Shown one piece after another: positions 1 to 64,000 of a stretch of 64,000 nucleotides of DNA (its first letter is position 1; each line of letters opens with the position of its first letter). Both the position numbers and the translations under genes were made by a program. The notes under the pieces are model-generated. The model was not told the origin of the DNA. It saw only the letters and a list, made by a program, of their open reading frames with translations, and searched no databases. This DNA is from a virus: positions 21,311-85,310 of the IMG/VR virus record IMGVR_UViG_3300035162_004467. One strand, given 5' to 3'.

Positions 1-1
1 C

Positions 2-379
2 GCTAAACTCCTTGAATTCCCAATTGACGTAACCATGAGCATTAGTTCACTTACTAGGGACTTTGCTTCAGGCGCACTTGAGTATGCTTTGACTGGAACT
101 GCTGAGAATAATAAGACTGACATCACGTTGGATGTTAAAGAAGAGGGAGCTGATAAGCTAAAATACGTTCTCAAAGGAGCTGTTCTTGATAATCAGTCAT
201 TCTCGCAAGGGCTTGATGACAACGAGACTGTTGATCTTACCTTCTCTGCTCAGATTGGTGGTGCTGCTACCACTGACCAAGGTTTGTTCTTCTTCCCACA
301 AGCTACTGTCCCTCCATTTGCAGTTGTAAGTGGAGCTGCACACAAAGAGACGGCCCAGCCGATCTCTTTCATTTCGTAG
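2..379 (+). CDS. Major tail tube protein, C-terminal part (5' end outside window)
   Basis: The frame is open from base 2 through the first internal ATG at 35, so this is the tail end of a longer gene cut by the window edge. The visible 125 residues are a soluble, beta-rich sequence with no hydrophobic segment, ending with a stop at 377-379. It sits directly upstream of the chaperone pair and the tape measure gene, which is where a long-tailed phage keeps its tail tube gene. The sequence style (alternating beta strands, acidic turns, a glycine/alanine-rich C-terminus) fits a tube subunit. A perfect hairpin terminator follows 32 bases later, as expected for a highly expressed structural gene. 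The assignment rests mostly on position; another small tail protein is possible. Confidence 0.6.
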   Translation, partial: AKLLEFPIDVTMSISSLTRDFASGALEYALTGTAENNKTDITLDVKEEGADKLKYVLKGAVLDNQSFSQGLDDNETVDLTFSAQIGGAATTDQGLFFFPQATVPPFAVVSGAAHKETAQPISFIS

Positions 380-411
380 AGGAGCAATAAAAAACTATAA
401 AACTCACAAAG

Positions 412-442
412 CAGCCTCACCGAAAGGTGGGGCTGTTTTTTT
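412..442 (+). terminator. Strong rho-independent terminator after the tail tube gene
   Basis: A 10-bp stem (412-421 with 426-435, one G-T wobble) closes on a GAAA tetraloop and is followed by seven T residues. It lies between the tail tube stop (379) and the next gene (459), so it would end the transcript of the abundant tube protein. A GTGTAATA element follows immediately at 443-450 and may restart transcription. Confidence 0.93.
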
Positions 443-450
443 GTGTAATA
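443..450 (+). promoter_or_regulatory. GTGTAATA element, candidate phage late promoter -10
   Basis: GTGTAATA ends 8 nt before the ATG at 459 and directly follows a terminator. The same GTGTAAY core precedes several other + strand genes (22339, 43963, 46213, 46551, 48694, 50713). No convincing -35 hexamer is visible upstream. Confidence 0.4.
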
Positions 451-458
451 TATAGAGA

Positions 459-845
459 ATGAAGGTTTATCAGCAAGTAACAGGTAAAGAAGAGTCAATT
501 GTTAATTTAGATATATTAGTCGAGAATACTTACTCTGGATTCTATGTAGCTGCTGGCACTGGAGATGTTGTTACTGGAGAAGGAGGTAGCACAGGATTAC
601 TTAACAGTGGCTTTGTGTTTTCTGGATATGAGGGGTATGTGTTTGATCAGTCTGGCAGGTTTGTTGGAGGATATGCACCAAATGTCCCAGTCAATATTTC
701 CGTTCATATGAAAAGCGACGACACTTACTCTTATTTTATCGATGATGTGTTGATCGCCAATAATGTTTCGGGTTCGACTGGATTTGATTATATTGAGTTT
801 GAAAAACATGGGGATGCTTCTCTTAATATTGAGTATATTTTTTAG
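459..845 (+). CDS. Hypothetical protein in the tail region
   Basis: A 128-residue protein I do not recognise. It is beta-rich, with many Gly, Ser, Tyr and Phe residues and no cysteine, signal peptide or membrane segment. Such composition is common in small virion beta-sandwich domains such as tail decorations. It sits between the tail tube and the chaperone genes, downstream of a strong terminator and its own candidate promoter, which suggests separate expression. The coding status is well supported by position, compactness and the AUG placed just after the GTGTAATA element. The function is unknown; a tail-tube decoration or tail completion protein is the most natural guess from context. Confidence 0.6.
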   Translation: MKVYQQVTGKEESIVNLDILVENTYSGFYVAAGTGDVVTGEGGSTGLLNSGFVFSGYEGYVFDQSGRFVGGYAPNVPVNISVHMKSDDTYSYFIDDVLIANNVSGSTGFDYIEFEKHGDASLNIEYIF

Positions 846-851
846 TATTTG

Positions 852-881
852 TTGATATATTCTTTTTTTTTACGATAATAT
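852..881 (+). promoter_or_regulatory. Sigma-70-like promoter before the chaperone genes
   Basis: TTGATA (852-857) is followed after 16-18 nt by GATAAT/TAATAT (874-881), upstream of the ATG at 897. The spacer holds a run of T. The match to a sigma-70 promoter is fair, and unlike many neighbouring starts there is no GTGTAAY element here. Confidence 0.4.
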
Positions 882-896
882 GTCGTTGAAAAGCAT

Positions 897-1679
897 ATGA
901 AAGAGCTGTATTCATTCCAAATTAAAAGAAAAGCAAAGCTTAAAACCATTGTCCAGAAAGAGAATGCGAAAGGGAAGATTGTAGAGTCTACAAAGACTAC
1001 AACTAAAACCATTTCTCACAAAGTTATTTTTGCTAAGCCCTCTTACGCAGAAATTGAAAATGCAGAATTCTTTTATGGGCAGCAATATAATGATTACATT
1101 AATGCTGGGTATCTTACTAGATACTTATTAAATAAGAAAATTGAGGATGCTGGAGGAGGTTCTTCTAAGTCAAGTAATGATTTCATTAATAAAGCTTTTG
1201 TTGACAATATGGAGGCAGCTAAAGTTATTGAGTTCTACGAAGGTCAAAAAGATTTAGATGAGGAACAAAAGAAAAAATTAGAGGGAGCTAAAGAGGTATT
1301 TGTTGAAACACAAAAAAATGTATCGGATTTCGAAGAGTTCCATAGAATCCAATATAATCAGACAGCAGAAGCAAAATCTGAACAAAAGCTTATTGAGTGG
1401 TTTATTTTTAATTTTTCTTACTATGAAGATAAAATACAAGACTCTACTGAGACTTTCCCGCTTTTTGTAGGGGATGATTTCACAGAAAAAAGAGAGCATT
1501 ACTTGCAACTTTGTGAAGATGAGGAGGATCTAGAAGACCCAACTATCTTGAAGAACAAAGGTATTTTTGACCTTTCTTTCGAGACCTTGGCTAAAGTGGC
1601 GAACTTGTGGTATAACAAGATGGGTTCAGGCCAAAAAGAAATTGAAGAGAGTATTAAGGAAGTATTTGGTGATGGATGA
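897..1679 (+). CDS. Probable tail assembly chaperone (first of two)
   Basis: A 260-residue, highly charged, largely helical protein (many Lys and Glu) without membrane segments. In long-tailed phages, two adjacent genes just upstream of the tape measure gene encode chaperones that coat the tape measure protein during tail assembly (the lambda G/GT arrangement). Gene order, acidic/basic helical composition and the tight junction with the next gene fit this role. The stop overlaps the next start as ATGA (1676-1679), so the second gene is probably translated by coupling. I found no classic X-XXY-YYZ slippery heptamer near the 3' end. Sequence homology was not recognised, so the call is positional. 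Confidence 0.5.
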   Translation: MKELYSFQIKRKAKLKTIVQKENAKGKIVESTKTTTKTISHKVIFAKPSYAEIENAEFFYGQQYNDYINAGYLTRYLLNKKIEDAGGGSSKSSNDFINKAFVDNMEAAKVIEFYEGQKDLDEEQKKKLEGAKEVFVETQKNVSDFEEFHRIQYNQTAEAKSEQKLIEWFIFNFSYYEDKIQDSTETFPLFVGDDFTEKREHYLQLCEDEEDLEDPTILKNKGIFDLSFETLAKVANLWYNKMGSGQKEIEESIKEVFGDG

Positions 1680-2536
1680 GCGAACGAACTTCATTGCTAC
1701 TCTTAGATATATTAAGGGGTTATAGTAAAATAACCTATAAATATAAAAAATACTATTTTAAACACTTCAAGATATACGATAGTCTAAAACTTGAAGAGTT
1801 TGAGTCAGATTGTATACATCAAGCTAAGAAACAGGGCATTAAGGGTGAAAAGCAACTCTTAGAACAAGCTATTAAAAGAGGCAATTGGTCGAAGGAGGAG
1901 GAAGCTTCACAGAAAGATTTGAAGTGGATGATTGATAAATCAAGAAAAGCCTCTTTAAAGATAGCAGATAATAATACGAAAAAAAGTTTTGAGGATTCTA
2001 TTCGGAAACAAGTTGATGAACTTGCCGAACTAGAAATTAAAAAAAATCAATTCATCATTCATAGTGCTGAAAATTTAGCCAGAAGGAAAAGGGTAAATGA
2101 AGAAATTAGTCTGAGTCTTTTTTACAATGAAGAGATGACAGAAATTATTAGTGAAGACGACCTAATTTTATTACTTCCCGAAGTTAACTTATTAATAAAT
2201 GACCTAAGTAATTCTGAAAAGATACTTAAGGTTTCTTACGATCCTTCTTTTTTTGATATCTATTGTTTAAATTATAGACAGCCGAACAAGATAATAGACA
2301 AAACCATTTATGACATAACTATATGGCAAAAAAATCTGTTGTCTTACGCTTCTGTTCTTTTAAATAAGCTGCAAAACTATGATATTCCTGACGATGTTAA
2401 AGAGGATGCATTGAAATTATATAATTTCCAGCAAAAAGAGGACTCCTCGAAAGAAGATAAAGTCACAGAAGGGGTATCTGATCTGAGGGCTAAAATGGCG
2501 CAAAATGGAGGAAAGCTGACAGCAGAAGACTTTTAG
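1676..2536 (+). CDS. Probable second tail assembly chaperone
   Basis: A 286-residue, charged, helical protein beginning within the stop codon of the previous gene (ATGA) and ending 14 nt before the tape measure start. Residues 90-150 are rich in Lys, Glu and Asn and look like long helices. The C-terminus ends in a flexible Glu/Asp/Lys-rich tail. In lambda-like phages the second chaperone is made by frameshift as an extension of the first; here it is a separate, coupled gene. Together with 897-1679 it would keep the 1465-residue tape measure soluble and help to recruit tube subunits. No recognisable catalytic motif is present. Confidence 0.45.
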   Translation: MSERTSLLLLDILRGYSKITYKYKKYYFKHFKIYDSLKLEEFESDCIHQAKKQGIKGEKQLLEQAIKRGNWSKEEEASQKDLKWMIDKSRKASLKIADNNTKKSFEDSIRKQVDELAELEIKKNQFIIHSAENLARRKRVNEEISLSLFYNEEMTEIISEDDLILLLPEVNLLINDLSNSEKILKVSYDPSFFDIYCLNYRQPNKIIDKTIYDITIWQKNLLSYASVLLNKLQNYDIPDDVKEDALKLYNFQQKEDSSKEDKVTEGVSDLRAKMAQNGGKLTAEDF

Positions 2537-2550
2537 TGTATTAAATTGCG

Positions 2551-5500
2551 ATGCCTGCTCCAATTAATATTAATGCTAATTTAAACTTAAATCCAGCTAG
2601 TATCAATGCCTCTGCCAAGCAGGTGCAACAAGCTTTAGGTAGAATTACAGGCCAAGCTTCTGAGTTTCAAAAATCTCTAGATGCGTCTACCGCTCGTGTC
2701 TTTGCTTTTGGAGCTACTACTACTGTGATTAACGGGATTACCCAATCTTTTAGGGCATTAGTGTCAACCACTATTAATGTAGAAGCGAAGTTAAAAGAGA
2801 TTAATTCTATCTTAGGTGCAGGAGCTTCAGAGTTCAACAAATATAGAAATTCAATTTTTCAGGTAGCTAAAAGCACAGGGCAATCGTTTAACACTGTAGC
2901 AGAAGGTGCTGCTGAACTTGCTAGGCAAGGTCTTGGTGCAGCAGAGAGTGCTAAAAGATTAGAAGCCGCTCTTGTTCTTACTAGGATTTCTGGACTTGGA
3001 GCGGAGCAATCAGTGAAGGCTCTAACAGCAGCAATGAATGGTTTCACTTCTGCTGGGTTAACTGCGGAGCAAGTGGTTAACAAAATTGTTGCTGTTGATA
3101 CTGCATTTGCTGTTTCTGCTCAAGACCTTGCCGATGGTTTTAGTCGAGCTGGATCTACGGCAGAAGATGCGGGAGTTTCTTTCGATGAACTGCTTGGTTT
3201 AATTACCGCTGTTGAGCAGAGGACTGCGCGAGGTGGAGCTGTTATTGGTAACGCATTTAAATCAATTTTTACTCGCTTGAGCAGGGGTTCTACAATCGAA
3301 GATCTACAATCATTGGGCGTTGCGATAGATGCAAACCAGTCTGGTGTACAAAAATTAAAATCTTTATCTGACGCATTGGAAAAGATATCTGATCCAACTA
3401 TAGCAAGTCAAATCAAAGAACTCGCTGGTGGTGTGTTCCAAATTAACGTTGTTAGTGCCGCATTAAAAGATATTGGCAACGATGCTTCTATTTTTGGGGA
3501 GGCCACCACGACTTCTTTTAAGGCTATAAACGAAGCTACGGAAAAAAATAATGCTCTTAATGATACACTGAAAGCCAACTTAAATTCTCTTGTTGTTAGC
3601 GCGACAAGCCTTGGAGAGAAGATAGGCCAGCTTACTTTCGCTCCTTTGTTGGGGAGCCTAGTTGGGATTGGGACAACCTTAGCAGAAGGGCTAGATAAAG
3701 CTCTTGATCCAGAAAAAGGCAATAAATTTGTTCAAGGATTATTCAAGATTATTGGAGGATTTATCTCTGGTCCGGGGTTAGCATTATTTACATTAGCTTT
3801 TGTTAAGATCTTTAAGACCGTCCTCAGATTCGCTAGAGAAGGATTTAAGACGGTAATGGAAATGGGTTCTGCTGCCGAAAGAGTCAAGAATATTGAAGGT
3901 GGTATTGTTGGCTTATTACAGAAAGATGCTGGCTTAAGGAAGAAACTTGTAAGCACTACTGCGACACAAGCTCAAAAAGAACAAGCTGTAATCGCGGCCA
4001 TTAAAAAAGAGAACAGCTTATTAACTCAACAAGAACAGCTAGTAAGAAGGATTGCGAAGGCAACAGCTGCAAGAGGAGTTAGAGGGTATGGTGGATCAAC
4101 TGGTTTCACTGGCAAGCGAGGGAAGCGTTTCGCTGCTGGAGGGGAGGGACAAATGGAGCCGAACTTGATGACCGCTATGGCGAAGGAGGCTAGAGATGCT
4201 CCTAGTGGAGCGTCTCCTTTTGTAACTAATTTTAGAGGCAACCCTGCTGTTATGAACACTTCCGAAATGCAAGTTCGCATTAATGGAAGAGAACAAATCT
4301 TGCGCGAAGATCAAATCCCTAGATTTAACAAAGGTAGCGGGAAGAAGAACAAATTCAAAGGTCCAAAAGCGGGAGCCACAGGGACTAAGGTTGCGAATGA
4401 TAAAGAATTTGGAGATCGTTTCGTGATGTTGACTCCGAAAATAGACGAAAGAAGTCATTTCGGTCCAATGACGGTGGATGATAAGAAGCACAAGGCGACG
4501 CATCAAGTTCATGGAATAAAGTCATCTCAAATTAAAAAAGCGTCTGACAAGGAAGAAAATTCTCTAGAGAAAAGAGTTAAAGACAATTTATTTAAAGAGG
4601 CTGCTGATTGGACTTCAAGAATAAAGCCATTAGATAAATCTGCACCAGTATCTGAAATAGCAAAAGGATTTGATAGTACTCGTGGGGCCAAAGGAGCTTT
4701 ACAAGCTGCTATTGGGTCTGCATTTGAAGTGGGCATAAGCAAATCTTTAAAGTATGAGGCTAGAGAGAGAGATCAGGGTGGTGATTTCGATGTTAGAGGA
4801 GGGCCAAATATCAGCCAAATTCAAAAGCTTTTTGGGATACGTCAGACTATTGGTGATTTTAAAAATGCTAGCTCTGATGGAAACAAGAGATCATTCGTAA
4901 GAAAAGTAAGAAGAGAGAAACTGGCTGGAGCATTTACTAAAGAAGAGGCCGATCAACAAGCTGCAAAAGCAGCCGACAAAAAAGGAACGAACCTTAGATC
5001 CGAAAAGAGGAAAGCATATAGCGCACAAAGAGCGAGTAGAATGCCAAACTTACGTCGTAGAGTCCCAACTAATGCGAAAGGTTCATTGCCAAATTTAAAG
5101 TTAAACAAACATGTCCCTAATTACGCAGCTGGTAGTCTAATAAGACCTTTGCTAGGTCTTCTCAAAGGAGGGGGGAGAAGTAGTAAACTTCTTGGAGGAG
5201 GGGCGAGGAAAGCTTCTTTTGGGAAGAGAGCGAAACACCTTGTAGGCAGAGGGGTTGAGGGCGCAAAGCAGAGAGTCAAGGGTAGCGGAAGTTTAGGCGC
5301 GAGTATCGGCTTGAGCATGTTGTCAACCCAACTGCAAGAGGCGAACAAAGCAATAGAAGGTGAAGCGATAACTACCAAGCAAGCTCTTACGACTGTCGGG
5401 ACTGAGATGGCTAGTTTCGCTGCGACCGGAGCAGCGATAGGGGGTCCGATTGGTGCAGCTGCTGGAGCTTTAGTTGGTTTAGGAATAGGCTTATTTAAAA

Positions 5501-6948
5501 ATAAATCAGCTTTGGAAGAATACGGGGCAGCGTTGAAAGCTAATGAAGAGAAACAAAAGAAGCTTCAAAAAATAACGATAGCTCAAAGCGAAGGCTTTCA
5601 AGGGCGGAGTAAAGATACTGTCATGAGCCAATTAAGCAAGGTTGGTGGGGCAGGTTTCGAGAATCTTGATCTTAGAGCACCACTCCAAAATTTAGAGAAC
5701 CAACTAAAAGCATTAACAATGGAAGCTCCTACAGAAGAAAGGGGGCAGGATCAGATTGATAAGGAGCATGCAGCCACTTTAGTACAATATACAAAAAAAA
5801 CAAAAGAAGCAGGGGCAATAGCAGCAAAAACTGGGGAAATAATAAGAAAAGTAAATAAAGTAAGAGAACTTGAAGCAAAAATATTAAAATTTAAAAGCCA
5901 AAACGAAGGAAAAGCATTAAAATCAGCAGTAGCAAAACAGAGATCGAAACTTGATGATGCGTCAGACTTAATGAAAGGAGTCCAAGGGCCATTTGCAGGG
6001 ATTATAAACAGAGACCTTGATGTTGGAAAAAAACAAACAGATGCGGCTGATGCGAGGGGTGATCTTGAAGATTTAAAAACTCAGTTAAGAGTAACGCAAA
6101 ATCCAACCGAAAGGCTCGCGCTTAATGCAGAAATAAATAAGGCATCAGAAAACTTTAGCAAAAAAGTAAAAGATGCCGCTATTTTCATGGTGCAGAAGCA
6201 AACAGAAATAGCGAATAGACAAGCAGAAGTTGCTAAAGAGTCTGCTAAATTACAAACTGAAGCTATTCAGACTGCTATATCAGGCATCTCCAAAGGAGTC
6301 CGAGGCGAAAAGATTAATCTCAACAATATATCAGATTTCAGGAAAGATTTCAAGGGCGCAAAGACAGACGAAGACAAGGCCAAGCTTATTGCTGAATTTG
6401 AAGGAACGACACTTTCTGGTTTGTCTGAAGCAATGAAAGAGGCTTTAAGGAAAGCGGCTGGATTAGCGTCTGGAGACAGTAGAGAGCTAATAGGCGAAAG
6501 TGGTCTAACGAGCCTTAATGAAAGTGCTCGTATCGAAGGAGGGGACAAGCTAGATAAAAAATCAAGAGATGATATCTATAATTCGATGCCATCAAAAGCT
6601 AATGACAAAAGAAGGAACGATTTGGACCAAATTGCAGCAGCATTAAAAACACAAGCTGATGGATTAGCGACAAAAATGAAGGACTTCGGGAAAGCATTTC
6701 AGGCTGAAGCCGTAACAGCTGAGATGGCGAAAGTGGGAGCGGCATTGAACAAAGCAGCTGAAAATGCAGAAGCATTAGCTGGGGCGACAGGTGTAGTTAC
6801 CAGCATAGCAACAAAGGTCAATGGACTAATAACTAGGGTCGATGTAAACCTTGATGTCCAAGCGAAAAGACTGGATGTACTTGAAGGACAAAGAGATACA
6901 ACGAACGCACAAGTGAACGACATGGCTGAAGCTCTAGCACCCAAATGA
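2551..6948 (+). CDS. Tail tape measure protein with an embedded nuclease-like motif set
   Basis: A 1465-residue protein, the longest gene in the tail module, which sets tail length and is carried in the tube. Residues ~50-300 match the phage tail tape measure core (PhageMin_Tail type), with a long alanine-rich helical region where activation of ring-like repeats is expected. Hydrophobic segments occur near residues 400-425 and 950-985. Basic, disordered regions lie around 520-640 and 790-880, with a VPNYAAGS motif common in marine phage tape measures. The last 400 residues are coiled-coil and Lys/Glu/Ala-rich. Between ~721 and 790 there is a pattern resembling a PD-(D/E)XK nuclease: GSAFE (E726), GGDFD (D745, D747), GDFK (D769, K771). 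Start ATG 2551 is preceded by a GTGTATTA sequence at 2536. Confidence 0.9.
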   Translation: MPAPININANLNLNPASINASAKQVQQALGRITGQASEFQKSLDASTARVFAFGATTTVINGITQSFRALVSTTINVEAKLKEINSILGAGASEFNKYRNSIFQVAKSTGQSFNTVAEGAAELARQGLGAAESAKRLEAALVLTRISGLGAEQSVKALTAAMNGFTSAGLTAEQVVNKIVAVDTAFAVSAQDLADGFSRAGSTAEDAGVSFDELLGLITAVEQRTARGGAVIGNAFKSIFTRLSRGSTIEDLQSLGVAIDANQSGVQKLKSLSDALEKISDPTIASQIKELAGGVFQINVVSAALKDIGNDASIFGEATTTSFKAINEATEKNNALNDTLKANLNSLVVSATSLGEKIGQLTFAPLLGSLVGIGTTLAEGLDKALDPEKGNKFVQGLFKIIGGFISGPGLALFTLAFVKIFKTVLRFAREGFKTVMEMGSAAERVKNIEGGIVGLLQKDAGLRKKLVSTTATQAQKEQAVIAAIKKENSLLTQQEQLVRRIAKATAARGVRGYGGSTGFTGKRGKRFAAGGEGQMEPNLMTAMAKEARDAPSGASPFVTNFRGNPAVMNTSEMQVRINGREQILREDQIPRFNKGSGKKNKFKGPKAGATGTKVANDKEFGDRFVMLTPKIDERSHFGPMTVDDKKHKATHQVHGIKSSQIKKASDKEENSLEKRVKDNLFKEAADWTSRIKPLDKSAPVSEIAKGFDSTRGAKGALQAAIGSAFEVGISKSLKYEARERDQGGDFDVRGGPNISQIQKLFGIRQTIGDFKNASSDGNKRSFVRKVRREKLAGAFTKEEADQQAAKAADKKGTNLRSEKRKAYSAQRASRMPNLRRRVPTNAKGSLPNLKLNKHVPNYAAGSLIRPLLGLLKGGGRSSKLLGGGARKASFGKRAKHLVGRGVEGAKQRVKGSGSLGASIGLSMLSTQLQEANKAIEGEAITTKQALTTVGTEMASFAATGAAIGGPIGAAAGALVGLGIGLFKNKSALEEYGAALKANEEKQKKLQKITIAQSEGFQGRSKDTVMSQLSKVGGAGFENLDLRAPLQNLENQLKALTMEAPTEERGQDQIDKEHAATLVQYTKKTKEAGAIAAKTGEIIRKVNKVRELEAKILKFKSQNEGKALKSAVAKQRSKLDDASDLMKGVQGPFAGIINRDLDVGKKQTDAADARGDLEDLKTQLRVTQNPTERLALNAEINKASENFSKKVKDAAIFMVQKQTEIANRQAEVAKESAKLQTEAIQTAISGISKGVRGEKINLNNISDFRKDFKGAKTDEDKAKLIAEFEGTTLSGLSEAMKEALRKAAGLASGDSRELIGESGLTSLNESARIEGGDKLDKKSRDDIYNSMPSKANDKRRNDLDQIAAALKTQADGLATKMKDFGKAFQAEAVTAEMAKVGAALNKAAENAEALAGATGVVTSIATKVNGLITRVDVNLDVQAKRLDVLEGQRDTTNAQVNDMAEALAPK

Positions 6949-6969
6949 TTAGCTGATAATTTTTTTTAA

Positions 6970-8514
6970 ATGAGCCTTTTAGTAAATAATGTAGTCGATT
7001 CTAACTCGCAAATCTCGTACTCTTATTTAGAGAGTGAAGATGTCTTTGGGTATTTAGTTACTTTAAACTATACTTTAAAAATAGAAGATGTGCTTTTCGA
7101 TAATAACGATGGAGTTCTTCTTTCTGGTAGAGCAGCAATTAGGGCAGCTTACAAAAGACAAAATATAACAGCAAGGATCGCTGGTGACGAAATCCTTAAT
7201 GGATTAATTACTAACGTTTCCTTTGGAGAAGGATCTCTCAATGGTGAAGATACAGTTAGTATTGGGATTCAAGAAAGGAGGAGATTAGATGATTACAGTT
7301 CAAAGACTTTTGCGAAATACATCCCTAACCCTCATTTATTAGAAAGCTTCGCAGAAAGCTATACATTCAGTAGGTCTGGTTCAGATTACTCATATTCAAG
7401 GAATATATCTATTAAGTATTCTCAAGATGCAGGAAATCAATTTTTGACAAACGCCAAGATATTTCTCACTAACTATTACTACTCTAATAGGCCCAACTTA
7501 GGATACTATGAAGATGGTATATCTGAAAACGCTAGGTTTAATGATAATTATAATGGAACTCTCAATCAGGCAATAGATTTAGTAAACTTATCTGTTAATC
7601 TTCAAGAAAATTTTGACTCTTCTTTTATTGTTGATTCTGAAAATGTATCTAAGAAAATTACTAATTCAATCTCTATTGATCAAAGAGGTTATTTGGAGAA
7701 AGTAATTAATGTTGAATTTACTTCTATAAAGTATGATTCATCTAATGTTTTAGGTTCTGCTATCGCGTCAACAATAGATAGCATAATTTCTGACGAACAG
7801 ACTAAATTTGGGAAGCCATTTTCAATAGAAAAAGGGATAGCCAAAGATTCAAGAAGGGCTAATCTATCTATTAGCTTCTCTACTAACCCAGCGCTATCAC
7901 AAGATAATAGCGTTATTTATAACTGCGCCAAAAATAAAGCTGGAGCATTTTTTGAATACGATTTGAGTGTTACATACAAAGCTAAAGATAAGAACTCTCA
8001 AACAAGATATGACAGCGTTTTAGCTTTATGGACCTCCAACAAAGATAAAAATGAAAGCAAGGTTGTAGGTTTGTTTTCAGAAGCCACAGACATATACGAG
8101 AAATCAAGATCGTCTACAATTGATAAACCCAAAGGGTTAGTGACAGAAAATATAAAATATACTACTGATGACTCGTATGACTCTGGTCCTTTACCAAAAG
8201 GCATATTAAAATTCAATATTTCGGTTCAGAAGCAAGATAAGGTTAAAAGAAGTTCTGTTGTTCTTGATTTAACAAATCTAAAGCAAAAGCTCGTGACTTC
8301 CGATTTAAATAAGCTGGGTTCAGCTACTGTCACAGCTACCGTTACTTCAGACCCAGCATACGGGAACTTTCATGGGAAGGACTTCTTAAATGGGAAAACC
8401 TCAGAAATGAATGCATTTTTAGAAGAGACAACCTTTTATGCTGCGAGTGATATTGTATCATCTAATTTGTCAGATGGGACTACAACTCGTGTAATACAAT
8501 ATATAATCGCTTAA
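6970..8514 (+). CDS. Tail-tip/baseplate protein
   Basis: A 514-residue beta-rich protein following the tape measure gene by 21 nt, in the position usually held by the distal tail protein and its partners. It has abundant Ser, Asn, Asp and Tyr, almost no cysteine and no membrane segment, as in structural beta-sandwich proteins. Its layout resembles the next gene (8516-10129), which has a similar length and similar strand-rich central and C-terminal parts, so the two may be distant paralogues. The C-terminus ends in a hydrophobic strand. A specific function cannot be read from motifs; a ring-forming tail-tip subunit is the likely role. Confidence 0.6.
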   Translation: MSLLVNNVVDSNSQISYSYLESEDVFGYLVTLNYTLKIEDVLFDNNDGVLLSGRAAIRAAYKRQNITARIAGDEILNGLITNVSFGEGSLNGEDTVSIGIQERRRLDDYSSKTFAKYIPNPHLLESFAESYTFSRSGSDYSYSRNISIKYSQDAGNQFLTNAKIFLTNYYYSNRPNLGYYEDGISENARFNDNYNGTLNQAIDLVNLSVNLQENFDSSFIVDSENVSKKITNSISIDQRGYLEKVINVEFTSIKYDSSNVLGSAIASTIDSIISDEQTKFGKPFSIEKGIAKDSRRANLSISFSTNPALSQDNSVIYNCAKNKAGAFFEYDLSVTYKAKDKNSQTRYDSVLALWTSNKDKNESKVVGLFSEATDIYEKSRSSTIDKPKGLVTENIKYTTDDSYDSGPLPKGILKFNISVQKQDKVKRSSVVLDLTNLKQKLVTSDLNKLGSATVTATVTSDPAYGNFHGKDFLNGKTSEMNAFLEETTFYAASDIVSSNLSDGTTTRVIQYIIA

Positions 8515-8515
8515 A

Positions 8516-10129
8516 ATGGCAACTTCGATCACATACGGGAGCTACTCTTTCCCAGAACCAATACCTCTTTTCTCCGAAGAAGATCAGGTTGTGAAACTTG
8601 CTGGCCTTTCGGATCATAGCACAATTAGGGTGAATTTGATTGGTTTTCTCACTGGGAGTGATTTAAGTGGATTATATTTGCAAAAAATGCAAATGGTTAG
8701 TGGTTTTCTAAATGAATATGAAGACTTAACTATTACAATTGGGAATGAGACTAAAACTTGTCCTTGTTCCTTCGTAGAGGGTGTTGAGTTCGGTCAAAGT
8801 GACTCTACTACAGTCCTACCATATAACTTAACTGCACTATATTATTCTGGAGAAACTTTTTCAGAATATTTTGGAGTTACAGACCCACAAAACTCTTGGT
8901 CTTATGACGAGGGGGATAATAAAGTAATTACCGCTACTCATACTCTTTCGGCGAAAGGACTGAAAGTAAATTCTGAAGATCCCTTTAGTAATGCTCGTAC
9001 ATTTGTGGAAGGGAAGCTTGCTGATGGATTTGAAAATATCGCTTTATTCAATAGTGGCGATAATGCCTTCTTGATATCTAGGACGGAAAATGTAGATAAA
9101 AAATCTAATGTTTATGGAGTCACTGAGGTATACTCATACTCTGCTGCTGATAGAGATAACTCTGCTAGATCTTATTCTGATAGTGGCGTTGTAGATCTTT
9201 CAACTTCTATTAGCTTTAGTAACGATAGTCAACTTTCAATTGCTGTTAATGGGAGTATCAAAGGCAGTATAGATGCAAACACAGGTACTCAAGTTGGGTT
9301 ATTAACTACTGGGAATTTTACTTCAGCACAAGCGACTGATGTTGCGATGAATGCGCTAGTTAATTCCTACTCTGATTATGAATCAGGGGTTTATAGTTTT
9401 GTCCAAGAAGGTCCAACTGCGTTTAATTACAATTTAAATACTGGAGCTAATTTACTTGAATTTTCATTCACTTTCGATGACGCTGATAAAGTAGATTTAA
9501 TAAATGGTAACGTTTTACATTCCTACGTTTCCTCTATTAGTTTGTCAAAAGATTCTGCTGTGTCTTCTGTCTCCATCCAAGGAGATCTAAAATATTTTGG
9601 GACTTTGTCTATTGACTCGACAGGAGAATTTGAAAACAATGCTCGCTTTCAGGCTATAGAATCAGCCCTCAGTGAAGTAGATCAATATTCAATAGCTGTA
9701 TCTGCCATTCAAGATTTCTCTGGAGTAGCTACTGGTTACGAAATTAATTCATCTTATATCAAAGTCGAGCCAGAATCTTTCTCTATATCGAAAGATCCTG
9801 TTGAAAATACCATTTCATATAATTATAATTATAATAACCAAATAGACTTTTCGACAGGGCAATTAAAAAATTTATCTCTTAACATTCAGGACAAACCACC
9901 TCTTGTTATTAATAGTGTCCAAGAAACAATAAGTGGATTCCAAGCTGCTGAAGTTATATCTAGAAGTTTAGGCAATTATTCTATTTCGGCAACCTGTAAT
10001 AATGATGGGAGTAAATTAGATACGTTGAGGGGGCTGATATCTGGTTATTGCACTGGAGTTTATGTCATATCAGAGTCTTATTCTACAGGACAAAATTCAA
10101 TATCATATAATTTAGCAAAATATTACTAA
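8516..10129 (+). CDS. Tail-tip/baseplate protein, possible paralogue of the preceding gene
   Basis: A 537-residue beta-rich protein starting one base after the previous stop (TAAAATG) and overlapping the next start by one base (TAATG), so it belongs to one operon with its neighbours. It has Ser/Asp/Tyr-rich repeated strand patterns and one pair of cysteines near residue 82 (TCPCSF), unusual among these tail proteins. Lack of a signal peptide or membrane segment and location downstream of the tape measure support a virion tail-tip role. Similarity to 6970-8514 is judged by eye only. Confidence 0.55.
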   Translation: MATSITYGSYSFPEPIPLFSEEDQVVKLAGLSDHSTIRVNLIGFLTGSDLSGLYLQKMQMVSGFLNEYEDLTITIGNETKTCPCSFVEGVEFGQSDSTTVLPYNLTALYYSGETFSEYFGVTDPQNSWSYDEGDNKVITATHTLSAKGLKVNSEDPFSNARTFVEGKLADGFENIALFNSGDNAFLISRTENVDKKSNVYGVTEVYSYSAADRDNSARSYSDSGVVDLSTSISFSNDSQLSIAVNGSIKGSIDANTGTQVGLLTTGNFTSAQATDVAMNALVNSYSDYESGVYSFVQEGPTAFNYNLNTGANLLEFSFTFDDADKVDLINGNVLHSYVSSISLSKDSAVSSVSIQGDLKYFGTLSIDSTGEFENNARFQAIESALSEVDQYSIAVSAIQDFSGVATGYEINSSYIKVEPESFSISKDPVENTISYNYNYNNQIDFSTGQLKNLSLNIQDKPPLVINSVQETISGFQAAEVISRSLGNYSISATCNNDGSKLDTLRGLISGYCTGVYVISESYSTGQNSISYNLAKYY

Positions 10130-11511
10130 TGAGCGATATAGGTTTACTTTTTAAATTGCAAGATAAGCAATCGTCTAACCAGAAGCTATCAGCTTTTTAT
10201 GATTTTACATTTGACTCTTCAGATGAAGCCAATGTACAAGGAGATAGTAGTAGTTCGACTTACACAGGAGTGCAAGTCAACTCTACTTTCGCCAATGATA
10301 CTTCTTTACATACTGGATTTTTACTTGGGTCTATAGATAGTAGTGAAGCTAGTTCACTGATAAAGGCTTCGGGTATATTGCAAGGAAATAAGCTAAATTT
10401 AACTTCTGGAAATTTTCAAGTTCCTTTCGATGGTTTGAACGCAAACGATATATCAGTCTTGATCGATTTCGAGTTTGCTGACGGAGATTTTGATGATGGA
10501 ATTATCATGGGTTGTTTCAAAACTGGAGAAGAAACGATTAATTCCTTAAATATAGAAACTTCTGAAGGATTCAATATTGGAGTTACCGATAGGGGTCATT
10601 TGTTTTGTCAAACTTTTGGACCTAATGGTGATGCGATTAATATAGCTCACCCTATAGAGCTATCTAAAAGAAATTTAATTTCAGTATCTACAACAGATAC
10701 TTTTATCACACTTAGTTATTTTGATTATTTCAATGACTTAGTGAGAAGCTTGGCGTTGCCTGTAGATAGAAATTATATTTCCTCTACTTCAGTGTTGAAT
10801 TTCGGAGGTAGCGATACTTATTTTAGATCAACGGACAATGAAACTGCAACATTTAGCGGGAGTTTAAATAGTCTAGCCATTTTCTCTGGTTACATAGAAG
10901 AAGAGTTTTTAAAAGATTTGGGGGAAGGTATGCTTGGTAGTTACAGCTTTACTGCTGGGTCTACAGTCACAGAGCAAAGACTTACTGGATATGCTGATAC
11001 AATCAGTTATAAAACTGGAATAACTGGCTATGATTATATCTCTACTGGCACATTAGAGATAATTACAGGAAGAGAAGAATTTACTGGTAGTACATCACCG
11101 GCTTCTCCAGACAGTAAAAAAGAAGGGGAGCGTTACTACAAGTATTATACGTTAAATAATGGTAACGTTAAAACATTCTATAAAGAAGAGTTGGGCCAAC
11201 TCCATTCAGATTCTGGATATATTTATTATCCAACGGGAGAAGGCGCTTTTGACACTTTAGGTTTAAACGATATATCTGAATCAATAGATGCTTATACAGA
11301 GCTTACTGGGATGACTCAAGATAAAATAACGATTGATTTGTTTGGGAAGACTCCTTTGACTGGCACACTTTCTGAAGTCAGTGGAGTTGTCCAGACTGCT
11401 TTGGAAGAAACTTATTCTATATATACCCCAAGTTCTTCTGGAGTAACTCTTGAAGAAGATAGCGAAGATTTTAAGAAAAACTTTATTTATTACATGGGAG
11501 GTCGGTCATGA
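10129..11511 (+). CDS. Tail protein with a LamG/concanavalin-like domain
   Basis: A 460-residue protein whose residues ~80-260 read like a laminin-G/concanavalin-type jelly roll: an FDGLNANDISVLIDFEF strand set, a central hydrophobic strand, and a late FSGSLNSLAIFSG strand that is typical of the last strand in this fold. Such domains bind carbohydrate or serve as virion scaffolds. The C-terminal ~150 residues are Thr/Gly/Ser/Tyr-rich and unrecognised. It overlaps its upstream neighbour by one base and its downstream neighbour by four (ATGA), so expression is coupled. Surface binding at the tail tip is a reasonable inference; no catalytic residues are evident. Confidence 0.55.
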   Translation: MSDIGLLFKLQDKQSSNQKLSAFYDFTFDSSDEANVQGDSSSSTYTGVQVNSTFANDTSLHTGFLLGSIDSSEASSLIKASGILQGNKLNLTSGNFQVPFDGLNANDISVLIDFEFADGDFDDGIIMGCFKTGEETINSLNIETSEGFNIGVTDRGHLFCQTFGPNGDAINIAHPIELSKRNLISVSTTDTFITLSYFDYFNDLVRSLALPVDRNYISSTSVLNFGGSDTYFRSTDNETATFSGSLNSLAIFSGYIEEEFLKDLGEGMLGSYSFTAGSTVTEQRLTGYADTISYKTGITGYDYISTGTLEIITGREEFTGSTSPASPDSKKEGERYYKYYTLNNGNVKTFYKEELGQLHSDSGYIYYPTGEGAFDTLGLNDISESIDAYTELTGMTQDKITIDLFGKTPLTGTLSEVSGVVQTALEETYSIYTPSSSGVTLEEDSEDFKKNFIYYMGGRS

Positions 11512-12314
11512 CTTACAATTATATTGTATCTACTGGAGACTCTACTATATCAGGTAGTGTTCTAAATATTTTGGATAACAATCAAATCTCTTATTCTAGA
11601 CAACAATATGAAAAAGATATATATGTCATTCGAGACGAGGATGGGGAACAAAAAGAAAACCCATTTTATTTTAATGATTCTATAATCACGGGATCAAATT
11701 GCTCTTTATTAAGCCTCAACTCTCAAACTTTACTTGAGGGAGGATTTTCTATCACAACTGGGGCAAACAAATATTATTATAATATAAATGACTCTGGTAA
11801 TTATGTTGTTGATGCAGAGAATTCAAAAGGTAATATTATTTTTGATCCAGTTTTAACCTTAGGCTATCAGGATTTCATCCTTTATGATAAAAGAGATTTT
11901 GCTACTGGAATTTTAATTTACTCTACTTCTTCTTTTGATTTTATAGCTATTGATGCTCTTAGATCTAAAGTAGATTCTGCTTATTCTAATGCTTCGACAG
12001 CAGGGCTTTTATTTGATAATTACGATGTTTTTTTTAATGGGCAAAAGTTAAAGTTATATGAATACCCCAATTCTACTGTTACAGGGAACTTCTTTGCTAT
12101 CCCCAAAAAAGATGGAATAATTGATGTGCATTCTGATGAGCCTGATTTATTCGGGTCAGGATTTGTAGAGCACCACCTTGATCTTTATTTAAATGGAATG
12201 GAGCAAGATAATCAAGATTGTCTTCAATTGTATACTGGAGTGTATATGATAGAGACAGGGGTGAACTCTTCGTTCACTTTGGTTAGTGAAGAAACAGAAA
12301 CTTATGTATTGTAA
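11508..12314 (+). CDS. Hypothetical tail-tip protein
   Basis: A 268-residue beta-rich protein of unknown family within the tail operon, sharing ATGA with the gene before and TAATG with the gene after. It is rich in Asn, Asp, Ser, Tyr and Phe, with no Cys pair motif, no membrane segment and no signal sequence. The C-terminal half contains repeated hydrophobic/aromatic strands separated by Gly/Asp turns. Because it is cotranslated with the LamG-like protein and the probable hub protein, it is probably a structural partner of one of them. Confidence 0.5.
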   Translation: MTYNYIVSTGDSTISGSVLNILDNNQISYSRQQYEKDIYVIRDEDGEQKENPFYFNDSIITGSNCSLLSLNSQTLLEGGFSITTGANKYYYNINDSGNYVVDAENSKGNIIFDPVLTLGYQDFILYDKRDFATGILIYSTSSFDFIAIDALRSKVDSAYSNASTAGLLFDNYDVFFNGQKLKLYEYPNSTVTGNFFAIPKKDGIIDVHSDEPDLFGSGFVEHHLDLYLNGMEQDNQDCLQLYTGVYMIETGVNSSFTLVSEETETYVL

Positions 12315-14830
12315 TGGCTATTATTGGTGAAAGAGAAACATTAACATCTTTAGACTTTAATTTCTCCAGTTCAGGAGGTAATCATTCTGCAACTGTTCAA
12401 AGCGTTTTTGACGCAAAAGATTTGTCTGATTCAGAAAGTGAACTTGGGACATTGATTGGTTCTAGTGCTGGTAAGGTTACATTTTCTAATGATGAAATTG
12501 ATAACTTGATGAAGAATTTCATACAAGTTGAGAAGACCGTGCAACAAGATGGAAACAAAAAAACAGTTTCTAGAAAACTTCAAGATTCAACATCTCTAAG
12601 ATTAAAATCTCACTGTTTTATTGTCAGAGGTAGGGACTCCCATCCTCATGATAAGGGGGTTTCTGGAATAAGTAATGCTCAAGTAAGAGATTTGACTGCT
12701 TCTGGAATGCTGATTGACGGATTGGGGATTTCTAAGCCTAGAGTTTCTTCTGGAGCAGGAGCAGAAGTAATTCTTCCTTATTTCGGAGAATTACCTAATA
12801 GCCCAATAACAAGTTCTGCACAAAGATTTCCCTTCAGGAGACCGACAAGGTTGAATGGTAGTGGGGTTATAGCAATTGGGAATGTTTATAATGAAGAAAG
12901 CTCTGTAAATTCTGACGGAAGAAAAACTTCTTTGTCTTATCAAAGTGGGGATCTGAAAGAGAAGATTAGTTTCAACGAAGAGTACGTAAGTACTTTTTAT
13001 AAAGACAATCCAGATTTATCTAATTACGACTTGAATTTTGGCTACACTTTGCGGGAAGCGAAGCGAGGTTTCGGTTTGGCTGGCATCACATTGGCAGGAT
13101 TGCCAGAATCAGCCACAGATGAAGTCTTGTTTAGCGAGTCTGGAACTTTAGATTCAATAGCGTCAAGCATTGCTTCTAAATATGGATATTATTGGTTTAT
13201 CGATCCATTTAGCTTTGGATTAATAAAATTCATAAACTCAGCTTCTGCTTCTCAATTAGGTATAACAAATCCATTGACGCAATCAGGAGATCTTCAAGAA
13301 AAATATGTAAACGCTTCATTCACGCAAAGCAATCTATCCCCAAAGATAGTCAATGCCTTTGGTTCGACAATTGAGAAACGGACTCAAACTTTTGATTTTG
13401 CTGAAGGCCAAAGATATGTTCGTTTCCATAAGCTGCAAATGAAGGGGATGAGTCAGTTTTTTAAATTTGATGAAAGTTTATTAGGATTATTTTATGGATT
13501 ATATCTCTCTGGTAAATTTGATGCATTTACTTTCGATGCTTTAGCTCATTATGCTACCTTTATAGACAAAAACAATAATGTTGAATGGGGTGACAATTGG
13601 GGAAATTCAGATCAAATCCGTGATGGGAAAACATGTGGATGGGGTACTTCTATAGCTGGTACGACAGTTAGAAAATACATGGAAGATCAATGGGATGGAG
13701 ATTTCAATTTAAAAACTGGAACATATGTGACGTTCCGAAAAAGTGTTGGCGGTGTGACAGGGGGGGGGAGGTTAACCAACCCATCTAGAAATAAGATATT
13801 TGGAAATCTAAAAGATTTTTTCGATTTAATATCTAGTTCTATTTATGTGTCTAACAAATTCTCACAATATAAAGCTAGAAGAATGCAGTGGGGAAGCTCA
13901 GATATGAGCATCTCTGGTCCTTTCGACATTCACGATAAGGACATCTCAGAGGTAGATGGACTTCAAACATTATACTCAGTATTAGAGTTAAATGGATTTG
14001 GAAATAAGAAATTAAATGATATATTTGCAAAATCAGACTCTTCTGGGACAGGGGGAAACCATGGATTTGTTGGAATAATTAAGGGGAACCAAAGACTTGC
14101 TGCGGGAAATAGCAAAAAAGATTTTGATTACGAGGCCGTTAATGATGAAAATTTTATTTTCATCAAAAATCCTCACACTAACGAAAACTTTTTTGGTTTC
14201 TCTAATAAATTCAAGAACAGCGTAGATAATTTGATAACGAAATCTGTTGGGATGTATCAAAAAATTAAGGCATCGGAAAGCCGAGATGCTCCAAACACAT
14301 CAAAAGCTTATTATACTAGAGTTAGACAGCCAACAGATGAAGAAGGAACAGAAGAAGACAGAAAGCAGGAGGAAGCCAGAAATAGAAGGCAAGCAGGACT
14401 TGATGCCGCTGCTGAAAAACTCTCAGAGGTAGCGGAAAGATTTGATATAAGATACTTTAACGTTAAAACGAATGGGGCTTCTGGTGATCCGCTAGTTCCT
14501 ATTACTCTTGACACAAAGAATGGGAAAATTTCAGACATCAAAGCTTTAGAAGCAGCGAACTTTTCCGCAAGGCAATCTAGCTCTCAAAAAACTGCAACTT
14601 CTAGTAGGACTATAGTTGGTATCAGTTTACCGGATGTTTTTTCTGTTACACTTTCTGGCCTGACCCTAAAGCTGGGCAGTTCTGGAGTGACCACAACGAT
14701 TCAAGAATCGACGATGAAGCTATTGAAGCCTGATGAACAATTAATAATCAATGATGGCCAAAGAGCAGCCTTGGCTACAAGTTTCAATACTAATTTCTCT
14801 GCGAAACAGAAAAACTTCTTGGGGCTATAA
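12314..14830 (+). CDS. Probable tail hub/tail-tip protein
   Basis: An 838-residue protein at the end of the tail operon. Residues ~270-320 read like a phage hub fold: a SGTLDSIASSIASKYGYYWF stretch followed by a short strand with Asp and Lys, as in gp27-type and siphophage hub proteins, where a domain of this kind joins the tube to the fibres. Residues ~670-705 are highly charged (Glu/Arg) and likely helical. A run of nine G residues (13760-13768) encodes three glycines in the middle of the gene. The 3' end overlaps the convergent - strand gene by six bases, with no terminator between. The hub role is inferred from position and fold impression. Confidence 0.5.
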   Translation: MAIIGERETLTSLDFNFSSSGGNHSATVQSVFDAKDLSDSESELGTLIGSSAGKVTFSNDEIDNLMKNFIQVEKTVQQDGNKKTVSRKLQDSTSLRLKSHCFIVRGRDSHPHDKGVSGISNAQVRDLTASGMLIDGLGISKPRVSSGAGAEVILPYFGELPNSPITSSAQRFPFRRPTRLNGSGVIAIGNVYNEESSVNSDGRKTSLSYQSGDLKEKISFNEEYVSTFYKDNPDLSNYDLNFGYTLREAKRGFGLAGITLAGLPESATDEVLFSESGTLDSIASSIASKYGYYWFIDPFSFGLIKFINSASASQLGITNPLTQSGDLQEKYVNASFTQSNLSPKIVNAFGSTIEKRTQTFDFAEGQRYVRFHKLQMKGMSQFFKFDESLLGLFYGLYLSGKFDAFTFDALAHYATFIDKNNNVEWGDNWGNSDQIRDGKTCGWGTSIAGTTVRKYMEDQWDGDFNLKTGTYVTFRKSVGGVTGGGRLTNPSRNKIFGNLKDFFDLISSSIYVSNKFSQYKARRMQWGSSDMSISGPFDIHDKDISEVDGLQTLYSVLELNGFGNKKLNDIFAKSDSSGTGGNHGFVGIIKGNQRLAAGNSKKDFDYEAVNDENFIFIKNPHTNENFFGFSNKFKNSVDNLITKSVGMYQKIKASESRDAPNTSKAYYTRVRQPTDEEGTEEDRKQEEARNRRQAGLDAAAEKLSEVAERFDIRYFNVKTNGASGDPLVPITLDTKNGKISDIKALEAANFSARQSSSQKTATSSRTIVGISLPDVFSVTLSGLTLKLGSSGVTTTIQESTMKLLKPDEQLIINDGQRAALATSFNTNFSAKQKNFLGL

Positions 14831-15601
14831 TTTTCTGATCGCAGCCCTTATCTTCCGAACTTCTTTTACTGGGATATCGCTAAAATCATTCCAGTTTTGA
14901 GCGTCTTCATTTTTATAAATTTCTTGCTTCCATAAAGAACGCAAAGCTCCTTTTTTAAAGTCTTCAAAATTGTGGCCTCCACCAGTTTGATCTTGCCAGT
15001 CTTGGAATAGTCTTGCATGAGGAGAAAGAATACGATCTATACTTTCATCGCTACAAGATTCAATTGATTGCGAATTGACAGCTCCTTTCGATTTATCAAT
15101 CTCATCAGCTCCAACGATATGAATGTTCAGGAAGTTACGGACACATCTTACGAAAGCTCTATTACAAGCAATAGTCTCTAGAAACTTTGCCGCGAAAGAA
15201 CCTGTATTTTGCAATGTAGCATTCGCCACATCTTGGTAACCAATGCGCTCTTTGTTGCTTTCATAGTTAGGAGACCAAACAATTTCACAACTAGCCACAA
15301 CATAAGTATCGTTAAGGTGGTTAGTATCGAATGAGACGCTTTCAAATCCTCTGAGTCGGGCCAACTCTTTAATGCCTCCTAACATAATCAAGAGCTGTTT
15401 ATCATCCAAGCCTTCTGAAGAAGTGGGGACATCTTTTTTGCGAGCTTCAAACCAGTCCTTGTTTGGATAAAGGAACTCTGATTTAATCATTGCCCTCCAA
15501 TCTACAGAACCATCCTCGCTAAATTCGTATTCTACATTTTCTAAAAGCCCATGTTCATTGCGCTTGTAAAGATCAGGTCCGTAAATTTTTTTATCACTCA
15601 T
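14825..15601 (-). CDS. Putative single-strand annealing protein (Rad52/ERF-like)
   Basis: A 258-residue protein with a central block (residues ~95-170) where a V-A-S-C-E-I-V-W strand, a GYQDVANAT segment and a CNRAFVRCVRNFLNIHIV helix follow each other. This layout resembles the strand-strand-helix core of Rad52-type annealing proteins, in which a conserved basic/aromatic helix contacts ssDNA. Such proteins promote annealing of complementary strands during phage recombination. The gene is last in a - strand operon that begins with an SSB-like gene, which supports a recombination role, although two glycosyltransferase genes lie between. The fold assignment is by eye; an unrelated DNA-binding protein remains possible. 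Confidence 0.45.
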   Translation of the reverse strand: MSDKKIYGPDLYKRNEHGLLENVEYEFSEDGSVDWRAMIKSEFLYPNKDWFEARKKDVPTSSEGLDDKQLLIMLGGIKELARLRGFESVSFDTNHLNDTYVVASCEIVWSPNYESNKERIGYQDVANATLQNTGSFAAKFLETIACNRAFVRCVRNFLNIHIVGADEIDKSKGAVNSQSIESCSDESIDRILSPHARLFQDWQDQTGGGHNFEDFKKGALRSLWKQEIYKNEDAQNWNDFSDIPVKEVRKIRAAIRKL

Positions 15602-15602
15602 T

Positions 15603-16712
15603 TCAATCAGTATAAAGCATAAGTTTATCTAAGTCAACGAAAATATCGTCTAAATTTTCTTCGCTGTTAGCTTCGAAAAGAGAGTGATACGCTTTTCTAT
15701 TCTTGAAGTAAATTGTATAAGATTTTATTTTTAAATTCTTTTTAGGCAGTTTTAGCTGTTTTTTATTTTTTTCTATTTTTTCAGATTCGTCAATTAGAGC
15801 GATCTGATCATCAAAAAACTTATACCTTTCCTCTTCGAGAGTTTCTTCGTTTGTGCAAAACAAACGCAAAGCAACTCCTTTCTTTTTAGCTTGTTCGATG
15901 AACTCTGCATCAAAGCGATCAGAGAAATAATTTATACAGTTTATGTTTTTTTGACTTAAAACTTGGTCCCCTAAAGGTTTGTTGGTAACGATTGAAATTT
16001 GGTTGTCTTTGAATAAATGAAGAGTATTTTCTTCGTTATGAAGTAAATCAAACCTAAGGACTATCTTTTTGGAAGATGCATCATATTTATGATCTGGTAT
16101 AATATGAATGAATTCTTCTTTATATTTACCCCCAATAAAAATCGTTTTTCTAGAACTTTTATTTTTACCTAATTTTTTAAGAATAGCATTAGCTATTTGC
16201 TCTGGATTAATTAAGTTAATTTGTTTGGGGTTCTCTTTCAAAGAGTAGGATGGTTTCTTCCCATTTCTATGAGATTCAATTATCGCATGGTTCTTTTTCG
16301 AACCCCAAACTGGACTGCAAGTAGAGGCATGTGTGTGCGCGTATATCGCAACAATAGGCTTGTCAAAAGAAGAGGCAATGTGAACTGGCAAACTATCTAT
16401 CCCAACATGCATAAGCCCATTCTTAATAATGTAAGCAGATTGCTTGATACTTTGAGTAGCAGCGAACTTTGTAACGTTTTTTATTTTTGGTTCTCCCCCA
16501 GAGCCTATTTGAATAAACTTAATATCTGGAGCTTTTTGCTTGACTAAAGATATAACCTCCTCCCAATAATCGTATTCTTTAGATTGAACTTTATTATCAT
16601 TGTGAATGGTAATATAATTCTCTTCAAGAAGAGGAAAAAAATGAGGTTTAAAATGTGGTTCACCAATCTTAACTCCCAAATCTTTTGCGTAAACTTCTAC
16701 TAGGTGGCTCAT
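15603..16712 (-). CDS. GT9 (heptosyltransferase-like) C-terminal half plus extra domain
   Basis: A 369-residue protein. Residues ~30-190 match the C-terminal Rossmann half of GT9 heptosyltransferases: an opening strand with 'YITIH', a 'FIQIGSGGEP' strand-loop, and the donor-site signature ending in GIDSLPVHIASSFDKPIVAIY, in which the Asp and His are typical of the ADP-heptose pocket. The N-terminal GT9 half is not here; it is the C-terminus of the gene upstream (16709-18421), with which this gene shares ATGA. The last ~150 residues are charged and unrecognised. The enzyme is therefore split at the domain linker into two coupled genes. It may transfer heptose or a related sugar from an ADP-sugar donor. 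Confidence 0.7.
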   Translation of the reverse strand: MSHLVEVYAKDLGVKIGEPHFKPHFFPLLEENYITIHNDNKVQSKEYDYWEEVISLVKQKAPDIKFIQIGSGGEPKIKNVTKFAATQSIKQSAYIIKNGLMHVGIDSLPVHIASSFDKPIVAIYAHTHASTCSPVWGSKKNHAIIESHRNGKKPSYSLKENPKQINLINPEQIANAILKKLGKNKSSRKTIFIGGKYKEEFIHIIPDHKYDASSKKIVLRFDLLHNEENTLHLFKDNQISIVTNKPLGDQVLSQKNINCINYFSDRFDAEFIEQAKKKGVALRLFCTNEETLEEERYKFFDDQIALIDESEKIEKNKKQLKLPKKNLKIKSYTIYFKNRKAYHSLFEANSEENLDDIFVDLDKLMLYTD

Positions 16713-18421
16713 CTTAATCTAAATTGAATTTTATCTTTCCCGTTGTGGTTGTAGCTGTATGTTTTTTGAGTCATGCAGTGTGGTAAGAAAGCAATATCGA
16801 AAAGACCTTCGTGGTCGCCCCTACCCTCAAGTACATACATATTATCAAGAGAGTCAGAATATGGTATAACTTTGTGGACAAAAGGATTGTCATTTATAAG
16901 GTCATAAAATTCTGGCTGAGTAACGAAGAATATTTTTTTATTAGGATAAAGGTTATGCAGATTCTCCATCAGAGAGTTTGCCATTAATACATCTCCTGCT
17001 GACCTTGGAAGAACTACAGCGATTCTATCTTTGAGAGGCACATCTTTTAGGAAGTCTTCTAGTTTCGGTTTCTGAGCTTTCGGCTCTTCTTCCTTTTTCT
17101 TCTTTGTTCTTAATTCAACTGATTTAATAAAATGCTTTAATCTCTCTGTTGTGTTTTGAACTGAGAATCTTTCTTGAACATATTTTTTGCCAGTTTCAAT
17201 GAGTTTTAATTTAGACTCTTCGTCCATTTCGTAAACTTGCTGTAGCCTCTCGCAAATACTATCTGGACATGTCGTGGCTTTGATGAACTGAGTGCTTGGT
17301 TCTCTATATTCATTCCAAGCTAAAGGAATCCCACCTTGATGCTCATATGCGGAGTCAGTCCCGCAAGAGTAGTCTGTAACGAGAGTAATAAGACCAGCGG
17401 CTTTAGCTTCTTGAATAGGTAGTTCTTGCCCTCCACTTGTAAATGGATGGCAGTAAACATCCATCATGTTGTATAGTTCATTTAACTCCTTCTCTCCTAC
17501 CCCCTTACCGCTATTTTTAGTTTTTACAGATTTCTTAGAACCGCAAGAAGAGCAATCTTTATCTTCTCCAAAATATGGTTGAACAAAGTAGTCATCGCAT
17601 TTGTGGCAGATATAAGTCGCCAAGACACTTTTATCTTCAAGATTCTTCTCTTTTAGGTATCTTGGAATATCCCACCCTTGTTGTTTCTCTCCCCAGTCTG
17701 TATGGAGTAGGAGTTTAGCTGATACCTCTGGATTTTTTGCTTTGAATTTTTTAAATCCTTCAAGTAGGTTTGGAACGGACTTCCTGAGTTGATTTTTGAA
17801 AACAAACCCAACCACAAAATCGTCTTTTAGCCCATGAAGCTCTCTTAGCTTATCTCTATCGTCTAGTGGCTTGAAATGGCTGTAATCTACGGCCCCGTGG
17901 ACAGTTTCCACTGTAGAATGCCCAAGTTCCTTCATTGCCTTCTCAGCAAAGCTAGCCCAAACTAGCATTTGATCACATTTAGGTTCCATGTCGATAGCTT
18001 GATCTAAAATCGGCAAGCTATCTAAAGTTGTCCAAATTATTTTCCTTGTTTCATCCCACCAAGATTTTTTTTCATAATCTCTAAACGCCCAAACATCTTC
18101 AATTCCTAAAAATACATCTGGCTTAACTTTTTCTACAATTTTGTCGATTGAATAGAATCCATATTGAGCAGCTCTCTTTCTTACTGGCTCCTTCTCTATT
18201 TCGATTAAAGTTTTCTGGTCCGAAGGATATGTCCCATAAGATTCCCAAGGCGTATAGATGTCTCTACCGTATGGGACTCCATTGGCAGCTTCTACTACTT
18301 CAATATCTGGATCATTATGAAGAGCTAAGAGAATATTTTTCATATTCTTCCCAAACCCCGTTACCATACGGGAATAATTAGATTGAACTAATACTTTAAT
18401 TTTAGAAGGGGACATCATCAT
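16709..18421 (-). CDS. GT4 glycosyltransferase with zinc-ribbon insert and GT9 N-terminal half
   Basis: About 570 residues. The N-terminal ~430 form a GT-B, family-4 enzyme: an N-terminal domain with GFGKN near the start and the donor-binding signature SGGQELPIQEAKAAGL in the C-terminal domain. A four-cysteine knuckle (C-H-K-C then C-S-S-C, 14 residues apart) is inserted before it and probably binds zinc. The last ~100 residues restart as a GT9 N-terminal half with the LPRSAGDVLMANSLMENL motif, and the GT9 C-terminal half is the next gene. Three consecutive ATG codons (18421, 18418, 18415) lie inside the acidic-tail codons of the upstream SSB gene, with GAGGA six bases before the first. The acceptor is unknown. 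Confidence 0.75.
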   Translation of the reverse strand: MMMSPSKIKVLVQSNYSRMVTGFGKNMKNILLALHNDPDIEVVEAANGVPYGRDIYTPWESYGTYPSDQKTLIEIEKEPVRKRAAQYGFYSIDKIVEKVKPDVFLGIEDVWAFRDYEKKSWWDETRKIIWTTLDSLPILDQAIDMEPKCDQMLVWASFAEKAMKELGHSTVETVHGAVDYSHFKPLDDRDKLRELHGLKDDFVVGFVFKNQLRKSVPNLLEGFKKFKAKNPEVSAKLLLHTDWGEKQQGWDIPRYLKEKNLEDKSVLATYICHKCDDYFVQPYFGEDKDCSSCGSKKSVKTKNSGKGVGEKELNELYNMMDVYCHPFTSGGQELPIQEAKAAGLITLVTDYSCGTDSAYEHQGGIPLAWNEYREPSTQFIKATTCPDSICERLQQVYEMDEESKLKLIETGKKYVQERFSVQNTTERLKHFIKSVELRTKKKKEEEPKAQKPKLEDFLKDVPLKDRIAVVLPRSAGDVLMANSLMENLHNLYPNKKIFFVTQPEFYDLINDNPFVHKVIPYSDSLDNMYVLEGRGDHEGLFDIAFLPHCMTQKTYSYNHNGKDKIQFRLR

Positions 18422-18992
18422 CGTCGTCCTCAACTACGGACGCTTTAGGTGCAGATTTCTGATAAGTTTTTTGTGACTGTTCCTGTTTATAATCCTTCTT
18501 GTAAGCTTCTGATTGAGCAATCAGGCTTTCTTTAATATACCCTTCAAGGAGAACCGCTAAACATTCAGCTTCTCCAGCTTCAATTGGTAGCTTGAAGAAT
18601 TGTGAAGAGTTTTTTGTAATAGTTAAACCCCAAGCTGGAGATTTGAAGGTTTCTTGGCCATCTTTGTTCTTGATAATGCGATTTTTATCCCAAGGAGTAA
18701 ATTTAATGATGGTGGTTTTTTCTTCTGTTTTATGAAAGCCCACAAAAGGAATGCGTGTTTTCATGCAAGACAGGAATTCGCCAGCTTCATTTTCTGTTAA
18801 CTTAATCGTAGTTGACTTATCTGGATTTTTAGCATTTTGCTTAAAAGAGCCTGTTTTCGTCTGATCATTCCAACTGTGTTGTAGGATCATTGAAACAAAA
18901 AGTACAGACTTCCCATTTCTGTCTTTAGTAGAATCAAAAGTGAAAGCAGATCCAGTATTCTTAGCATTTGGCTTATAAAGTGTAAATTTCAT
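18402..18992 (-). CDS. Single-stranded DNA-binding protein-like (acidic tail)
   Basis: A 196-residue protein with a basic/aromatic N-terminal beta-rich region (~1-150), a flexible Gln/Lys/Ser linker and a C-terminus of five Asp followed by V-P-F. This acidic, hydrophobic-ended tail is the hallmark of bacterial and phage SSBs, which use it to recruit replication and recombination proteins. The N-terminal part is not a recognisable classical OB fold by eye and could be a divergent OB or another ssDNA-binding fold. It heads the - strand operon that ends with a probable annealing protein. The Asp codons (GAT/GAC) provide, in another frame, the start codons of the next gene. Confidence 0.7.
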   Translation of the reverse strand: MKFTLYKPNAKNTGSAFTFDSTKDRNGKSVLFVSMILQHSWNDQTKTGSFKQNAKNPDKSTTIKLTENEAGEFLSCMKTRIPFVGFHKTEEKTTIIKFTPWDKNRIIKNKDGQETFKSPAWGLTITKNSSQFFKLPIEAGEAECLAVLLEGYIKESLIAQSEAYKKDYKQEQSQKTYQKSAPKASVVEDDDDDVPF

Positions 18993-19030
18993 AGAAAAAG
19001 TGTATTCTTATTTAGATAATCTATTGTAAC

Positions 19031-20023
19031 ATGGCATTTACTAAAATTCAACCACAACAATTACAATTACCTACTTTTACTAGTCCTAGTGGTGATTTTT
19101 CATTTACTGATCTCTCCACTGGAATCCAGATCAATTTAGATAGGACTATCACTGGTCCAATGGTCATCACTGAACTCAAAACCAGTGCAGAAACAACTAT
19201 TCTTACTGTCGCAGATAATAATTCATTTTCGGAAAATTCAATTTGCATTGCTGGCGTGAACAATCGTGTTTCAGGAGATAATAATGTTTTATTAAACGGA
19301 CGATCCACAACTGAATTTTCAGGATCATTTAACACTCTTGTTAACGGAAAATCAGTTAATTTTGGGGCGAGTGGACAGCAAAATACAATTTTAGGTGGAG
19401 ACGGAGTCTCTTTTGCCGATCAAGTCACAGGATCAGTGATATTAGCTGATCACGAGACAGCTGTAACTAATAGCACGAATCATTCTTTAATGGTTTCTTT
19501 TGAAAGCGGGGTTACCTTCCAAAATGGTGATGTCCAATTCAATGGTGATAATGCTAATTTTAGCTCCCATCTAAAAGTTGATTCAAGTCACTCTGGAATA
19601 TTTAGCGGAAATTGCTCTATAGGAGGGGCTCTAGATGTACACGATCTGATTGTTACTGGAGCCACTCAATTTTCTGGATCTGTTGATATGGATGATCCAG
19701 TAAGATTTCACGACAGTGTACTTTTACAAGACTCTTCGGAAGCAGCATCACAGACTTGGGTTAACGAAACGGGAGTTAAGTTGCTAATGGGCGCACCCGG
19801 AAATTCAGCTTTAGCGCCTTACTTAAATACTGCGGTTGGAACTAGTTTCGGAACGAACGCTTTTTCTAAAATGGGTACGAATGATACCTTGTCAGGCCAT
19901 TTATTAGTAGATACTATTGGAGACCCAGACAAGGCAAGATTAGTATTCACCTGCCATGGATTTACAGGAGTAATTGCTTTTGACGCTTTCCAAACTGGAG
20001 CGATTCCCGAACACTTTCCTTAG
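19031..20023 (+). CDS. Fibre-like adhesin with YadA-head-type repeats
   Basis: A 330-residue protein and the only + strand gene in a 7-kb block of - strand genes. The central part has short repeats of about 14 residues such as DNNVLLNGRSTTEFSG and QQNTILGGDGVSF, with regularly spaced Asn/Gly and hydrophobic residues. This matches the left-handed beta-roll of trimeric autotransporter (YadA-like) heads, also used in phage fibres, and it resembles the repeats of 46910-48133. The C-terminal part is probably a knob. The N-terminus resembles fibre attachment regions. TTGTAACA lies at 19024-19031 and overlaps the ATG, so it is unclear whether it is a promoter. It is likely a receptor-binding or head/neck fibre. 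Confidence 0.65.
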   Translation: MAFTKIQPQQLQLPTFTSPSGDFSFTDLSTGIQINLDRTITGPMVITELKTSAETTILTVADNNSFSENSICIAGVNNRVSGDNNVLLNGRSTTEFSGSFNTLVNGKSVNFGASGQQNTILGGDGVSFADQVTGSVILADHETAVTNSTNHSLMVSFESGVTFQNGDVQFNGDNANFSSHLKVDSSHSGIFSGNCSIGGALDVHDLIVTGATQFSGSVDMDDPVRFHDSVLLQDSSEAASQTWVNETGVKLLMGAPGNSALAPYLNTAVGTSFGTNAFSKMGTNDTLSGHLLVDTIGDPDKARLVFTCHGFTGVIAFDAFQTGAIPEHFP

Positions 20024-20048
20024 GCGCATCAATATCTTCTCCAACATC

Positions 20049-20432
20049 TTAATCAAGATCTATCTTTATCTTGGGAGTTCCGATAGCCTTTTGTTTGTCG
20101 GACATGTGCTTTTTGCCCACTTTCTTTTCGTAGTCATTAAAAGCTTTCCTTTTGACTGGATCTTCTCCACCGTTAGCTCCTGCCCTTTTCTCTGACAATT
20201 CTGAGGAATAATCCAGAACATCACCTATAGTTCCTTTCATTTTGCCAGTTTTCTCTACAAACCCATTGTGATCCCAAGCGTCATCTTTAGTGTCAATTGA
20301 TGCATGAGGGGCTATAAATACTCTTTTCCATTCTAGGCCGAACTCATCAATATGGATGTGTTCTTCATTCATTCCTTGAACGACTTCTTTGTGTTCTCCT
20401 GTCTCTGGGTGTTTGTAGATATAAATGGCCAT
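20049..20432 (-). CDS. Conserved phage hypothetical protein (FmdB-type N-terminus)
   Basis: A 127-residue protein. It begins like FmdB-type small regulators (M-A-I-Y-I-Y-K-H-P-E-T-G) but lacks the Cys pairs that form the zinc ribbon in that family. The middle (EKTGKMKGTIGDVLDYSSEL) and the polar, Lys-rich tail (KKHMSDKQKAI) read like a conserved small protein of marine phages. It ends the - strand operon with the glycosyltransferase and sigma-like genes, converging on the fibre gene with a 25-nt gap. Function unknown; a small regulatory or virion-associated factor is possible. Confidence 0.55.
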   Translation of the reverse strand: MAIYIYKHPETGEHKEVVQGMNEEHIHIDEFGLEWKRVFIAPHASIDTKDDAWDHNGFVEKTGKMKGTIGDVLDYSSELSEKRAGANGGEDPVKRKAFNDYEKKVGKKHMSDKQKAIGTPKIKIDLD

Positions 20433-20433
20433 A

Positions 20434-21516
20434 TTAGTAGATTTTTTCTAGAATTTTTTCAATACTTTTTTCGTAAGTAAACTCTTTCTGCAATTTTAAT
20501 CCCTCTGTATTTTCTGATTTAGCCATCTGGACGGATTGATCAATTGATGCTGAAATCTGCTCTCCGTTGAGTCTGTAATATTCTCCTTGATTGAATTTAG
20601 CTCCTTGGTGGAAAAAGATATTATCATAGCAGGGTTGTTTGCCTATAGGATTTAAAAGTAAAGAATTATTTTCATTAGCCCAATCTTTATGTGAGCTGCA
20701 ATTACTGACTATAGACCACTTCCCCAAAGCTGTTGCATTAAATGCTGGCAAGTTCCAACCCTCTCCATTGGATAAACCAGACAAGTCAATATCAATTGAA
20801 TTGATTAAATCATTTACCTCGCTGTTTGTTTTAAGTCGGGGCAAAAAGTTTACATTTGAATATTTTTGATTATTCGTCGCTTGAACGCACATTTGATGCA
20901 TTTGTTCTTTTTTTAAGAACGGGTTTCCGACTAAACAAGTTAGTTGATACCTTGGATTGTTACCAAATTTATTACACCATAGCTGTATGAGAGCTTGGGT
21001 GTTTTTTCTACGTTCCATCTTCCCAATAAGTCCAAAATGTATTATATCCTCACCAAGGTATTCTTTATTTGTCTTGTGGAAGTCTGGGTCAAAACCAAGG
21101 GGGACATAGGACACATTATTACACCCCTTATCCTTAAATGATTGAGCAGCCTCAGAGCAAGAAAAGAAAACATGGTTTTGAGCTTTTACAATGCTAACCT
21201 CCTCTTCTGTAGGAGAGTCCACTTCATAAAAAGTATATAAAAATTGATTATCTCCGATCTTTTTTTCTGATCCGTTAATATGCCAAACTTTTAGAGTGGG
21301 GGTTGACCTATCTAAACGACTTACCGCTTTGTCGGCATTTTGAGTTATGTAGTCTTGGTCTTCTTTTGATAACTTGTCAAAGGCTGAGAAGTCTAAATTG
21401 CCTATTGGGAAGATGTTTAGATCTAAATCTTTTTTCTTTAATTGCCTAAGAAAGTTTAAAGAAACATTCCCTAAGCTTAAAGAGTTGAATGGTGCATTGA
21501 GGTTCAGCTTATGCAT
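20434..21516 (-). CDS. GT4-like glycosyltransferase
   Basis: A 360-residue GT-B enzyme. The central part has the family-4 nucleotide-sugar half: a GLIGKMERRKNTQALIQLW strand-helix, where Lys/Arg contact the donor diphosphate, and a later SGLSNGEGWNLPAFNATALG stretch equivalent to the EX7E donor-binding region. The N-terminal half is less typical. It begins inside the last codons of the sigma-like gene (8-nt overlap) and is followed after one base by the FmdB-like gene, so the three are cotranscribed. Acceptor unknown; host surface glycan or a virion component are candidates, as for the other sugar genes in this window. Confidence 0.7.
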   Translation of the reverse strand: MHKLNLNAPFNSLSLGNVSLNFLRQLKKKDLDLNIFPIGNLDFSAFDKLSKEDQDYITQNADKAVSRLDRSTPTLKVWHINGSEKKIGDNQFLYTFYEVDSPTEEEVSIVKAQNHVFFSCSEAAQSFKDKGCNNVSYVPLGFDPDFHKTNKEYLGEDIIHFGLIGKMERRKNTQALIQLWCNKFGNNPRYQLTCLVGNPFLKKEQMHQMCVQATNNQKYSNVNFLPRLKTNSEVNDLINSIDIDLSGLSNGEGWNLPAFNATALGKWSIVSNCSSHKDWANENNSLLLNPIGKQPCYDNIFFHQGAKFNQGEYYRLNGEQISASIDQSVQMAKSENTEGLKLQKEFTYEKSIEKILEKIY

Positions 21517-22096
21517 TTTTTTTAATTTGTTTTTTAAATTCTTGTAGAGACTTGTGGTGTATGTTTATACATCCTTGGGCAGATATGCCGATCTTATCTC
21601 CAATATTCTTCCAAGTGTTGAGTTTACCTCTCTCTCCTCCGAAATATCTTTCTTTAAAAATAATTTTTACTCTTTCGTCACGATGGTTATTTATCAAGTC
21701 AATGATTGCGGTGAAGCTTTCTCTGATTTGACAGCTTTGATCTGGGTGTAAATCCTTAGACTCTTCAGAATAATCAATAGAATCGAAAGACAGAGTGTTT
21801 TTGTTTTTTTTCCTAGCAGTCTTTCTGCTTAAACAGAGGTATTTGGCTTTATTGCCAACATGGGTCGAAAATTTAGCTTTATTTTCATCATAATCTAAAG
21901 CTGCCTTATAGATAATATAATCTTTGTCGTTGATAATATCGGCTATGTCATTGGTGGGAAGAGACTTGGATGCGTACCTCCTAACCATATCAATGTATAT
22001 GCCAGAGTGTCTGCATATTAAAAGATTTAATGCTTCCTCGTGATCTTCCTCTTTGATCAAGTTTGTTAATTCGGGGTCGGTAGATTGATTATCCAT
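21509..22096 (-). CDS. Sigma-70-family RNA polymerase sigma factor
   Basis: A 195-residue protein with two recognisable parts. Residues ~50-100 resemble sigma region 2: an I-A-D-I-I-N-D segment, then A-A-L-D-Y-D followed by K-F-S-T, matching the FD...FSTY pattern that binds core polymerase and melts the -10 element, then a basic stretch (SRKTARKKN). Residues ~155-190 form a region-4-like helix-turn-helix (TWKNIGDKIGISAQGCINIHHKSL). Region 3 and a long N-terminal region are absent, as in compact alternative sigma factors. The gene is the first of a - strand operon and faces nrdB across a 259-bp control region. It could redirect host polymerase to phage promoters such as the GTGTAAY elements. 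Confidence 0.75.
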   Translation of the reverse strand: MDNQSTDPELTNLIKEEDHEEALNLLICRHSGIYIDMVRRYASKSLPTNDIADIINDKDYIIYKAALDYDENKAKFSTHVGNKAKYLCLSRKTARKKNKNTLSFDSIDYSEESKDLHPDQSCQIRESFTAIIDLINNHRDERVKIIFKERYFGGERGKLNTWKNIGDKIGISAQGCINIHHKSLQEFKKQIKKNA

Positions 22097-22153
22097 GCTT
22101 AACTATGGATTATGCTAGGGGTATTCTGGTAAAAATCAAGTAATTTTTTTTTG

Positions 22154-22181
22154 TTGACGGATTTTTTTCCACCAATAGAAT
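22154..22181 (+). promoter_or_regulatory. Sigma-70-like promoter toward nrdB
   Basis: TTGACG (22154-22159), a 16-nt spacer, then TAGAAT (22176-22181). Transcription would run through the repeats and inverted repeats into nrdB with a leader of about 165 nt. CCAATA (22172-22177) and TATTGG (22187-22192) form a small inverted repeat overlapping the -10 and start region, a plausible operator. Confidence 0.5.
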
Positions 22182-22201
22182 AGACGTATTGGAAGCCGCA
22201 T

Positions 22202-22253
22202 CAGTAAGGATACGAACCTTTGCAGTACAGTAAGGATGCGTAGTAAAGATACG
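22202..22253. repeat. Three 13-bp iteron-like repeats
   Basis: CAGTAAGGATACG (22202-22214), CAGTAAGGATGCG (22228-22240) and TAGTAAAGATACG (22241-22253) share the consensus YAGTAARGATRCG. Starts are 26 and 13 bp apart, so they sit on a 13-bp grid. This resembles iterons of a replication origin or repeated operator half-sites. Confidence 0.7.
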
Positions 22254-22254
22254 T

Positions 22255-22291
22255 ATTCTATTAATACTCACTTCGTTCGCATTAATAGAAT
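22255..22291. repeat. Perfect 11-bp inverted repeat
   Basis: ATTCTATTAAT (22255-22265) and its exact complement ATTAATAGAAT (22281-22291) are separated by 15 bp containing CTTCGTTCGC. There is no T-run afterwards, so it does not look like a terminator. It may be a protein-binding site, origin element or leader hairpin. Confidence 0.8.
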
Positions 22292-22338
22292 AGCTTCGCC
22301 AGATTTTTTCATTTTTTCCTTGCCTATCAACTCCGCTG

Positions 22339-22346
22339 GTGTAATT
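22339..22346 (+). promoter_or_regulatory. GTGTAATT element before nrdB
   Basis: GTGTAATT ends 9 nt before the nrdB ATG at 22356, the same placement as at 443, 43963, 46213 and 46551. A CCTATC/GATAGG pair (22323-22328 and 22348-22353) brackets it. It may be a second promoter for the ribonucleotide reductase genes. Confidence 0.35.
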
Positions 22347-22355
22347 AGATAGGAA

Positions 22356-23327
22356 ATGATTTTTGAAGAGCAAGTATCACGCAAGCCTGACCACTATTCT
22401 TGGGCAGGAGATTTTATCGAAGCAATGCACAACGGGTTTTGGACCGACAAAGAATTTAGTTTCACCTCTGATTTGCAAGACTTCAACGTGTCATTAAGTG
22501 AGCAGGAAAAAGAGATCATTGTCAGGACTCTTTCAGCTATTGGGCAGATCGAAGTCGCTGTTAAAAAGTTTTGGAGTAAGTTGGGAGATAATTTGCCTCA
22601 CCCATCATTGAGTGATTTGGGATTTGTTATGGCGAACGTAGAAGTTATTCACAATAATGCTTACGAGCGGTTGCTTCAGGTGTTGGGCTTAGAAGAAGTA
22701 TTTGAGGAGAACCTAAAATTAGATTTTATTGAGGGGCGGGTGAATTATTTGCGGAAGTATACGCACAAGTTTTATAAGAATAGTAAGAAGCAATATGTTT
22801 ATGCCTTAATTCTATTCACCCTTTTTGTGGAGAATGTGTCGTTGTTTTCCCAATTTTACGTTATAAACTGGTTTGCCCGTCATAAGAATGTATTAAAGGA
22901 CACTGATCAACAAGTTAAGTATACTCGTAACGAAGAGAACCTCCATGCTTTTGTCGGAATGAAGATAATTAATACCATCCGCGAAGAACATCCTGAGCTT
23001 TTCGACGAAGAGTTAGAAGCGCGTGTTCTTGATGAAGCCCAAGAAGCTTTCAATGCTGAAAGCAAGATTGTAGATTGGATGATTAATGGTATTCGTGAGA
23101 AAGGATTAAACGCAATTGTACTCAAGGAGTTCATTAAAAATAGAATTAACGATTCTTTGGATAAAATAGGCTTCAAACAAGCTTTTGATGTTGACAAAAA
23201 TCTGCTGAAAGATACCATCTGGTTTGAAGAGGAGTTGCTTGGAAATAATGCCACTGACTTCTTTTATGCTCGACCAGTCGAGTATTCAAAAAATTCGCAG
23301 ACGTTCAACGCCGACGACTTGTTTTAA
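22356..23327 (+). CDS. nrdB: Ribonucleotide reductase class Ia, small (beta) subunit
   Basis: A 323-residue ferritin-like protein that houses the di-iron/tyrosyl radical used by NrdA to make deoxyribonucleotides. The key metal motif is visible: E96-V-I-H99-N-N-A-Y103, corresponding to E115, H118 and radical Y122 of E. coli NrdB. E66, the glutamate in FVENVSLFSQF and the E-N-L-H pair supply the remaining ligands. The C-terminal tail ends in D-D-L-F, a typical peptide for docking into NrdA. The tyrosine is retained, so a tyrosyl-radical subclass is expected rather than a Mn/Fe type. Stop and the ATG of nrdA abut (TAAATG). Supplying dNTPs during lytic growth is the usual role of phage copies. 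Confidence 0.95.
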   Translation: MIFEEQVSRKPDHYSWAGDFIEAMHNGFWTDKEFSFTSDLQDFNVSLSEQEKEIIVRTLSAIGQIEVAVKKFWSKLGDNLPHPSLSDLGFVMANVEVIHNNAYERLLQVLGLEEVFEENLKLDFIEGRVNYLRKYTHKFYKNSKKQYVYALILFTLFVENVSLFSQFYVINWFARHKNVLKDTDQQVKYTRNEENLHAFVGMKIINTIREEHPELFDEELEARVLDEAQEAFNAESKIVDWMINGIREKGLNAIVLKEFIKNRINDSLDKIGFKQAFDVDKNLLKDTIWFEEELLGNNATDFFYARPVEYSKNSQTFNADDLF

Positions 23328-24974
23328 ATGACTGATTACTATTGGCTAAATGATAAATCAAGGTTATTCCTTGAGCGGGGATATCTTGAAAAAGGAGAAA
23401 CTCCAGAACAGAGGATTCGTGATATTGCAGATACTGCCGAAGCGTATCTCAATATGGACGGGTTTGCTGACAAGTTCGTAAGTTATATGAAGCGGGGGTT
23501 TTTCTCTCTAGCTTCTCCTGTATGGTCTAATTTTGGTCGTGATCGTGGCTTGCCTATATCTTGCAATGGAGTTTATGTGCCAGATAGGATGGATGGCATT
23601 TTAGCTAAACAGTGTGAGGTGGGCATGCAGACAAAGTATGGCTCAGGGACATCTGCTTACTTCGGAGATCTTCGCGAGCGTGGCGCACCAATCAATTCTG
23701 GAGGAGAATCTTCTGGGGCCGTCCATTTTATGGAACTGTTTGATAAGGTCGCTGCTGTTGTTTCTCAGGGGAATGTTCGTCGTGGTTCTTTCGCGGCTTA
23801 TCTCCCTATCGAACATCCTGATGTAAAAGAGTTTCTCCGCATTAAGAGTGAGGGTAACGCTATTCAAGAGATGTCTTTCGCTCTTACTGTAACTGATGAT
23901 TGGATGGAAAGCATGATTGATGGTGATCAAGAAAAGCGTCAGCTTTGGGCTTCTATAATCAGAAAGCGTTTCGAGACTGGGTATCCATACATCTTTTTTC
24001 AAGACACTGCGAATAAGAATGCGCCTGATTGTTATAAAGACAAAGGCATGAAGATTTATGCTTCTAATCTTTGCAACGAGATTAGCTTGCCGTCTAAAGA
24101 AGATGAGTCTTTTGTTTGCTGTTTATCCTCTTTGAATCTAGTTAGATGGGATGATATTATAGAGACTGATGCCATTGAAATCTTAGTCAAGTTCCTTGAC
24201 GCAGTAATGGAGGAATACATCCTGAAAACAAATAATATGCCGTTCATGGAGTCTTCCCATAACTTTGCCAAGCGTCACAGAGCTTTGGGCATGGGAGTTC
24301 TTGGTTGGCACTCTTACCTACAAAGCAAGATGATCAGCTTTGAAAGTATGGAGGCTAAAATGCAAAATAGTTCTATTTGGAAGACTATCCGTCAACGTGC
24401 AGATAAGGCTACAGAAGAATTGGCTCAAGAGTTAGGGGAACCTATGTATTGTGAGGGCTATGGTCGTCGGAATACCACCACCCTAGCTATCGCCCCGACT
24501 ACAAGTAGCTCGTTTATCTTGGGTCAGGTTTCTCCGTCTATCGAACCTCTCAATGGTAATTATTTTACTAAAGCCCTCGCCAAAGGTAAATTCACCTTTA
24601 GGAATCCTTACCTCAAAACCCTCTTGGCCGAGAAGGGTAAAGATAATGACGAAGTTTGGATGAGTATTCTAGGAACAGGAGGGTCAGTGCAGCATTTATC
24701 CTTCTTTTCTGAGGAAGAGAAGGAAGTATTCAAAACTTTTGGAGAGATCAGCCAAAAAGAAATTGTTATTCAAGCAGCCCAAAGACAAAAGTATATTGAT
24801 CAAGGGCAATCTTTAAATCTCATGGTTGCTCCTAAAGCTCCCGCGAAAGAAGTGAACCAGCTTCTAATTTATGGATGGCAGAATGGCATCAAAGGATTCT
24901 ATTATCAGAGAAGTGCTAACCCTAGCCAAGAACTAGCAAGATCCATGATGGAATGTAAATCTTGTGAAGGGTAA
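23328..24974 (+). CDS. nrdA: Ribonucleotide reductase class Ia, large (alpha) subunit
   Basis: A 548-residue catalytic subunit with the full set of residues: C79 (ISCNG) and C264/C265 for the redox pair, N247-L-C249-N-E251 for the active-site thiyl radical, adjacent Tyr525-Tyr526 for radical transfer, and the C-terminal C543-K-S-C546 that re-reduces the active site. The protein is shorter than bacterial NrdA (about 760 residues) because the N-terminal ATP-cone is absent. It therefore probably lacks dATP feedback inhibition, as in several phage and viral enzymes. It begins right after the nrdB stop, with which it forms an operon. Confidence 0.96.
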   Translation: MTDYYWLNDKSRLFLERGYLEKGETPEQRIRDIADTAEAYLNMDGFADKFVSYMKRGFFSLASPVWSNFGRDRGLPISCNGVYVPDRMDGILAKQCEVGMQTKYGSGTSAYFGDLRERGAPINSGGESSGAVHFMELFDKVAAVVSQGNVRRGSFAAYLPIEHPDVKEFLRIKSEGNAIQEMSFALTVTDDWMESMIDGDQEKRQLWASIIRKRFETGYPYIFFQDTANKNAPDCYKDKGMKIYASNLCNEISLPSKEDESFVCCLSSLNLVRWDDIIETDAIEILVKFLDAVMEEYILKTNNMPFMESSHNFAKRHRALGMGVLGWHSYLQSKMISFESMEAKMQNSSIWKTIRQRADKATEELAQELGEPMYCEGYGRRNTTTLAIAPTTSSSFILGQVSPSIEPLNGNYFTKALAKGKFTFRNPYLKTLLAEKGKDNDEVWMSILGTGGSVQHLSFFSEEEKEVFKTFGEISQKEIVIQAAQRQKYIDQGQSLNLMVAPKAPAKEVNQLLIYGWQNGIKGFYYQRSANPSQELARSMMECKSCEG

Positions 24975-25012
24975 AATTCCCCAAGATTCTGGATCGTGTA
25001 TATACATGCACT

Positions 25013-25114
25013 ATGACTGAACCGGAAATTAATTTTACAGACGAGGTAGAACTCGACGAAACAATAGCATTTATACTAGACCGTATCGACGAAGCACAAT
25101 TCGGCGAAGATTGA
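25013..25114 (+). CDS. Small acidic ORF between nrdA and hsp20
   Basis: A 33-residue reading frame starting ATG-ACT-GAA and ending TGA, with 12 acidic residues. The only long open reading in the 180-nt gap, it is intact and shows amphipathic spacing (AFILDRIDEAQ). No Shine-Dalgarno is evident. It could be a small regulatory peptide or chance; confidence is limited. Confidence 0.4.
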   Translation: MTEPEINFTDEVELDETIAFILDRIDEAQFGED

Positions 25115-25154
25115 TTTAGTATATCTCTATTGTCTGAGAATTTCCAGCACCCAA

Positions 25155-25619
25155 ATGGGGCTAGAAAAACAAAAACTAACTAAAAATAGTAGTATGACAA
25201 TGATGATAAACAAAATGTTGGCTCCCTTGGTTTTCGAGGGAGATATCTTTAAGCGTATGCAGTTGTTAGCTAATGAAGCTAATGCTCCATTGTATTCAGG
25301 CTCTGAGCCTTTTGATGCTTATAAAGACAAGGATGATAATTTTATTCTTGAGTTTGCATTGGTCGGATTAGATCAGAAAGATATTTCTGTATTTGTAGCT
25401 GGTCAAACCTTAAAGATTGAGGCAGGATCTCAGCAAAAAGATAACGATGCTGAATTCTACCATAGAAAAATATCTCGACGCTCTGTCAAGAAGCACTTTA
25501 CCTTGCACCAGAACGTTGATAAGGATTCCATTGAGGCAGAATATAAAAATGGCCTATTAAGAATCAAAATACCTCTTGAGAAAGAGGAACAAAAAGATAT
25601 AATGATCAAAGTTAAGTAA
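25155..25619 (+). CDS. Hsp20-family small heat shock protein
   Basis: A 154-residue protein. Residues ~45-150 form an alpha-crystallin domain: FALVGLDQKDISVFVAGQ (strands 2-4 pattern), a YHRKISRRSVKKHFTL segment, and the signature YKNGLLRIKIPL near the C-terminus, equivalent to the AxxxNGVL motif. These proteins bind unfolding proteins as ATP-independent holdases. Hsp20 genes occur in several marine phages and may protect phage structural or replication proteins. A downstream start at 25194 is possible, as no clear Shine-Dalgarno precedes 25155. A strong terminator (25642-25679) follows the stop. Confidence 0.9.
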   Translation: MGLEKQKLTKNSSMTMMINKMLAPLVFEGDIFKRMQLLANEANAPLYSGSEPFDAYKDKDDNFILEFALVGLDQKDISVFVAGQTLKIEAGSQQKDNDAEFYHRKISRRSVKKHFTLHQNVDKDSIEAEYKNGLLRIKIPLEKEEQKDIMIKVK

Positions 25620-25641
25620 GGCTTTGAGGTGACTTGTATCG

Positions 25642-25679
25642 CTCCTTCTAGGTTGTGCTTACCTAGAAGGAGTTTTTTT
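25642..25679 (+). terminator. Terminator whose 3' arm holds the Shine-Dalgarno of the next gene
   Basis: A perfect 12-bp stem (25642-25653 with 25661-25672), a 7-nt loop and seven T residues. The 3' arm ends AGAAGGAG and the next ATG is at 25680, so the arm contains an AAGGAG ribosome site 7 nt before the start. The hairpin should stop transcripts from hsp20 and also hide the site on any read-through RNA. Confidence 0.92.
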
Positions 25680-26294
25680 ATGATCACTTACGGCATAACA
25701 GTAGCAGACGAGTTTTTCGAATTTAAAAGATTAATTAATTCACTTGAGCCATATGTTTTACCAGATGAGGAGATTGTCATCTTGGCAGATCAGAACAAAG
25801 TAACCAAAGAGATCGAAGAGTTTTGTGAGCTTTGCGGGTTGGAAGTGAACTATTTTGATTTCCAAAAAGATTTTTCTGAGTTTAAAAACACTTTGTTTGA
25901 CTTGTCTACTAAAGACTACTTGATGCAGATAGATGCTGATGAGCAGATACCCCCTTCTCTACTACATGCTTTGAGGACTGTCGGCCAACAAAAGCCAGAG
26001 ATTGACCTCCTTTGGATACCAAGAATTAACGTTGTTCGCGGGGCGACAGGAGAGCATATCAAAAAATACAACTGGAAAATAGACGATATGGGCTGGGAAG
26101 GATTTCCTGATTTTCAATCTCGTTTTGCTTCTACCAAAGGCCATATTAAGTGGGAGAATAAAGTTCACGAGGTTTTAGTGGGATCGAACAACCCATCAAA
26201 ACTTCTTGAATTCCCAGTTGAGAATTTTTCTATCCTTCATGTTAAGGATATTCAGAAGCAAGAAAAACAAAATGAACTCTACGAAACTATATAA
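25680..26294 (+). CDS. GT2-family glycosyltransferase
   Basis: A 204-residue GT-A enzyme of family 2 when started at ATG 25680, which follows a consensus AAGGAG; a GTG start 17 codons upstream lies before the hairpin and is less likely. The DxD metal/nucleotide-sugar motif appears as LMQIDADEQIPPSLL. The N-terminal strand MITYGITVADEF and a C-terminal WENKVHEVLV segment are typical of SpsA-like GT2 enzymes. It opens a cassette of sugar-modifying genes running to 31206. The acceptor is not known. Confidence 0.85.
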   Translation: MITYGITVADEFFEFKRLINSLEPYVLPDEEIVILADQNKVTKEIEEFCELCGLEVNYFDFQKDFSEFKNTLFDLSTKDYLMQIDADEQIPPSLLHALRTVGQQKPEIDLLWIPRINVVRGATGEHIKKYNWKIDDMGWEGFPDFQSRFASTKGHIKWENKVHEVLVGSNNPSKLLEFPVENFSILHVKDIQKQEKQNELYETI

Positions 26295-26296
26295 TT

Positions 26297-26872
26297 ATGA
26301 ACATTAATTTTGAAGGTATTGAACGTATTAACCATGTTTGTGAAGTTGGTTGTTTTTTGCCAGACACTATTCAATCAAAACAGTTTTTAGGCACACACGT
26401 AAAAACAACTTTAATAGAGCCAAATCCAAAAGCATTTAAACAGTTGCAAAAGTCTTTTGGTAGTCATAAAAATGTTTCATTGTTGAATTTGGCGATTACG
26501 GATAAAGGGGGAAAAGTAAAAATGTATAATAGGTGGGATGATGCAGATGCTTCTTGCTTTGTCGATTCGGAGTTTAGTCCAGCTATTGTAAATGATCAAT
26601 ATGTAAAAAACGATGAAGATAGCTTTATGGTAGATTCTGTATCCTTTGATAAAATTGATAATGGTAATATAGATATTTTATCCGTTGATACAGAAGGTCA
26701 TGAATGGTTTGTGATTAAAAACATGAAGAGTAGACCAAAGTTTATAATCTTGGAAACTCATGGTCAAAGTTATATTAATCCGTATATTAATAATATCACA
26801 ATGTGGATGAATCAAAACGGTTACGTTGTCTTAAAAAAAGATGAGTCAGATACATTATACTCAAAGACTTAA
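26297..26872 (+). CDS. FkbM-family methyltransferase
   Basis: A 191-residue SAM-dependent methyltransferase. The glycine-rich strand is seen as NHVCEVGCFLPDTIQ, followed by an acidic loop (LIEPNPKAF), and the FkbM signature near IDILSVDTEGHEWFVIKNM with the Asp-x-Glu-Gly motif. FkbM enzymes commonly O-methylate sugars. It lies two bases after the GT2 stop and overlaps the next gene by 32 nt, consistent with one operon that both adds and methylates sugars. Confidence 0.85.
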   Translation: MNINFEGIERINHVCEVGCFLPDTIQSKQFLGTHVKTTLIEPNPKAFKQLQKSFGSHKNVSLLNLAITDKGGKVKMYNRWDDADASCFVDSEFSPAIVNDQYVKNDEDSFMVDSVSFDKIDNGNIDILSVDTEGHEWFVIKNMKSRPKFIILETHGQSYINPYINNITMWMNQNGYVVLKKDESDTLYSKT

Positions 26873-27674
26873 TATTTTAGTTAGAGTTGAAGGTGGGTTA
26901 GGAGATTGCTTACTTTCTAATAGATTTATTCCTGCCATCAGGGAATATCACTCTGATTGTCATATTACTTTCGCATTCGATAATGATAGGGGAGAGGGTT
27001 ACCAACTAGATGTCTTAAAAAAATTCTATCCAAGCATATCTGATAGATATTGTTTTTGGGGTGAGATTGATAAAAGTGATTATGATTTCTTTTATGATCT
27101 CCATATCGACAAAATGGAATGGACGACTTATGATTTTGATTGGTTGAGTAGATTCTATTATTTCCCCAAGCCAGAGATTACAGTCCAAAAAGGAGATTAT
27201 GTTTGTTTGCATTTGACTCATAATTTATGGGAGCCAAAAAATCTTAAGAAGGATTATGTCACCAAACTGGTCAACTCTCTTTATGATACTGGCAATAAGC
27301 TAGTCGCGATTTGCACAGAAAAAGAAAAAGAGCGTTACTCTGATGTTTTGGATAAAGTTAAAATAGTTTGCTCTAGTATTGATAAAGCATGTATTACCGT
27401 AATGGGAGCTAAAGCTTTTGTAACTATTGATTCTGGTTTTAAATATATAGCTTATGCGAATGGAGTTCCGACTATTGAAACAGCAGATTATTATTCTCAA
27501 GTCGGGGCTACTCATCCAATGATTAAAGCAAGGTGGTTGCCATTCCAAGAGCGTGGTTTACCACTTTATTCTGATCCTGAGTATTTCTTAGTTGGTTTGA
27601 GAAGCATTTTAGAAAATAGAATTTCTTCTATATTCCCTTATAATAATTCCAATAAAAAAACATTTAAACTATGA
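26841..27674 (+). CDS. GT9-like glycosyltransferase (heptosyltransferase fold)
   Basis: A 277-residue GT-B enzyme. The N-terminal motif LVRVEGGLGDCLLSNRFIPA is the phosphate-loop strand-helix of GT9 heptosyltransferases, with the conserved Gly-Asp. The C-terminal donor part has a degenerate TIDSGFKYIAYANGVPTIE stretch, where GT9 enzymes normally have D-S-G-x-x-H; the histidine position is altered to Lys/Tyr. It may therefore use a different donor. Its start lies 32 nt inside the FkbM gene and its stop overlaps the next start (ATGA). Confidence 0.7.
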   Translation: MSQIHYTQRLNILVRVEGGLGDCLLSNRFIPAIREYHSDCHITFAFDNDRGEGYQLDVLKKFYPSISDRYCFWGEIDKSDYDFFYDLHIDKMEWTTYDFDWLSRFYYFPKPEITVQKGDYVCLHLTHNLWEPKNLKKDYVTKLVNSLYDTGNKLVAICTEKEKERYSDVLDKVKIVCSSIDKACITVMGAKAFVTIDSGFKYIAYANGVPTIETADYYSQVGATHPMIKARWLPFQERGLPLYSDPEYFLVGLRSILENRISSIFPYNNSNKKTFKL

Positions 27675-28390
27675 ATAAGTTACAAATAGTAGAAGGTATA
27701 CTTGATGAGTTAAGACCATATGCGATTCCTTTCACTATGCGTAGGTATGGCAATCCAAATAGAGATGGTGGATATGGTTTACTAAAAAAAATTACTGAAG
27801 AGTCTCCAATTGTTTACTCTCTAGGCGTAGGGGTGTTTATTGAAAATATTTTATTCGATTTACAAATGGCTGACTCTGGGAAAAGGGTATACCTATATGA
27901 TGATAACTTAGATGAGCTACCCAAAAACCACGAAAACTTTACTTACAAAAGAAGTTATGTCTCTTCTGAAAATGCGTCAAAGCATATTGAAGAAAATGGG
28001 CATAAAGATGAAACAGATATTCTCGGACAAATAGACATTGAAGGTGCTGAGTATGAATTATTTTCTGAAGTAGATGAGTCTTATTTCAAACATTTTTCTC
28101 AACTAAGCGTAGAATTTCATGATCTTCACGAGCCTACGGTTGAAATGTTGAATGTATTTAAAAAGTTAAATAAGTATTATTATATTTATCATATTCATGC
28201 TAATAATAATAGAATGGTGTTTGATTCAGAAAAAGGGATTCTTCCGCAAGTTTTGGAGATTTGTTTTTTAAGAAAAGATAAGTTGGATTTTAATCCTTAT
28301 TTCTGTAAAATACCTCGGCCTATTAACGGTATAGATAAACCTTGCAGGATTGAAGATCCAGATATTTTTTTACAATGGTGGTGTGATTAG
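27671..28390 (+). CDS. FkbM-like methyltransferase
   Basis: A 239-residue protein with a divergent SAM fold. A PIVYSLGVGVFIENILFD strand-loop replaces the usual glycine-rich loop. The IDIEGAEYELF motif matches the FkbM/Methyltransf_21 signature near the catalytic pocket. A hydrophobic C-terminal domain follows. It begins in the stop codon of the GT9-like gene and is in one operon with it. It probably methylates a glycan made by its neighbours, but the substrate is unproven. Confidence 0.65.
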   Translation: MNKLQIVEGILDELRPYAIPFTMRRYGNPNRDGGYGLLKKITEESPIVYSLGVGVFIENILFDLQMADSGKRVYLYDDNLDELPKNHENFTYKRSYVSSENASKHIEENGHKDETDILGQIDIEGAEYELFSEVDESYFKHFSQLSVEFHDLHEPTVEMLNVFKKLNKYYYIYHIHANNNRMVFDSEKGILPQVLEICFLRKDKLDFNPYFCKIPRPINGIDKPCRIEDPDIFLQWWCD

Positions 28391-28392
28391 TT

Positions 28393-29133
28393 ATGGAAAA
28401 ATTAGGAATAGTAATACCAGAGATACTAGGAGTAGGAGATAAAGTTCAATTTTCTCATATTCCAGAAAATTTCTATAAAAATCATGGTATTAAATTAATT
28501 GATATTTCTAAATGCTGGACTCTTGATAAAAATCCATACATTCAAAGAGGAGTCAAGCCTGATAAAGTTCTTGATTTGTGGAAACTATCTTGTAGTTCTG
28601 GCCATTACTTAAGCAGGGCAGAATTAATGAATTCCGTTTTAAAATTTGAAAAAATATATTGTCGATCTCCTAGACTTTATTTTAACGAAGAGCCGAAATA
28701 TGTTATACAAAATAAAATTTGTTTACATTCTCAGGGAGTTAGTTCAAAATCAATTTTTTCTGATAAGATAATCAAAACTATTAAGGAGAGATATCCTAAT
28801 TATCATATTGTTCAGATAGGAGGGGGAGGTGATGTTGATTGTGGTGTAAATGATTTGCGTGGGTTAAATATGTGGGATACTGTTAGAGAGATTTCGACTT
28901 CTGCTATTTTTATTGGTGTTAATAGTGGGATGATGAATATAGCTAATTGCTACCCGCATATAAATAAAAAACTCATAATTGATTTGTCTTCTGGAGAATT
29001 TGATCAAAATTTGAATAAATTTCATCCCTTATCCTTTAATCATCATTTATTTTTATGGGTGGATTATGGTTGGCAATATTACAATGATTCCGAAATTGAT
29101 ATTGGATGCACTTATTCTTACAATAAAATATAA
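28393..29133 (+). CDS. GT9-like glycosyltransferase, single gene
   Basis: A 246-residue protein. The C-terminal half is GT9-like: a Q-I-G-G-G-G-D strand-loop, a TVREISTSAIFIGVNSGMMN helix-strand-turn where the donor pocket lies, and a following strand with DLSSG. The N-terminal part is short for a full GT-B enzyme. The usual Asp and His of the GT9 donor signature are replaced (N-S-G-M-M-N), so the enzyme may be divergent or use another donor. The stop overlaps the next start (TAATG). Confidence 0.6.
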   Translation: MEKLGIVIPEILGVGDKVQFSHIPENFYKNHGIKLIDISKCWTLDKNPYIQRGVKPDKVLDLWKLSCSSGHYLSRAELMNSVLKFEKIYCRSPRLYFNEEPKYVIQNKICLHSQGVSSKSIFSDKIIKTIKERYPNYHIVQIGGGGDVDCGVNDLRGLNMWDTVREISTSAIFIGVNSGMMNIANCYPHINKKLIIDLSSGEFDQNLNKFHPLSFNHHLFLWVDYGWQYYNDSEIDIGCTYSYNKI

Positions 29134-29474
29134 TGATTAAGTTAAAAGTAGATGAGGGATACGCTTTTGATTACTTAGCTATCCTAGAGGTTAAGAAGAA
29201 CAATAATGCAGAACAGACAGAACTTTGGCTAAATTGCTCTGCTTATTTATCAAGTCAATTTTCTAAAGAGTTTTGGGACAATTTAATCTCGTCCAAAGAA
29301 TACGAGGATATGGTTTTAGTTAACCAGAAAACTTTTGATGCAGTTGATAAAGCTCGTTATGGAGAAATAACTGCCAAAGAAGTTGATGATTGTAATATGG
29401 AAAGATATAATGCTAAACAAACCTTCCTCAATAAATTTTTTCCAGAAAGTGGCCAGCAAGAATTCAAAACATAA
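29133..29474 (+). CDS. Conserved phage hypothetical protein
   Basis: A 113-residue, charged, mostly helical protein starting MIKLKVDEGYAFDYLAILE. It looks like small conserved marine phage proteins of unknown function; no catalytic motif, membrane segment or signal peptide is present. It sits inside the sugar cassette, sharing one base with the upstream GT9-like gene, while its 3' end overlaps the start of the DUF5672-like gene. A structural or regulatory role is possible; nothing more specific is supported. Confidence 0.5.
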   Translation: MIKLKVDEGYAFDYLAILEVKKNNNAEQTELWLNCSAYLSSQFSKEFWDNLISSKEYEDMVLVNQKTFDAVDKARYGEITAKEVDDCNMERYNAKQTFLNKFFPESGQQEFKT

Positions 29475-30174
29475 TCATAAAAGAGCATTTGATAAAACGA
29501 TATCTCTTTTTACTTATATTTCATCAGAAGATGAGGTAGAGATAACCTTGGGGGTTGTTGAACATTGCACTTCTGTTTTCGAATTTGATGATATAGTTAT
29601 CTGCTCAAAAATTCCTAATCTAGATACCTCTAAATTTGAAACACTTGGAGCTAGATTCGTTTTTGAAGATGACTTAGACTCCAGTTATGAATCCTATAAT
29701 TTTTTTAAACTTAATCGTTTAGATGATCATATAAAGACGGATTTTGTTTTGACGGTAGAAAATGATGGCTTTATCATTGATGCTTCACTTTGGAAAGATG
29801 AATTTCTTGATTATGATTACATCGCCCCCCCTTGGTATGACCCAGTAGATGATCCTAAATATAGAGTTGGGAATGGGGGCTTTTCTCTTAGAAGCAAGAA
29901 ATTATTGGAGGCAACTAAAATAATAACAGATTCTCGTGATGGCCCCTTTGGTAATGAAGATATATTCATTTGTTGGAAGTCGAAAAAAGTGCTGGAGTCC
30001 TTCTATAAAGTCAAATTTGCTCCAGTTGAGTTGGCAGCTGAATTCGGAGTTGAGAATAATCTTTGCCCAGAACAGAATCACGTTGTAATGGACAACCTCT
30101 CAACTTATGACACATTTGGGTTTCATGGTTTTGAACATATACCTTTGATGCATTCTACTTTTTTAAAAAAATAA
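29386..30174 (+). CDS. DUF5672-like glycosyltransferase
   Basis: About 260 residues. The core from ~38 onward reads like DUF5672, a GT-A-like family: TDFVLTVENDGFIIDASLWK, a DYDYIAPPWYDP stretch, and RVGNGGFSLRSKKLLE, which is the family's hallmark near the active site. Such enzymes are found in LPS and capsule clusters. The true start is uncertain: ATG at 29386 or 29410 lies within the upstream gene and precedes the homologous core by more than 25 codons. The stop is 3 nt before the GDP-mannose dehydratase gene. Confidence 0.7.
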   Translation: MIVIWKDIMLNKPSSINFFQKVASKNSKHNHKRAFDKTISLFTYISSEDEVEITLGVVEHCTSVFEFDDIVICSKIPNLDTSKFETLGARFVFEDDLDSSYESYNFFKLNRLDDHIKTDFVLTVENDGFIIDASLWKDEFLDYDYIAPPWYDPVDDPKYRVGNGGFSLRSKKLLEATKIITDSRDGPFGNEDIFICWKSKKVLESFYKVKFAPVELAAEFGVENNLCPEQNHVVMDNLSTYDTFGFHGFEHIPLMHSTFLKK

Positions 30175-30177
30175 GAT

Positions 30178-31206
30178 ATGAAAAAAATAATTATTACAGG
30201 AGTAACAGGGCAAGATGGTAGCTTCATGGCAGACTACCTTTTGAAGAATACTGAACATGCTATTGTCGCTGGAGTTCGACGTTTGAGTGTAAAAAACCAT
30301 GGTAACATTAATCATCTGGTAGATAATCCACGATTCAAGCTCATTGATCTTGACGTTGCAGATCAGGCTAATACAGAGGCAGTGATAGAAGAGGAGAAGC
30401 CAGATTACTTCATTAATTTCGCCGCTAATTCTTTTGTCGGTGTGAGTTGGAAAATGCCAGTTAATCACATGGAGACAAACGCGATGGCTGTTCTTTATCA
30501 ACTAGAAGCTATAAGGAAGCATCGCCCTAATTGCCGCTACTACAACGCTGGCTCCTCAGAGGAGTTTGGGGACGTTTTACATTCTCCTCAGTCAGAGCTT
30601 CATCCTTTGCGTCCAAGAAGCCCCTACGGGGTTTCTAAGGCTAGCGCGAGGCACATGGTAAAAGCATGGAGGGATTCTTATAACCTTTACGCTATTCAGG
30701 GCTGGTTATTCAACCACGAAGGAACTCGTCGCGGGGAAGAATTTGTTACCCGTAAGATCACCAAGAATGTCGCTCGTATCAAATACGAGTATATTTTAAA
30801 TGATTTTAAACCCCTTGAGTTAGGCAATATTGATGCGAAGAGAGACTGGAGCGATGCTGAAGATTTTGTTGAAGGCGTTTGGTTGATGCTCAACCAAGAG
30901 TACCCAAAAGAATACGTGCTTTCTTCAAACGAAACTCATACCATTCGTGAATTTGTTGAGGAGGCTTTTAATTTTGCAGGGTTTGGTTCCGAGAAGTGTC
31001 GTTGGGAAGGCCGTGGAGTTGATGAAAAATATTACCACGGAGATAAGGTGCTGGTGCAGATCAACCCTGAATTCTATCGTCCTGCTGAAGTAGACCTCCT
31101 TTTAGGAGATTCCTCATTAGCAAGAAGAGAGCTTAACTGGAACCCTCAGACTGATTTTCTAGAATTAGTCAGAAAAATGGTTGCACACGATCTCAGGGAG
31201 TGCTAA
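30178..31206 (+). CDS. gmd: GDP-mannose 4,6-dehydratase
   Basis: A 342-residue short-chain dehydrogenase/reductase that converts GDP-D-mannose to GDP-4-keto-6-deoxymannose, the first step to GDP-fucose, rhamnose or perosamine. Motifs: GVTGQDGSF at the N-terminus (NADP loop), NFAANSFVGVSW, AGSSEEFG (catalytic Ser/Glu) and RSPYGVSKASARH (catalytic Tyr-x-x-x-Lys), then GWLFNHEGTRRGEEF, a Gmd-specific loop. Length matches the family. It ends the sugar cassette and supplies a deoxysugar precursor; the downstream enzyme may come from the host. Confidence 0.93.
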   Translation: MKKIIITGVTGQDGSFMADYLLKNTEHAIVAGVRRLSVKNHGNINHLVDNPRFKLIDLDVADQANTEAVIEEEKPDYFINFAANSFVGVSWKMPVNHMETNAMAVLYQLEAIRKHRPNCRYYNAGSSEEFGDVLHSPQSELHPLRPRSPYGVSKASARHMVKAWRDSYNLYAIQGWLFNHEGTRRGEEFVTRKITKNVARIKYEYILNDFKPLELGNIDAKRDWSDAEDFVEGVWLMLNQEYPKEYVLSSNETHTIREFVEEAFNFAGFGSEKCRWEGRGVDEKYYHGDKVLVQINPEFYRPAEVDLLLGDSSLARRELNWNPQTDFLELVRKMVAHDLREC

Positions 31207-31215
31207 CCTAGATTC

Positions 31216-31662
31216 ATGCCAAGAGGTAAAAGGGAATGTCCAAAGTGTTCTGCTTCATGTTCTACCCGCGCTTCAGTGTGTGAGTGCGGTTTTAGTTTTA
31301 AAAGCCAAAAAAAAATACCCAAAAAGCCTACTTATTTTAAAGAGAGGCAACAGTTTATAAGGAAGATGCTGAATGATCAGTCTTCTATTGACTATAAACT
31401 GGATATGATCGCAGCTACAAAGCTGTTCAAGCATTTCAAAAATGAGGTTGACTTTTTGCTGAAGGTTAAAGCTCCTTTCAAGTTTGATCGTTCAATAAAA
31501 TATTTTTTATCCAAGGAGGGTTTAGATTATTTAGATAAAAAACATAAAGAGTTTCACTATAAGCCAAAAAACTCTGAGAAAATGGTTGACCAAAAGGTCA
31601 AATCAGGAGAGGATATGTTGATCGAAAAAAGAAAAACCCTGAGAGATTTTTTAGATGAGTAA
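31216..31662 (+). CDS. Small zinc-ribbon protein
   Basis: A 148-residue protein with an N-terminal zinc ribbon (C-P-K-C and, after ten residues, C-E-C-G) and a basic, helical rest. It opens the replication cassette and overlaps recA by 8 nt. The ribbon and basic character suggest nucleic-acid or protein binding. It might load or regulate the recombinase encoded next to it, which is an inference from gene order only. Confidence 0.6.
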   Translation: MPRGKRECPKCSASCSTRASVCECGFSFKSQKKIPKKPTYFKERQQFIRKMLNDQSSIDYKLDMIAATKLFKHFKNEVDFLLKVKAPFKFDRSIKYFLSKEGLDYLDKKHKEFHYKPKNSEKMVDQKVKSGEDMLIEKRKTLRDFLDE

Positions 31663-32782
31663 GAAAAGTACGAAAGAAACAGTTGGGACTTCGGAATTCA
31701 TGTCGAAGTTTTTTAAGAGCAATAAAGATTACCATTACAACTACGAAGAAACTGCGAAACCTTATGTGGTTTCAACTGGCTCTCTAATTCTGGATCAGTT
31801 TGTAGGTGGTGGTCTTGGAGCTGGACTCCAGCGTTTTATTGGTTGCAATGAGGGGGGCAAAACAAATGAAGCACTTCATGTTATGAAGAATATGCTTGAG
31901 ACTGTAGAAAAAACAAAAGGTCTGTATATTAAAGCGGAAGGTCGTTTGTCAGAAGATATTCAAAAACGTTCTGGCTTGAAATTTGTGACCGACCCAGAAG
32001 ACTGGGAATTGGGTAATTGCCTTGTTTGGGAGTGCAATATTTATGATGTAGTTTTCGATGGCCTTAGAGAACTACTAAAGAATAACCCAGATAAAGAAAA
32101 ATTTTGCATTGTCATCGATAGTATGGATAGCTTGCTTCCTAAATCTGATCTAGAGAAGACCACCAGTGACGCAGCAAAAGTTGCAGCAGGTGCGTCTCTA
32201 ACTTCAGATTTCCTAAAGCGAGTTAGTCTTGGTATGGGTAAGTTTGGTCATATGTGCATTATGATCTCTCAGGTTCGGTCAACTATTAAAACGAGTCAGT
32301 ATGCGGCTAGTGATCCAAACAACCAAACTAATTCTAGCGGTGGCAATGCAGCTCTTCACTATCCAGACTGGATTATAAACTTCGAAAGAAGAAATCAGTC
32401 TGATTTGATTTTACAAGATCAAAAAGCAAGACCAAGCCCAGAGAATTCTATCATAGGCCATTATGCGAAAGTTCATATTCAGAAGTCTACGAATGAAAGC
32501 ACTGGGATGCGTATCCGTTACCCAATCAAGCATGGTCGTACTGACGGGAAGTCTATTTGGATTGAGCGAGAGATTATTGAAATGCTTTTAATGTGGAACT
32601 TCATTGAGAAGGCTGGTTCTTGGTTCAAGATTGATGATGAGCTTATTAAGTATCTCGCTGATAGGGGAGTTGAAGTTCAAGAGAAGTATCAGGGAATGAA
32701 ATCTCTCTATGACCTTTTGGAGAACAATGAAGAAACAGCCAAAGGAATGCACTTGTTTATTGCTGAGAATATTTTTGTATGA
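31655..32782 (+). CDS. RecA/UvsX-like recombinase
   Basis: A 375-residue RecA-family ATPase that forms filaments on ssDNA and promotes strand exchange. The P-loop is G63-C-N-E-G-G-K-T70, unlike the GPESSGKT of bacterial RecA. LYIKAEGRLSED holds the catalytic glutamate (E95), and FCIVIDSMDSL is the Walker B strand. An M-I-S-Q-V-R strand ends in the sensor glutamine. The following S-S-G-G-N-A-A-L-H-Y segment matches the loop-2/core region. It belongs to the RecA/UvsX superfamily and is closer in style to phage recombinases than to host RecA. It overlaps the nuclease gene (ATGA). Confidence 0.85.
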   Translation: MSKKSTKETVGTSEFMSKFFKSNKDYHYNYEETAKPYVVSTGSLILDQFVGGGLGAGLQRFIGCNEGGKTNEALHVMKNMLETVEKTKGLYIKAEGRLSEDIQKRSGLKFVTDPEDWELGNCLVWECNIYDVVFDGLRELLKNNPDKEKFCIVIDSMDSLLPKSDLEKTTSDAAKVAAGASLTSDFLKRVSLGMGKFGHMCIMISQVRSTIKTSQYAASDPNNQTNSSGGNAALHYPDWIINFERRNQSDLILQDQKARPSPENSIIGHYAKVHIQKSTNESTGMRIRYPIKHGRTDGKSIWIEREIIEMLLMWNFIEKAGSWFKIDDELIKYLADRGVEVQEKYQGMKSLYDLLENNEETAKGMHLFIAENIFV

Positions 32783-33186
32783 TTTTTCTGACGACAACTG
32801 GTCGTGAACAGAAGCTGAAAAACTCTTCGAAATATTTAATCAACTGGGACGAGAAATGTCGTAGTAAAATCCAAAAAAGAGTAAAAGACCTTTTGCACTC
32901 ACACTGGATCTCTGATATAGTTTTTGAAGAGTTCCCTGTTCTTGGGACTAGAATGACTATAGACTTCTACAACGCAAATAAAAAACTTGCAATAGAAGTC
33001 GATGGCAATCAGCATTACAAATATAATAAATTTTTCCATTCAAACTCTAGGCAGAATTTCTTGTCACAATTGCAGAGAGATGAGAAGAAGGAATATTTTT
33101 GCGAAATCAACAAAATTAGACTTGTAAGAATACTGGAGAAGGATACTCTCAATGAAGATCTGCTGAACAAGTTAGACGTAATATGA
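32779..33186 (+). CDS. Putative PD-(D/E)XK nuclease (DUF559/Vsr-like)
   Basis: A 135-residue protein with the core pattern of small PD-(D/E)XK nucleases: E51, then TIDF (D62), then E73-V-D-G-N-Q-H-Y where E73 and D75 replace the usual E-x-K. The same E-V-D-G...H-Y arrangement occurs in DUF559 and Vsr-type proteins. It is placed between recA and helicase genes with ATGA overlaps on both sides. A junction- or nick-processing role in recombination fits, but the substrate is unknown. Confidence 0.6.
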   Translation: MIFLTTTGREQKLKNSSKYLINWDEKCRSKIQKRVKDLLHSHWISDIVFEEFPVLGTRMTIDFYNANKKLAIEVDGNQHYKYNKFFHSNSRQNFLSQLQRDEKKEYFCEINKIRLVRILEKDTLNEDLLNKLDVI

Positions 33187-33404
33187 ACTTTTTTGACAAA
33201 ACAGACAATACCTTACCTCAAAGCATTCTTACTAAATTGTTCGACTGCACTGGCTCCCCAAGTGGAGGAAACAAAGGGTTCTTCCTATTTTACATAAATG
33301 AAGTTGGTCATCCTACTCTCTCGACTAAAACAGACAATACTTGTGTTGATATGGCTCTCTCTAAATTAGTCGAAATATCTCAACAGCAGGAGGTGAGCGA
33401 ATGA
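33183..33404 (+). CDS. Hypothetical protein between nuclease and helicase genes
   Basis: A 73-residue protein starting in the stop codon of the nuclease gene and ending 4 nt inside the helicase gene. It contains two cysteines (F-D-C and N-T-C), a Gly/Ser/Asn loop and a C-terminal helix that ends in Glu/Gln. The Shine-Dalgarno AGGAGGTG of dnaB lies in its 3' end. Coupled translation in the replication operon is the only strong clue; function unknown. Confidence 0.5.
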   Translation: MNFFDKTDNTLPQSILTKLFDCTGSPSGGNKGFFLFYINEVGHPTLSTKTDNTCVDMALSKLVEISQQQEVSE

Positions 33405-34948
33405 TAGCTAGCTTAGACTTAGAGAAGACGGTTTTAAAGGGACTTCTCCAACATCCCAATAAGTGGGCTGAAGCTTCAGTATTCTTAAATCAAAAAGATT
33501 TCTTTAGCGATGATTCTGTTGTAAACCTCTCTATCTTTAAACTCATCCGAAATGCTCTGGATAATGCAGAGACTATAGATGACACTATACTCATACCAAG
33601 GTTAGAACAACTCAAGGTTAGTTTCCCAGACAGCATCGATCTTCCAGAATACATACGGTCTTTGGTTTACCACAAGATAACCGAAGATATCTTTATTTCT
33701 TCGGTTAGAGAATTAAAGAAGTTCTCTGCTCGTAGAGAAATTTATCGTGCTGCGAAAGACGTTGCGTCTTACGTTAAGAAGGTAGACCCAAATCTCAAGT
33801 ATTCAGAGATTATTGACAAGTCAGACGAAATTTATAACAAGAATATAAAAGAGTTTGAGTTCAATGATGAAGGTCCAATCAACCTATTCGATATTATGGA
33901 AGAGTTGGTTGAAGGCAGGGGGAACAATCCGATTGAAGAAGCTGGTCTAATGGGGCCGCACCAACGCATCAATGATATTTACGGTTCTCTACTTTTAGAA
34001 GGTAACATCTCTGTTATTGTTGCTCGCTCTGGTGTTGGTAAAACTCAGTTCTGTATGGACTATACAATTAGAACTGGAGCTAAATACAATATCCCTATTC
34101 TTCACTTCGATAATGGAGAGATGAGTGAAGAAGAGTTAACTCTTCGCCAGTGTTCTGCAATGACAGGTATACCAATTTATCTTTTGCAAAGTGGTAAGTG
34201 GAGAACATCTAGTTATAAAGACTGGACTGTAGAACAGGTTATAGGAAAAGTTCGTAGTGCTTGGCAGCAGATTAAGGAAGGTAAGATGAAATTCTATTAC
34301 CAAAATGTTGCTGGTATGTCTGCTGAAGAGATGTGTTCTTATTTGAAAAGGTTTTATTACTCTAAAGTTGGTAGGGGGAATAAGATGATTTTTAGCTTTG
34401 ATTACATTAAAACAGACTTTAATAATCTGGGTAAAAACGAAGGTTGGCAACAAGTAGCCTCAATGGTTCATTTGTTTAAACAAACGATTCATAGGGATTT
34501 GTGTTTTGATGGCAAACCTTGCGTCTCAATGATGACTTCTGTTCAAGCGAATAGGCTTGGGATAACAGGGAATAGGGGAGTAGATTCGATAGTCGATGAT
34601 GAAAGCGTAGTCTCTCTTTCAGATGGCATCACTCAGTTTTGTTCTCATTTGTTTTTATTGAGGAAAAAAATACCAGATGAAGTTCATGAAGATGGAGATC
34701 GTTTCGGCACTCATAAGCTAGTTAACCTAAAGGCTCGGCACTTGGGTAAAGATGCCCTTCGTGCGATCAATCCTGTAGAAATGCCAGATGGCTCTAATCG
34801 TAAAAACTTCATCAACTTGAATATTGAAAACTTCAGGGTTGAGGAAAGGGGCGACCTTCAAGATGTTGTAAACTCTGCCAATAATATTGACGTTTCTTTG
34901 GAGACTAATGAAGAGAATGACGATATCCCAATGGTTCTTTCGCGATGA
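33401..34948 (+). CDS. dnaB: Replicative DNA helicase, DnaB family
   Basis: A 515-residue hexameric helicase. The N-terminal domain (1-130) is the helical DnaB-N part with the MIASLDLEKTVLKGLL start, followed by a linker and the RecA-like motor. The Walker A motif is S-G-V-G-K-T-Q near residue 210, with I-L-H-F-D-N-G-E-M (catalytic Glu in the H1a region) after it, and a later M-I-F-S-F-D-Y-I-K Walker B-like strand. A C-terminal LKARHLGKDALRA region resembles the arginine-finger end. Start ATG 33401 is preceded by the best Shine-Dalgarno in the cassette (AGGAGGTG). It works with the primase and polymerase encoded downstream. Confidence 0.9.
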   Translation: MIASLDLEKTVLKGLLQHPNKWAEASVFLNQKDFFSDDSVVNLSIFKLIRNALDNAETIDDTILIPRLEQLKVSFPDSIDLPEYIRSLVYHKITEDIFISSVRELKKFSARREIYRAAKDVASYVKKVDPNLKYSEIIDKSDEIYNKNIKEFEFNDEGPINLFDIMEELVEGRGNNPIEEAGLMGPHQRINDIYGSLLLEGNISVIVARSGVGKTQFCMDYTIRTGAKYNIPILHFDNGEMSEEELTLRQCSAMTGIPIYLLQSGKWRTSSYKDWTVEQVIGKVRSAWQQIKEGKMKFYYQNVAGMSAEEMCSYLKRFYYSKVGRGNKMIFSFDYIKTDFNNLGKNEGWQQVASMVHLFKQTIHRDLCFDGKPCVSMMTSVQANRLGITGNRGVDSIVDDESVVSLSDGITQFCSHLFLLRKKIPDEVHEDGDRFGTHKLVNLKARHLGKDALRAINPVEMPDGSNRKNFINLNIENFRVEERGDLQDVVNSANNIDVSLETNEENDDIPMVLSR

Positions 34949-35994
34949 CTGATTACAGATCTATTTTAGAGGACTTAGGTTATAAGCTAAAAGACCACGG
35001 CTCTTATTGGAGAACTAGTGCAGTCTACAGGTCTGGGGGCAATAATACTGCCCTTCAAATTTACAAAGACACTGGAGTCTGGAAAGATTATGTGGAGGAT
35101 TCTATATTCCTTCCGTTTGAAGCGTTACTTCAAAAAACTCTCAATACAAACGATAAGAATGTTTTAAGTTCTTATTTAAAGACTGATGGTGTAAATATAT
35201 ATGAACGCACCAAAAAAAAGCATCTTTTGAGTGAGGAAAAAACATACCCAGACACTTGTTTGAATAGGCTATTGCCTCATTATGATTTTTATTTTAATAG
35301 AGGAATCTCAGAAGATACTCTCAAAAAATTTAAATGTGGGCTAGCTATGTCTGGCAAAATGTATCAGCGAGTTATATTCCCTATCTCACGCTCTGATGGT
35401 AAGATACATGGGTTTTCAGGTCGCAAGGTAACAGATGACCCTAGACCTAAGTGGTTACACAATGGGCGTTGTTCAGACTGGTTCTATCCTTACTATACTA
35501 TAGATGATGTTGCTGCTGCAATTCAGGAGCATCGTTGCGTATATGTCGTAGAATCTATTGGAGACTGTATTTCTTTGTTTGATGCTGGAGTCAAAAATGT
35601 TCTTGTTTCTTTTGGGTTGAATATTTCGCCAAAGTTTATTTCTAAACTACATGGCTTGCCTTTGGATAAAGTCATCATTGCTTTTAATAATGATTTTAAT
35701 TCAGGTTCCAACAGAGGATTTGAAGGTTCGATCAAGTCTATATTTAAACTCTGTGATCAAATTGATTTTGACAAAGTATTCTTTTCTCCTCCTCCAGAAA
35801 ATGACTTTGGGGACATGAGCGAGAAGCAAATACATAAATATGTTGAATATTGTGCGTCGATTCAGCATAATGAATCGATGGCTAACGTTATTGATTTCGC
35901 CAAAGAGATGAATAAGCGAGGAGTCAACAAAACTTTCTCTAGTAATTTGAGAAAGCTTGAAAAGAAATTCGACTTCCATTATGGAGAAATCTGA
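34945..35994 (+). CDS. DNA primase, DnaG-like (TOPRIM)
   Basis: A 349-residue protein combining a DnaG-type RNA-polymerase/TOPRIM core: the catalytic glutamate in VVESIGDCISLFDAG and a late F-N-N-D-F-N-S-G stretch where D-x-D normally binds metal. The N-terminal region is not a CHC2/CHCC zinc-binding domain; it reads instead like a compact DNA-binding domain with a DUF-type Y-I-L pattern. The C-terminal helicase-binding domain is short. It starts in the last codon of dnaB (ATGA) and overlaps the downstream nuclease by 14 nt, consistent with a primosome pair. It presumably primes lagging-strand synthesis. Confidence 0.75.
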   Translation: MTDYRSILEDLGYKLKDHGSYWRTSAVYRSGGNNTALQIYKDTGVWKDYVEDSIFLPFEALLQKTLNTNDKNVLSSYLKTDGVNIYERTKKKHLLSEEKTYPDTCLNRLLPHYDFYFNRGISEDTLKKFKCGLAMSGKMYQRVIFPISRSDGKIHGFSGRKVTDDPRPKWLHNGRCSDWFYPYYTIDDVAAAIQEHRCVYVVESIGDCISLFDAGVKNVLVSFGLNISPKFISKLHGLPLDKVIIAFNNDFNSGSNRGFEGSIKSIFKLCDQIDFDKVFFSPPPENDFGDMSEKQIHKYVEYCASIQHNESMANVIDFAKEMNKRGVNKTFSSNLRKLEKKFDFHYGEI

Positions 35995-37027
35995 AAATAA
36001 GCCCTTATCAGCATCTCGCATCAAAACGATGCAAACCTGCACTTGGCAATATTGGGCGAAGTATCACTTGCGTTTGCCAGACAAGTCTAATCACGGCTCT
36101 CTTCGTGGAACCATTTGTCACGCAGTATTTGAGAATCTAGGAAATCCTCGTCATAGAAAGCACTATAGAGCGATTATAAAGGCTCAAGATATAAATGTCA
36201 GTTCTTCGATCAAGAGAATGGTGGAAGCTTATGCCAAAAAGTATGAGATAGACGATTTCGAAAATATGGATTTGATCAACAAGATGACAGTTGAGGGTCT
36301 AAATTTTGATTTCTTTGGAGACACAGATAGTAAGCCCACAGAATCCATCTCTGAGAAAGATTTCGATATATCTGTAGCAGATGGAGATAAAAACTATAGA
36401 ATCTTAGGATTTATTGACAAACTCTTTTTGTTCAAGAGGAGGAAGACTGCTATCATTAGAGACTTTAAAACTTCTAAAAGTATTTTTGAGGGCAAAGAGT
36501 ATTCGGACAATATGCAGGACTACATGTATTGCCTTGCGGTAAAATATCTATACCCAGAATACCTAAAACGCAAGATGGAATTTTTATTTTTAAAATTTGA
36601 CCTTGAAGGGGAAGGTTGTTTGGAAATGCAACCACTAGACGACTTAGATTTAGAGGGCTTCGAATACTTCTTAACTGACATCCAAAAAGTCATCAATAAC
36701 TTTAATGAAAAAACAGCCGTAAGTGGACTTGCTTGGGACAAGGGATACCCTGCAAAAGAAGATGGGTTTGCGGGTAAGATTGTTTGCGGTAGGGCGACTT
36801 ACGTTGGTCAGTTAAAAAAGAATGGAGACTTGATGTGGCATTGTCCGTTTAAGTTCCCATTTGATTATTATCATCTACTTGGCGACAACGATAAGTTCAT
36901 TAAATCCTCTTATGTCAAAAAAGACTTGCAATACATGCTCGACGAAGGAGTGGGAACTCATATCGAAAGCAAAAAATATTCAGGATGCCCTTCTTTTTCA
37001 TTTGACAAGTCGGTAGATCTTATTTAG
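35981..37027 (+). CDS. RecB/Cas4-like PD-(D/E)XK exonuclease
   Basis: A 348-residue protein; ATG 35981 is preferred to the TTG 24 nt upstream. Motifs of the RecB/Cas4 nuclease family are clear: L-S-A-S-R and C20, G-T-I-C-H47-A-V-F-E, then GFIDKL (Asp), RDFKTSK (Asp and Lys) and Q-D-Y-M-Y-C motif. Later cysteines (C-G-R, W-H-C-P-F-K, S-G-C-P) may join C20 in an iron-sulphur cluster, as in AddB and Cas4. It sits between the primase and polymerase genes, away from any CRISPR locus, so a replication/recombination role (end processing, Okazaki or flap removal) is likely. Confidence 0.8.
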   Translation: MEKSENKPLSASRIKTMQTCTWQYWAKYHLRLPDKSNHGSLRGTICHAVFENLGNPRHRKHYRAIIKAQDINVSSSIKRMVEAYAKKYEIDDFENMDLINKMTVEGLNFDFFGDTDSKPTESISEKDFDISVADGDKNYRILGFIDKLFLFKRRKTAIIRDFKTSKSIFEGKEYSDNMQDYMYCLAVKYLYPEYLKRKMEFLFLKFDLEGEGCLEMQPLDDLDLEGFEYFLTDIQKVINNFNEKTAVSGLAWDKGYPAKEDGFAGKIVCGRATYVGQLKKNGDLMWHCPFKFPFDYYHLLGDNDKFIKSSYVKKDLQYMLDEGVGTHIESKKYSGCPSFSFDKSVDLI

Positions 37028-37036
37028 GATCTAGCC

Positions 37037-37738
37037 ATGGTTCCTCTTTTTAAGAGTCAATTCAGTGTAGGAAAGTCTATCCTCACCTCAGAGAAAATAT
37101 TAGACATAGCTAAAATAAACCAATTAGAAAAGGTTGTTTTATTGGAGGATACTTTTTATGGGTTTAGGGTATTCAATAAGCTCTTTCAGGAGGAAGGAAT
37201 CCCTCTTGTTTTTGGATTGAGAATATCTGTTGTTAATACGGATGGAGATTTTAATGAAAAACCTAGCAAGCTAGCTATTTTTGCAAAAAATAATCAAGGA
37301 ATACAAGATTTAAAGAGGATATCTTCTAATGCAGCTTTGAATGATCGGAACTCTCTAGTCTTGTCTGAATATGGCGAAAGTGATTTTGAGAATCTAAAGG
37401 TTTGCGTCCCCTTCTACGATTCTTATGTATTTAATAATTTATTCCACTTTGGGCTATCCCACATAGATATTAAACATTTAGATCCAGTTTACTTTATCGA
37501 AGATAATAATCACCCATTTGATTTCCAAATCAAGTCTGTTATTGACAATCTGGGAGTAAAAACTCAAACTGCAAAAACAATCCTCCACCACAACAAAGAT
37601 GAATTTGAGGCTTTGCAAATGTATAAGGCTTCTTGTAGTAGATCTCAAGGACGAGCGCCTACTTTTCAAAGACCAAACTTAGACCACTTCTGTTCAGATA
37701 ATTTCTGTTGGGAGTCTTATAAAGATGTTACCGTATAA
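37037..37738 (+). CDS. DNA polymerase III alpha, separate PHP-domain polypeptide
   Basis: A 233-residue protein matching the N-terminal PHP region of DnaE: the opening (L-F-K-S-Q-F-S), a helix, V-V-L-L-E-D-T where DnaE has A-L-A-I/L-T-D-H, then G-F-R-V-F-N-K-L-F, a F-G-L-R-I-S-V-V strand, and the L-A-I-F-A-K-N-N-Q-G-I-Q-D-L-K segment equal to the A-x-N-x-x-G-Y-x-N-L motif. It ends at the H-F-C-S-D-N segment that in DnaE precedes the palm. Most metal ligands of an active PHP are gone, so it is probably structural. The palm/fingers are encoded separately at 38339. Stop overlaps the exonuclease start by 14 nt. Confidence 0.8.
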   Translation: MVPLFKSQFSVGKSILTSEKILDIAKINQLEKVVLLEDTFYGFRVFNKLFQEEGIPLVFGLRISVVNTDGDFNEKPSKLAIFAKNNQGIQDLKRISSNAALNDRNSLVLSEYGESDFENLKVCVPFYDSYVFNNLFHFGLSHIDIKHLDPVYFIEDNNHPFDFQIKSVIDNLGVKTQTAKTILHHNKDEFEALQMYKASCSRSQGRAPTFQRPNLDHFCSDNFCWESYKDVTV

Positions 37739-38339
37739 TCAAAAATATTTAGTATTCGATACTGAGACGGAGGGTTTGAATCTTCATTCTTCTCGCACTT
37801 GGCAAGTCTCTTGGCTTATATGTCAGGGAGGTAGGGTTTTGAAAGAAAATGATCGGTATATAAACCACAACAATCTACAGATAAATTCAGTTGTAGCTAA
37901 ATTAACGGGTTTTTCTTGGGAAGAATATGATCGAAGGAAGGAGCCTTTGAAAAATGTCTGGTCTGATTTTAAAAAAGATTTATTCAATCCTGAGTATAAG
38001 GTTGTTGGTCAAAATTTATTAGGTTTTGATGTTTATATGGTAGCAGCGATGCAAAGAGCTTTGGGTGAGATCCCAGACTATAGTTACTTAGAAAGAATTT
38101 ACGATACTAGAGCTTTCGGCAAGGCTTACAGGGAAGATCTTGGCAAACCCAAGAAGGATTTATTGAGTTGGCAGTATAAGATAATTCATGACCGATCCCT
38201 CAAGGCGAGAGTTTCTCAAAATCAGTTGCTCAAATTCTTCGGTATAGAATTTGAGGAAGATAAACTGCATGATGCCTTATATGATAACAAGATGTGCTTT
38301 AAGGTTTTTTCTGCACTTAAAAAAGAAATGAATTTGTGA
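37725..38339 (+). CDS. DEDDh 3'-5' exonuclease (DnaQ-like proofreader)
   Basis: A 204-residue protein with the DnaQ/epsilon motifs: Exo I in L-V-F-D-T-E-T-E-G, Exo II in Q-N-L-L-G-F-D-V-Y, and Exo III as H-D-A-L-Y-D, the DEDDh type. The catalytic residues are all present, so it should be an active proofreading exonuclease. The gene lies between the PHP part and the polymerase part of DNA polymerase III, with a 14-nt overlap upstream and a TGATG (1-nt) overlap downstream. This is reminiscent of PolC, where the exonuclease is inserted in PHP, but here it is a separate polypeptide. Confidence 0.93.
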   Translation: MLPYNQKYLVFDTETEGLNLHSSRTWQVSWLICQGGRVLKENDRYINHNNLQINSVVAKLTGFSWEEYDRRKEPLKNVWSDFKKDLFNPEYKVVGQNLLGFDVYMVAAMQRALGEIPDYSYLERIYDTRAFGKAYREDLGKPKKDLLSWQYKIIHDRSLKARVSQNQLLKFFGIEFEEDKLHDALYDNKMCFKVFSALKKEMNL

Positions 38340-40900
38340 TGTTTGAAGATTTTTCTATTTATGATGATTGTGAGCCGCTTGGTGTGGAATTGCCAAAGAC
38401 TTCAGTGAGCGAAACTGTTTTGAAGAGCATCGACCTTGATAAAAAAAGCTCGACTAAAGAGATCATGTATGAGCTTGCTCGTAAGGGTTTACGAGACAAG
38501 GGCATTACAAACTTTAGTAATAAAAAAGAATATTTTGATAGGACTATACAAGAGCTAGAAACTTTCGAAGAGCTTGGGTTTACAGATTATATTTTGTTGA
38601 ACTGGGATGTTCTAAACTTCTGTCATGAGAATAAAATTCCTACTGGAGCAGGTCGCGGCTCCGCTGCTGGGTCTTTAGTTTTGTATTTGCTTGGGGTCAC
38701 TAATATTGATCCTATCCCTCATAATTTGTTCTTTGAACGTTTTGTATCAAAGAGTCGTGCTAAAAAAGTTTACGATAAACGAAACAAAGAGTTCCTTGTT
38801 GGTAGTCTTCTTCCTGACGTTGACTCAGATATTAGTTACGATCAGAGGCAAAAAGTGATTCAATATATTGAAAAAAAACATGAGGGCAGGACAGCAAAGA
38901 TCTTAACCTTCAACACTTTTAGTTCCAAGCTTTGCATCAGAGAAGCCACTAAGTATTTTGATGAAGCTAAGGAAGACCAAGCTAATTCGGTTAGTGACAT
39001 GATCCCCAAGCTTCATGGTAAGGTGTCCTCTTTAGAGAGCGCGAGAGAAGAGAATGAAAGGTTTGACAGTTGGGCAATTAAACATGATAGGACTTTTGTC
39101 AATGCTAAGAGGATTGAGAATCTAATTAAAAATACGGGTGTTCATCCATCTGGCATTGCTATTTGCTCACAATCAATCGGAGATGTTGTGCCTCTTCAAA
39201 AGACCAAAGATGGAGACTTGATAACAGGCTATAACATGCATGATGTCGCTGACCTTATGGTTAAGTTCGATATTCTTGGACTAAGAACACTTACAATCGC
39301 TCACAGAACTTGTGACAAAATTGGGATTAGCGTAGATGATATAGATGCTAATGACTCATTCATATACGATAAACTTCAAAGTTACAACCACCCAGAAGGT
39401 CTTTTCCAAATCTCTGCGGATACTAACTTTAGGGTTTGCCAAGAAGTTAAGCCAGATAATCTAGACGAGCTTTCTGACGTTGTCGCTCTGGCTCGCCCCG
39501 CTGCCTTGCAATTCGTTGCTGAGTATTGTAACCAGAAGATGGCTCCTTCTGATTTGAATCTTCACCCAGAGTTAGATAAGATTCTTTCTTGGTCTAAAAA
39601 TGTTATCTTGTACCAAGAGCAGTTGATGCAAATTGCTCACAAGGTGTTTGGGTTTACACTTGAAGAGGCTGAAACACTTAGGCGTATCGTTGGTAAGAAG
39701 AAAGTTGATGAGATGCCAGCATGGGAAGAAAAAATTTATACTGCTGGAGAAAAGCTTGGTCTTGGAGAAGAGATTTGTAAATTCTACTGGGACGCTCTTG
39801 ATGCTTCTGCGAACTATTCCTTTAATAAGTCCCACAGTTTTGCTTACGCTGAATTAGCAGCGAAGACTGTATACTTAAAATACAAATACCCTAGAGAGTT
39901 TTTCTTATCTGTTCTTGAGTCTTCTGAGTTCGACCCAGATCCTTTGGGAGTTGTCTCTTCTGTCCATCAAGAGTTAGACTACTTTGGTATTAAATTACTT
40001 CCCCCGAATTTATTTAAATCGAAAATGAATTTTTCTATTGAGGGAGATGATATCAGATATGGTCTAAATGGCATTAAAGGCATTTCCTCTAAATCTAAAG
40101 AGGGTCTTTTGTCTTTCAAAGGGTCAGATGGTTTTGAAGGTAAGTATGATGTATTCGCTGCTGCAAAGAATTGTGGCATTAACATTTCGGTATTAGCTGC
40201 TTTGATCCAAGCAGGAGCTATGGACGAGTCTACAAACAAAAGAGGAAGACTAGTTTTAGAGGCTCAAGCTTTCAACATCTTGACAGATAGGGAGAAGAGA
40301 AATTTTAATCTATTTAAAGAGAGGTTCGGCGATGATATTCTAAAAGCAATATCAGAAGTGATGAGGGTAAATGCTGTTGCTGATGATGGCCGTCCAATAA
40401 TGAAGGAGTCTAGGTTTGAGACTTTTAAGAGGAACTTCAAGAACTATAAAGAAATTTTTGACAAAAATAAGCCATTCCAGAAGTTTTGTAATTGGTGGTA
40501 TGAGAACACTTTGCTGGGCTATAGTTACTCTTTCGATTTGAGAGATTGCTTCGAAGATGAATTTGGCTCCATGAGCTGTTTAAGAGACGTAGATGAAATC
40601 TCAGAAAGAACAAGCTTCAAGGTGGTTTGCCAAGTAAAAGATTTTTTTACGAACATATCTCAAAGCGGTAATAAGTATATGATGATTCATGGTTCTGACA
40701 ATACAGGATCAGCTAAATTCTTAATTATGGATAATTCTAGATCAAGCACTCTCTCTGATTTTCTCTCACAATACAAAATATCAAAAGATTGCATTTTGGT
40801 CTTGAACGCCAGCAAGGGTCGTGGTACTAGTTTTGTGAACTCAGCGAGGGTGGTCGATACAAAGATTATGATGAAGCTGAAAGATCTGAATAAAAAATGA
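38339..40900 (+). CDS. DNA polymerase III alpha, polymerase part without PHP domain
   Basis: An 853-residue C-family polymerase core; the ATG at 38339 is preferred to the GTG one codon upstream. Diagnostic motifs: GAGRGSAAGSLVLYLLGVT (palm), L-P-D-V-D-S-D with the two catalytic aspartates, K-F-D-I-L-G-L-R-T-L-T with the third, YQEQLMQIAHKVFGFTLEEA and FNKSHSFAYAELAAKTVYL (fingers). A helix-hairpin-helix-like N-G-I-K-G-I-S segment and an OB-like strand set near residue 760 follow. The PHP domain is absent and is encoded at 37037-37738; the exonuclease gene comes between. The stop overlaps the ClpA-like start (ATGA). I see no obvious clamp-binding Q-x-x-L-F near the C-terminus. Confidence 0.95.
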   Translation: MFEDFSIYDDCEPLGVELPKTSVSETVLKSIDLDKKSSTKEIMYELARKGLRDKGITNFSNKKEYFDRTIQELETFEELGFTDYILLNWDVLNFCHENKIPTGAGRGSAAGSLVLYLLGVTNIDPIPHNLFFERFVSKSRAKKVYDKRNKEFLVGSLLPDVDSDISYDQRQKVIQYIEKKHEGRTAKILTFNTFSSKLCIREATKYFDEAKEDQANSVSDMIPKLHGKVSSLESAREENERFDSWAIKHDRTFVNAKRIENLIKNTGVHPSGIAICSQSIGDVVPLQKTKDGDLITGYNMHDVADLMVKFDILGLRTLTIAHRTCDKIGISVDDIDANDSFIYDKLQSYNHPEGLFQISADTNFRVCQEVKPDNLDELSDVVALARPAALQFVAEYCNQKMAPSDLNLHPELDKILSWSKNVILYQEQLMQIAHKVFGFTLEEAETLRRIVGKKKVDEMPAWEEKIYTAGEKLGLGEEICKFYWDALDASANYSFNKSHSFAYAELAAKTVYLKYKYPREFFLSVLESSEFDPDPLGVVSSVHQELDYFGIKLLPPNLFKSKMNFSIEGDDIRYGLNGIKGISSKSKEGLLSFKGSDGFEGKYDVFAAAKNCGINISVLAALIQAGAMDESTNKRGRLVLEAQAFNILTDREKRNFNLFKERFGDDILKAISEVMRVNAVADDGRPIMKESRFETFKRNFKNYKEIFDKNKPFQKFCNWWYENTLLGYSYSFDLRDCFEDEFGSMSCLRDVDEISERTSFKVVCQVKDFFTNISQSGNKYMMIHGSDNTGSAKFLIMDNSRSSTLSDFLSQYKISKDCILVLNASKGRGTSFVNSARVVDTKIMMKLKDLNKK

Positions 40901-43188
40901 TTGATTTAACTTTTACTCCTCAAATTAGGTCTGTATTCGAAAAGTCTCGTGACTTGTCTCTTGATTTGAAGAGGAACGGTGTGGATATGGACATATTCTT
41001 CCACTGTTTCATTCATGACCTTAGTTTGTCTTGTCAGACTATACTGGATAAATATAGATGCCTCAATGCCTTGAAATTGGCCTCTAAGAAGGTTATGTCC
41101 GAGAAGAAAGAGACTAAAGTAATTTCTAAGAGATACACCCCCAAGTTAAATAAATTTATTGAGTATTGTGAAATAACGCAGTTGGAGTTTTTTGGAGGAG
41201 ATTATATTTCGCCAGAAATAATCCTTTTAAACTTTCTTAATGAAGACTATACTCCCAAGGCTTTTTCTGAAGTTTTAGATCAGGACATACATACAGATTT
41301 GGTTTATGATATATCAAAGTTTTGTCGGGACGAGGATGTTGAAGAAGAGATACAAGATGGTTCATGGGAATCTCTTTCCAAAGATGTCACAGAAGATTGG
41401 ATAGACATGTTTGATGAAAACCCAACTCTTGATCAGTTCGCAGAAAATTTAAATTTGAAAGCTTCCCGCCAAGAGTTTGATAAAATAGTAGATTTTGATG
41501 ATAAAATATCAGAGATAGCCACCATCCTTTGTCGGAAGAAAAAGCCAAATGCAATTTTAGTGGGACCAGCGGGAACTGGTAAAACATCTTTGATTGAAGG
41601 ATTAGCGTCTCAAATCGTCAATGGAGAAGCTCCAGAGCTTATTGCTAATAAAGTGATCTACTCTCTTAGCTTGTCTAGTATGGTTGCTGGAACGCAGTAT
41701 CGTGGTCAGTTTGAAGAGAGGTTGGAAAAGTTTGTGGATGAAATTAAGAAGTACAATAATATTATTTTGTTTATTGACGAAGTCCATACTCTTGTCGGGG
41801 CTGGAGGAACTACAGAAAATTCTTTAGAAGCTTCTAATATACTCAAGCCTGAGCTTGCTCGTGGTACTATTAGTTGCATTGGAGCTACCACAATTAACGA
41901 ATATACAAACACGATTAAAAAAGACTCTGCTTTAGATCGTCGTTTTGAAAGAGTGGTCATCAAAGAGCCTTCCAAGTTCCAGATGAAGGAGATCCTACCT
42001 ACTATAGCTTCTCACTACGAAGACTTTCATGCGGTAAAGTATACTGAAGATTTTATTGATCATGTTATTGATTTCTGTGAGAAATATATCCCCAATAAAT
42101 TTTATCCAGATAAGGCGATTGATGTGATTGATCATTGTGGAGCGCAAGCTAAAGTTTCTCACTGGGGAAGCGATAGCTCATTAAAAGACTTGCGGAAAGA
42201 AATAGAAGATAGTGATGTAGATCTTGCCTCAACAGAATCGTTATTGTCATTTGTAACAGGGAAATTATCAGATTGGTCTGAAAGTAAGGATGTTGAAGAC
42301 CCAAATGTTACAATAAAGCATCTTAAAGATTTCTTTTCAAAGAAAGAGAACCCTCTTAGGAAACCAAAAAATTTATCTGACCTCTCTACGGGCTTGAAGA
42401 AAAAGCTTATAGGTAATAACAAGGTTATCGATTCTCTTATTGGATCGATCTCTCTATCTAATTACGGGATGCATAAAAAAGGGGCAGCTCCTAGTATTTA
42501 TTGTATCACTGGAGTAGAGTCTAGCGGCAAAAGCTTTTTCTGTTCAACTTTGAAGGATTCTCTTGAGAAAAGTGGGATAAATGTGCTGAACTACAGCGGA
42601 GTCCATTTTTCTGACGAGTTTGCTAAGTTCAAAGTTTTGCCAGAAGTGATGAACAATACTTCTCTATGTGAGAAGATCAATATCCACCCCAATAGTGTTA
42701 TTATTATTGATGACTTTCATAAACTACACCCCTCTGTAAAGACCATATTTGCTCAAATATTAAAGGATGGCAAGCTCCAGATGTCAAATGGTGACCTAGC
42801 AGACTTCTCTAACGCTAAAATATTTGTGACAAGTGGAGTAGAGAATGCAGTATCAATGGGCTTTAATTCAGAAGAGGATTCTCCAACTTCATCTATTTTT
42901 AAAGAGTTATTATCTCTAGTTGATTGCAACTTAGTATTAAATGAGGTTCGTAAAAAAGACATATTCAGAATCCTATACCACAAGCTACAGAAGATTAACG
43001 AGGATTTGAGATTGAGCGATATAGAGGTTGTGTTTACACTGAGTTTCCTAAAAGAATTCGCTCGTTCTTCAAAAAATTTGGTGGATTTCCAAGATCGTTT
43101 TGATAACCAGATTAATAAGTTCATATGCCAAGAGTTGACGGGAAATGCCTCAAAAATAAATTTAGCCGAAATGAGCTTTCTTAGTTGA
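40897..43188 (+). CDS. ClpA-like double AAA+ unfoldase
   Basis: A 763-residue protein with two AAA+ modules of the Clp/Hsp100 type. D1: Walker A G-P-A-G-T-G-K-T near residue 225, A-G-T-Q-Y-R-G-Q-F-E-E-R (substrate pore loop), L-F-I-D-E-V-H-T-L-V-G-A-G-G (Walker B), sensor I-G-A-T-T and arginine finger region D-R-R-F-E-R. D2: Walker A E-S-S-G-K-S, Walker B I-I-I-D-D-F with Asp replacing the catalytic Glu. An M654-G-F656 tripeptide lies where ClpA has I-G-L for ClpP binding. The N-terminal ~190 residues are not a clear Clp-N domain. The start shares ATGA with the polymerase gene. It may remodel or degrade proteins with host ClpP. Confidence 0.88.
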   Translation: MIDLTFTPQIRSVFEKSRDLSLDLKRNGVDMDIFFHCFIHDLSLSCQTILDKYRCLNALKLASKKVMSEKKETKVISKRYTPKLNKFIEYCEITQLEFFGGDYISPEIILLNFLNEDYTPKAFSEVLDQDIHTDLVYDISKFCRDEDVEEEIQDGSWESLSKDVTEDWIDMFDENPTLDQFAENLNLKASRQEFDKIVDFDDKISEIATILCRKKKPNAILVGPAGTGKTSLIEGLASQIVNGEAPELIANKVIYSLSLSSMVAGTQYRGQFEERLEKFVDEIKKYNNIILFIDEVHTLVGAGGTTENSLEASNILKPELARGTISCIGATTINEYTNTIKKDSALDRRFERVVIKEPSKFQMKEILPTIASHYEDFHAVKYTEDFIDHVIDFCEKYIPNKFYPDKAIDVIDHCGAQAKVSHWGSDSSLKDLRKEIEDSDVDLASTESLLSFVTGKLSDWSESKDVEDPNVTIKHLKDFFSKKENPLRKPKNLSDLSTGLKKKLIGNNKVIDSLIGSISLSNYGMHKKGAAPSIYCITGVESSGKSFFCSTLKDSLEKSGINVLNYSGVHFSDEFAKFKVLPEVMNNTSLCEKINIHPNSVIIIDDFHKLHPSVKTIFAQILKDGKLQMSNGDLADFSNAKIFVTSGVENAVSMGFNSEEDSPTSSIFKELLSLVDCNLVLNEVRKKDIFRILYHKLQKINEDLRLSDIEVVFTLSFLKEFARSSKNLVDFQDRFDNQINKFICQELTGNASKINLAEMSFLS

Positions 43189-43212
43189 TAAAAGCCCATT
43201 CCCCCTTACAAT
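43186..43212 (+). promoter_or_regulatory. Possible sigma-70-like promoter before the small conserved genes
   Basis: TTGATA (43186-43191) overlaps the ClpA-like stop; TACAAT (43207-43212, 15-nt spacer) or the overlapping AATAAT (43210-43215, 18-nt spacer) could be the -10. The ATG of the next gene is at 43222. The spacing is not ideal. Confidence 0.3.
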
Positions 43213-43221
43213 AATGCGATT

Positions 43222-43431
43222 ATGAAATTAAACAGGAAGCAGCAAACTGCACTTAATGTTATTCGCGGAACTCGTGGCCGTTTCTTTGGTCTTCGGACCT
43301 CTCAGGGAGAGACTTTTAACGCTCAATTCCGTGGCGAGACGGACAGCTATATCCAAATATTTGACCGCAATAATGGTCTTCTTCGTCGTTTCGCTAAAAC
43401 AAGTCTTGACAAAGTCTCATTTGGCAAGTAA
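43222..43431 (+). CDS. Conserved small phage protein (basic, beta-rich)
   Basis: A 69-residue basic protein (LNRKQQTALNVIRGTRGRFFG...) with alternating Arg/Lys and hydrophobic residues. Strand spacing suggests a small SH3-like or beta-barrel fold, and the pattern resembles conserved orphan proteins of marine cyanophages. The stop overlaps the start of the next gene by one base. Nucleic-acid binding is possible given the charge, but function is unknown. Confidence 0.6.
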   Translation: MKLNRKQQTALNVIRGTRGRFFGLRTSQGETFNAQFRGETDSYIQIFDRNNGLLRRFAKTSLDKVSFGK

Positions 43432-43580
43432 TGAGTGGTTCTACCTCAAGGTATTTGAGAAACTTGATTTCATTTCAAGCAGACCCAATCATGAAAAGAG
43501 TTTACAAGCGCCTTAAGAAGCGCTATACTGAACTTCCTCACAATAAAAAGCATTTAATTAAATCTTATATTAATCTATGA
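43431..43580 (+). CDS. Small basic protein, short ORF
   Basis: A 49-residue ORF, ATG at 43431 (within the previous stop, TAATG) to TGA 43580, overlapping the next start (ATGA, 43577). It is basic (R-V-Y-K-R-L-K-K-R-Y-T) with helical character. The two coupled junctions and its place in a string of small conserved genes support it as a real gene. Function unknown. Confidence 0.55.
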   Translation: MSGSTSRYLRNLISFQADPIMKRVYKRLKKRYTELPHNKKHLIKSYINL

Positions 43581-43780
43581 ACGAAAATAATACATCCAGT
43601 GAATGGTCAGAGCGTGAAATCGGAGCCTTATGGCGTAAAGGTGGCGATAAGCCATTTTATTCTGGCAACCTCACAATCGGAGACGAAAAAGTTGAAATCG
43701 TAATCTTTAAGAACAAATTTAAAGAGAAGGATACTCAGCCAGATCTTCGCATTTATAAAAGTAAAGCCTTACAGAAGTAA
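43577..43780 (+). CDS. Conserved small phage protein (DUF736-like)
   Basis: A 67-residue protein that reads like the small beta-rich DUF736-type proteins: W-R-K-G-G-D-K-P-F-Y-S-G, then I-G-D-E-K-V-E-I-V-I-F-K-N-K-F, and Q-P-D-L-R-I-Y-K-S near the end. Such small proteins are frequent in marine phages and have no assigned role. Start is coupled to the upstream gene (ATGA) and the stop to the next one (TAATG). Confidence 0.65.
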   Translation: MNENNTSSEWSEREIGALWRKGGDKPFYSGNLTIGDEKVEIVIFKNKFKEKDTQPDLRIYKSKALQK

Positions 43781-43968
43781 TGGCTCCAGAGCAAGAACAA
43801 GAGCTTCATGCAGCTCTTGTGAATCATATTACAAGCAACTTAACTTTCGCAGAGTTAATAGATATAATCTCTACTTTAGTCAAAGATGAGGTTGATCGAA
43901 AGTTTGAAAATATGAGTGAAGAAGAAAAGCTTCAAAGTTATAATGAAATTTTTAAAAAAGAAGTGTAA
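43780..43968 (+). CDS. Small acidic helical protein, conserved phage hypothetical
   Basis: A 62-residue protein, nearly all helical by sequence (hydrophobic residues at i, i+3/4: E-L-I-D-I-I-S-T-L-V-K-D), acidic at the N- and C-terminal ends. It begins in the stop codon of the previous gene. The GTGTAACA element for the next gene includes its last codon and stop (43963-43970). Function unknown. Confidence 0.55.
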   Translation: MAPEQEQELHAALVNHITSNLTFAELIDIISTLVKDEVDRKFENMSEEEKLQSYNEIFKKEV

Positions 43969-43970
43969 CA
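43963..43970 (+). promoter_or_regulatory. GTGTAACA element before the DUF5824-like gene
   Basis: GTGTAACA ends 7 nt before ATG 43978. Its GTG-TAA is also the last codon and stop of the preceding gene, so the match here may be partly coincidence. Same core and placement as other GTGTAAY sites. Confidence 0.3.
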
Positions 43971-43977
43971 TCATTTG

Positions 43978-44961
43978 ATGGAATACGATTTTTCTAAAGA
44001 AGCTAAAGAATTTCTTGATTCTCAAGCTGCCAAAAAATCTGGGCCTGAAAGTGGAGCGGAAACTCCAGCGGAAACTCCAGCGGAGCCTAGTGAACGCGAA
44101 AAAGGTTCTAGCAAGAACAAGAAAGGCAGTGCGGGTAAAGATGGAAAGAAAATAGCCTTCTCAGAAAAAGTTGTTACTGCTCTAAAAAATAAAGTTAAGG
44201 AGCATAACGCAAAGCATTCTAAAAAGGTTTCGCTTACACAACTTAAAAAAATATACCGCAGAGGTGCGGGGGCATTTAGTTCTAGTCATCGCGTTGGAAA
44301 GACCAGAGGTCAGTGGGCGATGGCTAGGGTTAATATGTTTTTAAAAATGGTGAGTGGAGGCGAAGTCAAGAAGTCTTACCGTGCAGCAGATCAAGATGTT
44401 GTCGAGGGTTCAGAAGAATACTACCTAGAAGAAGAAAATCTGGCTTTTGTATGCTTTGATGAATTGGATTTCGCTTTAGCTCGTTTTGATCTTCAAAGAG
44501 TTGATGCTTTAGAAGAATCAACTCAAGAGATCGAAGATCTTGAGTATACAGAAGCAGAGAAAAAAACTTTAAATAAGCCTTTCCGTTTAAAGGATGGCAA
44601 GAAGAAGTTTGGCGTTTATGTGAAGAATCCAAAAACTGGCAATGTCATTATGGTCAAATTTGGTGATCCCAATATGGAGATCAAGCGTGATGACCCAGAC
44701 CGTCGCCGTAATTTTCGCGCTCGCCACAAGTGTGACACAGCTAAAGACAAAACTACTCCCCGCTACTGGAGTTGTAAATTTTGGTCTAAAAAGCCTGTTA
44801 GCTCAATGGCTTCTGAAGAAGTTATCGCTTGGGACGATAACGAGCAGTTCTCTCAGTGGTGCTGGAACGATGAGTCTTTTGCAGAGCATCAAGATTTATT
44901 GAATGGATATCCATTCTTAGAATCAGTAAAAAAAATTGTAGAAGACGAAGGCGAACTTTAA
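43978..44961 (+). CDS. DUF5824-like protein
   Basis: A 327-residue protein; ATG 43978 is preferred to TTG 43975. Residues ~20-60 are Pro/Glu/Ser/Lys-rich and disordered. Residues ~200-275 match the DUF5824 family: F-R-L-K-D-G-K-K-K-F-G-V-Y-V-K, then G-N-V-I-M-V-K-F-G-D-P-N-M-E-I-K-R-D, then P-D-R-R-R-N-F-R-A-R-H-K-C-D and C-K-F-W. These proteins are conserved in marine phages, often near head genes. A central acidic region (D-V-V-E-G-S-E-E-Y-Y) lies before it. The role is unknown; a morphogenesis or virion protein is plausible. A heptose epimerase gene follows after 12 nt. Confidence 0.7.
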   Translation: MEYDFSKEAKEFLDSQAAKKSGPESGAETPAETPAEPSEREKGSSKNKKGSAGKDGKKIAFSEKVVTALKNKVKEHNAKHSKKVSLTQLKKIYRRGAGAFSSSHRVGKTRGQWAMARVNMFLKMVSGGEVKKSYRAADQDVVEGSEEYYLEEENLAFVCFDELDFALARFDLQRVDALEESTQEIEDLEYTEAEKKTLNKPFRLKDGKKKFGVYVKNPKTGNVIMVKFGDPNMEIKRDDPDRRRNFRARHKCDTAKDKTTPRYWSCKFWSKKPVSSMASEEVIAWDDNEQFSQWCWNDESFAEHQDLLNGYPFLESVKKIVEDEGEL

Positions 44962-44967
44962 TATAAT
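44962..44967 (+). promoter_or_regulatory. Perfect TATAAT before the HldD-like gene
   Basis: TATAAT at 44962-44967 ends 6 nt before the GTG start at 44974. No good -35 is visible at the right spacing. If used, transcription would start at or next to the start codon. Confidence 0.35.
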
Positions 44968-44973
44968 ACCTTT

Positions 44974-45774
44974 GTGAAAAGGGTATTAGTTACTGGTAGC
45001 GAGGGTTTTATTGGCAAGAATCTCTGTCCTTATCTTGAGAAAAGAGGAATAGAGGTAGTCCCTTACGACATTAAGTTCGGGGCTGGTTTGCCTCCTTTGA
45101 ATGGTATTGATGCGGTCATCCATCTTGGAGCTAATTCAAGCACTACGGAAACCGACTTAAAAAAGATTTTAAATGAGAATTTTATATTCTCTGGCACACT
45201 TTATCAATTGTGCGCGAATATGGATATTAAATTCCAATATTCTAGTAGTGGCTCTGTTTATGGGGCAGCAGAGACTTTTGAAGAGGATCAGTTCTGCGTC
45301 CCGCTAAATCCTTATGCTTACAGCAAATATATGTTTGACAACTGGCTCTTGAATGAGCATCATCCCCATCAAGGATTTCGTTATTTTAATGTGTATGGCC
45401 CACATGAGGAACACAAAGGAGACCAAGCTAGTCCAATAACTAAATTCATTAAACAAATCCAAAAAGATGGTGAGATCAAAGTATTTAGAGGAAGAGCTAG
45501 TAGAGACTTCGTGCATGTGGAAGATGTTTGTGAGGTTCATTATAGGATGCTCCATCATGATAATTCTGGCATCTTTAATGTTGGCACTGGCAACTCCGTA
45601 TCTTTTAAAGCTATTGCTGATAAAATGGCAGAAAACTCTGGGGCAAAAGTTAAACAGATTGCGATGCCAGAAAAACTGAAAGGGCAATATCAAAAATTCA
45701 CTCAAGCAGATATTACAAAGCTCACATCCGTGATTGGAGTGATGGAGTGGAAACAAGTTTTGGAGTGTATATAG
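44974..45774 (+). CDS. ADP-glyceromanno-heptose 6-epimerase-like (HldD)
   Basis: A 266-residue SDR with GTG start. The closest family by motif is HldD/RfaD, which converts ADP-D-glycero- to ADP-L-glycero-D-manno-heptose, the donor for LPS core heptoses. Visible: VTGSEGFIGKNL (NAD loop), A-N-S-S-T-T-E-T-D matching A-C-S-S-T-T-E-x-D of HldD, Y-A-Y-S-K-Y-M-F-D (catalytic Tyr/Lys), and FNVYGPHEEHKGDQAS matching NVYGPxExHKGxMAS. The protein is about 45 residues shorter than bacterial HldD. With four GT9-type genes in this window, it indicates heptose metabolism; other ADP-sugar epimerases cannot be excluded. Confidence 0.8.
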   Translation: MKRVLVTGSEGFIGKNLCPYLEKRGIEVVPYDIKFGAGLPPLNGIDAVIHLGANSSTTETDLKKILNENFIFSGTLYQLCANMDIKFQYSSSGSVYGAAETFEEDQFCVPLNPYAYSKYMFDNWLLNEHHPHQGFRYFNVYGPHEEHKGDQASPITKFIKQIQKDGEIKVFRGRASRDFVHVEDVCEVHYRMLHHDNSGIFNVGTGNSVSFKAIADKMAENSGAKVKQIAMPEKLKGQYQKFTQADITKLTSVIGVMEWKQVLECI

Positions 45775-45784
45775 ATTAAGAATA

Positions 45785-46051
45785 ATGTCTTTAATTAAAA
45801 CTTTAGCTCAAAGCCTTAAATTGTACCTTGAATTAAGGAATAAATTGGCTTTCTTTGAAATTAAAAATAACCATAGAAAGATAAAAGATGAACTCATTAA
45901 TGAAATTGAAGAACTACGGGCTGCTGGTGATAGTAACTCCTCTGATCGCGCTGACCTCTTGCGGAAGCGTCTCAAATCCGAAAACGACGACTTTGAACAT
46001 ATATCAGCCGTCTTCATTAAAGCTCAAGGCGGGTCAACCAATTCAGACTGA
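45785..46051 (+). CDS. Coiled-coil protein overlapping a spanin-like lipoprotein gene
   Basis: An 88-residue helical protein with a leucine/isoleucine heptad pattern (I-K-D-E-L-I-N-E-I-E-E-L-R-A-A-G). The following GDSNSSDRADLLRKRL segment is typical of small conserved proteins near marine phage lysis genes. It lacks the N-terminal membrane segment expected of an i-spanin (Rz). The lipoprotein gene begins inside it in another frame (45888), as in Rz/Rz1 pairs. It may be a divergent partner of that lipoprotein, or only a neighbour; the lysis link is an inference from overlap and position next to the holin. Confidence 0.55.
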   Translation: MSLIKTLAQSLKLYLELRNKLAFFEIKNNHRKIKDELINEIEELRAAGDSNSSDRADLLRKRLKSENDDFEHISAVFIKAQGGSTNSD

Positions 46052-46136
46052 AGAGGGGGTTTACACCCCTCAGACGGATGAAGTTTGGCATTCAGATGTT
46101 CGTTACAGGAAGCTGGAGCGAGAACTTTTTGATTAA
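45888..46136 (+). CDS. Rz1-like outer-membrane lipoprotein (o-spanin candidate)
   Basis: An 82-residue protein in a different frame overlapping the 3' half of the upstream coiled-coil gene. It has a basic start (M-N-S-L-M-K-L-K-N-Y), a hydrophobic segment (L-L-V-I-V-T-P-L-I-A), then the lipobox L-T-S-C, followed by Gly-Ser. Signal peptidase II should cleave before that Cys, leaving a ~58-residue periplasmic lipoprotein containing several prolines. A nested small lipoprotein next to a holin is the classic Rz1 arrangement, used to fuse inner and outer membranes during lysis of Gram-negative hosts. Confidence 0.75.
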   Translation: MNSLMKLKNYGLLVIVTPLIALTSCGSVSNPKTTTLNIYQPSSLKLKAGQPIQTEEGVYTPQTDEVWHSDVRYRKLERELFD

Positions 46137-46212
46137 TTAAATCTAGTTCTCCGTCTTAATAGTAAAATTATAGGCAAGGCAACCACATATTCATAGACAA
46201 AAACTTTTTTTG

Positions 46213-46220
46213 GTGTAATG
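46213..46220 (+). promoter_or_regulatory. GTGTAATG element before the holin gene
   Basis: GTGTAATG ends 8 nt before ATG 46229, in the 92-nt gap after the lipoprotein gene. A seven-T run directly precedes it. Same core as other GTGTAAY sites. Confidence 0.4.
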
Positions 46221-46228
46221 TATTTTAC

Positions 46229-46543
46229 ATGGATTTTAAAAATCTTATTAGAGAGTTTTTAGATGGTGGTTGGGTAATTCCTGTGATTGGGGCATCTGGC
46301 ATGATCGCTCGGATGCTTACATACAAAGGGAATGTTTCGATAAGATCTTTTTTTGGTAATGTCTTGGCTGCTGCTATATTATCTGGCATTCTATGGTTTG
46401 TTTTGCAGGATGCGCCTATAAGTGATTTTATTAAGGCTATTTCTTATGGTGTTGTTGGAGTAGTAGCCCCAGAGATAATCAATGGAGTAATCGTTTTAGC
46501 AAAAAAGTTTGAGAAGAATCCTGATAAATTCTTAAAAAAATAG
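46229..46543 (+). CDS. Holin, three membrane segments
   Basis: A 104-residue protein with three hydrophobic segments: ~14-30 (WVIPVIGASGMIARML), ~45-62 (LAAAILSGILWFVL) and ~70-92 (ISYGVVGVVAPEIINGVIVL), and a Lys-rich C-terminus. This is the size and shape of a class I holin, which forms lethal holes in the inner membrane at the end of infection. It is downstream of the spanin-like pair, completing a lysis cassette, but I find no endolysin in the window. Its own GTGTAATG element suggests late expression. Confidence 0.75.
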   Translation: MDFKNLIREFLDGGWVIPVIGASGMIARMLTYKGNVSIRSFFGNVLAAAILSGILWFVLQDAPISDFIKAISYGVVGVVAPEIINGVIVLAKKFEKNPDKFLKK

Positions 46544-46550
46544 GAAATTA

Positions 46551-46558
46551 GTGTAACA
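46551..46558 (+). promoter_or_regulatory. GTGTAACA element before the fibre operon
   Basis: GTGTAACA ends 7 nt before ATG 46566, in the 22-nt gap after the holin gene. It would drive the baseplate-like and fibre genes 46566-48672. Confidence 0.4.
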
Positions 46559-46565
46559 TAAAACA

Positions 46566-46913
46566 ATGGCTGGGACAAAATATGATATCGTTATTGAGCA
46601 GGGCGCTTGTCTCGACATTCCTTTAACTTTAAAGGATGACTCTAATACGGCCTATGATTTAAGGACGGATCAGGTTTATTTGACTGGAGTTATTTACCGT
46701 GATTACGATCAGGCGGTTCAAGCAACTTTCACTTATTCTGAAACTGATGCTATTAATGGTGCTGCCAAAATGTCTTTGAGTAGTTCTGATACTCAAGCTA
46801 TGGAACCAGCTTATAGTTCTTACGATATCTTTTTAATTAAATCTGATGGTTGTGTTGACAGGTTGTTATATGGAATGGCGACTATTAGCGGAACCTCCGT
46901 TCCTCTTCCATGA
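46566..46913 (+). CDS. Small baseplate/fibre-base protein
   Basis: A 115-residue beta-rich protein: M-A-G-T-K-Y-D-I-V-I-E-Q-G-A-C-L-D-I-P-L-T-L-K-D-D style strands, which resemble the N-terminal immunoglobulin-like domain of upper baseplate proteins (BppU-like) in marine phages. It overlaps the next gene (ATGA) and begins the receptor-binding operon. A fibre-attachment role is likely from position. Confidence 0.55.
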   Translation: MAGTKYDIVIEQGACLDIPLTLKDDSNTAYDLRTDQVYLTGVIYRDYDQAVQATFTYSETDAINGAAKMSLSSSDTQAMEPAYSSYDIFLIKSDGCVDRLLYGMATISGTSVPLP

Positions 46914-48133
46914 GTATTAATGTAACAGTCACAGAGACTCCAAGTGTAGACTTGTCGATATCTTCTTCGACGGGGCTGAATGTAGGTGTTGGTGGAACAT
47001 CTCACGATTCTCTTGTCGGAATTCAAGGGGGGGATACAGGCGAATATTATCACCTTACTTTAGGACAATATAATCAAATAGGTGGTGATCCAGATGCCTT
47101 TGTAAATATTACAGGCTCTGAGACAATAAGTGGAGTCAAGTCTTTTGAATCTGGTTTTATTGTTAATGCTGGTGGGCAAGATATCTTTGTTACAGGAGAT
47201 CTTGATGGCTCGGAAAGGAAGCTTTATATTGATGCAGATGCTCTTATCGTTGGAGATAACGCAGTAAACTCACTAAATTCTGCTGCTATATTAGGTAGTG
47301 GTAACCAAATTTTTGGTGATTATGATATTATAGCAGGAGGTGAATTAAATGCTATTAGTGGAGATGATTACTCTGTTATTATCGGAGGCAGATCTAATTT
47401 AATAGAATTAGGGGGATTAGGTTATAATACAATAAATGGCGGTACATCACACTCTATTAAGCAGTCTACAGCTTCTTTAGTGGATGGAGGTTATGATAAT
47501 GACATCTTAGGAGCTTCTAATGCAGTTATTGTTGGTGGACAAAGTAGTAATATTACTAGTGGTACTATAGCTCCTGATCATTCCATAATTTTAGGTGGTG
47601 AGAATAACAATATTCAAGATGCATCTAATGCTATTGTTGTTGGTGGTGCTAATAATTTTGCTAGTGGGTCTTTTTCTACGGTTATGGCTGGAAGAGGTGG
47701 TAGGGCAATACATCAAGGCTCAATGGTTTTAGCTGACGGTAAATTGGGTAGAATTAAAACTTCTTTCGCGGAACATGGTTTGACAATTGATTTCGCAAGT
47801 GGGGTAGATGTGCCAACAGGTAATTTAGCGGTAGCAGAAGACATAACTATGGGTGGAGAGACGGTGGCTACGAGAACTTGGGTTCAATCTCAAGAAACTA
47901 GCCAGAGGTTCGATACAGTTTTGCCTTCTGGGATAGATGAGACAGGAATAGAATTCAGCACTGCATTTTCTTCTGCGCCAATGGTTCAATGCGAATTACA
48001 GCTACCAAGTGGAGGAGAAAGAACTTACTTTTTAGCAGTGAGAGACATAACTACTACTGGTTTCTTCGTAGAATTTTCAGATAATATCGGTACAGGGTAC
48101 ATATTACAAACTAGATCAATCCCAAATACATAA
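46910..48133 (+). CDS. Fibre protein with YadA-head-type beta-roll
   Basis: A 407-residue protein. The centre (~120-270) is a run of 14-residue repeats with G-G-x-x-N spacing (AIIGGRSNLIE, SIILGGENNNI, AIVVGGANNF), as in left-handed beta-rolls of trimeric autotransporter heads. An N-terminal ~90 residue attachment region precedes it, and the C-terminal ~80 residues form a compact domain (R-T-Y-F-L-A-V-R-D). It resembles 19031-20023 in the repeat type. It shares ATGA with the upstream gene and TAATG with the next one. It is likely a trimeric receptor-binding fibre. Confidence 0.75.
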   Translation: MSINVTVTETPSVDLSISSSTGLNVGVGGTSHDSLVGIQGGDTGEYYHLTLGQYNQIGGDPDAFVNITGSETISGVKSFESGFIVNAGGQDIFVTGDLDGSERKLYIDADALIVGDNAVNSLNSAAILGSGNQIFGDYDIIAGGELNAISGDDYSVIIGGRSNLIELGGLGYNTINGGTSHSIKQSTASLVDGGYDNDILGASNAVIVGGQSSNITSGTIAPDHSIILGGENNNIQDASNAIVVGGANNFASGSFSTVMAGRGGRAIHQGSMVLADGKLGRIKTSFAEHGLTIDFASGVDVPTGNLAVAEDITMGGETVATRTWVQSQETSQRFDTVLPSGIDETGIEFSTAFSSAPMVQCELQLPSGGERTYFLAVRDITTTGFFVEFSDNIGTGYILQTRSIPNT

Positions 48134-48672
48134 TGGCATTAGAAGTAAAATTAAAGAATTTGGTTGTAGAGACTCTTAACACAGAGAATGTCTCTAAAAC
48201 TATTTTTGGAGATGGGTCTCAAAATGCGAATCTTGATTCTCAACAGAGCCAGTTTATAATTTCGAACGGGTACTTTTCTACAGCTGGAGATGCTCAAAAT
48301 GCAATTTTTCTTTTACGAGGTTATTCTACAGACGCTTCAGAAACCGAATTATTTTTAGATGGTACTAATGCTAGATTTGTTTTGGAGGATAACACCTCTT
48401 ACTTCTTTAATTGCCAGTTTATAGGGAGAGCGCAAAATGGAGACACGGTAGTCATGCATGTTAATGGTGGGGCTAAAAGGGGCAGTAGCGCGAATACAGT
48501 AAGTTTATTGGGAGTGCCTCATAACCATATTATTCATGATGAAATTGGGGTAGGGGAGGTTAAATTTGCAGTGAGTCCTTCGAATGGCTCTTTAAAGTTT
48601 CATGCGAAAGGGAAAGCTGCTACGAATATTCGCTGGTTGGGCAAGGTCGATTTAACTCAATTGAAGTATTAA
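48133..48672 (+). CDS. Small tail/fibre tip protein
   Basis: A 179-residue beta-rich protein. A C-terminal segment (N-I-R-W-L-G-K-V-D-L-T-Q-L-K) resembles the end of tail-associated proteins where a final strand exposes W-x-x-x-V-D-L. No membrane or enzymatic motif is visible. One-base overlap with the fibre gene before it (TAATG) suggests a trimerisation tip or chaperone for that fibre. Function unproven. Confidence 0.5.
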   Translation: MALEVKLKNLVVETLNTENVSKTIFGDGSQNANLDSQQSQFIISNGYFSTAGDAQNAIFLLRGYSTDASETELFLDGTNARFVLEDNTSYFFNCQFIGRAQNGDTVVMHVNGGAKRGSSANTVSLLGVPHNHIIHDEIGVGEVKFAVSPSNGSLKFHAKGKAATNIRWLGKVDLTQLKY

Positions 48673-48693
48673 TTTTCTGATTTGTCTTTTATT

Positions 48694-48701
48694 GTGTAAC
48701 T
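48694..48701 (+). promoter_or_regulatory. GTGTAACT element before a fibre gene
   Basis: GTGTAACT lies in the 50-nt gap before ATG 48723, with a 21-nt gap to the start. A T-rich block precedes it. Confidence 0.35.
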
Positions 48702-48722
48702 AGATTTAACTAGTTACTCACC

Positions 48723-50639
48723 ATGGCGAATAATACAGCGACCAATATAATTTATAAAGGCCAACTCGACGGCACTCAGGTAAACTTCGAAACAGGCAAC
48801 CTGACAGACATATCAACTTTTACTGGAGACGTAAGGGGGGTAGCGATACAGGACTCCATTACAGATGGGGTTACTGATATAGGAGCATCTCAAGATGCAA
48901 TTTATTCAATGTCTGGGTATCTGGCAGCAAACGCACACCCATCTGTTACTCCAGCGTCGAATGTATCTATTAATAACTCAAGTGGTACGGTTCTTCAAGA
49001 TGCTACCTTCGCTTTCGATACTGATGGTCATGTTACTGGTTCTGCATTTGTATCTAAAGACTTAGATGACATTTACTCCACTCACAATCAGGTTAGTTCT
49101 ATTTCGGGGGATTTAAATGCAAAAATTTTCAGCAATGACGGTGAATTACAGACTCTTAGGGATGCTACGGGCTATATAAGTGGGCTGATCTCCTCTAATG
49201 ATACAGAACTTACGGTTTTAAGGACTGCTACTGGTTATATAAGTGGGCAAATCGCCTCTAATGACACTGAACTTGGAATCTTAAGGACTGCTACTGGTTA
49301 TTTAGAAAATGAGATTGACTCTCTCCAAGCTGTTTCAGGATCTTTCCTAAGCCTTAATTTAGATAATGTCACTGACGTTAATGCTGTTACAACCAATGAT
49401 ATTACTGTTGGTGATATTCGTGTTGATGGCGGTACTATTACAGGTCCAGCTACAATCACGATTGATCCAGACGCTGCTGGTGCAGACGGAAAAGTTATTA
49501 TCGCTGGAAACCTTCAGGTTGATGGCACAACAACGACCATTAATTCTACAAGCGTCCAAATTGATGATCTTAGCTTAGTTCTTGGCACTGGTGTGCCTAA
49601 TGCTGCGGCTGCTGATGGTGGAGGTATTATCATTGATGGAACTGGGGCCGCGAATGTTGCTGAGTTTACTTTTGATGGCACGAATAATCGTTGGAAAACT
49701 AATGGCATAGACATTGCTGCTGATCTTGCAGGTACTGCTTCTAGTGCAGAGGTTTGGGCGACTTCACGCACAATTACTCTTGGTGGAGATCTTACTGGTA
49801 GTGTTTCATTTAATGGTGGGGCTGATGAGACTCTGACTACAACAATTGCGGCTGATGCGGTGCAAGCAGTCCATCTAAATGATGATATTGGAGGTGATAA
49901 TATCACTATTACTGACGGAGAAATTAGTGTCGCTGATGGAGATATTAGAGCAGCAGTTTTCCCTAGTTCTAGTACTTTAAGTATTGGTAAAGCCTTAATA
50001 TCAGACGCTAATGGTAAAGTTGTTGCTTCGGCAATTGGCTCTTCAGAATTAGACCATCTTGACGGCATTGATACTAACATCAAGGCGGGGCTGGATGCCA
50101 AAGCTCTTAAGACAATAACAGTGACTGGTTCTGCCGGTTTAACTGGAGGAGGTACTCTTGCCGCTGATAGATCTTTCTCTACAACCGCTGATCAAGGTCA
50201 TCTTGATTCGATAGAGCTTGGTACGTCTAACACAACCGCCAGTAATGTAATTACTAAAGGGGGTGTTCTGATTTTACGAGGTACTGGTAATAACGGTATA
50301 ACAACTTCAGGTTCAGATGGCAATGCTGTAGCTTTAAATGATAAGACTACAGTTTCTTTCGAAGGAGTTGTCCAATCCATTGATACTGCTCAAGATGCAG
50401 ATAACGGGACTTATGTAGCGATGTGGAAGATACAAGGTGCTATTCGTAGGGATTCAAATAGTACGGATATGTTGTCCTCCTTTGTCACTAGTACCTTTGC
50501 TGGGTCCAACGCTTCCTCTTATTGTTTAGATGTCAGCGTTAATGGTAATGGATTGAAAATAGCAAACGATCAAACAACATCTACTTTAGTTACCTCTGCT
50601 ACCATTAATTACAACTGGGTCGAAGATACTTCAGCTTAA
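48723..50639 (+). CDS. Tail fibre protein, repeat-rich
   Basis: A 638-residue fibre. Residues ~140-195 hold tandem repeats (T-E-L-x-x-L-R-T-A-T-G-Y-I-S-G). Around ~255-320 is the module NLQVDGTTTTINSTSVQIDD followed by an A-A-D-G-G-G-I stretch, also present in 50740 and 60571. A long Ser/Thr/Gly-rich shaft and a beta-rich C-terminus end in a compact knob. It is followed by a perfect terminator (50657-50693), as in strongly expressed fibre genes. Likely trimeric; the receptor is unknown. Confidence 0.8.
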   Translation: MANNTATNIIYKGQLDGTQVNFETGNLTDISTFTGDVRGVAIQDSITDGVTDIGASQDAIYSMSGYLAANAHPSVTPASNVSINNSSGTVLQDATFAFDTDGHVTGSAFVSKDLDDIYSTHNQVSSISGDLNAKIFSNDGELQTLRDATGYISGLISSNDTELTVLRTATGYISGQIASNDTELGILRTATGYLENEIDSLQAVSGSFLSLNLDNVTDVNAVTTNDITVGDIRVDGGTITGPATITIDPDAAGADGKVIIAGNLQVDGTTTTINSTSVQIDDLSLVLGTGVPNAAAADGGGIIIDGTGAANVAEFTFDGTNNRWKTNGIDIAADLAGTASSAEVWATSRTITLGGDLTGSVSFNGGADETLTTTIAADAVQAVHLNDDIGGDNITITDGEISVADGDIRAAVFPSSSTLSIGKALISDANGKVVASAIGSSELDHLDGIDTNIKAGLDAKALKTITVTGSAGLTGGGTLAADRSFSTTADQGHLDSIELGTSNTTASNVITKGGVLILRGTGNNGITTSGSDGNAVALNDKTTVSFEGVVQSIDTAQDADNGTYVAMWKIQGAIRRDSNSTDMLSSFVTSTFAGSNASSYCLDVSVNGNGLKIANDQTTSTLVTSATINYNWVEDTSA

Positions 50640-50656
50640 TAAATAAAATAAATACT

Positions 50657-50693
50657 AAACCTGCTCCAATTAAACTTGGGGCAGGTTTTTTTT
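50657..50693 (+). terminator. Rho-independent terminator after the 638-aa fibre gene
   Basis: A 12-bp stem (50657-50668 with 50677-50688, one wobble), an 8-nt loop and a T-run to 50693. It lies in the 100-nt gap between two fibre genes. Confidence 0.9.
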
Positions 50694-50712
50694 CTGCATT
50701 TGTTGTTAAATA

Positions 50713-50720
50713 GTGTAACA
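50713..50720 (+). promoter_or_regulatory. GTGTAACA element before the giant fibre gene
   Basis: GTGTAACA follows the terminator and ends 19 nt before ATG 50740. The ATG at 50723 leads to an early stop, so 50740 is the start. Confidence 0.4.
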
Positions 50721-50739
50721 GAATGTATAATTCTTTAAT

Positions 50740-53700
50740 ATGTCTGAGTATTTCGTAGGAACAACAGGAGTAAATAGCCAAACCACCTTCGAATCTTTAA
50801 CGACTTCTGAAGTTCTGGATGATTTGCAGTTAAATACTACAGATTCTCCGACATTCGCCGATGTAACCGCTAATGCTTTTTACGGCGATGGCAGCAACCT
50901 AACAGGTTTATCCTCATCAACTGACAATACTAAACTACCACTGGCAGGTGGTACGTTGAGTGGGGATTTAACAATAAATGGAGATGTCACGTTGGGCGGT
51001 ACAGCTAAAAAGCTTATTGTACCTTACAAAAGAGTGGTAAATTTACCAGCAATAGGCACTAAGATGCGTATTCTGACATTGAGTGATAGCACTTTTATCA
51101 AAGTATTTATTATTTCGTCCGAGAACGGTTACGTGGAGCCGATAGAACTGGATATCCACTACAAGAGTTCCAGCGTCGGATCTCCTGTTATTCACAGGGT
51201 TAACAATTACACTTGGCATGCTCATAGTAATGATATTGCTTTTAGTTCTGATTCTAATGGCCATGTCTACATGGAGAAACTCAGTCATACTACTGGAAGA
51301 ACTGTAAGGGTTCATATCATAGAACAATATCAAGGGTCTGCGAGTTTATTAGACGGTAGCACAACCACCACAGCTAATACAGGTTCTGATGAGTCTAACA
51401 TAGGAAAGTTCGGCACTATTACGGCTGGAACATGGAATGGTGGGGTTATTGCCTCTGCTTACCTTGATACTGACACAGCTCACCTTACTGGGACTCAGAC
51501 GTTTACTGGAGCAAAGACATTTGGGAATATCACTTCTTCTGGTGGATACAAAGCGAATATAGCTGAATCATCTGACGCAGATAATATTACAAGTAATAAT
51601 ATTAAGTATGGCTATTTAGCTAATGCAGCTTCCAATAAGCCTGTTTCTGGCAACTCTCAGTATGCATCTGTTGGTAATATTACATTAACGCACTATGATG
51701 CGGCAGCCAATGATGATTTTTATATACGAGCAAAGGCTTATAACGGGGATACCTCTTGGGCTAAAGTATTTACCGATCAAAACTCATCTGGTATTACAAC
51801 AGTTGGAACGATTACTTCTGGAGGATGGAATGGTAGCGTTATTGCTTCCGCTTACTTAGACTCAGATACAGCTCATCTTTCTAATGACCAGATATTTAGT
51901 GGGGCTAAGACATTTAGTAGTGCATCAAAGTTTGCTAGTTTATGGAGTAGTTCTACTATAGAATCAAACTCTTTTTATGCTCAAAACAGCACAGATGGTT
52001 TTGCTTTTGGTGTAGGTACTGGTGTTTCAACTTGGTTTAGTTGGGATAATAATGCTGGATTAAAAAGAGCTATAGATGTTTGGAATGATGGTAGTAAAAT
52101 TCTTTTGGGGAATGATGGCCATGATGTAGAAGTATCAAATGATTTACTTGTATCGCAATACATGTATCATACTGGCGATACTGATACGTTTATTAGATTC
52201 CAAACTAATGATATCAACTTAACCGCTGCGGGGCAAAACATGCTTCGTGTTGATGGAAATTCAGCACAAAAGACTGTTGTGGTTAACGAGGTTGGGATTG
52301 ATGTTGACTTCAGAGTTGAAGGAAGCGGAGAAGCTAACGCTCTATTCGTAAGAGGTTCTGACGGCAACGTTGGTATAGGAGACGCAACCCCTTCTTACAA
52401 ACTAGACGTTAGTGGAACATTAAGAACAACAAGTGCGGCATACTTTAATAACGATATAATAGTTAGTAACAACGCTATCATCTCAGGTAACCTCACGGTC
52501 AATGGTACTACAACAACAATCAACAGCACAACCGTTCAAGTTGATGATAAGAACATTGAACTAGGAACTGTTGCAACACCGACTGTCACTACCGCTGACG
52601 GTGGTGGTATCACGTTATTAGCGGGGAGTAATGAGGTAGATCATAAAACAATTAAGTGGATTAACTCTACTGATGCTTGGACATTCAGTGAGAGGGTTTC
52701 GATTCCTGTTGGTTCCGCTGCTTCACCTTCCTTAACATTTGCTGGCGATACTGACACTGGAATTTATAGATTTGAATCTAGCGGCGCTGACTTTTTAGGT
52801 ATCACGACTGGGGGTGTTAAAAGAGCGCAGTTTAGTGGCGCTGGTATTTTTAGTAGTGCAAACGTTTATACTGCTGATACTAGTGAATTTAGAAACTATG
52901 GTGGCACATGGAAAGCCACTACTGGATTAACTGGCAACGGGTTCCAGTTTGTCAACTCAGTAGACGGTACAGCTTTAACTATTAGTTCTACTGGTGATAC
53001 AGTTGCTTCAGGGACTGTTAAAGCAAGTTCTTATTTTCTTGGTAGTAGCACTGAAATATCATTAGCAACTACAGGTGCAGGAAGCGTCTTTTTAAGACCT
53101 AATGGGCAATCGACTTCTGGTCAAATGCAACTTGCATCAACAGGTAATGCAACTTTTGCAGGTAATGTAAGCGCTCCAAATCTTATAGCATCAACAGCCG
53201 TATATTCAGGCGGTATTGTTTATGGTGGTAATACATTAAATTTAAAAAAATCAAACGGAACTTCTTATGTAGATTTTGATACTAATTTAAACGCAACTTT
53301 TGCAGGTACAATAACATCAGCAAATATATTACCAATAAGTGACGCTGCTTATACAATAGGTGGTGGCTCTTCAAGTTTAAGATGGAACTATCTTTATTTA
53401 AACAATACATTAAGTATTACTGATGGTAATATAAATGCTGGTACTACTTTTGATTTCAATCAAGGTGCTAATTTTCTGGGTAATGTAAGTATTGCCGAAA
53501 AATTAATACATACTGGAGATACAAATACTTATATACAATTTCCGGCCACTAATGATAAAATTGTTTTTGCAACAAATGGAAGTGATGTTTTAACATTAGA
53601 CGCTTCAAACACAGCAACTTTTGCAGGCAATGTTGAAATAGCGTATAACGGGATTGCTCTTGACATAGAAAACAGTTCGTTAAACGGTTCTGATACTGGC

Positions 53701-56700
53701 ATTAGAATTAGAGGCGCTAGAAACGGTCAGAACTATGCTACCAACAGCATTACATCATACATACTGCTGTCTAATTATGACGATAACACTACTCCAAATA
53801 GCTATGATTTAGTTAAAATCGGAGCGGGTATGTATGACGCAAGTGATGATACTGGATACCTTCGTTTCGAGACGAACAATGGTACAGCATTAACCAAAGC
53901 TTTCGATATTGATAAAAATCAAGATGCTAAGTTTTATGGTGATGTAGATTCTGATGGCGACATTACTGCTTCGAACCTAAACGTATCAAACTGGAATACT
54001 GCGCACACACATACTTCAGCCACAAACAACCCACATAGCGTTACGAAAACCCAAGTTGGTTTAGGCAATGCGACAAACGAGAGCAAGGCTACGATGTTCG
54101 CCAGTCCTACATTTACGGGGACCGTTGGTGGTGTAACTAAAGCTCACGTTGGCCTAGGTAGTGTTACAAACGAGAGCAAGGCTACGATGTTCGCCAGCCC
54201 TACATTTACGGGGACCGTTAGTGGTGTAACTAAAGGTCACGTTGGCCTAGGTAGTGTCGCCAACGAGAGCAAGGCTACGATGTTTACGAACGCTGCTCTC
54301 ACAGGAAATCCTACAGCAACTACGCAGAGTTCTAACGAAAACAGCACTAAGATAGCGACGACTTCTTATGTTAAAGCTCAAGGCTATATCACATCTGCTA
54401 ATGGGGGTAATGCTGGTACGTTAGATGGTTATGATAGCACACAATTCTTAAGAAGTGATGCTAATGATACAATGGCTGGGACATTAACCTTCTCTGGTGC
54501 AAGCTCTCATATTGCGTTGCAAATGGACCATGTTGTATTTAAGAGGTTTGACGTTACAGTTAATGAAGGCGTTACTAATTCTACCACTGCATACTTATTG
54601 TTATGCCGGAATGCACCATATAATGATGTCAATGGTACTGTCACTATGGACAGGACAAGCGGATTAAGACACGCTTGCTCAGTAGATATAGTTGTTTCAG
54701 CAGGTACTGGGACAAACCCCGCAGGAACTTGTCGTTCAATTGGCACAGCAGGAGGTAGTTCTCCTAGTTATGAGTTAGTTACTCTTACATACAGTTCGAA
54801 TTCTTTCATCGCATTAAAAATCACAAACCCAGATGCGTATTACGAAACATCTGGGCATTACTTTACAGGACGATTAGCTACTAGTGATACGACTAATGCG
54901 ATGCAAATGATCGCTCCTGCTTCTGTCTCAAGTGTTTCCGGTTTTTCATCAAACCCATCTCATCAAATAGATGGTTATTCAATTTTCCATGATGGTTATC
55001 ACCCGAATGCGGATATACTTACTACCACAAGAAACATCGCATTATCTGGAGATGTTACGGGGAACGTTAACTTTAACGGTTCTGCCGATGTTAGTATCGC
55101 AACAGCTCTCGCAGTTAATTCAGTTGGGTCATCTGAAATTGGACCTGATGAGGTTGGGGCCAGTGAGATTGCGGCTAATGCCGTTGGTGCTAGTGAACTT
55201 AATGTTAGTGGAAATGGGACCGCTACTCAGTATCTACGATCTGATGGTGACGGAACATTTACTTGGTTTACTCCACCGGACACGAATACTACGTACGATC
55301 TGTCTAGTTACGCTACGCAGTCTTATGTCGGGACACAGATAACCAATCTTATTGATTCATCTCCCGCCGCGCTCAACACACTTAATGAGTTAGCCTTTGC
55401 TCTCGGAGACGATGCGAACTTCTCAACTACTATTACGAATAGTATTGCTACTAAAGCCCCGCTAGCAACCACATTAAGTGGTTATGGGATTACGAATGGG
55501 ATAAATTCAACTGAACCTAACGAACCATTCAATCCATTTGGAGGGCAAAAGTTTCATGATGGTGTGTTAACAAACGCATTAGTTGGTAGACACGATAGGT
55601 TTGTTGTAACTATTGATGGCACTACAGAAGCTGGCGCTTCTTGGAAACTATCTAACCAAAACTTTGAAGAGTATAATCAAAATAGATTATTTGGCACAAG
55701 CGCAGGTGAAACTAAAGTTTTTAATATAAACGTCCAATCTTTAGCTACTGGATCTGTTAATTCAAGCGGTATAGTATATTCCTCTGGGTTTTTTGATATA
55801 AACTTTTACTCAAGCCCTTTCCCTGCTTCATGGTCTGCAAGATGTAAAAAGAGCGATGGTACTTGGACAACTGTTAGTAGCCTTACTAAAATAGGTAACT
55901 CTAAACTTAGAGGCGTTATACCTTTTGGCAACTACTTAACTGATATTGAGTTTACTTTAGTAGCTAGAACTAGCGCTCCATTTGTAACTGGAAATATAAC
56001 TTATGGGATATCTGAATTTGAACTGTTTTTTAGTAGAATGGCAGCTTCACAAGGTGGTAACATATCATCGATAGGAGGTTACTTAGGTGGGACAATAACA
56101 ACAGCAAGTGGGACAACCTCAACTGATTGGAACACAGCTTTTACACATACTTCAGTCACAAACAACCCACATAGCGTTACGAAAAGCCAAGTTGGTTTAA
56201 GCAATGTGACAAACGAGAGCAAGGCTACGATGTTCGCTAGTCCTACATTTACGGGGACCGTTAGTGGTGTAACTAAAAGTCACGTTGGCCTAGGTAGTGT
56301 CGCCAACGAGAGCAAGGCTACGATGTTTACGAACGCTGCTCTCACAGGAAATCCTACAGCAACTACGCAGAGTTCTAACGAAAACAGCACTAAGATAGCT
56401 ACTACGGAGTATGTTAAAAGTCAAAGTTATCTAACGGCATCTTCTACTCAAAGTAAATACTTAAGAAGTGATGCAAATGATACTTCTACAGGCAGTGCCG
56501 CTTTTGGCATTGGTGGCATCGATCCTGATAGCCATACATCTTTTGCTGGTGGATTTGGTAATATTAATGATGGTGGAGGTTGGGGTGCAAGAGGTTTATT
56601 TATTCATGGTGGAGGTACTGGTGATGCCGCTGCGATTGGTCATAATGGAACTAAATTATATTTCGGTATACAAAATGGATCAGCAACTAATAGCATGGAT

Positions 56701-58665
56701 ACTTGGTTACAGGTATCTCCAGCTAGGGTAATACAGTTTAATGGCACAGGATTAGAATACAATACTAATACAGTTTGGCATGCAGGCCATTTTGCAAACA
56801 ACTCATCCAACTGGAACACAGCTTATACGCATACTTCAGCCACAAACAACCCACATAGCGTTACGAAAAGCCAAGTTGGTTTAAGCAATGTGACAAACGA
56901 GAGCAAGGCTACGATGTTCGCTAGTCCTACATTTACGGGGACCGTTAGTGGTGTAACTAAAAGTCACGTTGGCCTAGGTAGTGTCGCCAACGAGAGCAAG
57001 GCTACGATGTTTACGAACGCTGCTCTCACAGGAAATCCTACAGCAACCACACAGAGTTCTAACGAAAACAGTACTAAGATAGCGACAACCGCTTATGTTA
57101 AATCTCAAGGCTATATTACGACTGACAACAACACTTTTAGATCAGTTACAGCAGGAGGTAATACGCTAGGTTCTACCGAAACTTTGGCCTTTACTGCTGG
57201 CTCTAATGTAACCATTACAGAAAGTGCTGGAGCTGTTACAATTGCGGTTGCTTCTCACTCCCATGCTGCATCCGACATTACTTCGGGTACGTTAGCTGCC
57301 GCACGTATCCCAAGTCTTGCCACTTCTAAGATTACGTCAGGGACTTTTGCTGACGCTCGCATTCCAAGTCTTGCCACTTCTAAGATTACGTCAGGGACTT
57401 TTGCTGACGCTCGCATTCCAAGTCTTGCCACTTCTAAGATTACGTCAGGGACTTTCGCTGACGCTCGCATTGCTGGAAGCAACGTAACACAGCACCAAGC
57501 AGCCCTTTCGATTACAGAGTCACAAATCAGTAACTTTGGTAGCTATGCTACAGCAGGTGATGAAAACATCATTGATGGTGCAACAGCTATTTGGAATGCA
57601 GACGGTGATGGTGACGTATTTAATTACAATGATTCAAACCCCACACACAATGGAAAATACGTTGGTGCGGTAATCAACATTCACGGAGATGGGGCTGCTG
57701 ACAGTTCTCTTGTGAGAGCGGGTCTATTCACATCGAATTTAATGTCTACCTTGAATGGATATTATGTTGGAGCTTTACTTGGGAATGCTAATTCAACAAC
57801 GACTCAAGTAATCAATAGTTCTGGAGCATGGACTGGAAGTGTTATTTCTGCCGCAAAGCTTAGTACAGCAACTACGCAGAGTTCCAATGAAAACAGCACT
57901 AAGATAGCGACAACTGCTTATGTAAAATCTCAAGGCTACAATAACTACACTCACCCAACTCACACTGGTGATGATATTAATATTGATACTGGAGCACTCA
58001 CAGGTGCAACGGTTATTTCTGATCTTGATTTCAATGTTACAACGAATACCTTGGGCCATGTTACAGATGCCAATGGCACAGTTGCTACAAGGACACTAAC
58101 TGCGGCAAATCTTGGTATCTCAGCACCTAACGCACCAGCAAGCGCGTCAGCAGCGATTGTCGGGAATACAGTAGAGGTTACGTTTGCAGAGTCTACTACT
58201 TCGGACATTGATTCTTATCTTGTTTATAGTTCAATTGATGGAAGTGATTATGGTTTGATTTCTATTGTACCACCTGATGACTTCGCCGCTTCAATGAGCA
58301 TTATTGATAATGCATTTGATGAAACAGGCACACAAGCATATCGTGTATATGCAATAAAATATGGTATTCTATCAAGTGCTACTACAGCGAGTATTGCTTA
58401 TGCAGTTTCTTCTGCTGAACCTACAACAATGAGTGTAGTAAACCTTAACAATGCATACTATGTACAATGGAATCCACCAAGTTCTAATGCAAGATTTGTT
58501 ACAGCATATAATGTTTATAAACACGAGCATGCAACACAAGGCAGCTTAAGTAGGAGTTCAGCATCATTACTTTATTCTGGAATGAATACTAACTTTATGT
58601 ATCAGATTAGCGGGACTAATAATAGCAACTTCCACCAATTCTGGGTAGAGACAACAATAGCATAA
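50740..58665 (+). CDS. Giant tail fibre protein (2641 aa), modular
   Basis: A 2641-residue fibre, the longest gene in the window. The N-terminus has fibre-attachment-like strands. Modules include the GTTTTINSTTVQVDD type (~590), repeated A-S-A-Y-L-D-x-D-T-A-H-L blocks, a DLSSYATQSYVGTQI module and several copies of the T-N-N-P-H-S-V-T-K/N-E-S-K-A-T-M-F repeat, near 1090, 1805 and 2030. A 54-bp tandem repeat encodes DARIPSLATSKITSGTFA three times near 2190-2245. Two fibronectin-type-III-like domains form the C-terminal ~200 residues. No S74 peptidase or other chaperone domain is visible. It probably forms a long side or central fibre for host binding. Confidence 0.85.
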   Translation: MSEYFVGTTGVNSQTTFESLTTSEVLDDLQLNTTDSPTFADVTANAFYGDGSNLTGLSSSTDNTKLPLAGGTLSGDLTINGDVTLGGTAKKLIVPYKRVVNLPAIGTKMRILTLSDSTFIKVFIISSENGYVEPIELDIHYKSSSVGSPVIHRVNNYTWHAHSNDIAFSSDSNGHVYMEKLSHTTGRTVRVHIIEQYQGSASLLDGSTTTTANTGSDESNIGKFGTITAGTWNGGVIASAYLDTDTAHLTGTQTFTGAKTFGNITSSGGYKANIAESSDADNITSNNIKYGYLANAASNKPVSGNSQYASVGNITLTHYDAAANDDFYIRAKAYNGDTSWAKVFTDQNSSGITTVGTITSGGWNGSVIASAYLDSDTAHLSNDQIFSGAKTFSSASKFASLWSSSTIESNSFYAQNSTDGFAFGVGTGVSTWFSWDNNAGLKRAIDVWNDGSKILLGNDGHDVEVSNDLLVSQYMYHTGDTDTFIRFQTNDINLTAAGQNMLRVDGNSAQKTVVVNEVGIDVDFRVEGSGEANALFVRGSDGNVGIGDATPSYKLDVSGTLRTTSAAYFNNDIIVSNNAIISGNLTVNGTTTTINSTTVQVDDKNIELGTVATPTVTTADGGGITLLAGSNEVDHKTIKWINSTDAWTFSERVSIPVGSAASPSLTFAGDTDTGIYRFESSGADFLGITTGGVKRAQFSGAGIFSSANVYTADTSEFRNYGGTWKATTGLTGNGFQFVNSVDGTALTISSTGDTVASGTVKASSYFLGSSTEISLATTGAGSVFLRPNGQSTSGQMQLASTGNATFAGNVSAPNLIASTAVYSGGIVYGGNTLNLKKSNGTSYVDFDTNLNATFAGTITSANILPISDAAYTIGGGSSSLRWNYLYLNNTLSITDGNINAGTTFDFNQGANFLGNVSIAEKLIHTGDTNTYIQFPATNDKIVFATNGSDVLTLDASNTATFAGNVEIAYNGIALDIENSSLNGSDTGIRIRGARNGQNYATNSITSYILLSNYDDNTTPNSYDLVKIGAGMYDASDDTGYLRFETNNGTALTKAFDIDKNQDAKFYGDVDSDGDITASNLNVSNWNTAHTHTSATNNPHSVTKTQVGLGNATNESKATMFASPTFTGTVGGVTKAHVGLGSVTNESKATMFASPTFTGTVSGVTKGHVGLGSVANESKATMFTNAALTGNPTATTQSSNENSTKIATTSYVKAQGYITSANGGNAGTLDGYDSTQFLRSDANDTMAGTLTFSGASSHIALQMDHVVFKRFDVTVNEGVTNSTTAYLLLCRNAPYNDVNGTVTMDRTSGLRHACSVDIVVSAGTGTNPAGTCRSIGTAGGSSPSYELVTLTYSSNSFIALKITNPDAYYETSGHYFTGRLATSDTTNAMQMIAPASVSSVSGFSSNPSHQIDGYSIFHDGYHPNADILTTTRNIALSGDVTGNVNFNGSADVSIATALAVNSVGSSEIGPDEVGASEIAANAVGASELNVSGNGTATQYLRSDGDGTFTWFTPPDTNTTYDLSSYATQSYVGTQITNLIDSSPAALNTLNELAFALGDDANFSTTITNSIATKAPLATTLSGYGITNGINSTEPNEPFNPFGGQKFHDGVLTNALVGRHDRFVVTIDGTTEAGASWKLSNQNFEEYNQNRLFGTSAGETKVFNINVQSLATGSVNSSGIVYSSGFFDINFYSSPFPASWSARCKKSDGTWTTVSSLTKIGNSKLRGVIPFGNYLTDIEFTLVARTSAPFVTGNITYGISEFELFFSRMAASQGGNISSIGGYLGGTITTASGTTSTDWNTAFTHTSVTNNPHSVTKSQVGLSNVTNESKATMFASPTFTGTVSGVTKSHVGLGSVANESKATMFTNAALTGNPTATTQSSNENSTKIATTEYVKSQSYLTASSTQSKYLRSDANDTSTGSAAFGIGGIDPDSHTSFAGGFGNINDGGGWGARGLFIHGGGTGDAAAIGHNGTKLYFGIQNGSATNSMDTWLQVSPARVIQFNGTGLEYNTNTVWHAGHFANNSSNWNTAYTHTSATNNPHSVTKSQVGLSNVTNESKATMFASPTFTGTVSGVTKSHVGLGSVANESKATMFTNAALTGNPTATTQSSNENSTKIATTAYVKSQGYITTDNNTFRSVTAGGNTLGSTETLAFTAGSNVTITESAGAVTIAVASHSHAASDITSGTLAAARIPSLATSKITSGTFADARIPSLATSKITSGTFADARIPSLATSKITSGTFADARIAGSNVTQHQAALSITESQISNFGSYATAGDENIIDGATAIWNADGDGDVFNYNDSNPTHNGKYVGAVINIHGDGAADSSLVRAGLFTSNLMSTLNGYYVGALLGNANSTTTQVINSSGAWTGSVISAAKLSTATTQSSNENSTKIATTAYVKSQGYNNYTHPTHTGDDINIDTGALTGATVISDLDFNVTTNTLGHVTDANGTVATRTLTAANLGISAPNAPASASAAIVGNTVEVTFAESTTSDIDSYLVYSSIDGSDYGLISIVPPDDFAASMSIIDNAFDETGTQAYRVYAIKYGILSSATTASIAYAVSSAEPTTMSVVNLNNAYYVQWNPPSSNARFVTAYNVYKHEHATQGSLSRSSASLLYSGMNTNFMYQISGTNNSNFHQFWVETTIA
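54003..54390 (+). repeat. Fibre DNA repeat, copy 1 (expanded)
   Basis: First copy of a ~280-bp near-identical DNA repeat shared by 56143-56420, 56826-57113 and 61386-61680. This copy is longer because the N-E-S-K-A-T-M-F unit occurs three times. Codons are also conserved between copies, which points to recent duplication or gene conversion. Confidence 0.85.
56143..56420 (+). repeat. Fibre DNA repeat, copy 2
   Basis: Second copy of the ~280-bp repeat, almost identical in sequence to copies at 56826 and 61386, including synonymous positions. Confidence 0.85.
56826..57113 (+). repeat. Fibre DNA repeat, copy 3
   Basis: Third copy. It lies 683 bp after copy 2 with a different cassette between them. 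A shortened copy (3' end only) is at 57862-57936. Confidence 0.85.
57310..57471 (+). repeat. 54-bp in-frame tandem repeat, three copies
   Basis: Copies 57310-57363, 57364-57417 and 57418-57471 are almost identical and encode PSLATSKITSGTFADARI per unit. The unit is 18 codons, so changes in copy number keep the frame and alter fibre length. Confidence 0.93.
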
Positions 58666-58666
58666 G

Positions 58667-58825
58667 ATGGAAGAAGGTTTAGAATATTGGCAGTGGATCG
58701 TGGATCAGAGGACAGAGGACTTAAATCTTGAAATAGAGAGAGATGAAGATGATGTGCTTATTCGTCTATTAGTAGAGGAAAAGGATATCGCTCAACAAAA
58801 AGTAGATGAATTAACCGATGAGTAA
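58667..58825 (+). CDS. Small acidic protein after the giant fibre
   Basis: A 52-residue acidic protein (16 Asp/Glu in the last 35 residues), with MEEGLEYWQWIVDQRTEDLN at the start. ATG is one base after the fibre stop and the TAA overlaps the next gene start by 8 nt. It is likely helical. Coupling with fibre genes suggests a fibre assembly factor, but this is not shown by sequence. Confidence 0.5.
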   Translation: MEEGLEYWQWIVDQRTEDLNLEIERDEDDVLIRLLVEEKDIAQQKVDELTDE

Positions 58826-60566
58826 ACTAACAAAAGGTGACATTACGAGATCTAATATTATATCTCATAGTGGGGCAATTATCACTGATTCTAGTGACAA
58901 TTCAGGTTTCGCGATATTCCCTCAATTTAAAGGAGGGTTATCTAATTCTGTTGTACGCAGCGGATCTGGGGATTACGATGGGGGGGATAGAGTTATTAGT
59001 TTCCCTAACGGCTATGAGGTAGATGGTGACCTTTTGTTCACTGTAGGTTGGGGTGATGGATTTGGTGTGAGGCGTTTGAATAATGATGGGTCAATGACCA
59101 GAATATTTCAAGATTCTAACTTTTTATGGCGTGATACAGGAAGCACATATAATCATTTGAATGGAGTAGCAATCGATACGACTAATAAATTAGGCGTTGT
59201 AATGACTTACAATGTAGATGGATATACTACTTTTGATTATAGTGGTTGCGTAAATGGTGGGACTACTTTTGTAAAAGATGCTAGACCTACACACTCTAAT
59301 CCACAAAGATTTATTGGTGGGGCAGGTGACAGTGGTTTGAATATATCTAGTCACGGTGTCTATTACACCAGTGGCATAGTCGCGGCGGGGGAGTGGATAT
59401 ATGTTGGAGAGTATGATGCTCGTCATTATAGAAGAGCAGTTCGTCGCAATCTTAATACTGGAGTTGAAGAAGTAATTGGTAACAGTTCAGGAACTGGAGA
59501 TTTATATAGTGGCAGTGCTACGATTGACCGCAATGGTTATCGATACACAGTATGTTATGATGAAGTGAACGACAGAGTGTTTTACTTTTCTTATTCGGGA
59601 GCAGCAAGTTTTATTGTCGTTCTTGACGCAAGCACATCTTCTCCAGAATTATTGTGGTGTGACATGGGGGATACGGGGCAAGGAACAGCCTCATACGATA
59701 TGGGGATGCATATACCAGATCCAATAAATGCTCCCAATAGAATGTGGATAGGACATAACAATAGGTTTAACGATATTGATATTACCCCTTGTTTTACTGG
59801 ATCAGCACCTACGATCCACGCGAATATCCCCACAATTAAGTATTTCATAACAAACCCTTTAAATCGCTTAGGGACAAAGTATCAAAAGACAAGTGGTGTT
59901 CCTATGGATAAGATTCCTTCATACCCCAATTTGGTTCAATTGAGTGCAGATAGAGGTAGGTGTGACGTTGGCGGTTGGCTTGACACAGACAACAATGTTC
60001 CTGTAGCTATTGATAATTATTCTTCAGTCACAGAAGATACCAGCAATGGTAGAGGGGGGTCACCGTATTTCGATTATGGCTGCCCTGCTGTGTTAATGGA
60101 ATCCGCTAACGGAACTAAGTATTGGGTTAAAATGGGTTATGGAGGCCACGGACATTCGTTCCAAGTTTGGGCTGAAAACACAAAACCATACGAATTAAAG
60201 GGGAGTTGGGAGGTAGTATTCGGGACATACACTTTGGCGAACAGTGCTAATATCGATCATGTTTCTTTACCACAAGGAATTTCTTTTGGTGTCCCTAGTT
60301 CAACAACGTTAACGATATACGTATCCAATAATAATGGAAGCACTTGGGAAACATACGACAAAGATTCTACTGAAACTCATGTCTTCTCTACAAGTGGGAC
60401 ACAGTTAAGGATTAGATTCTCTGCTAATGGTCAACCAGACAAAGTACCTTATTATAGTGGTAATGGAGGAGATGGTCCTCTTAAGGTTTTTTATGGTTCA
60501 CTCCACGCAGCAGCGAAAGACTCCAACATTAAATTTAAGATAAATAGAAAAAGGTTAAGACACTAA
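58818..60566 (+). CDS. Adhesin-like virion protein, beta-propeller impression
   Basis: A 582-residue protein, beta-rich with repeated Asp/Gly/Trp/Tyr turns (F-T-V-G-W-G-D-G-F, A-A-G-E-W-I-Y-V-G-E-Y-D, N-R-M-W-I-G-H-N-N-R). The spacing of these segments resembles blades of a beta-propeller, common in receptor-binding or glycan-binding virion proteins. The C-terminal ~150 residues look like a separate beta-sandwich. No catalytic motif is recognised. The neighbouring fibre genes support a virion adhesin. Confidence 0.6.
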   Translation: MSKLTKGDITRSNIISHSGAIITDSSDNSGFAIFPQFKGGLSNSVVRSGSGDYDGGDRVISFPNGYEVDGDLLFTVGWGDGFGVRRLNNDGSMTRIFQDSNFLWRDTGSTYNHLNGVAIDTTNKLGVVMTYNVDGYTTFDYSGCVNGGTTFVKDARPTHSNPQRFIGGAGDSGLNISSHGVYYTSGIVAAGEWIYVGEYDARHYRRAVRRNLNTGVEEVIGNSSGTGDLYSGSATIDRNGYRYTVCYDEVNDRVFYFSYSGAASFIVVLDASTSSPELLWCDMGDTGQGTASYDMGMHIPDPINAPNRMWIGHNNRFNDIDITPCFTGSAPTIHANIPTIKYFITNPLNRLGTKYQKTSGVPMDKIPSYPNLVQLSADRGRCDVGGWLDTDNNVPVAIDNYSSVTEDTSNGRGGSPYFDYGCPAVLMESANGTKYWVKMGYGGHGHSFQVWAENTKPYELKGSWEVVFGTYTLANSANIDHVSLPQGISFGVPSSTTLTIYVSNNNGSTWETYDKDSTETHVFSTSGTQLRIRFSANGQPDKVPYYSGNGGDGPLKVFYGSLHAAAKDSNIKFKINRKRLRH

Positions 60567-60570
60567 TATC

Positions 60571-63500
60571 ATGGCAACAGTAACTTCATCGAAAAGACAA
60601 CTAACACACACCTCTAATACTTACGAAAGTAATGGAGATGTTACTATAGGAGGGAACCTGAATATCAATGGTACTACTACGACCATTGATACAGCAAACC
60701 TATTAGTTGAGGACAAGAATATTATTATAGGTGATGTATCATCTCCTACTGATGTCACAGCAGATTTTGGTGGTATTACATTGAAAGGAGCGACTGATAA
60801 GACGATTAATTGGGTTAACTCTACTAATGCTTGGACATCTAATCAGATTTTCTCTGCTCCTAATTTAACATTAACTAGTTTATCCAATCATAGCTCAGAA
60901 GCTACTGCGTTGGTTGTTAATGGTAGTAATGTTGTTGGTACAAGAGAGCTTGGGTCTAATGCTTTTAATAGTACTTCATTTTTAACTAGTTATACTGAAA
61001 CAGACACACTATCTACTGTAACAGGTAGAGGAAGAGCGACTAATAGTGTTGGTTCCGCAGTTTGGAGCGCGACTACACAAGGAGCAAGTCAGGGCAATAT
61101 ACACATCATGAGTATAGGCACTGACCATGCGGGTGGTGCAATCACTTTCGATGCGTCTGATTCAAATGGCGCTCAAGCGGGTATCTATGTTAAGTCTGAT
61201 GGGAATTATGGTACAAAAATGTATCTATCGACGACAGATAGTTATTCCTCAGGTTCTATATCTGCAATATCAATTGACCATCAGGGCTATGTTAACATTG
61301 TAAGGGGTAGCGATAGACTAACGGTTAATGGGAATACAGTTTGGCATGCAGGCCATTTTGCGAACAACTCATCCAACTGGAACACAGCTTATACGCATAC
61401 TTCAGCCACAAACAACCCACATAGCGTTACGAAAAGCCAAGTTGGTTTAAGCAGTGTGACAAACGAGAGCAAGGCCACGATGTTCGCTAGTCCTACATTT
61501 ACGGGGACCGTTAGTGGTGTAACTAAAAGTCACGTTGGCCTAGGTAGTGTCGCCAACGAGAGTAAGGCTACGATGTTTACGAACGCTGCTCTCACAGGAA
61601 ATCCTACAGCAACTACGCAATCTTCAAATGAGAATAGTACTAAGATAGCGACAACTTCTTATGTAAAATCTCAAGGCTATATCACATCTGCTAATGGGGG
61701 TAATGCAACCACACTTGACGGTATTGATAGTTCTGCATTCTTAAGGAGTAATGCTTCTGATACTGCTTCAGGTGCTATCTCCTTTACTGGTGGTCACGGA
61801 GCGATTAACATAACTAACTCTTCGATTGTATCAAATAGAACTTCAACTTGGACAGGTAATCCGGGTACTCAAGGTAAAATACAATATCACTCAGCTAGAT
61901 GGTACATTGTAGCAGATTCAGCTTCAGATCGAATTGTACAGTTTAGAAGAGATGGCTCCGATGTATCTTATATTGCTAATAGCGGAAATTTTGTTGGGAA
62001 TGTTACAGGTAATGTTTCAGGAAGTTCAGGTTCTTGTACTGGCAATGCAGCTACAGCGACTACAGCGACTAAGTTAAACCATTACGTTAATAGAACTGAT
62101 TCAACTACCTACCCTATAACTTGGATGTCAGGGTCTCCTAGTCATGCGTATAGTTGTGCTGCGGTTACTATTACGTCAAGCGTTGGGCGAATAAACGCTA
62201 CCACGTTTAACGGAGCTTTGACAGGTAATGCAACTACAGCTACAACATTAGCAAACGCGAGAACGATTGCTGGAACGAGTTTTAATGGTTCAGCAAACAT
62301 TAGTATTAGCTATAATAATCTAACTAATAAACCTACAATCCCTTCTGCTTACTCCTTACCACTAGCTTCTTCTTCTACTAGAGGTGGCGTTAAGATTGGA
62401 TATAGTGAGAGCGGTAAGAATTACCCCGTCGAACTCTCATCTGAGAAGATGTATGTTAATGTTCCTTGGACGGACACGAATACGACTTACGATCTGTCTA
62501 GTTACGCTACGCAGTCTTACGTTGGGACGCAGATATCTAACTTAGTTGGCGGTGCGCCAGCAGCATTGGATACTCTTAACGAGTTAGCAGCTGCGCTTGG
62601 TGATGACGCGAGTTATGCTTCTTCCATAACTTCGGCACTGGCTGGAAAACAGGCAGCAGGAACATATAATACCATTATCGGAACAGATTCTGATATTAAT
62701 ACGTCTGGTTCTACTATCGTTGACAACATTTACGTTACTGATGGTGTCATCACCAGTATGGGGACTAGGGTACTAACACTCGCAAACCTTGGTTATACAG
62801 GAGCTACGAACGCTAACAACTATTCTCTGCCAAGCAATGTAGTAACCAACACTAATGCATACAACATCACTAATAGGCTGAGATTCTCAGCGAACCAGCA
62901 AAATAATTGGGATACTATCGCAACATCATCAGGCTCTCAAGGTGGTTTAGAGATATACAATACTGGATCTGGAAATGATGCTTTCATAGCTTTCCACGCA
63001 GGAGGAGATTACGCCGGATACTTCGGCTTAGACGCTGACACTAATGATTTGGCTTGGGGAGGGTGGTCAGTCGGAGCGGTTAAGCACAGAATGTTCCATG
63101 CCGGAAATAGCGCACAATATACTTCTTCGCTAAACACCAAACTGGGCGGTATCGCAACCAGTGCTAACAACTATTCGTTGCCTGCTGGATCTTCTTCTAC
63201 TAGAGGTGGTTTCAAGATTGGGTATAGTGAGAGTGGTAAGAACTACCCCGTCGAACTCTCATCTGAGAAGATGTATGTGAACGTCCCTTGGTCAGATACT
63301 AATACAAACACAACTTACTCGGCTGGGACTCACTTAGCTTTAAGCGGCACAACATTTAATCTGAACTTAGGGGCAACAGATAAAGTATTAAATATTGGTC
63401 ACAATGCTACCACCAATAATGAAGGTGAAATCATTCTTGATACTTCAAATGCTGGATCACCTCAGATTGGCTTCACAGAACACGGAGATGCAAGTTGGGC

Positions 63501-64000
63501 AATCGGTATTGATGATGGCGATAATAGCTTTAAAATTCATGGTAATGCAAACACTACCATACCTACGATTAATAATCTAACTACTCCCAAGTTTGAAGTC
63601 ACTACTGGTACAGCGGGTTACTTAAGTGGCAACAGAATCTTCGCAGACAACTACCACCCGAATGCAGACATATTAACTACATCAAGATATATTTCATTAG
63701 GTGGAGACCTTAGCGGCAGCGCGCAATTCAATGGAGGAAGCGACATTACTATTACTGCGGCTCTCACAGCTAATTCAGTTGCCGCGGCTGAAATCGCAGC
63801 TAGTGCTGTTGGAGCAAGTGAACTTAATGTTAGTGGTAATGGCACTACCGCGCAGTTTTTAAGAAGCGACGCGGATGGAACATTTACTTGGGCGACCCCA
63901 ACAGATACAAACACCAACACAACTTACTCAGGTGGCACTGGTATTACTTTAAGCGGGACTACGTTCAACCTAACTGATACAGCCGCTAAGCTATCACTAT
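60571..64000 (+). CDS. Tail fibre protein, partial (3' end outside window)
   Basis: Open from ATG 60571 to the window end, at least 1143 residues with no stop. It begins M-A-T-V-T-S-S and soon contains GNLNINGTTTTIDTANLLV, the same module as in 48723 and 50740. Further modules: the N-N-P-H-S-V-T-K repeat (61386-61680), two copies of a shaft unit of ~105 bp (62366-62470 and 63187-63291), and a DLSSYATQSYVGTQI unit also found at 55300. It is a second giant fibre homologous to 50740-58665. Confidence 0.85.
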   Translation, partial: MATVTSSKRQLTHTSNTYESNGDVTIGGNLNINGTTTTIDTANLLVEDKNIIIGDVSSPTDVTADFGGITLKGATDKTINWVNSTNAWTSNQIFSAPNLTLTSLSNHSSEATALVVNGSNVVGTRELGSNAFNSTSFLTSYTETDTLSTVTGRGRATNSVGSAVWSATTQGASQGNIHIMSIGTDHAGGAITFDASDSNGAQAGIYVKSDGNYGTKMYLSTTDSYSSGSISAISIDHQGYVNIVRGSDRLTVNGNTVWHAGHFANNSSNWNTAYTHTSATNNPHSVTKSQVGLSSVTNESKATMFASPTFTGTVSGVTKSHVGLGSVANESKATMFTNAALTGNPTATTQSSNENSTKIATTSYVKSQGYITSANGGNATTLDGIDSSAFLRSNASDTASGAISFTGGHGAINITNSSIVSNRTSTWTGNPGTQGKIQYHSARWYIVADSASDRIVQFRRDGSDVSYIANSGNFVGNVTGNVSGSSGSCTGNAATATTATKLNHYVNRTDSTTYPITWMSGSPSHAYSCAAVTITSSVGRINATTFNGALTGNATTATTLANARTIAGTSFNGSANISISYNNLTNKPTIPSAYSLPLASSSTRGGVKIGYSESGKNYPVELSSEKMYVNVPWTDTNTTYDLSSYATQSYVGTQISNLVGGAPAALDTLNELAAALGDDASYASSITSALAGKQAAGTYNTIIGTDSDINTSGSTIVDNIYVTDGVITSMGTRVLTLANLGYTGATNANNYSLPSNVVTNTNAYNITNRLRFSANQQNNWDTIATSSGSQGGLEIYNTGSGNDAFIAFHAGGDYAGYFGLDADTNDLAWGGWSVGAVKHRMFHAGNSAQYTSSLNTKLGGIATSANNYSLPAGSSSTRGGFKIGYSESGKNYPVELSSEKMYVNVPWSDTNTNTTYSAGTHLALSGTTFNLNLGATDKVLNIGHNATTNNEGEIILDTSNAGSPQIGFTEHGDASWAIGIDDGDNSFKIHGNANTTIPTINNLTTPKFEVTTGTAGYLSGNRIFADNYHPNADILTTSRYISLGGDLSGSAQFNGGSDITITAALTANSVAAAEIAASAVGASELNVSGNGTTAQFLRSDADGTFTWATPTDTNTNTTYSGGTGITLSGTTFNLTDTAAKLSL
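61386..61680 (+). repeat. Fibre DNA repeat, copy 4 (in another gene)
   Basis: Fourth copy of the ~280-bp repeat, in a different gene from copies 1-3 but with nearly the same DNA sequence. The upstream V-W-H-A-G-H-F-A-N-N-S-S-N-W segment is also shared with 56776-56815. Confidence 0.85.
62366..63291 (+). repeat. Pair of ~105-bp direct repeats in the partial fibre gene
   Basis: Units 62366-62470 and 63187-63291 share almost all bases (S-S-S-T-R-G-G-x-K-I-G-Y-S-E-S-G-K-N-Y-P-V-E). They are 821 bp apart, in frame, and flank a variable cassette. Confidence 0.8.

Follow-up and report, generated by a model that had tools for sequence, protein, structure and literature searches.

How a phage breaks the outer membrane of its host when it encodes no recognisable spanin is an open question. 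The locus described here bears on it because a lipoprotein gene (lp) begins inside the gene of a coiled-coil-like protein (up), as the o-spanin gene often does inside its partner, and the enclosing protein lacks a transmembrane anchor. The locus lies in a 64,000-nucleotide stretch of viral DNA (the window; positions 21,311 to 85,310 of IMG/VR record IMGVR_UViG_3300035162_004467). Its open reading frames bear out the coordinates, the two frames and the L-T-S-C lipobox of the original prediction, which was made from the sequence alone. The features are as follows:

45785..46051, plus strand: up, an open reading frame of 88 amino acids; helical hairpin and candidate i-spanin-like partner, lacking a transmembrane anchor
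45788..45856, plus strand: N-terminal helix of up (residues 2-24), in the place of a transmembrane segment; amphipathic in the family
45888..46136, plus strand: lp, an open reading frame for an 82-amino-acid lipoprotein; candidate o-spanin
45951..45962, plus strand: lipobox L-T-S-C of lp (residues 22-25), on bases shared with A-D-L-L-R of up
45993..46121, plus strand: conserved mature domain of lp (LNIYQPS...WHSD.R...LER), from an alignment of 42; short strands with a helix after them
46136..46180, minus strand: what is left, at its 3' end, of a PEP-CTERM-like gene, 15 amino acids, from a protein match and DNA comparison
46229..46543, plus strand: hol, holin-like membrane protein with a hydrophobic segment (KD19 2.13); a homologue (locus L124) matches PHROG holins

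The lp gene starts 103 nt into up, at 0.39 of its length, in the +1 frame relative to it; the two overlap by 164 nt and lp extends 85 nt beyond the end of up. The lp signal peptide terminates in the lipobox, with Cys25 as the predicted lipidated residue. Its start is ambiguous between Met1 and Met5, and in 115 distinct loci a script picked an ATG 24 codons ahead of the cysteine in 58, 20 codons ahead in 51 and another start in 6. We put at roughly 0.55 the probability that up and lp form a divergent two-component spanin of the overlapped type, in which lp is the o-spanin and up an Rz-like hairpin that has no transmembrane anchor.

Conservation and coding of the nested pair

Since a locus was retrieved when it resembled either protein, up or lp, each of the two genes had the chance to turn up alone. 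The 479 loci fetched, which are redundant by contig, comprise 477 from IMG/VR and 2 from one metagenome-assembled genome (MAG); a single IMG/VR scan found 335 stretches encoding an lp relative, and loci were taken from the best 80 per scan. Both genes occur in 476 of the 479 loci and relatives of up in 477. The three incomplete loci (up only in L419, lp only in L422 and L437) all end at a contig edge. Whether relatives carry the same nested pair, a question raised with the original prediction, can thus be answered: up and lp keep an identical relative position in 473 of the 476 loci with both genes, the exceptions being two separated loci from one contig and a short overlap in L478.

Six up and lp proteins gave no tblastn match in 50,697 phage records, in which endolysin queries, used as a positive control, did match; a separated pair (L380) produced nothing there beyond short hits at the level of chance (E 2 to 5). 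The sole genome matches, in one contig scan, are two contigs of the MAG, labelled Flavobacteriaceae, which does not fix the host. A relative of DUF1549 lies near the pair on 13 of the fetched phage contigs, and L120 (4813-7757) and its relatives carry DUF1549/DUF1553 and DUF1501 genes near the pair, in L120 in the order DUF1549 then DUF1501, which are usually genes of bacterial genomes. DUF1549, DUF1501 and PEP-CTERM-like proteins are typical of Planctomycetes and Verrucomicrobia, and their presence near the pair would make a host from these groups plausible.

That lp might be a chance reading frame was ruled out by swapping up codons for synonyms in the 115 distinct loci and scoring whether the lp frame remained open, with a lipobox at its place. 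The frame is open in all 115, against a mean probability of 0.019 under such reshuffling, and the lipobox at that place has a mean probability of 0.004. Substitution patterns point the same way. At fourfold-degenerate sites of up, 49.7% of comparisons differ outside the overlap and 22.2% inside it, and this deficit indicates that the second frame is constrained; fourfold sites of lp likewise differ less within the overlap (0.215) than in the free tail (0.452), and the amino acids of lp differ least in the free tail (0.103 versus 0.268). These comparisons cover 1,042 pairs of moderately diverged loci, and since the sequences are related the counts give direction and size, not independent events. 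Both up and lp are genuine genes, and both frames are under selection.

The lipobox cysteine is kept in all 150 distinct lp sequences (11 loci in which the contig ends within lp having been excluded beforehand), within the boxes LTSC (139), QTSC (5), LISC (2), and LTCC, LVGC, IAGC and VVGC (1 each); the non-canonical QTSC is confined to distant relatives. A lipobox missing from close relatives, named with the original prediction as evidence against it, was looked for and not found. lp has, then, the N-terminal lipoprotein signal with lipobox that marks o-spanins. In E. coli, an aspartate at position +2 retains a lipoprotein in the inner membrane; no lp among the 150 has one, although the E. 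coli rule may not be that of the host. The motif WHS is likewise present in 150 of 150.

The rare un-nested forms provide a natural experiment on overlapping genes. In L380 (contig IMGVR_UViG_3300009705_003736; refetched as L421), a gap of 30 nt separates up (3498-3788) from lp (3819-4085); up retains its EIEKLR...DRADIIR region with no lp overlying it, and the signal peptide of lp, which ends in the lipobox LVGC, is unrelated, the mature domain being unchanged. The short-overlap form, L478, has the lipobox IAGC and an up in which the DRAD motif is absent, and L422, cut by the contig edge, has VVGC. Among the 150 distinct lp these three boxes are confined to these three lineages with a new signal peptide, and LTSC is nearly fixed while the genes are nested. 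This pattern suggests that lipidation itself is what is conserved and that LTSC is fixed in place by the up frame. A comparable pattern is described by Kongari et al. (2018; PMC6139136) for one overlapped and one separated spanin pair, those of phages Jersey and FSL_SP-031, whose o-spanins are unlike in their N-terminal part, the signal among it, and alike from the centre to the C-terminus; in L380 and L478, too, the signal has changed, and in L380 the mature domain has been kept.

Two nested loci, L228 and L235, retain LTSC and have an up without the DRAD..R motif. Since this motif can be lost in nested loci and kept in the un-nested L380, its conservation is not fully accounted for by the lipobox alone or by up alone.

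Lysis genes around the pair

The genomic context was assessed in 60 of the 115 distinct loci, those with at least 3 kb on both sides, counting genes within 4 kb of the pair. Of the 60, 37 have an endolysin homologue and 57 at least one of the holin-like genes hol, tmP and tm63; 58 have a lysis neighbour of some kind, and in the remaining 2 none was found within 4 kb. A lysis neighbourhood is common for two-component spanins, though not required of them. The endolysins include Amidase_2 proteins in L119 and L120 (E about 1e-17) and a CHAP protein in L050 (4e-8). tmP and tm63 are termed holin-like from a hydrophobic segment and their position, judged by eye, and tmP matches phrog_9685, a family of unknown function. 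Of the 36 distinct loci with tmP no more than 400 nt upstream of up, 35 have the tmP stop at -1 to 18 nt relative to the beginning of up.

In the window, the original prediction placed the pair next to a holin. The holin assignment holds by way of relatives: the hol homologue of L124 has hits to holin families of PHROG (E 1.1e-4 and 1.6e-3), the window copy itself giving weak matches to families of unknown function (E 0.0075 and 0.011), and on this sequence evidence hol (46229-46543) is a predicted holin. The adjacency is a different matter. The gene order in the clade of the window is epimerase, pair, a minus-strand block (in many relatives) and hol, and in close relatives such as L002 the block, of about 2.2 kb, separates lp from hol. 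It has been deleted in the window, leaving a remnant at 46180-46136 whose 15 residues share 93% identity with the protein encoded at L002 4246-5079 (minus strand; E 0.002), and a scar at 46136-46228 in which the end of the minus-strand PEP-CTERM-like gene is joined to the sequence preceding hol. As read from this comparison, the close contact of lp and hol in the window is a deletion product. Such contact is not unusual per se, as hol follows lp by no more than about 100 nt in, for example, L041, L098 and L124 also, and the block is missing in L041 and L098 too.

Several other genes and motifs were observed in and around this region. L002 (4246-5079), L012 (4306-5028) and L030 (4253-4987) each have, on the minus strand and adjoining the pair, a gene for a protein that, judged by eye, has a signal peptide and a PEP-CTERM-like tail; the profile NF038120 gives weak matches for L012 and L030 (best E 9e-5, below the curated cut-off) and none for L002. 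A very glutamate-rich protein of about 400 amino acids with a cysteine-containing N-terminal part (L002 5273-6493, minus strand) is encoded near the pair in 21 of the 60 loci. The sequence GTGTAANRTA occurs in the window at 443-452, 46213-46222 and 46551-46560, each time with an open reading frame whose ATG (459, 46229 and 46566) follows after 5 or 6 nt, and is possibly a phage promoter or leader motif; a triple occurrence was reached in 3 of 100 shuffles, with a pattern that was chosen after two sites had been seen. Elsewhere, at 22356-24974, 25155-25619, 37037-37738 and 38336-40900, the window encodes ribonucleotide reductase subunits, an Hsp20 protein, a PHP-domain protein and a DnaE-type DNA polymerase III alpha.

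The lysis genes are not always clustered. In G001, a close relative of the window, an Amidase_2 endolysin lies at 72.0 kb with a tmP homologue nearby and the pair at 95.5 kb, about 23 kb away, so the lysis genes of that genome are not all together. No endolysin was found in the record of the window with Pfam on ten window proteins and with the Amidase_2 and CHAP profiles. A pair with no part in lysis, lp being an envelope lipoprotein for superinfection exclusion or a similar task and up an unrelated small phage protein, would fit the remote endolysin of G001 and the want of a convincing match of either protein to a spanin family; it leaves the lysis neighbours in 58 of 60 loci and the persistence of the two genes side by side even when un-nested without a reason, and we consider it highly improbable.

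lp could also be a true o-spanin whose inner-membrane partner is another membrane protein (tmP, hol, a coiled-coil protein with an N-terminal membrane segment, or one unseen); up would then be an anti-holin or a cytoplasmic regulator of lysis, tied to lp by nothing more than the shared DNA. The absence of an export or membrane segment from up speaks for this, as does the position of tmP directly ahead of up in 35 distinct loci. So do the further N-terminal-membrane proteins of G001, one of them of 144 amino acids, which by eye are not coiled coils and could still be partners, and, in some loci, a coiled-coil protein with an N-terminal membrane segment at the place of hol. Against it, no named partner is constant (tmP 22, hol 32 and the N-terminal-membrane coiled-coil protein 10 of 60 loci), whereas up is absent from only 2 of 479, both at contig edges. 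We therefore regard a partner other than up as possible but unlikely. The search for a distant partner covered the record of the window, G001 and G007; an N-terminal-membrane coiled-coil protein was recognised in neither of the first two, coiled coils being judged by eye, and as the record of the window may be a fragment, this is weak evidence.

The example in L012 (6147-6461), at the hol place, matches phrog_2658 ('hol-like chemotaxis', E 2e-8), and some other loci are alike.

The two proteins and a possible mechanism

In the AlphaFold2 model of lp, which is of modest confidence (mean pLDDT 71.6, pTM 0.35), a signal helix and a linker precede four short strands, and a helix (70-81) forms the C-terminus. 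The mature protein has no hydrophobic segment (maximum KD19, a Kyte-Doolittle measure, -0.72 to 0.73 in the 115 distinct loci). This bears on the original prediction, which had left the choice between a divergent spanin system and a lipoprotein acting alone in the manner of a u-spanin. Without a C-terminal membrane helix in any of the 115 a u-spanin is unlikely and was rejected, and lp occurs without up in only 2 of 479 loci, both cut by a contig edge. The lone lipoprotein is thus not supported, and the spanin system gains support from the conserved nested pair, the lysis neighbours and the un-nested relatives. By pattern, lp is the sole lipoprotein candidate in the record of the window (84.0 of 85.3 kb scanned) and likewise in G001; G007 has five in addition to lp.

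For up, AlphaFold2 predicts with confidence a two-helix hairpin (helices 2-47 and 50-81; mean pLDDT 90.9), which gives it the predicted helical or coiled-coil character that is common, though not universal, among i-spanins; its action in the periplasm is putative. The upstream protein had been described as lacking the N-terminal membrane segment of Rz, and our measurements agree. Judged by the Kyte-Doolittle measure alone, KD19 over the first 38 residues is 0.34 for the up of the window and 2.63 for lambda Rz. The family median is 1.04, and 2 of 145 relatives reach at least 1.6, the transmembrane threshold, with a maximum of 1.67 (standard starts, 2 of 147 without a start in range having been dropped); with non-standard starts allowed, 8 of 115 do. 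An alternative upstream start that would add a membrane segment was also considered and rejected, as the in-frame upstream sequence in L002 and L380 has, by eye, no long hydrophobic run. The N-terminal transmembrane domain with type II topology that defines an i-spanin is therefore lacking in up, and we do not class up as one.

The hydrophobic moment of the N-terminal helix has a family median of 0.42, against a median of 0.31 for 181 open reading frames from the record of the window and G001, of which 13.8% reach 0.43; the up of the window is weakly amphipathic (0.37, or 0.47 with a non-standard start). As a coiled coil is likewise amphipathic, this does not prove membrane binding. The helix might even insert in the inner membrane as a weak signal anchor, which would make the pair an ordinary two-component spanin missed by predictors. 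Its median KD19 exceeds that of phage open reading frame starts (0.29), the two relatives at or above the threshold fit, and the transmembrane domain of lambda Rz is described as needed only as an anchor, for which an artificial one serves (PMC5295617). The low KD19 in the window and the charges distributed along the helix there, on the Kyte-Doolittle measure alone, count against insertion, which we think improbable.

For an anchor-less two-component spanin, we infer binding of up to lp, a role in lysis, a location of up and a route by which it reaches lp, as follows. After export and lipidation at Cys25, lp would be retained in the outer membrane, its short linker and C-terminal domain lying in the periplasm. 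The hairpin of up would be the counterpart of the periplasmic portion of an i-spanin of the Rz type, and its N-terminal helix, too weakly hydrophobic to cross the inner membrane, would rest on it rather than pass through; that this helix does the anchoring in this group is suggested by the exchangeable anchor of lambda Rz (PMC5295617). Having no export signal, up is probably cytoplasmic, or lies against the membrane from within, for as long as the holin has not opened it, and the simplest route to lp would be the holin lesion, as for the endolysin. Once in the periplasm, up would bind lp and link the two membranes, and the outer membrane would be disrupted. The full version of this proposal, in which a soluble or peripheral up waits in the cytoplasm, crosses the holin lesions alongside the endolysin and does not pair with lp before that, its helix gripping the inner membrane, is tentative, and we rate it as rather doubtful. 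If true, spanin assembly would be gated by the holin instead of the complex being pre-formed, and a widespread class in uncultured aquatic phages would have been dropped by surveys that require a transmembrane segment.

Comparison with known spanins

Known families give no convincing match to either protein. The Rz family PF03245 matched 0 of 12 records; the best PHROG spanin match to lp, at E 0.021 for 16 lp relatives and 0.084 for the window, is too weak to count; PDB sequence profiles gave best E values of 0.52 and 0.72 in one search and no match in another; and Foldseek, with models of up and lp against a viral library and of lp also against the PDB, found no match at E 0.001. Searches of the open-access literature brought up neither this pair nor an i-spanin described as free of a transmembrane segment. 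The surveys themselves may bear on this: of the 677 genomes surveyed by Kongari et al., 91 were left without a spanin in a search, as described, for type II partners alone, in which other anchors were not considered (PMC6139136), and a 2025 survey states that i-spanin candidates without a transmembrane region were discarded (PMC12596118).

The pair differs from the two-component spanins in three further respects. up has no N-terminal transmembrane domain, in contrast to i-spanins; lp is not proline-rich as Rz1 is, and has a conserved WHSD-containing domain instead; and the cysteines presumed to link the subunits, reported as potentially universal in two-component spanins, are lacking in the 115 distinct loci, in which mature lp never has a cysteine other than the lipidated one and up has one in 10. 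With the unimolecular spanins (T1 gp11) lp shares the N-terminal lipoprotein signal; it differs from them in having no C-terminal transmembrane helix and in being accompanied by up wherever the contig reaches far enough.

In layout, by contrast, the pair resembles the overlapped two-component spanins, such as lambda Rz/Rz1 and P2 LysB/LysC as described by Kongari et al. (PMC6139136), in which the lipoprotein gene begins within the gene of a helical partner, in another frame, and passes its end; o-spanins in both the +1 and the -1 frame are known (PMC6139136). The genes are embedded, or in the rare forms overlapped or adjacent, as those of two-component spanins are, and the pair also shares with them the small size of the proteins, the lysis-gene neighbours and the existence of overlapped and separated homologues (PMC6139136). 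A parallel for the missing anchor may be the lipoproteins in 31 genomes for which Kongari et al. list no linked type II i-spanin candidate (PMC6139136): like lp, they have no recognisable inner-membrane partner alongside. The present pair differs from those 31 genomes in that a conserved overlapping partner is there, and the presence of up makes this a concrete and testable candidate for outer membrane disruption by an anchor-less spanin.
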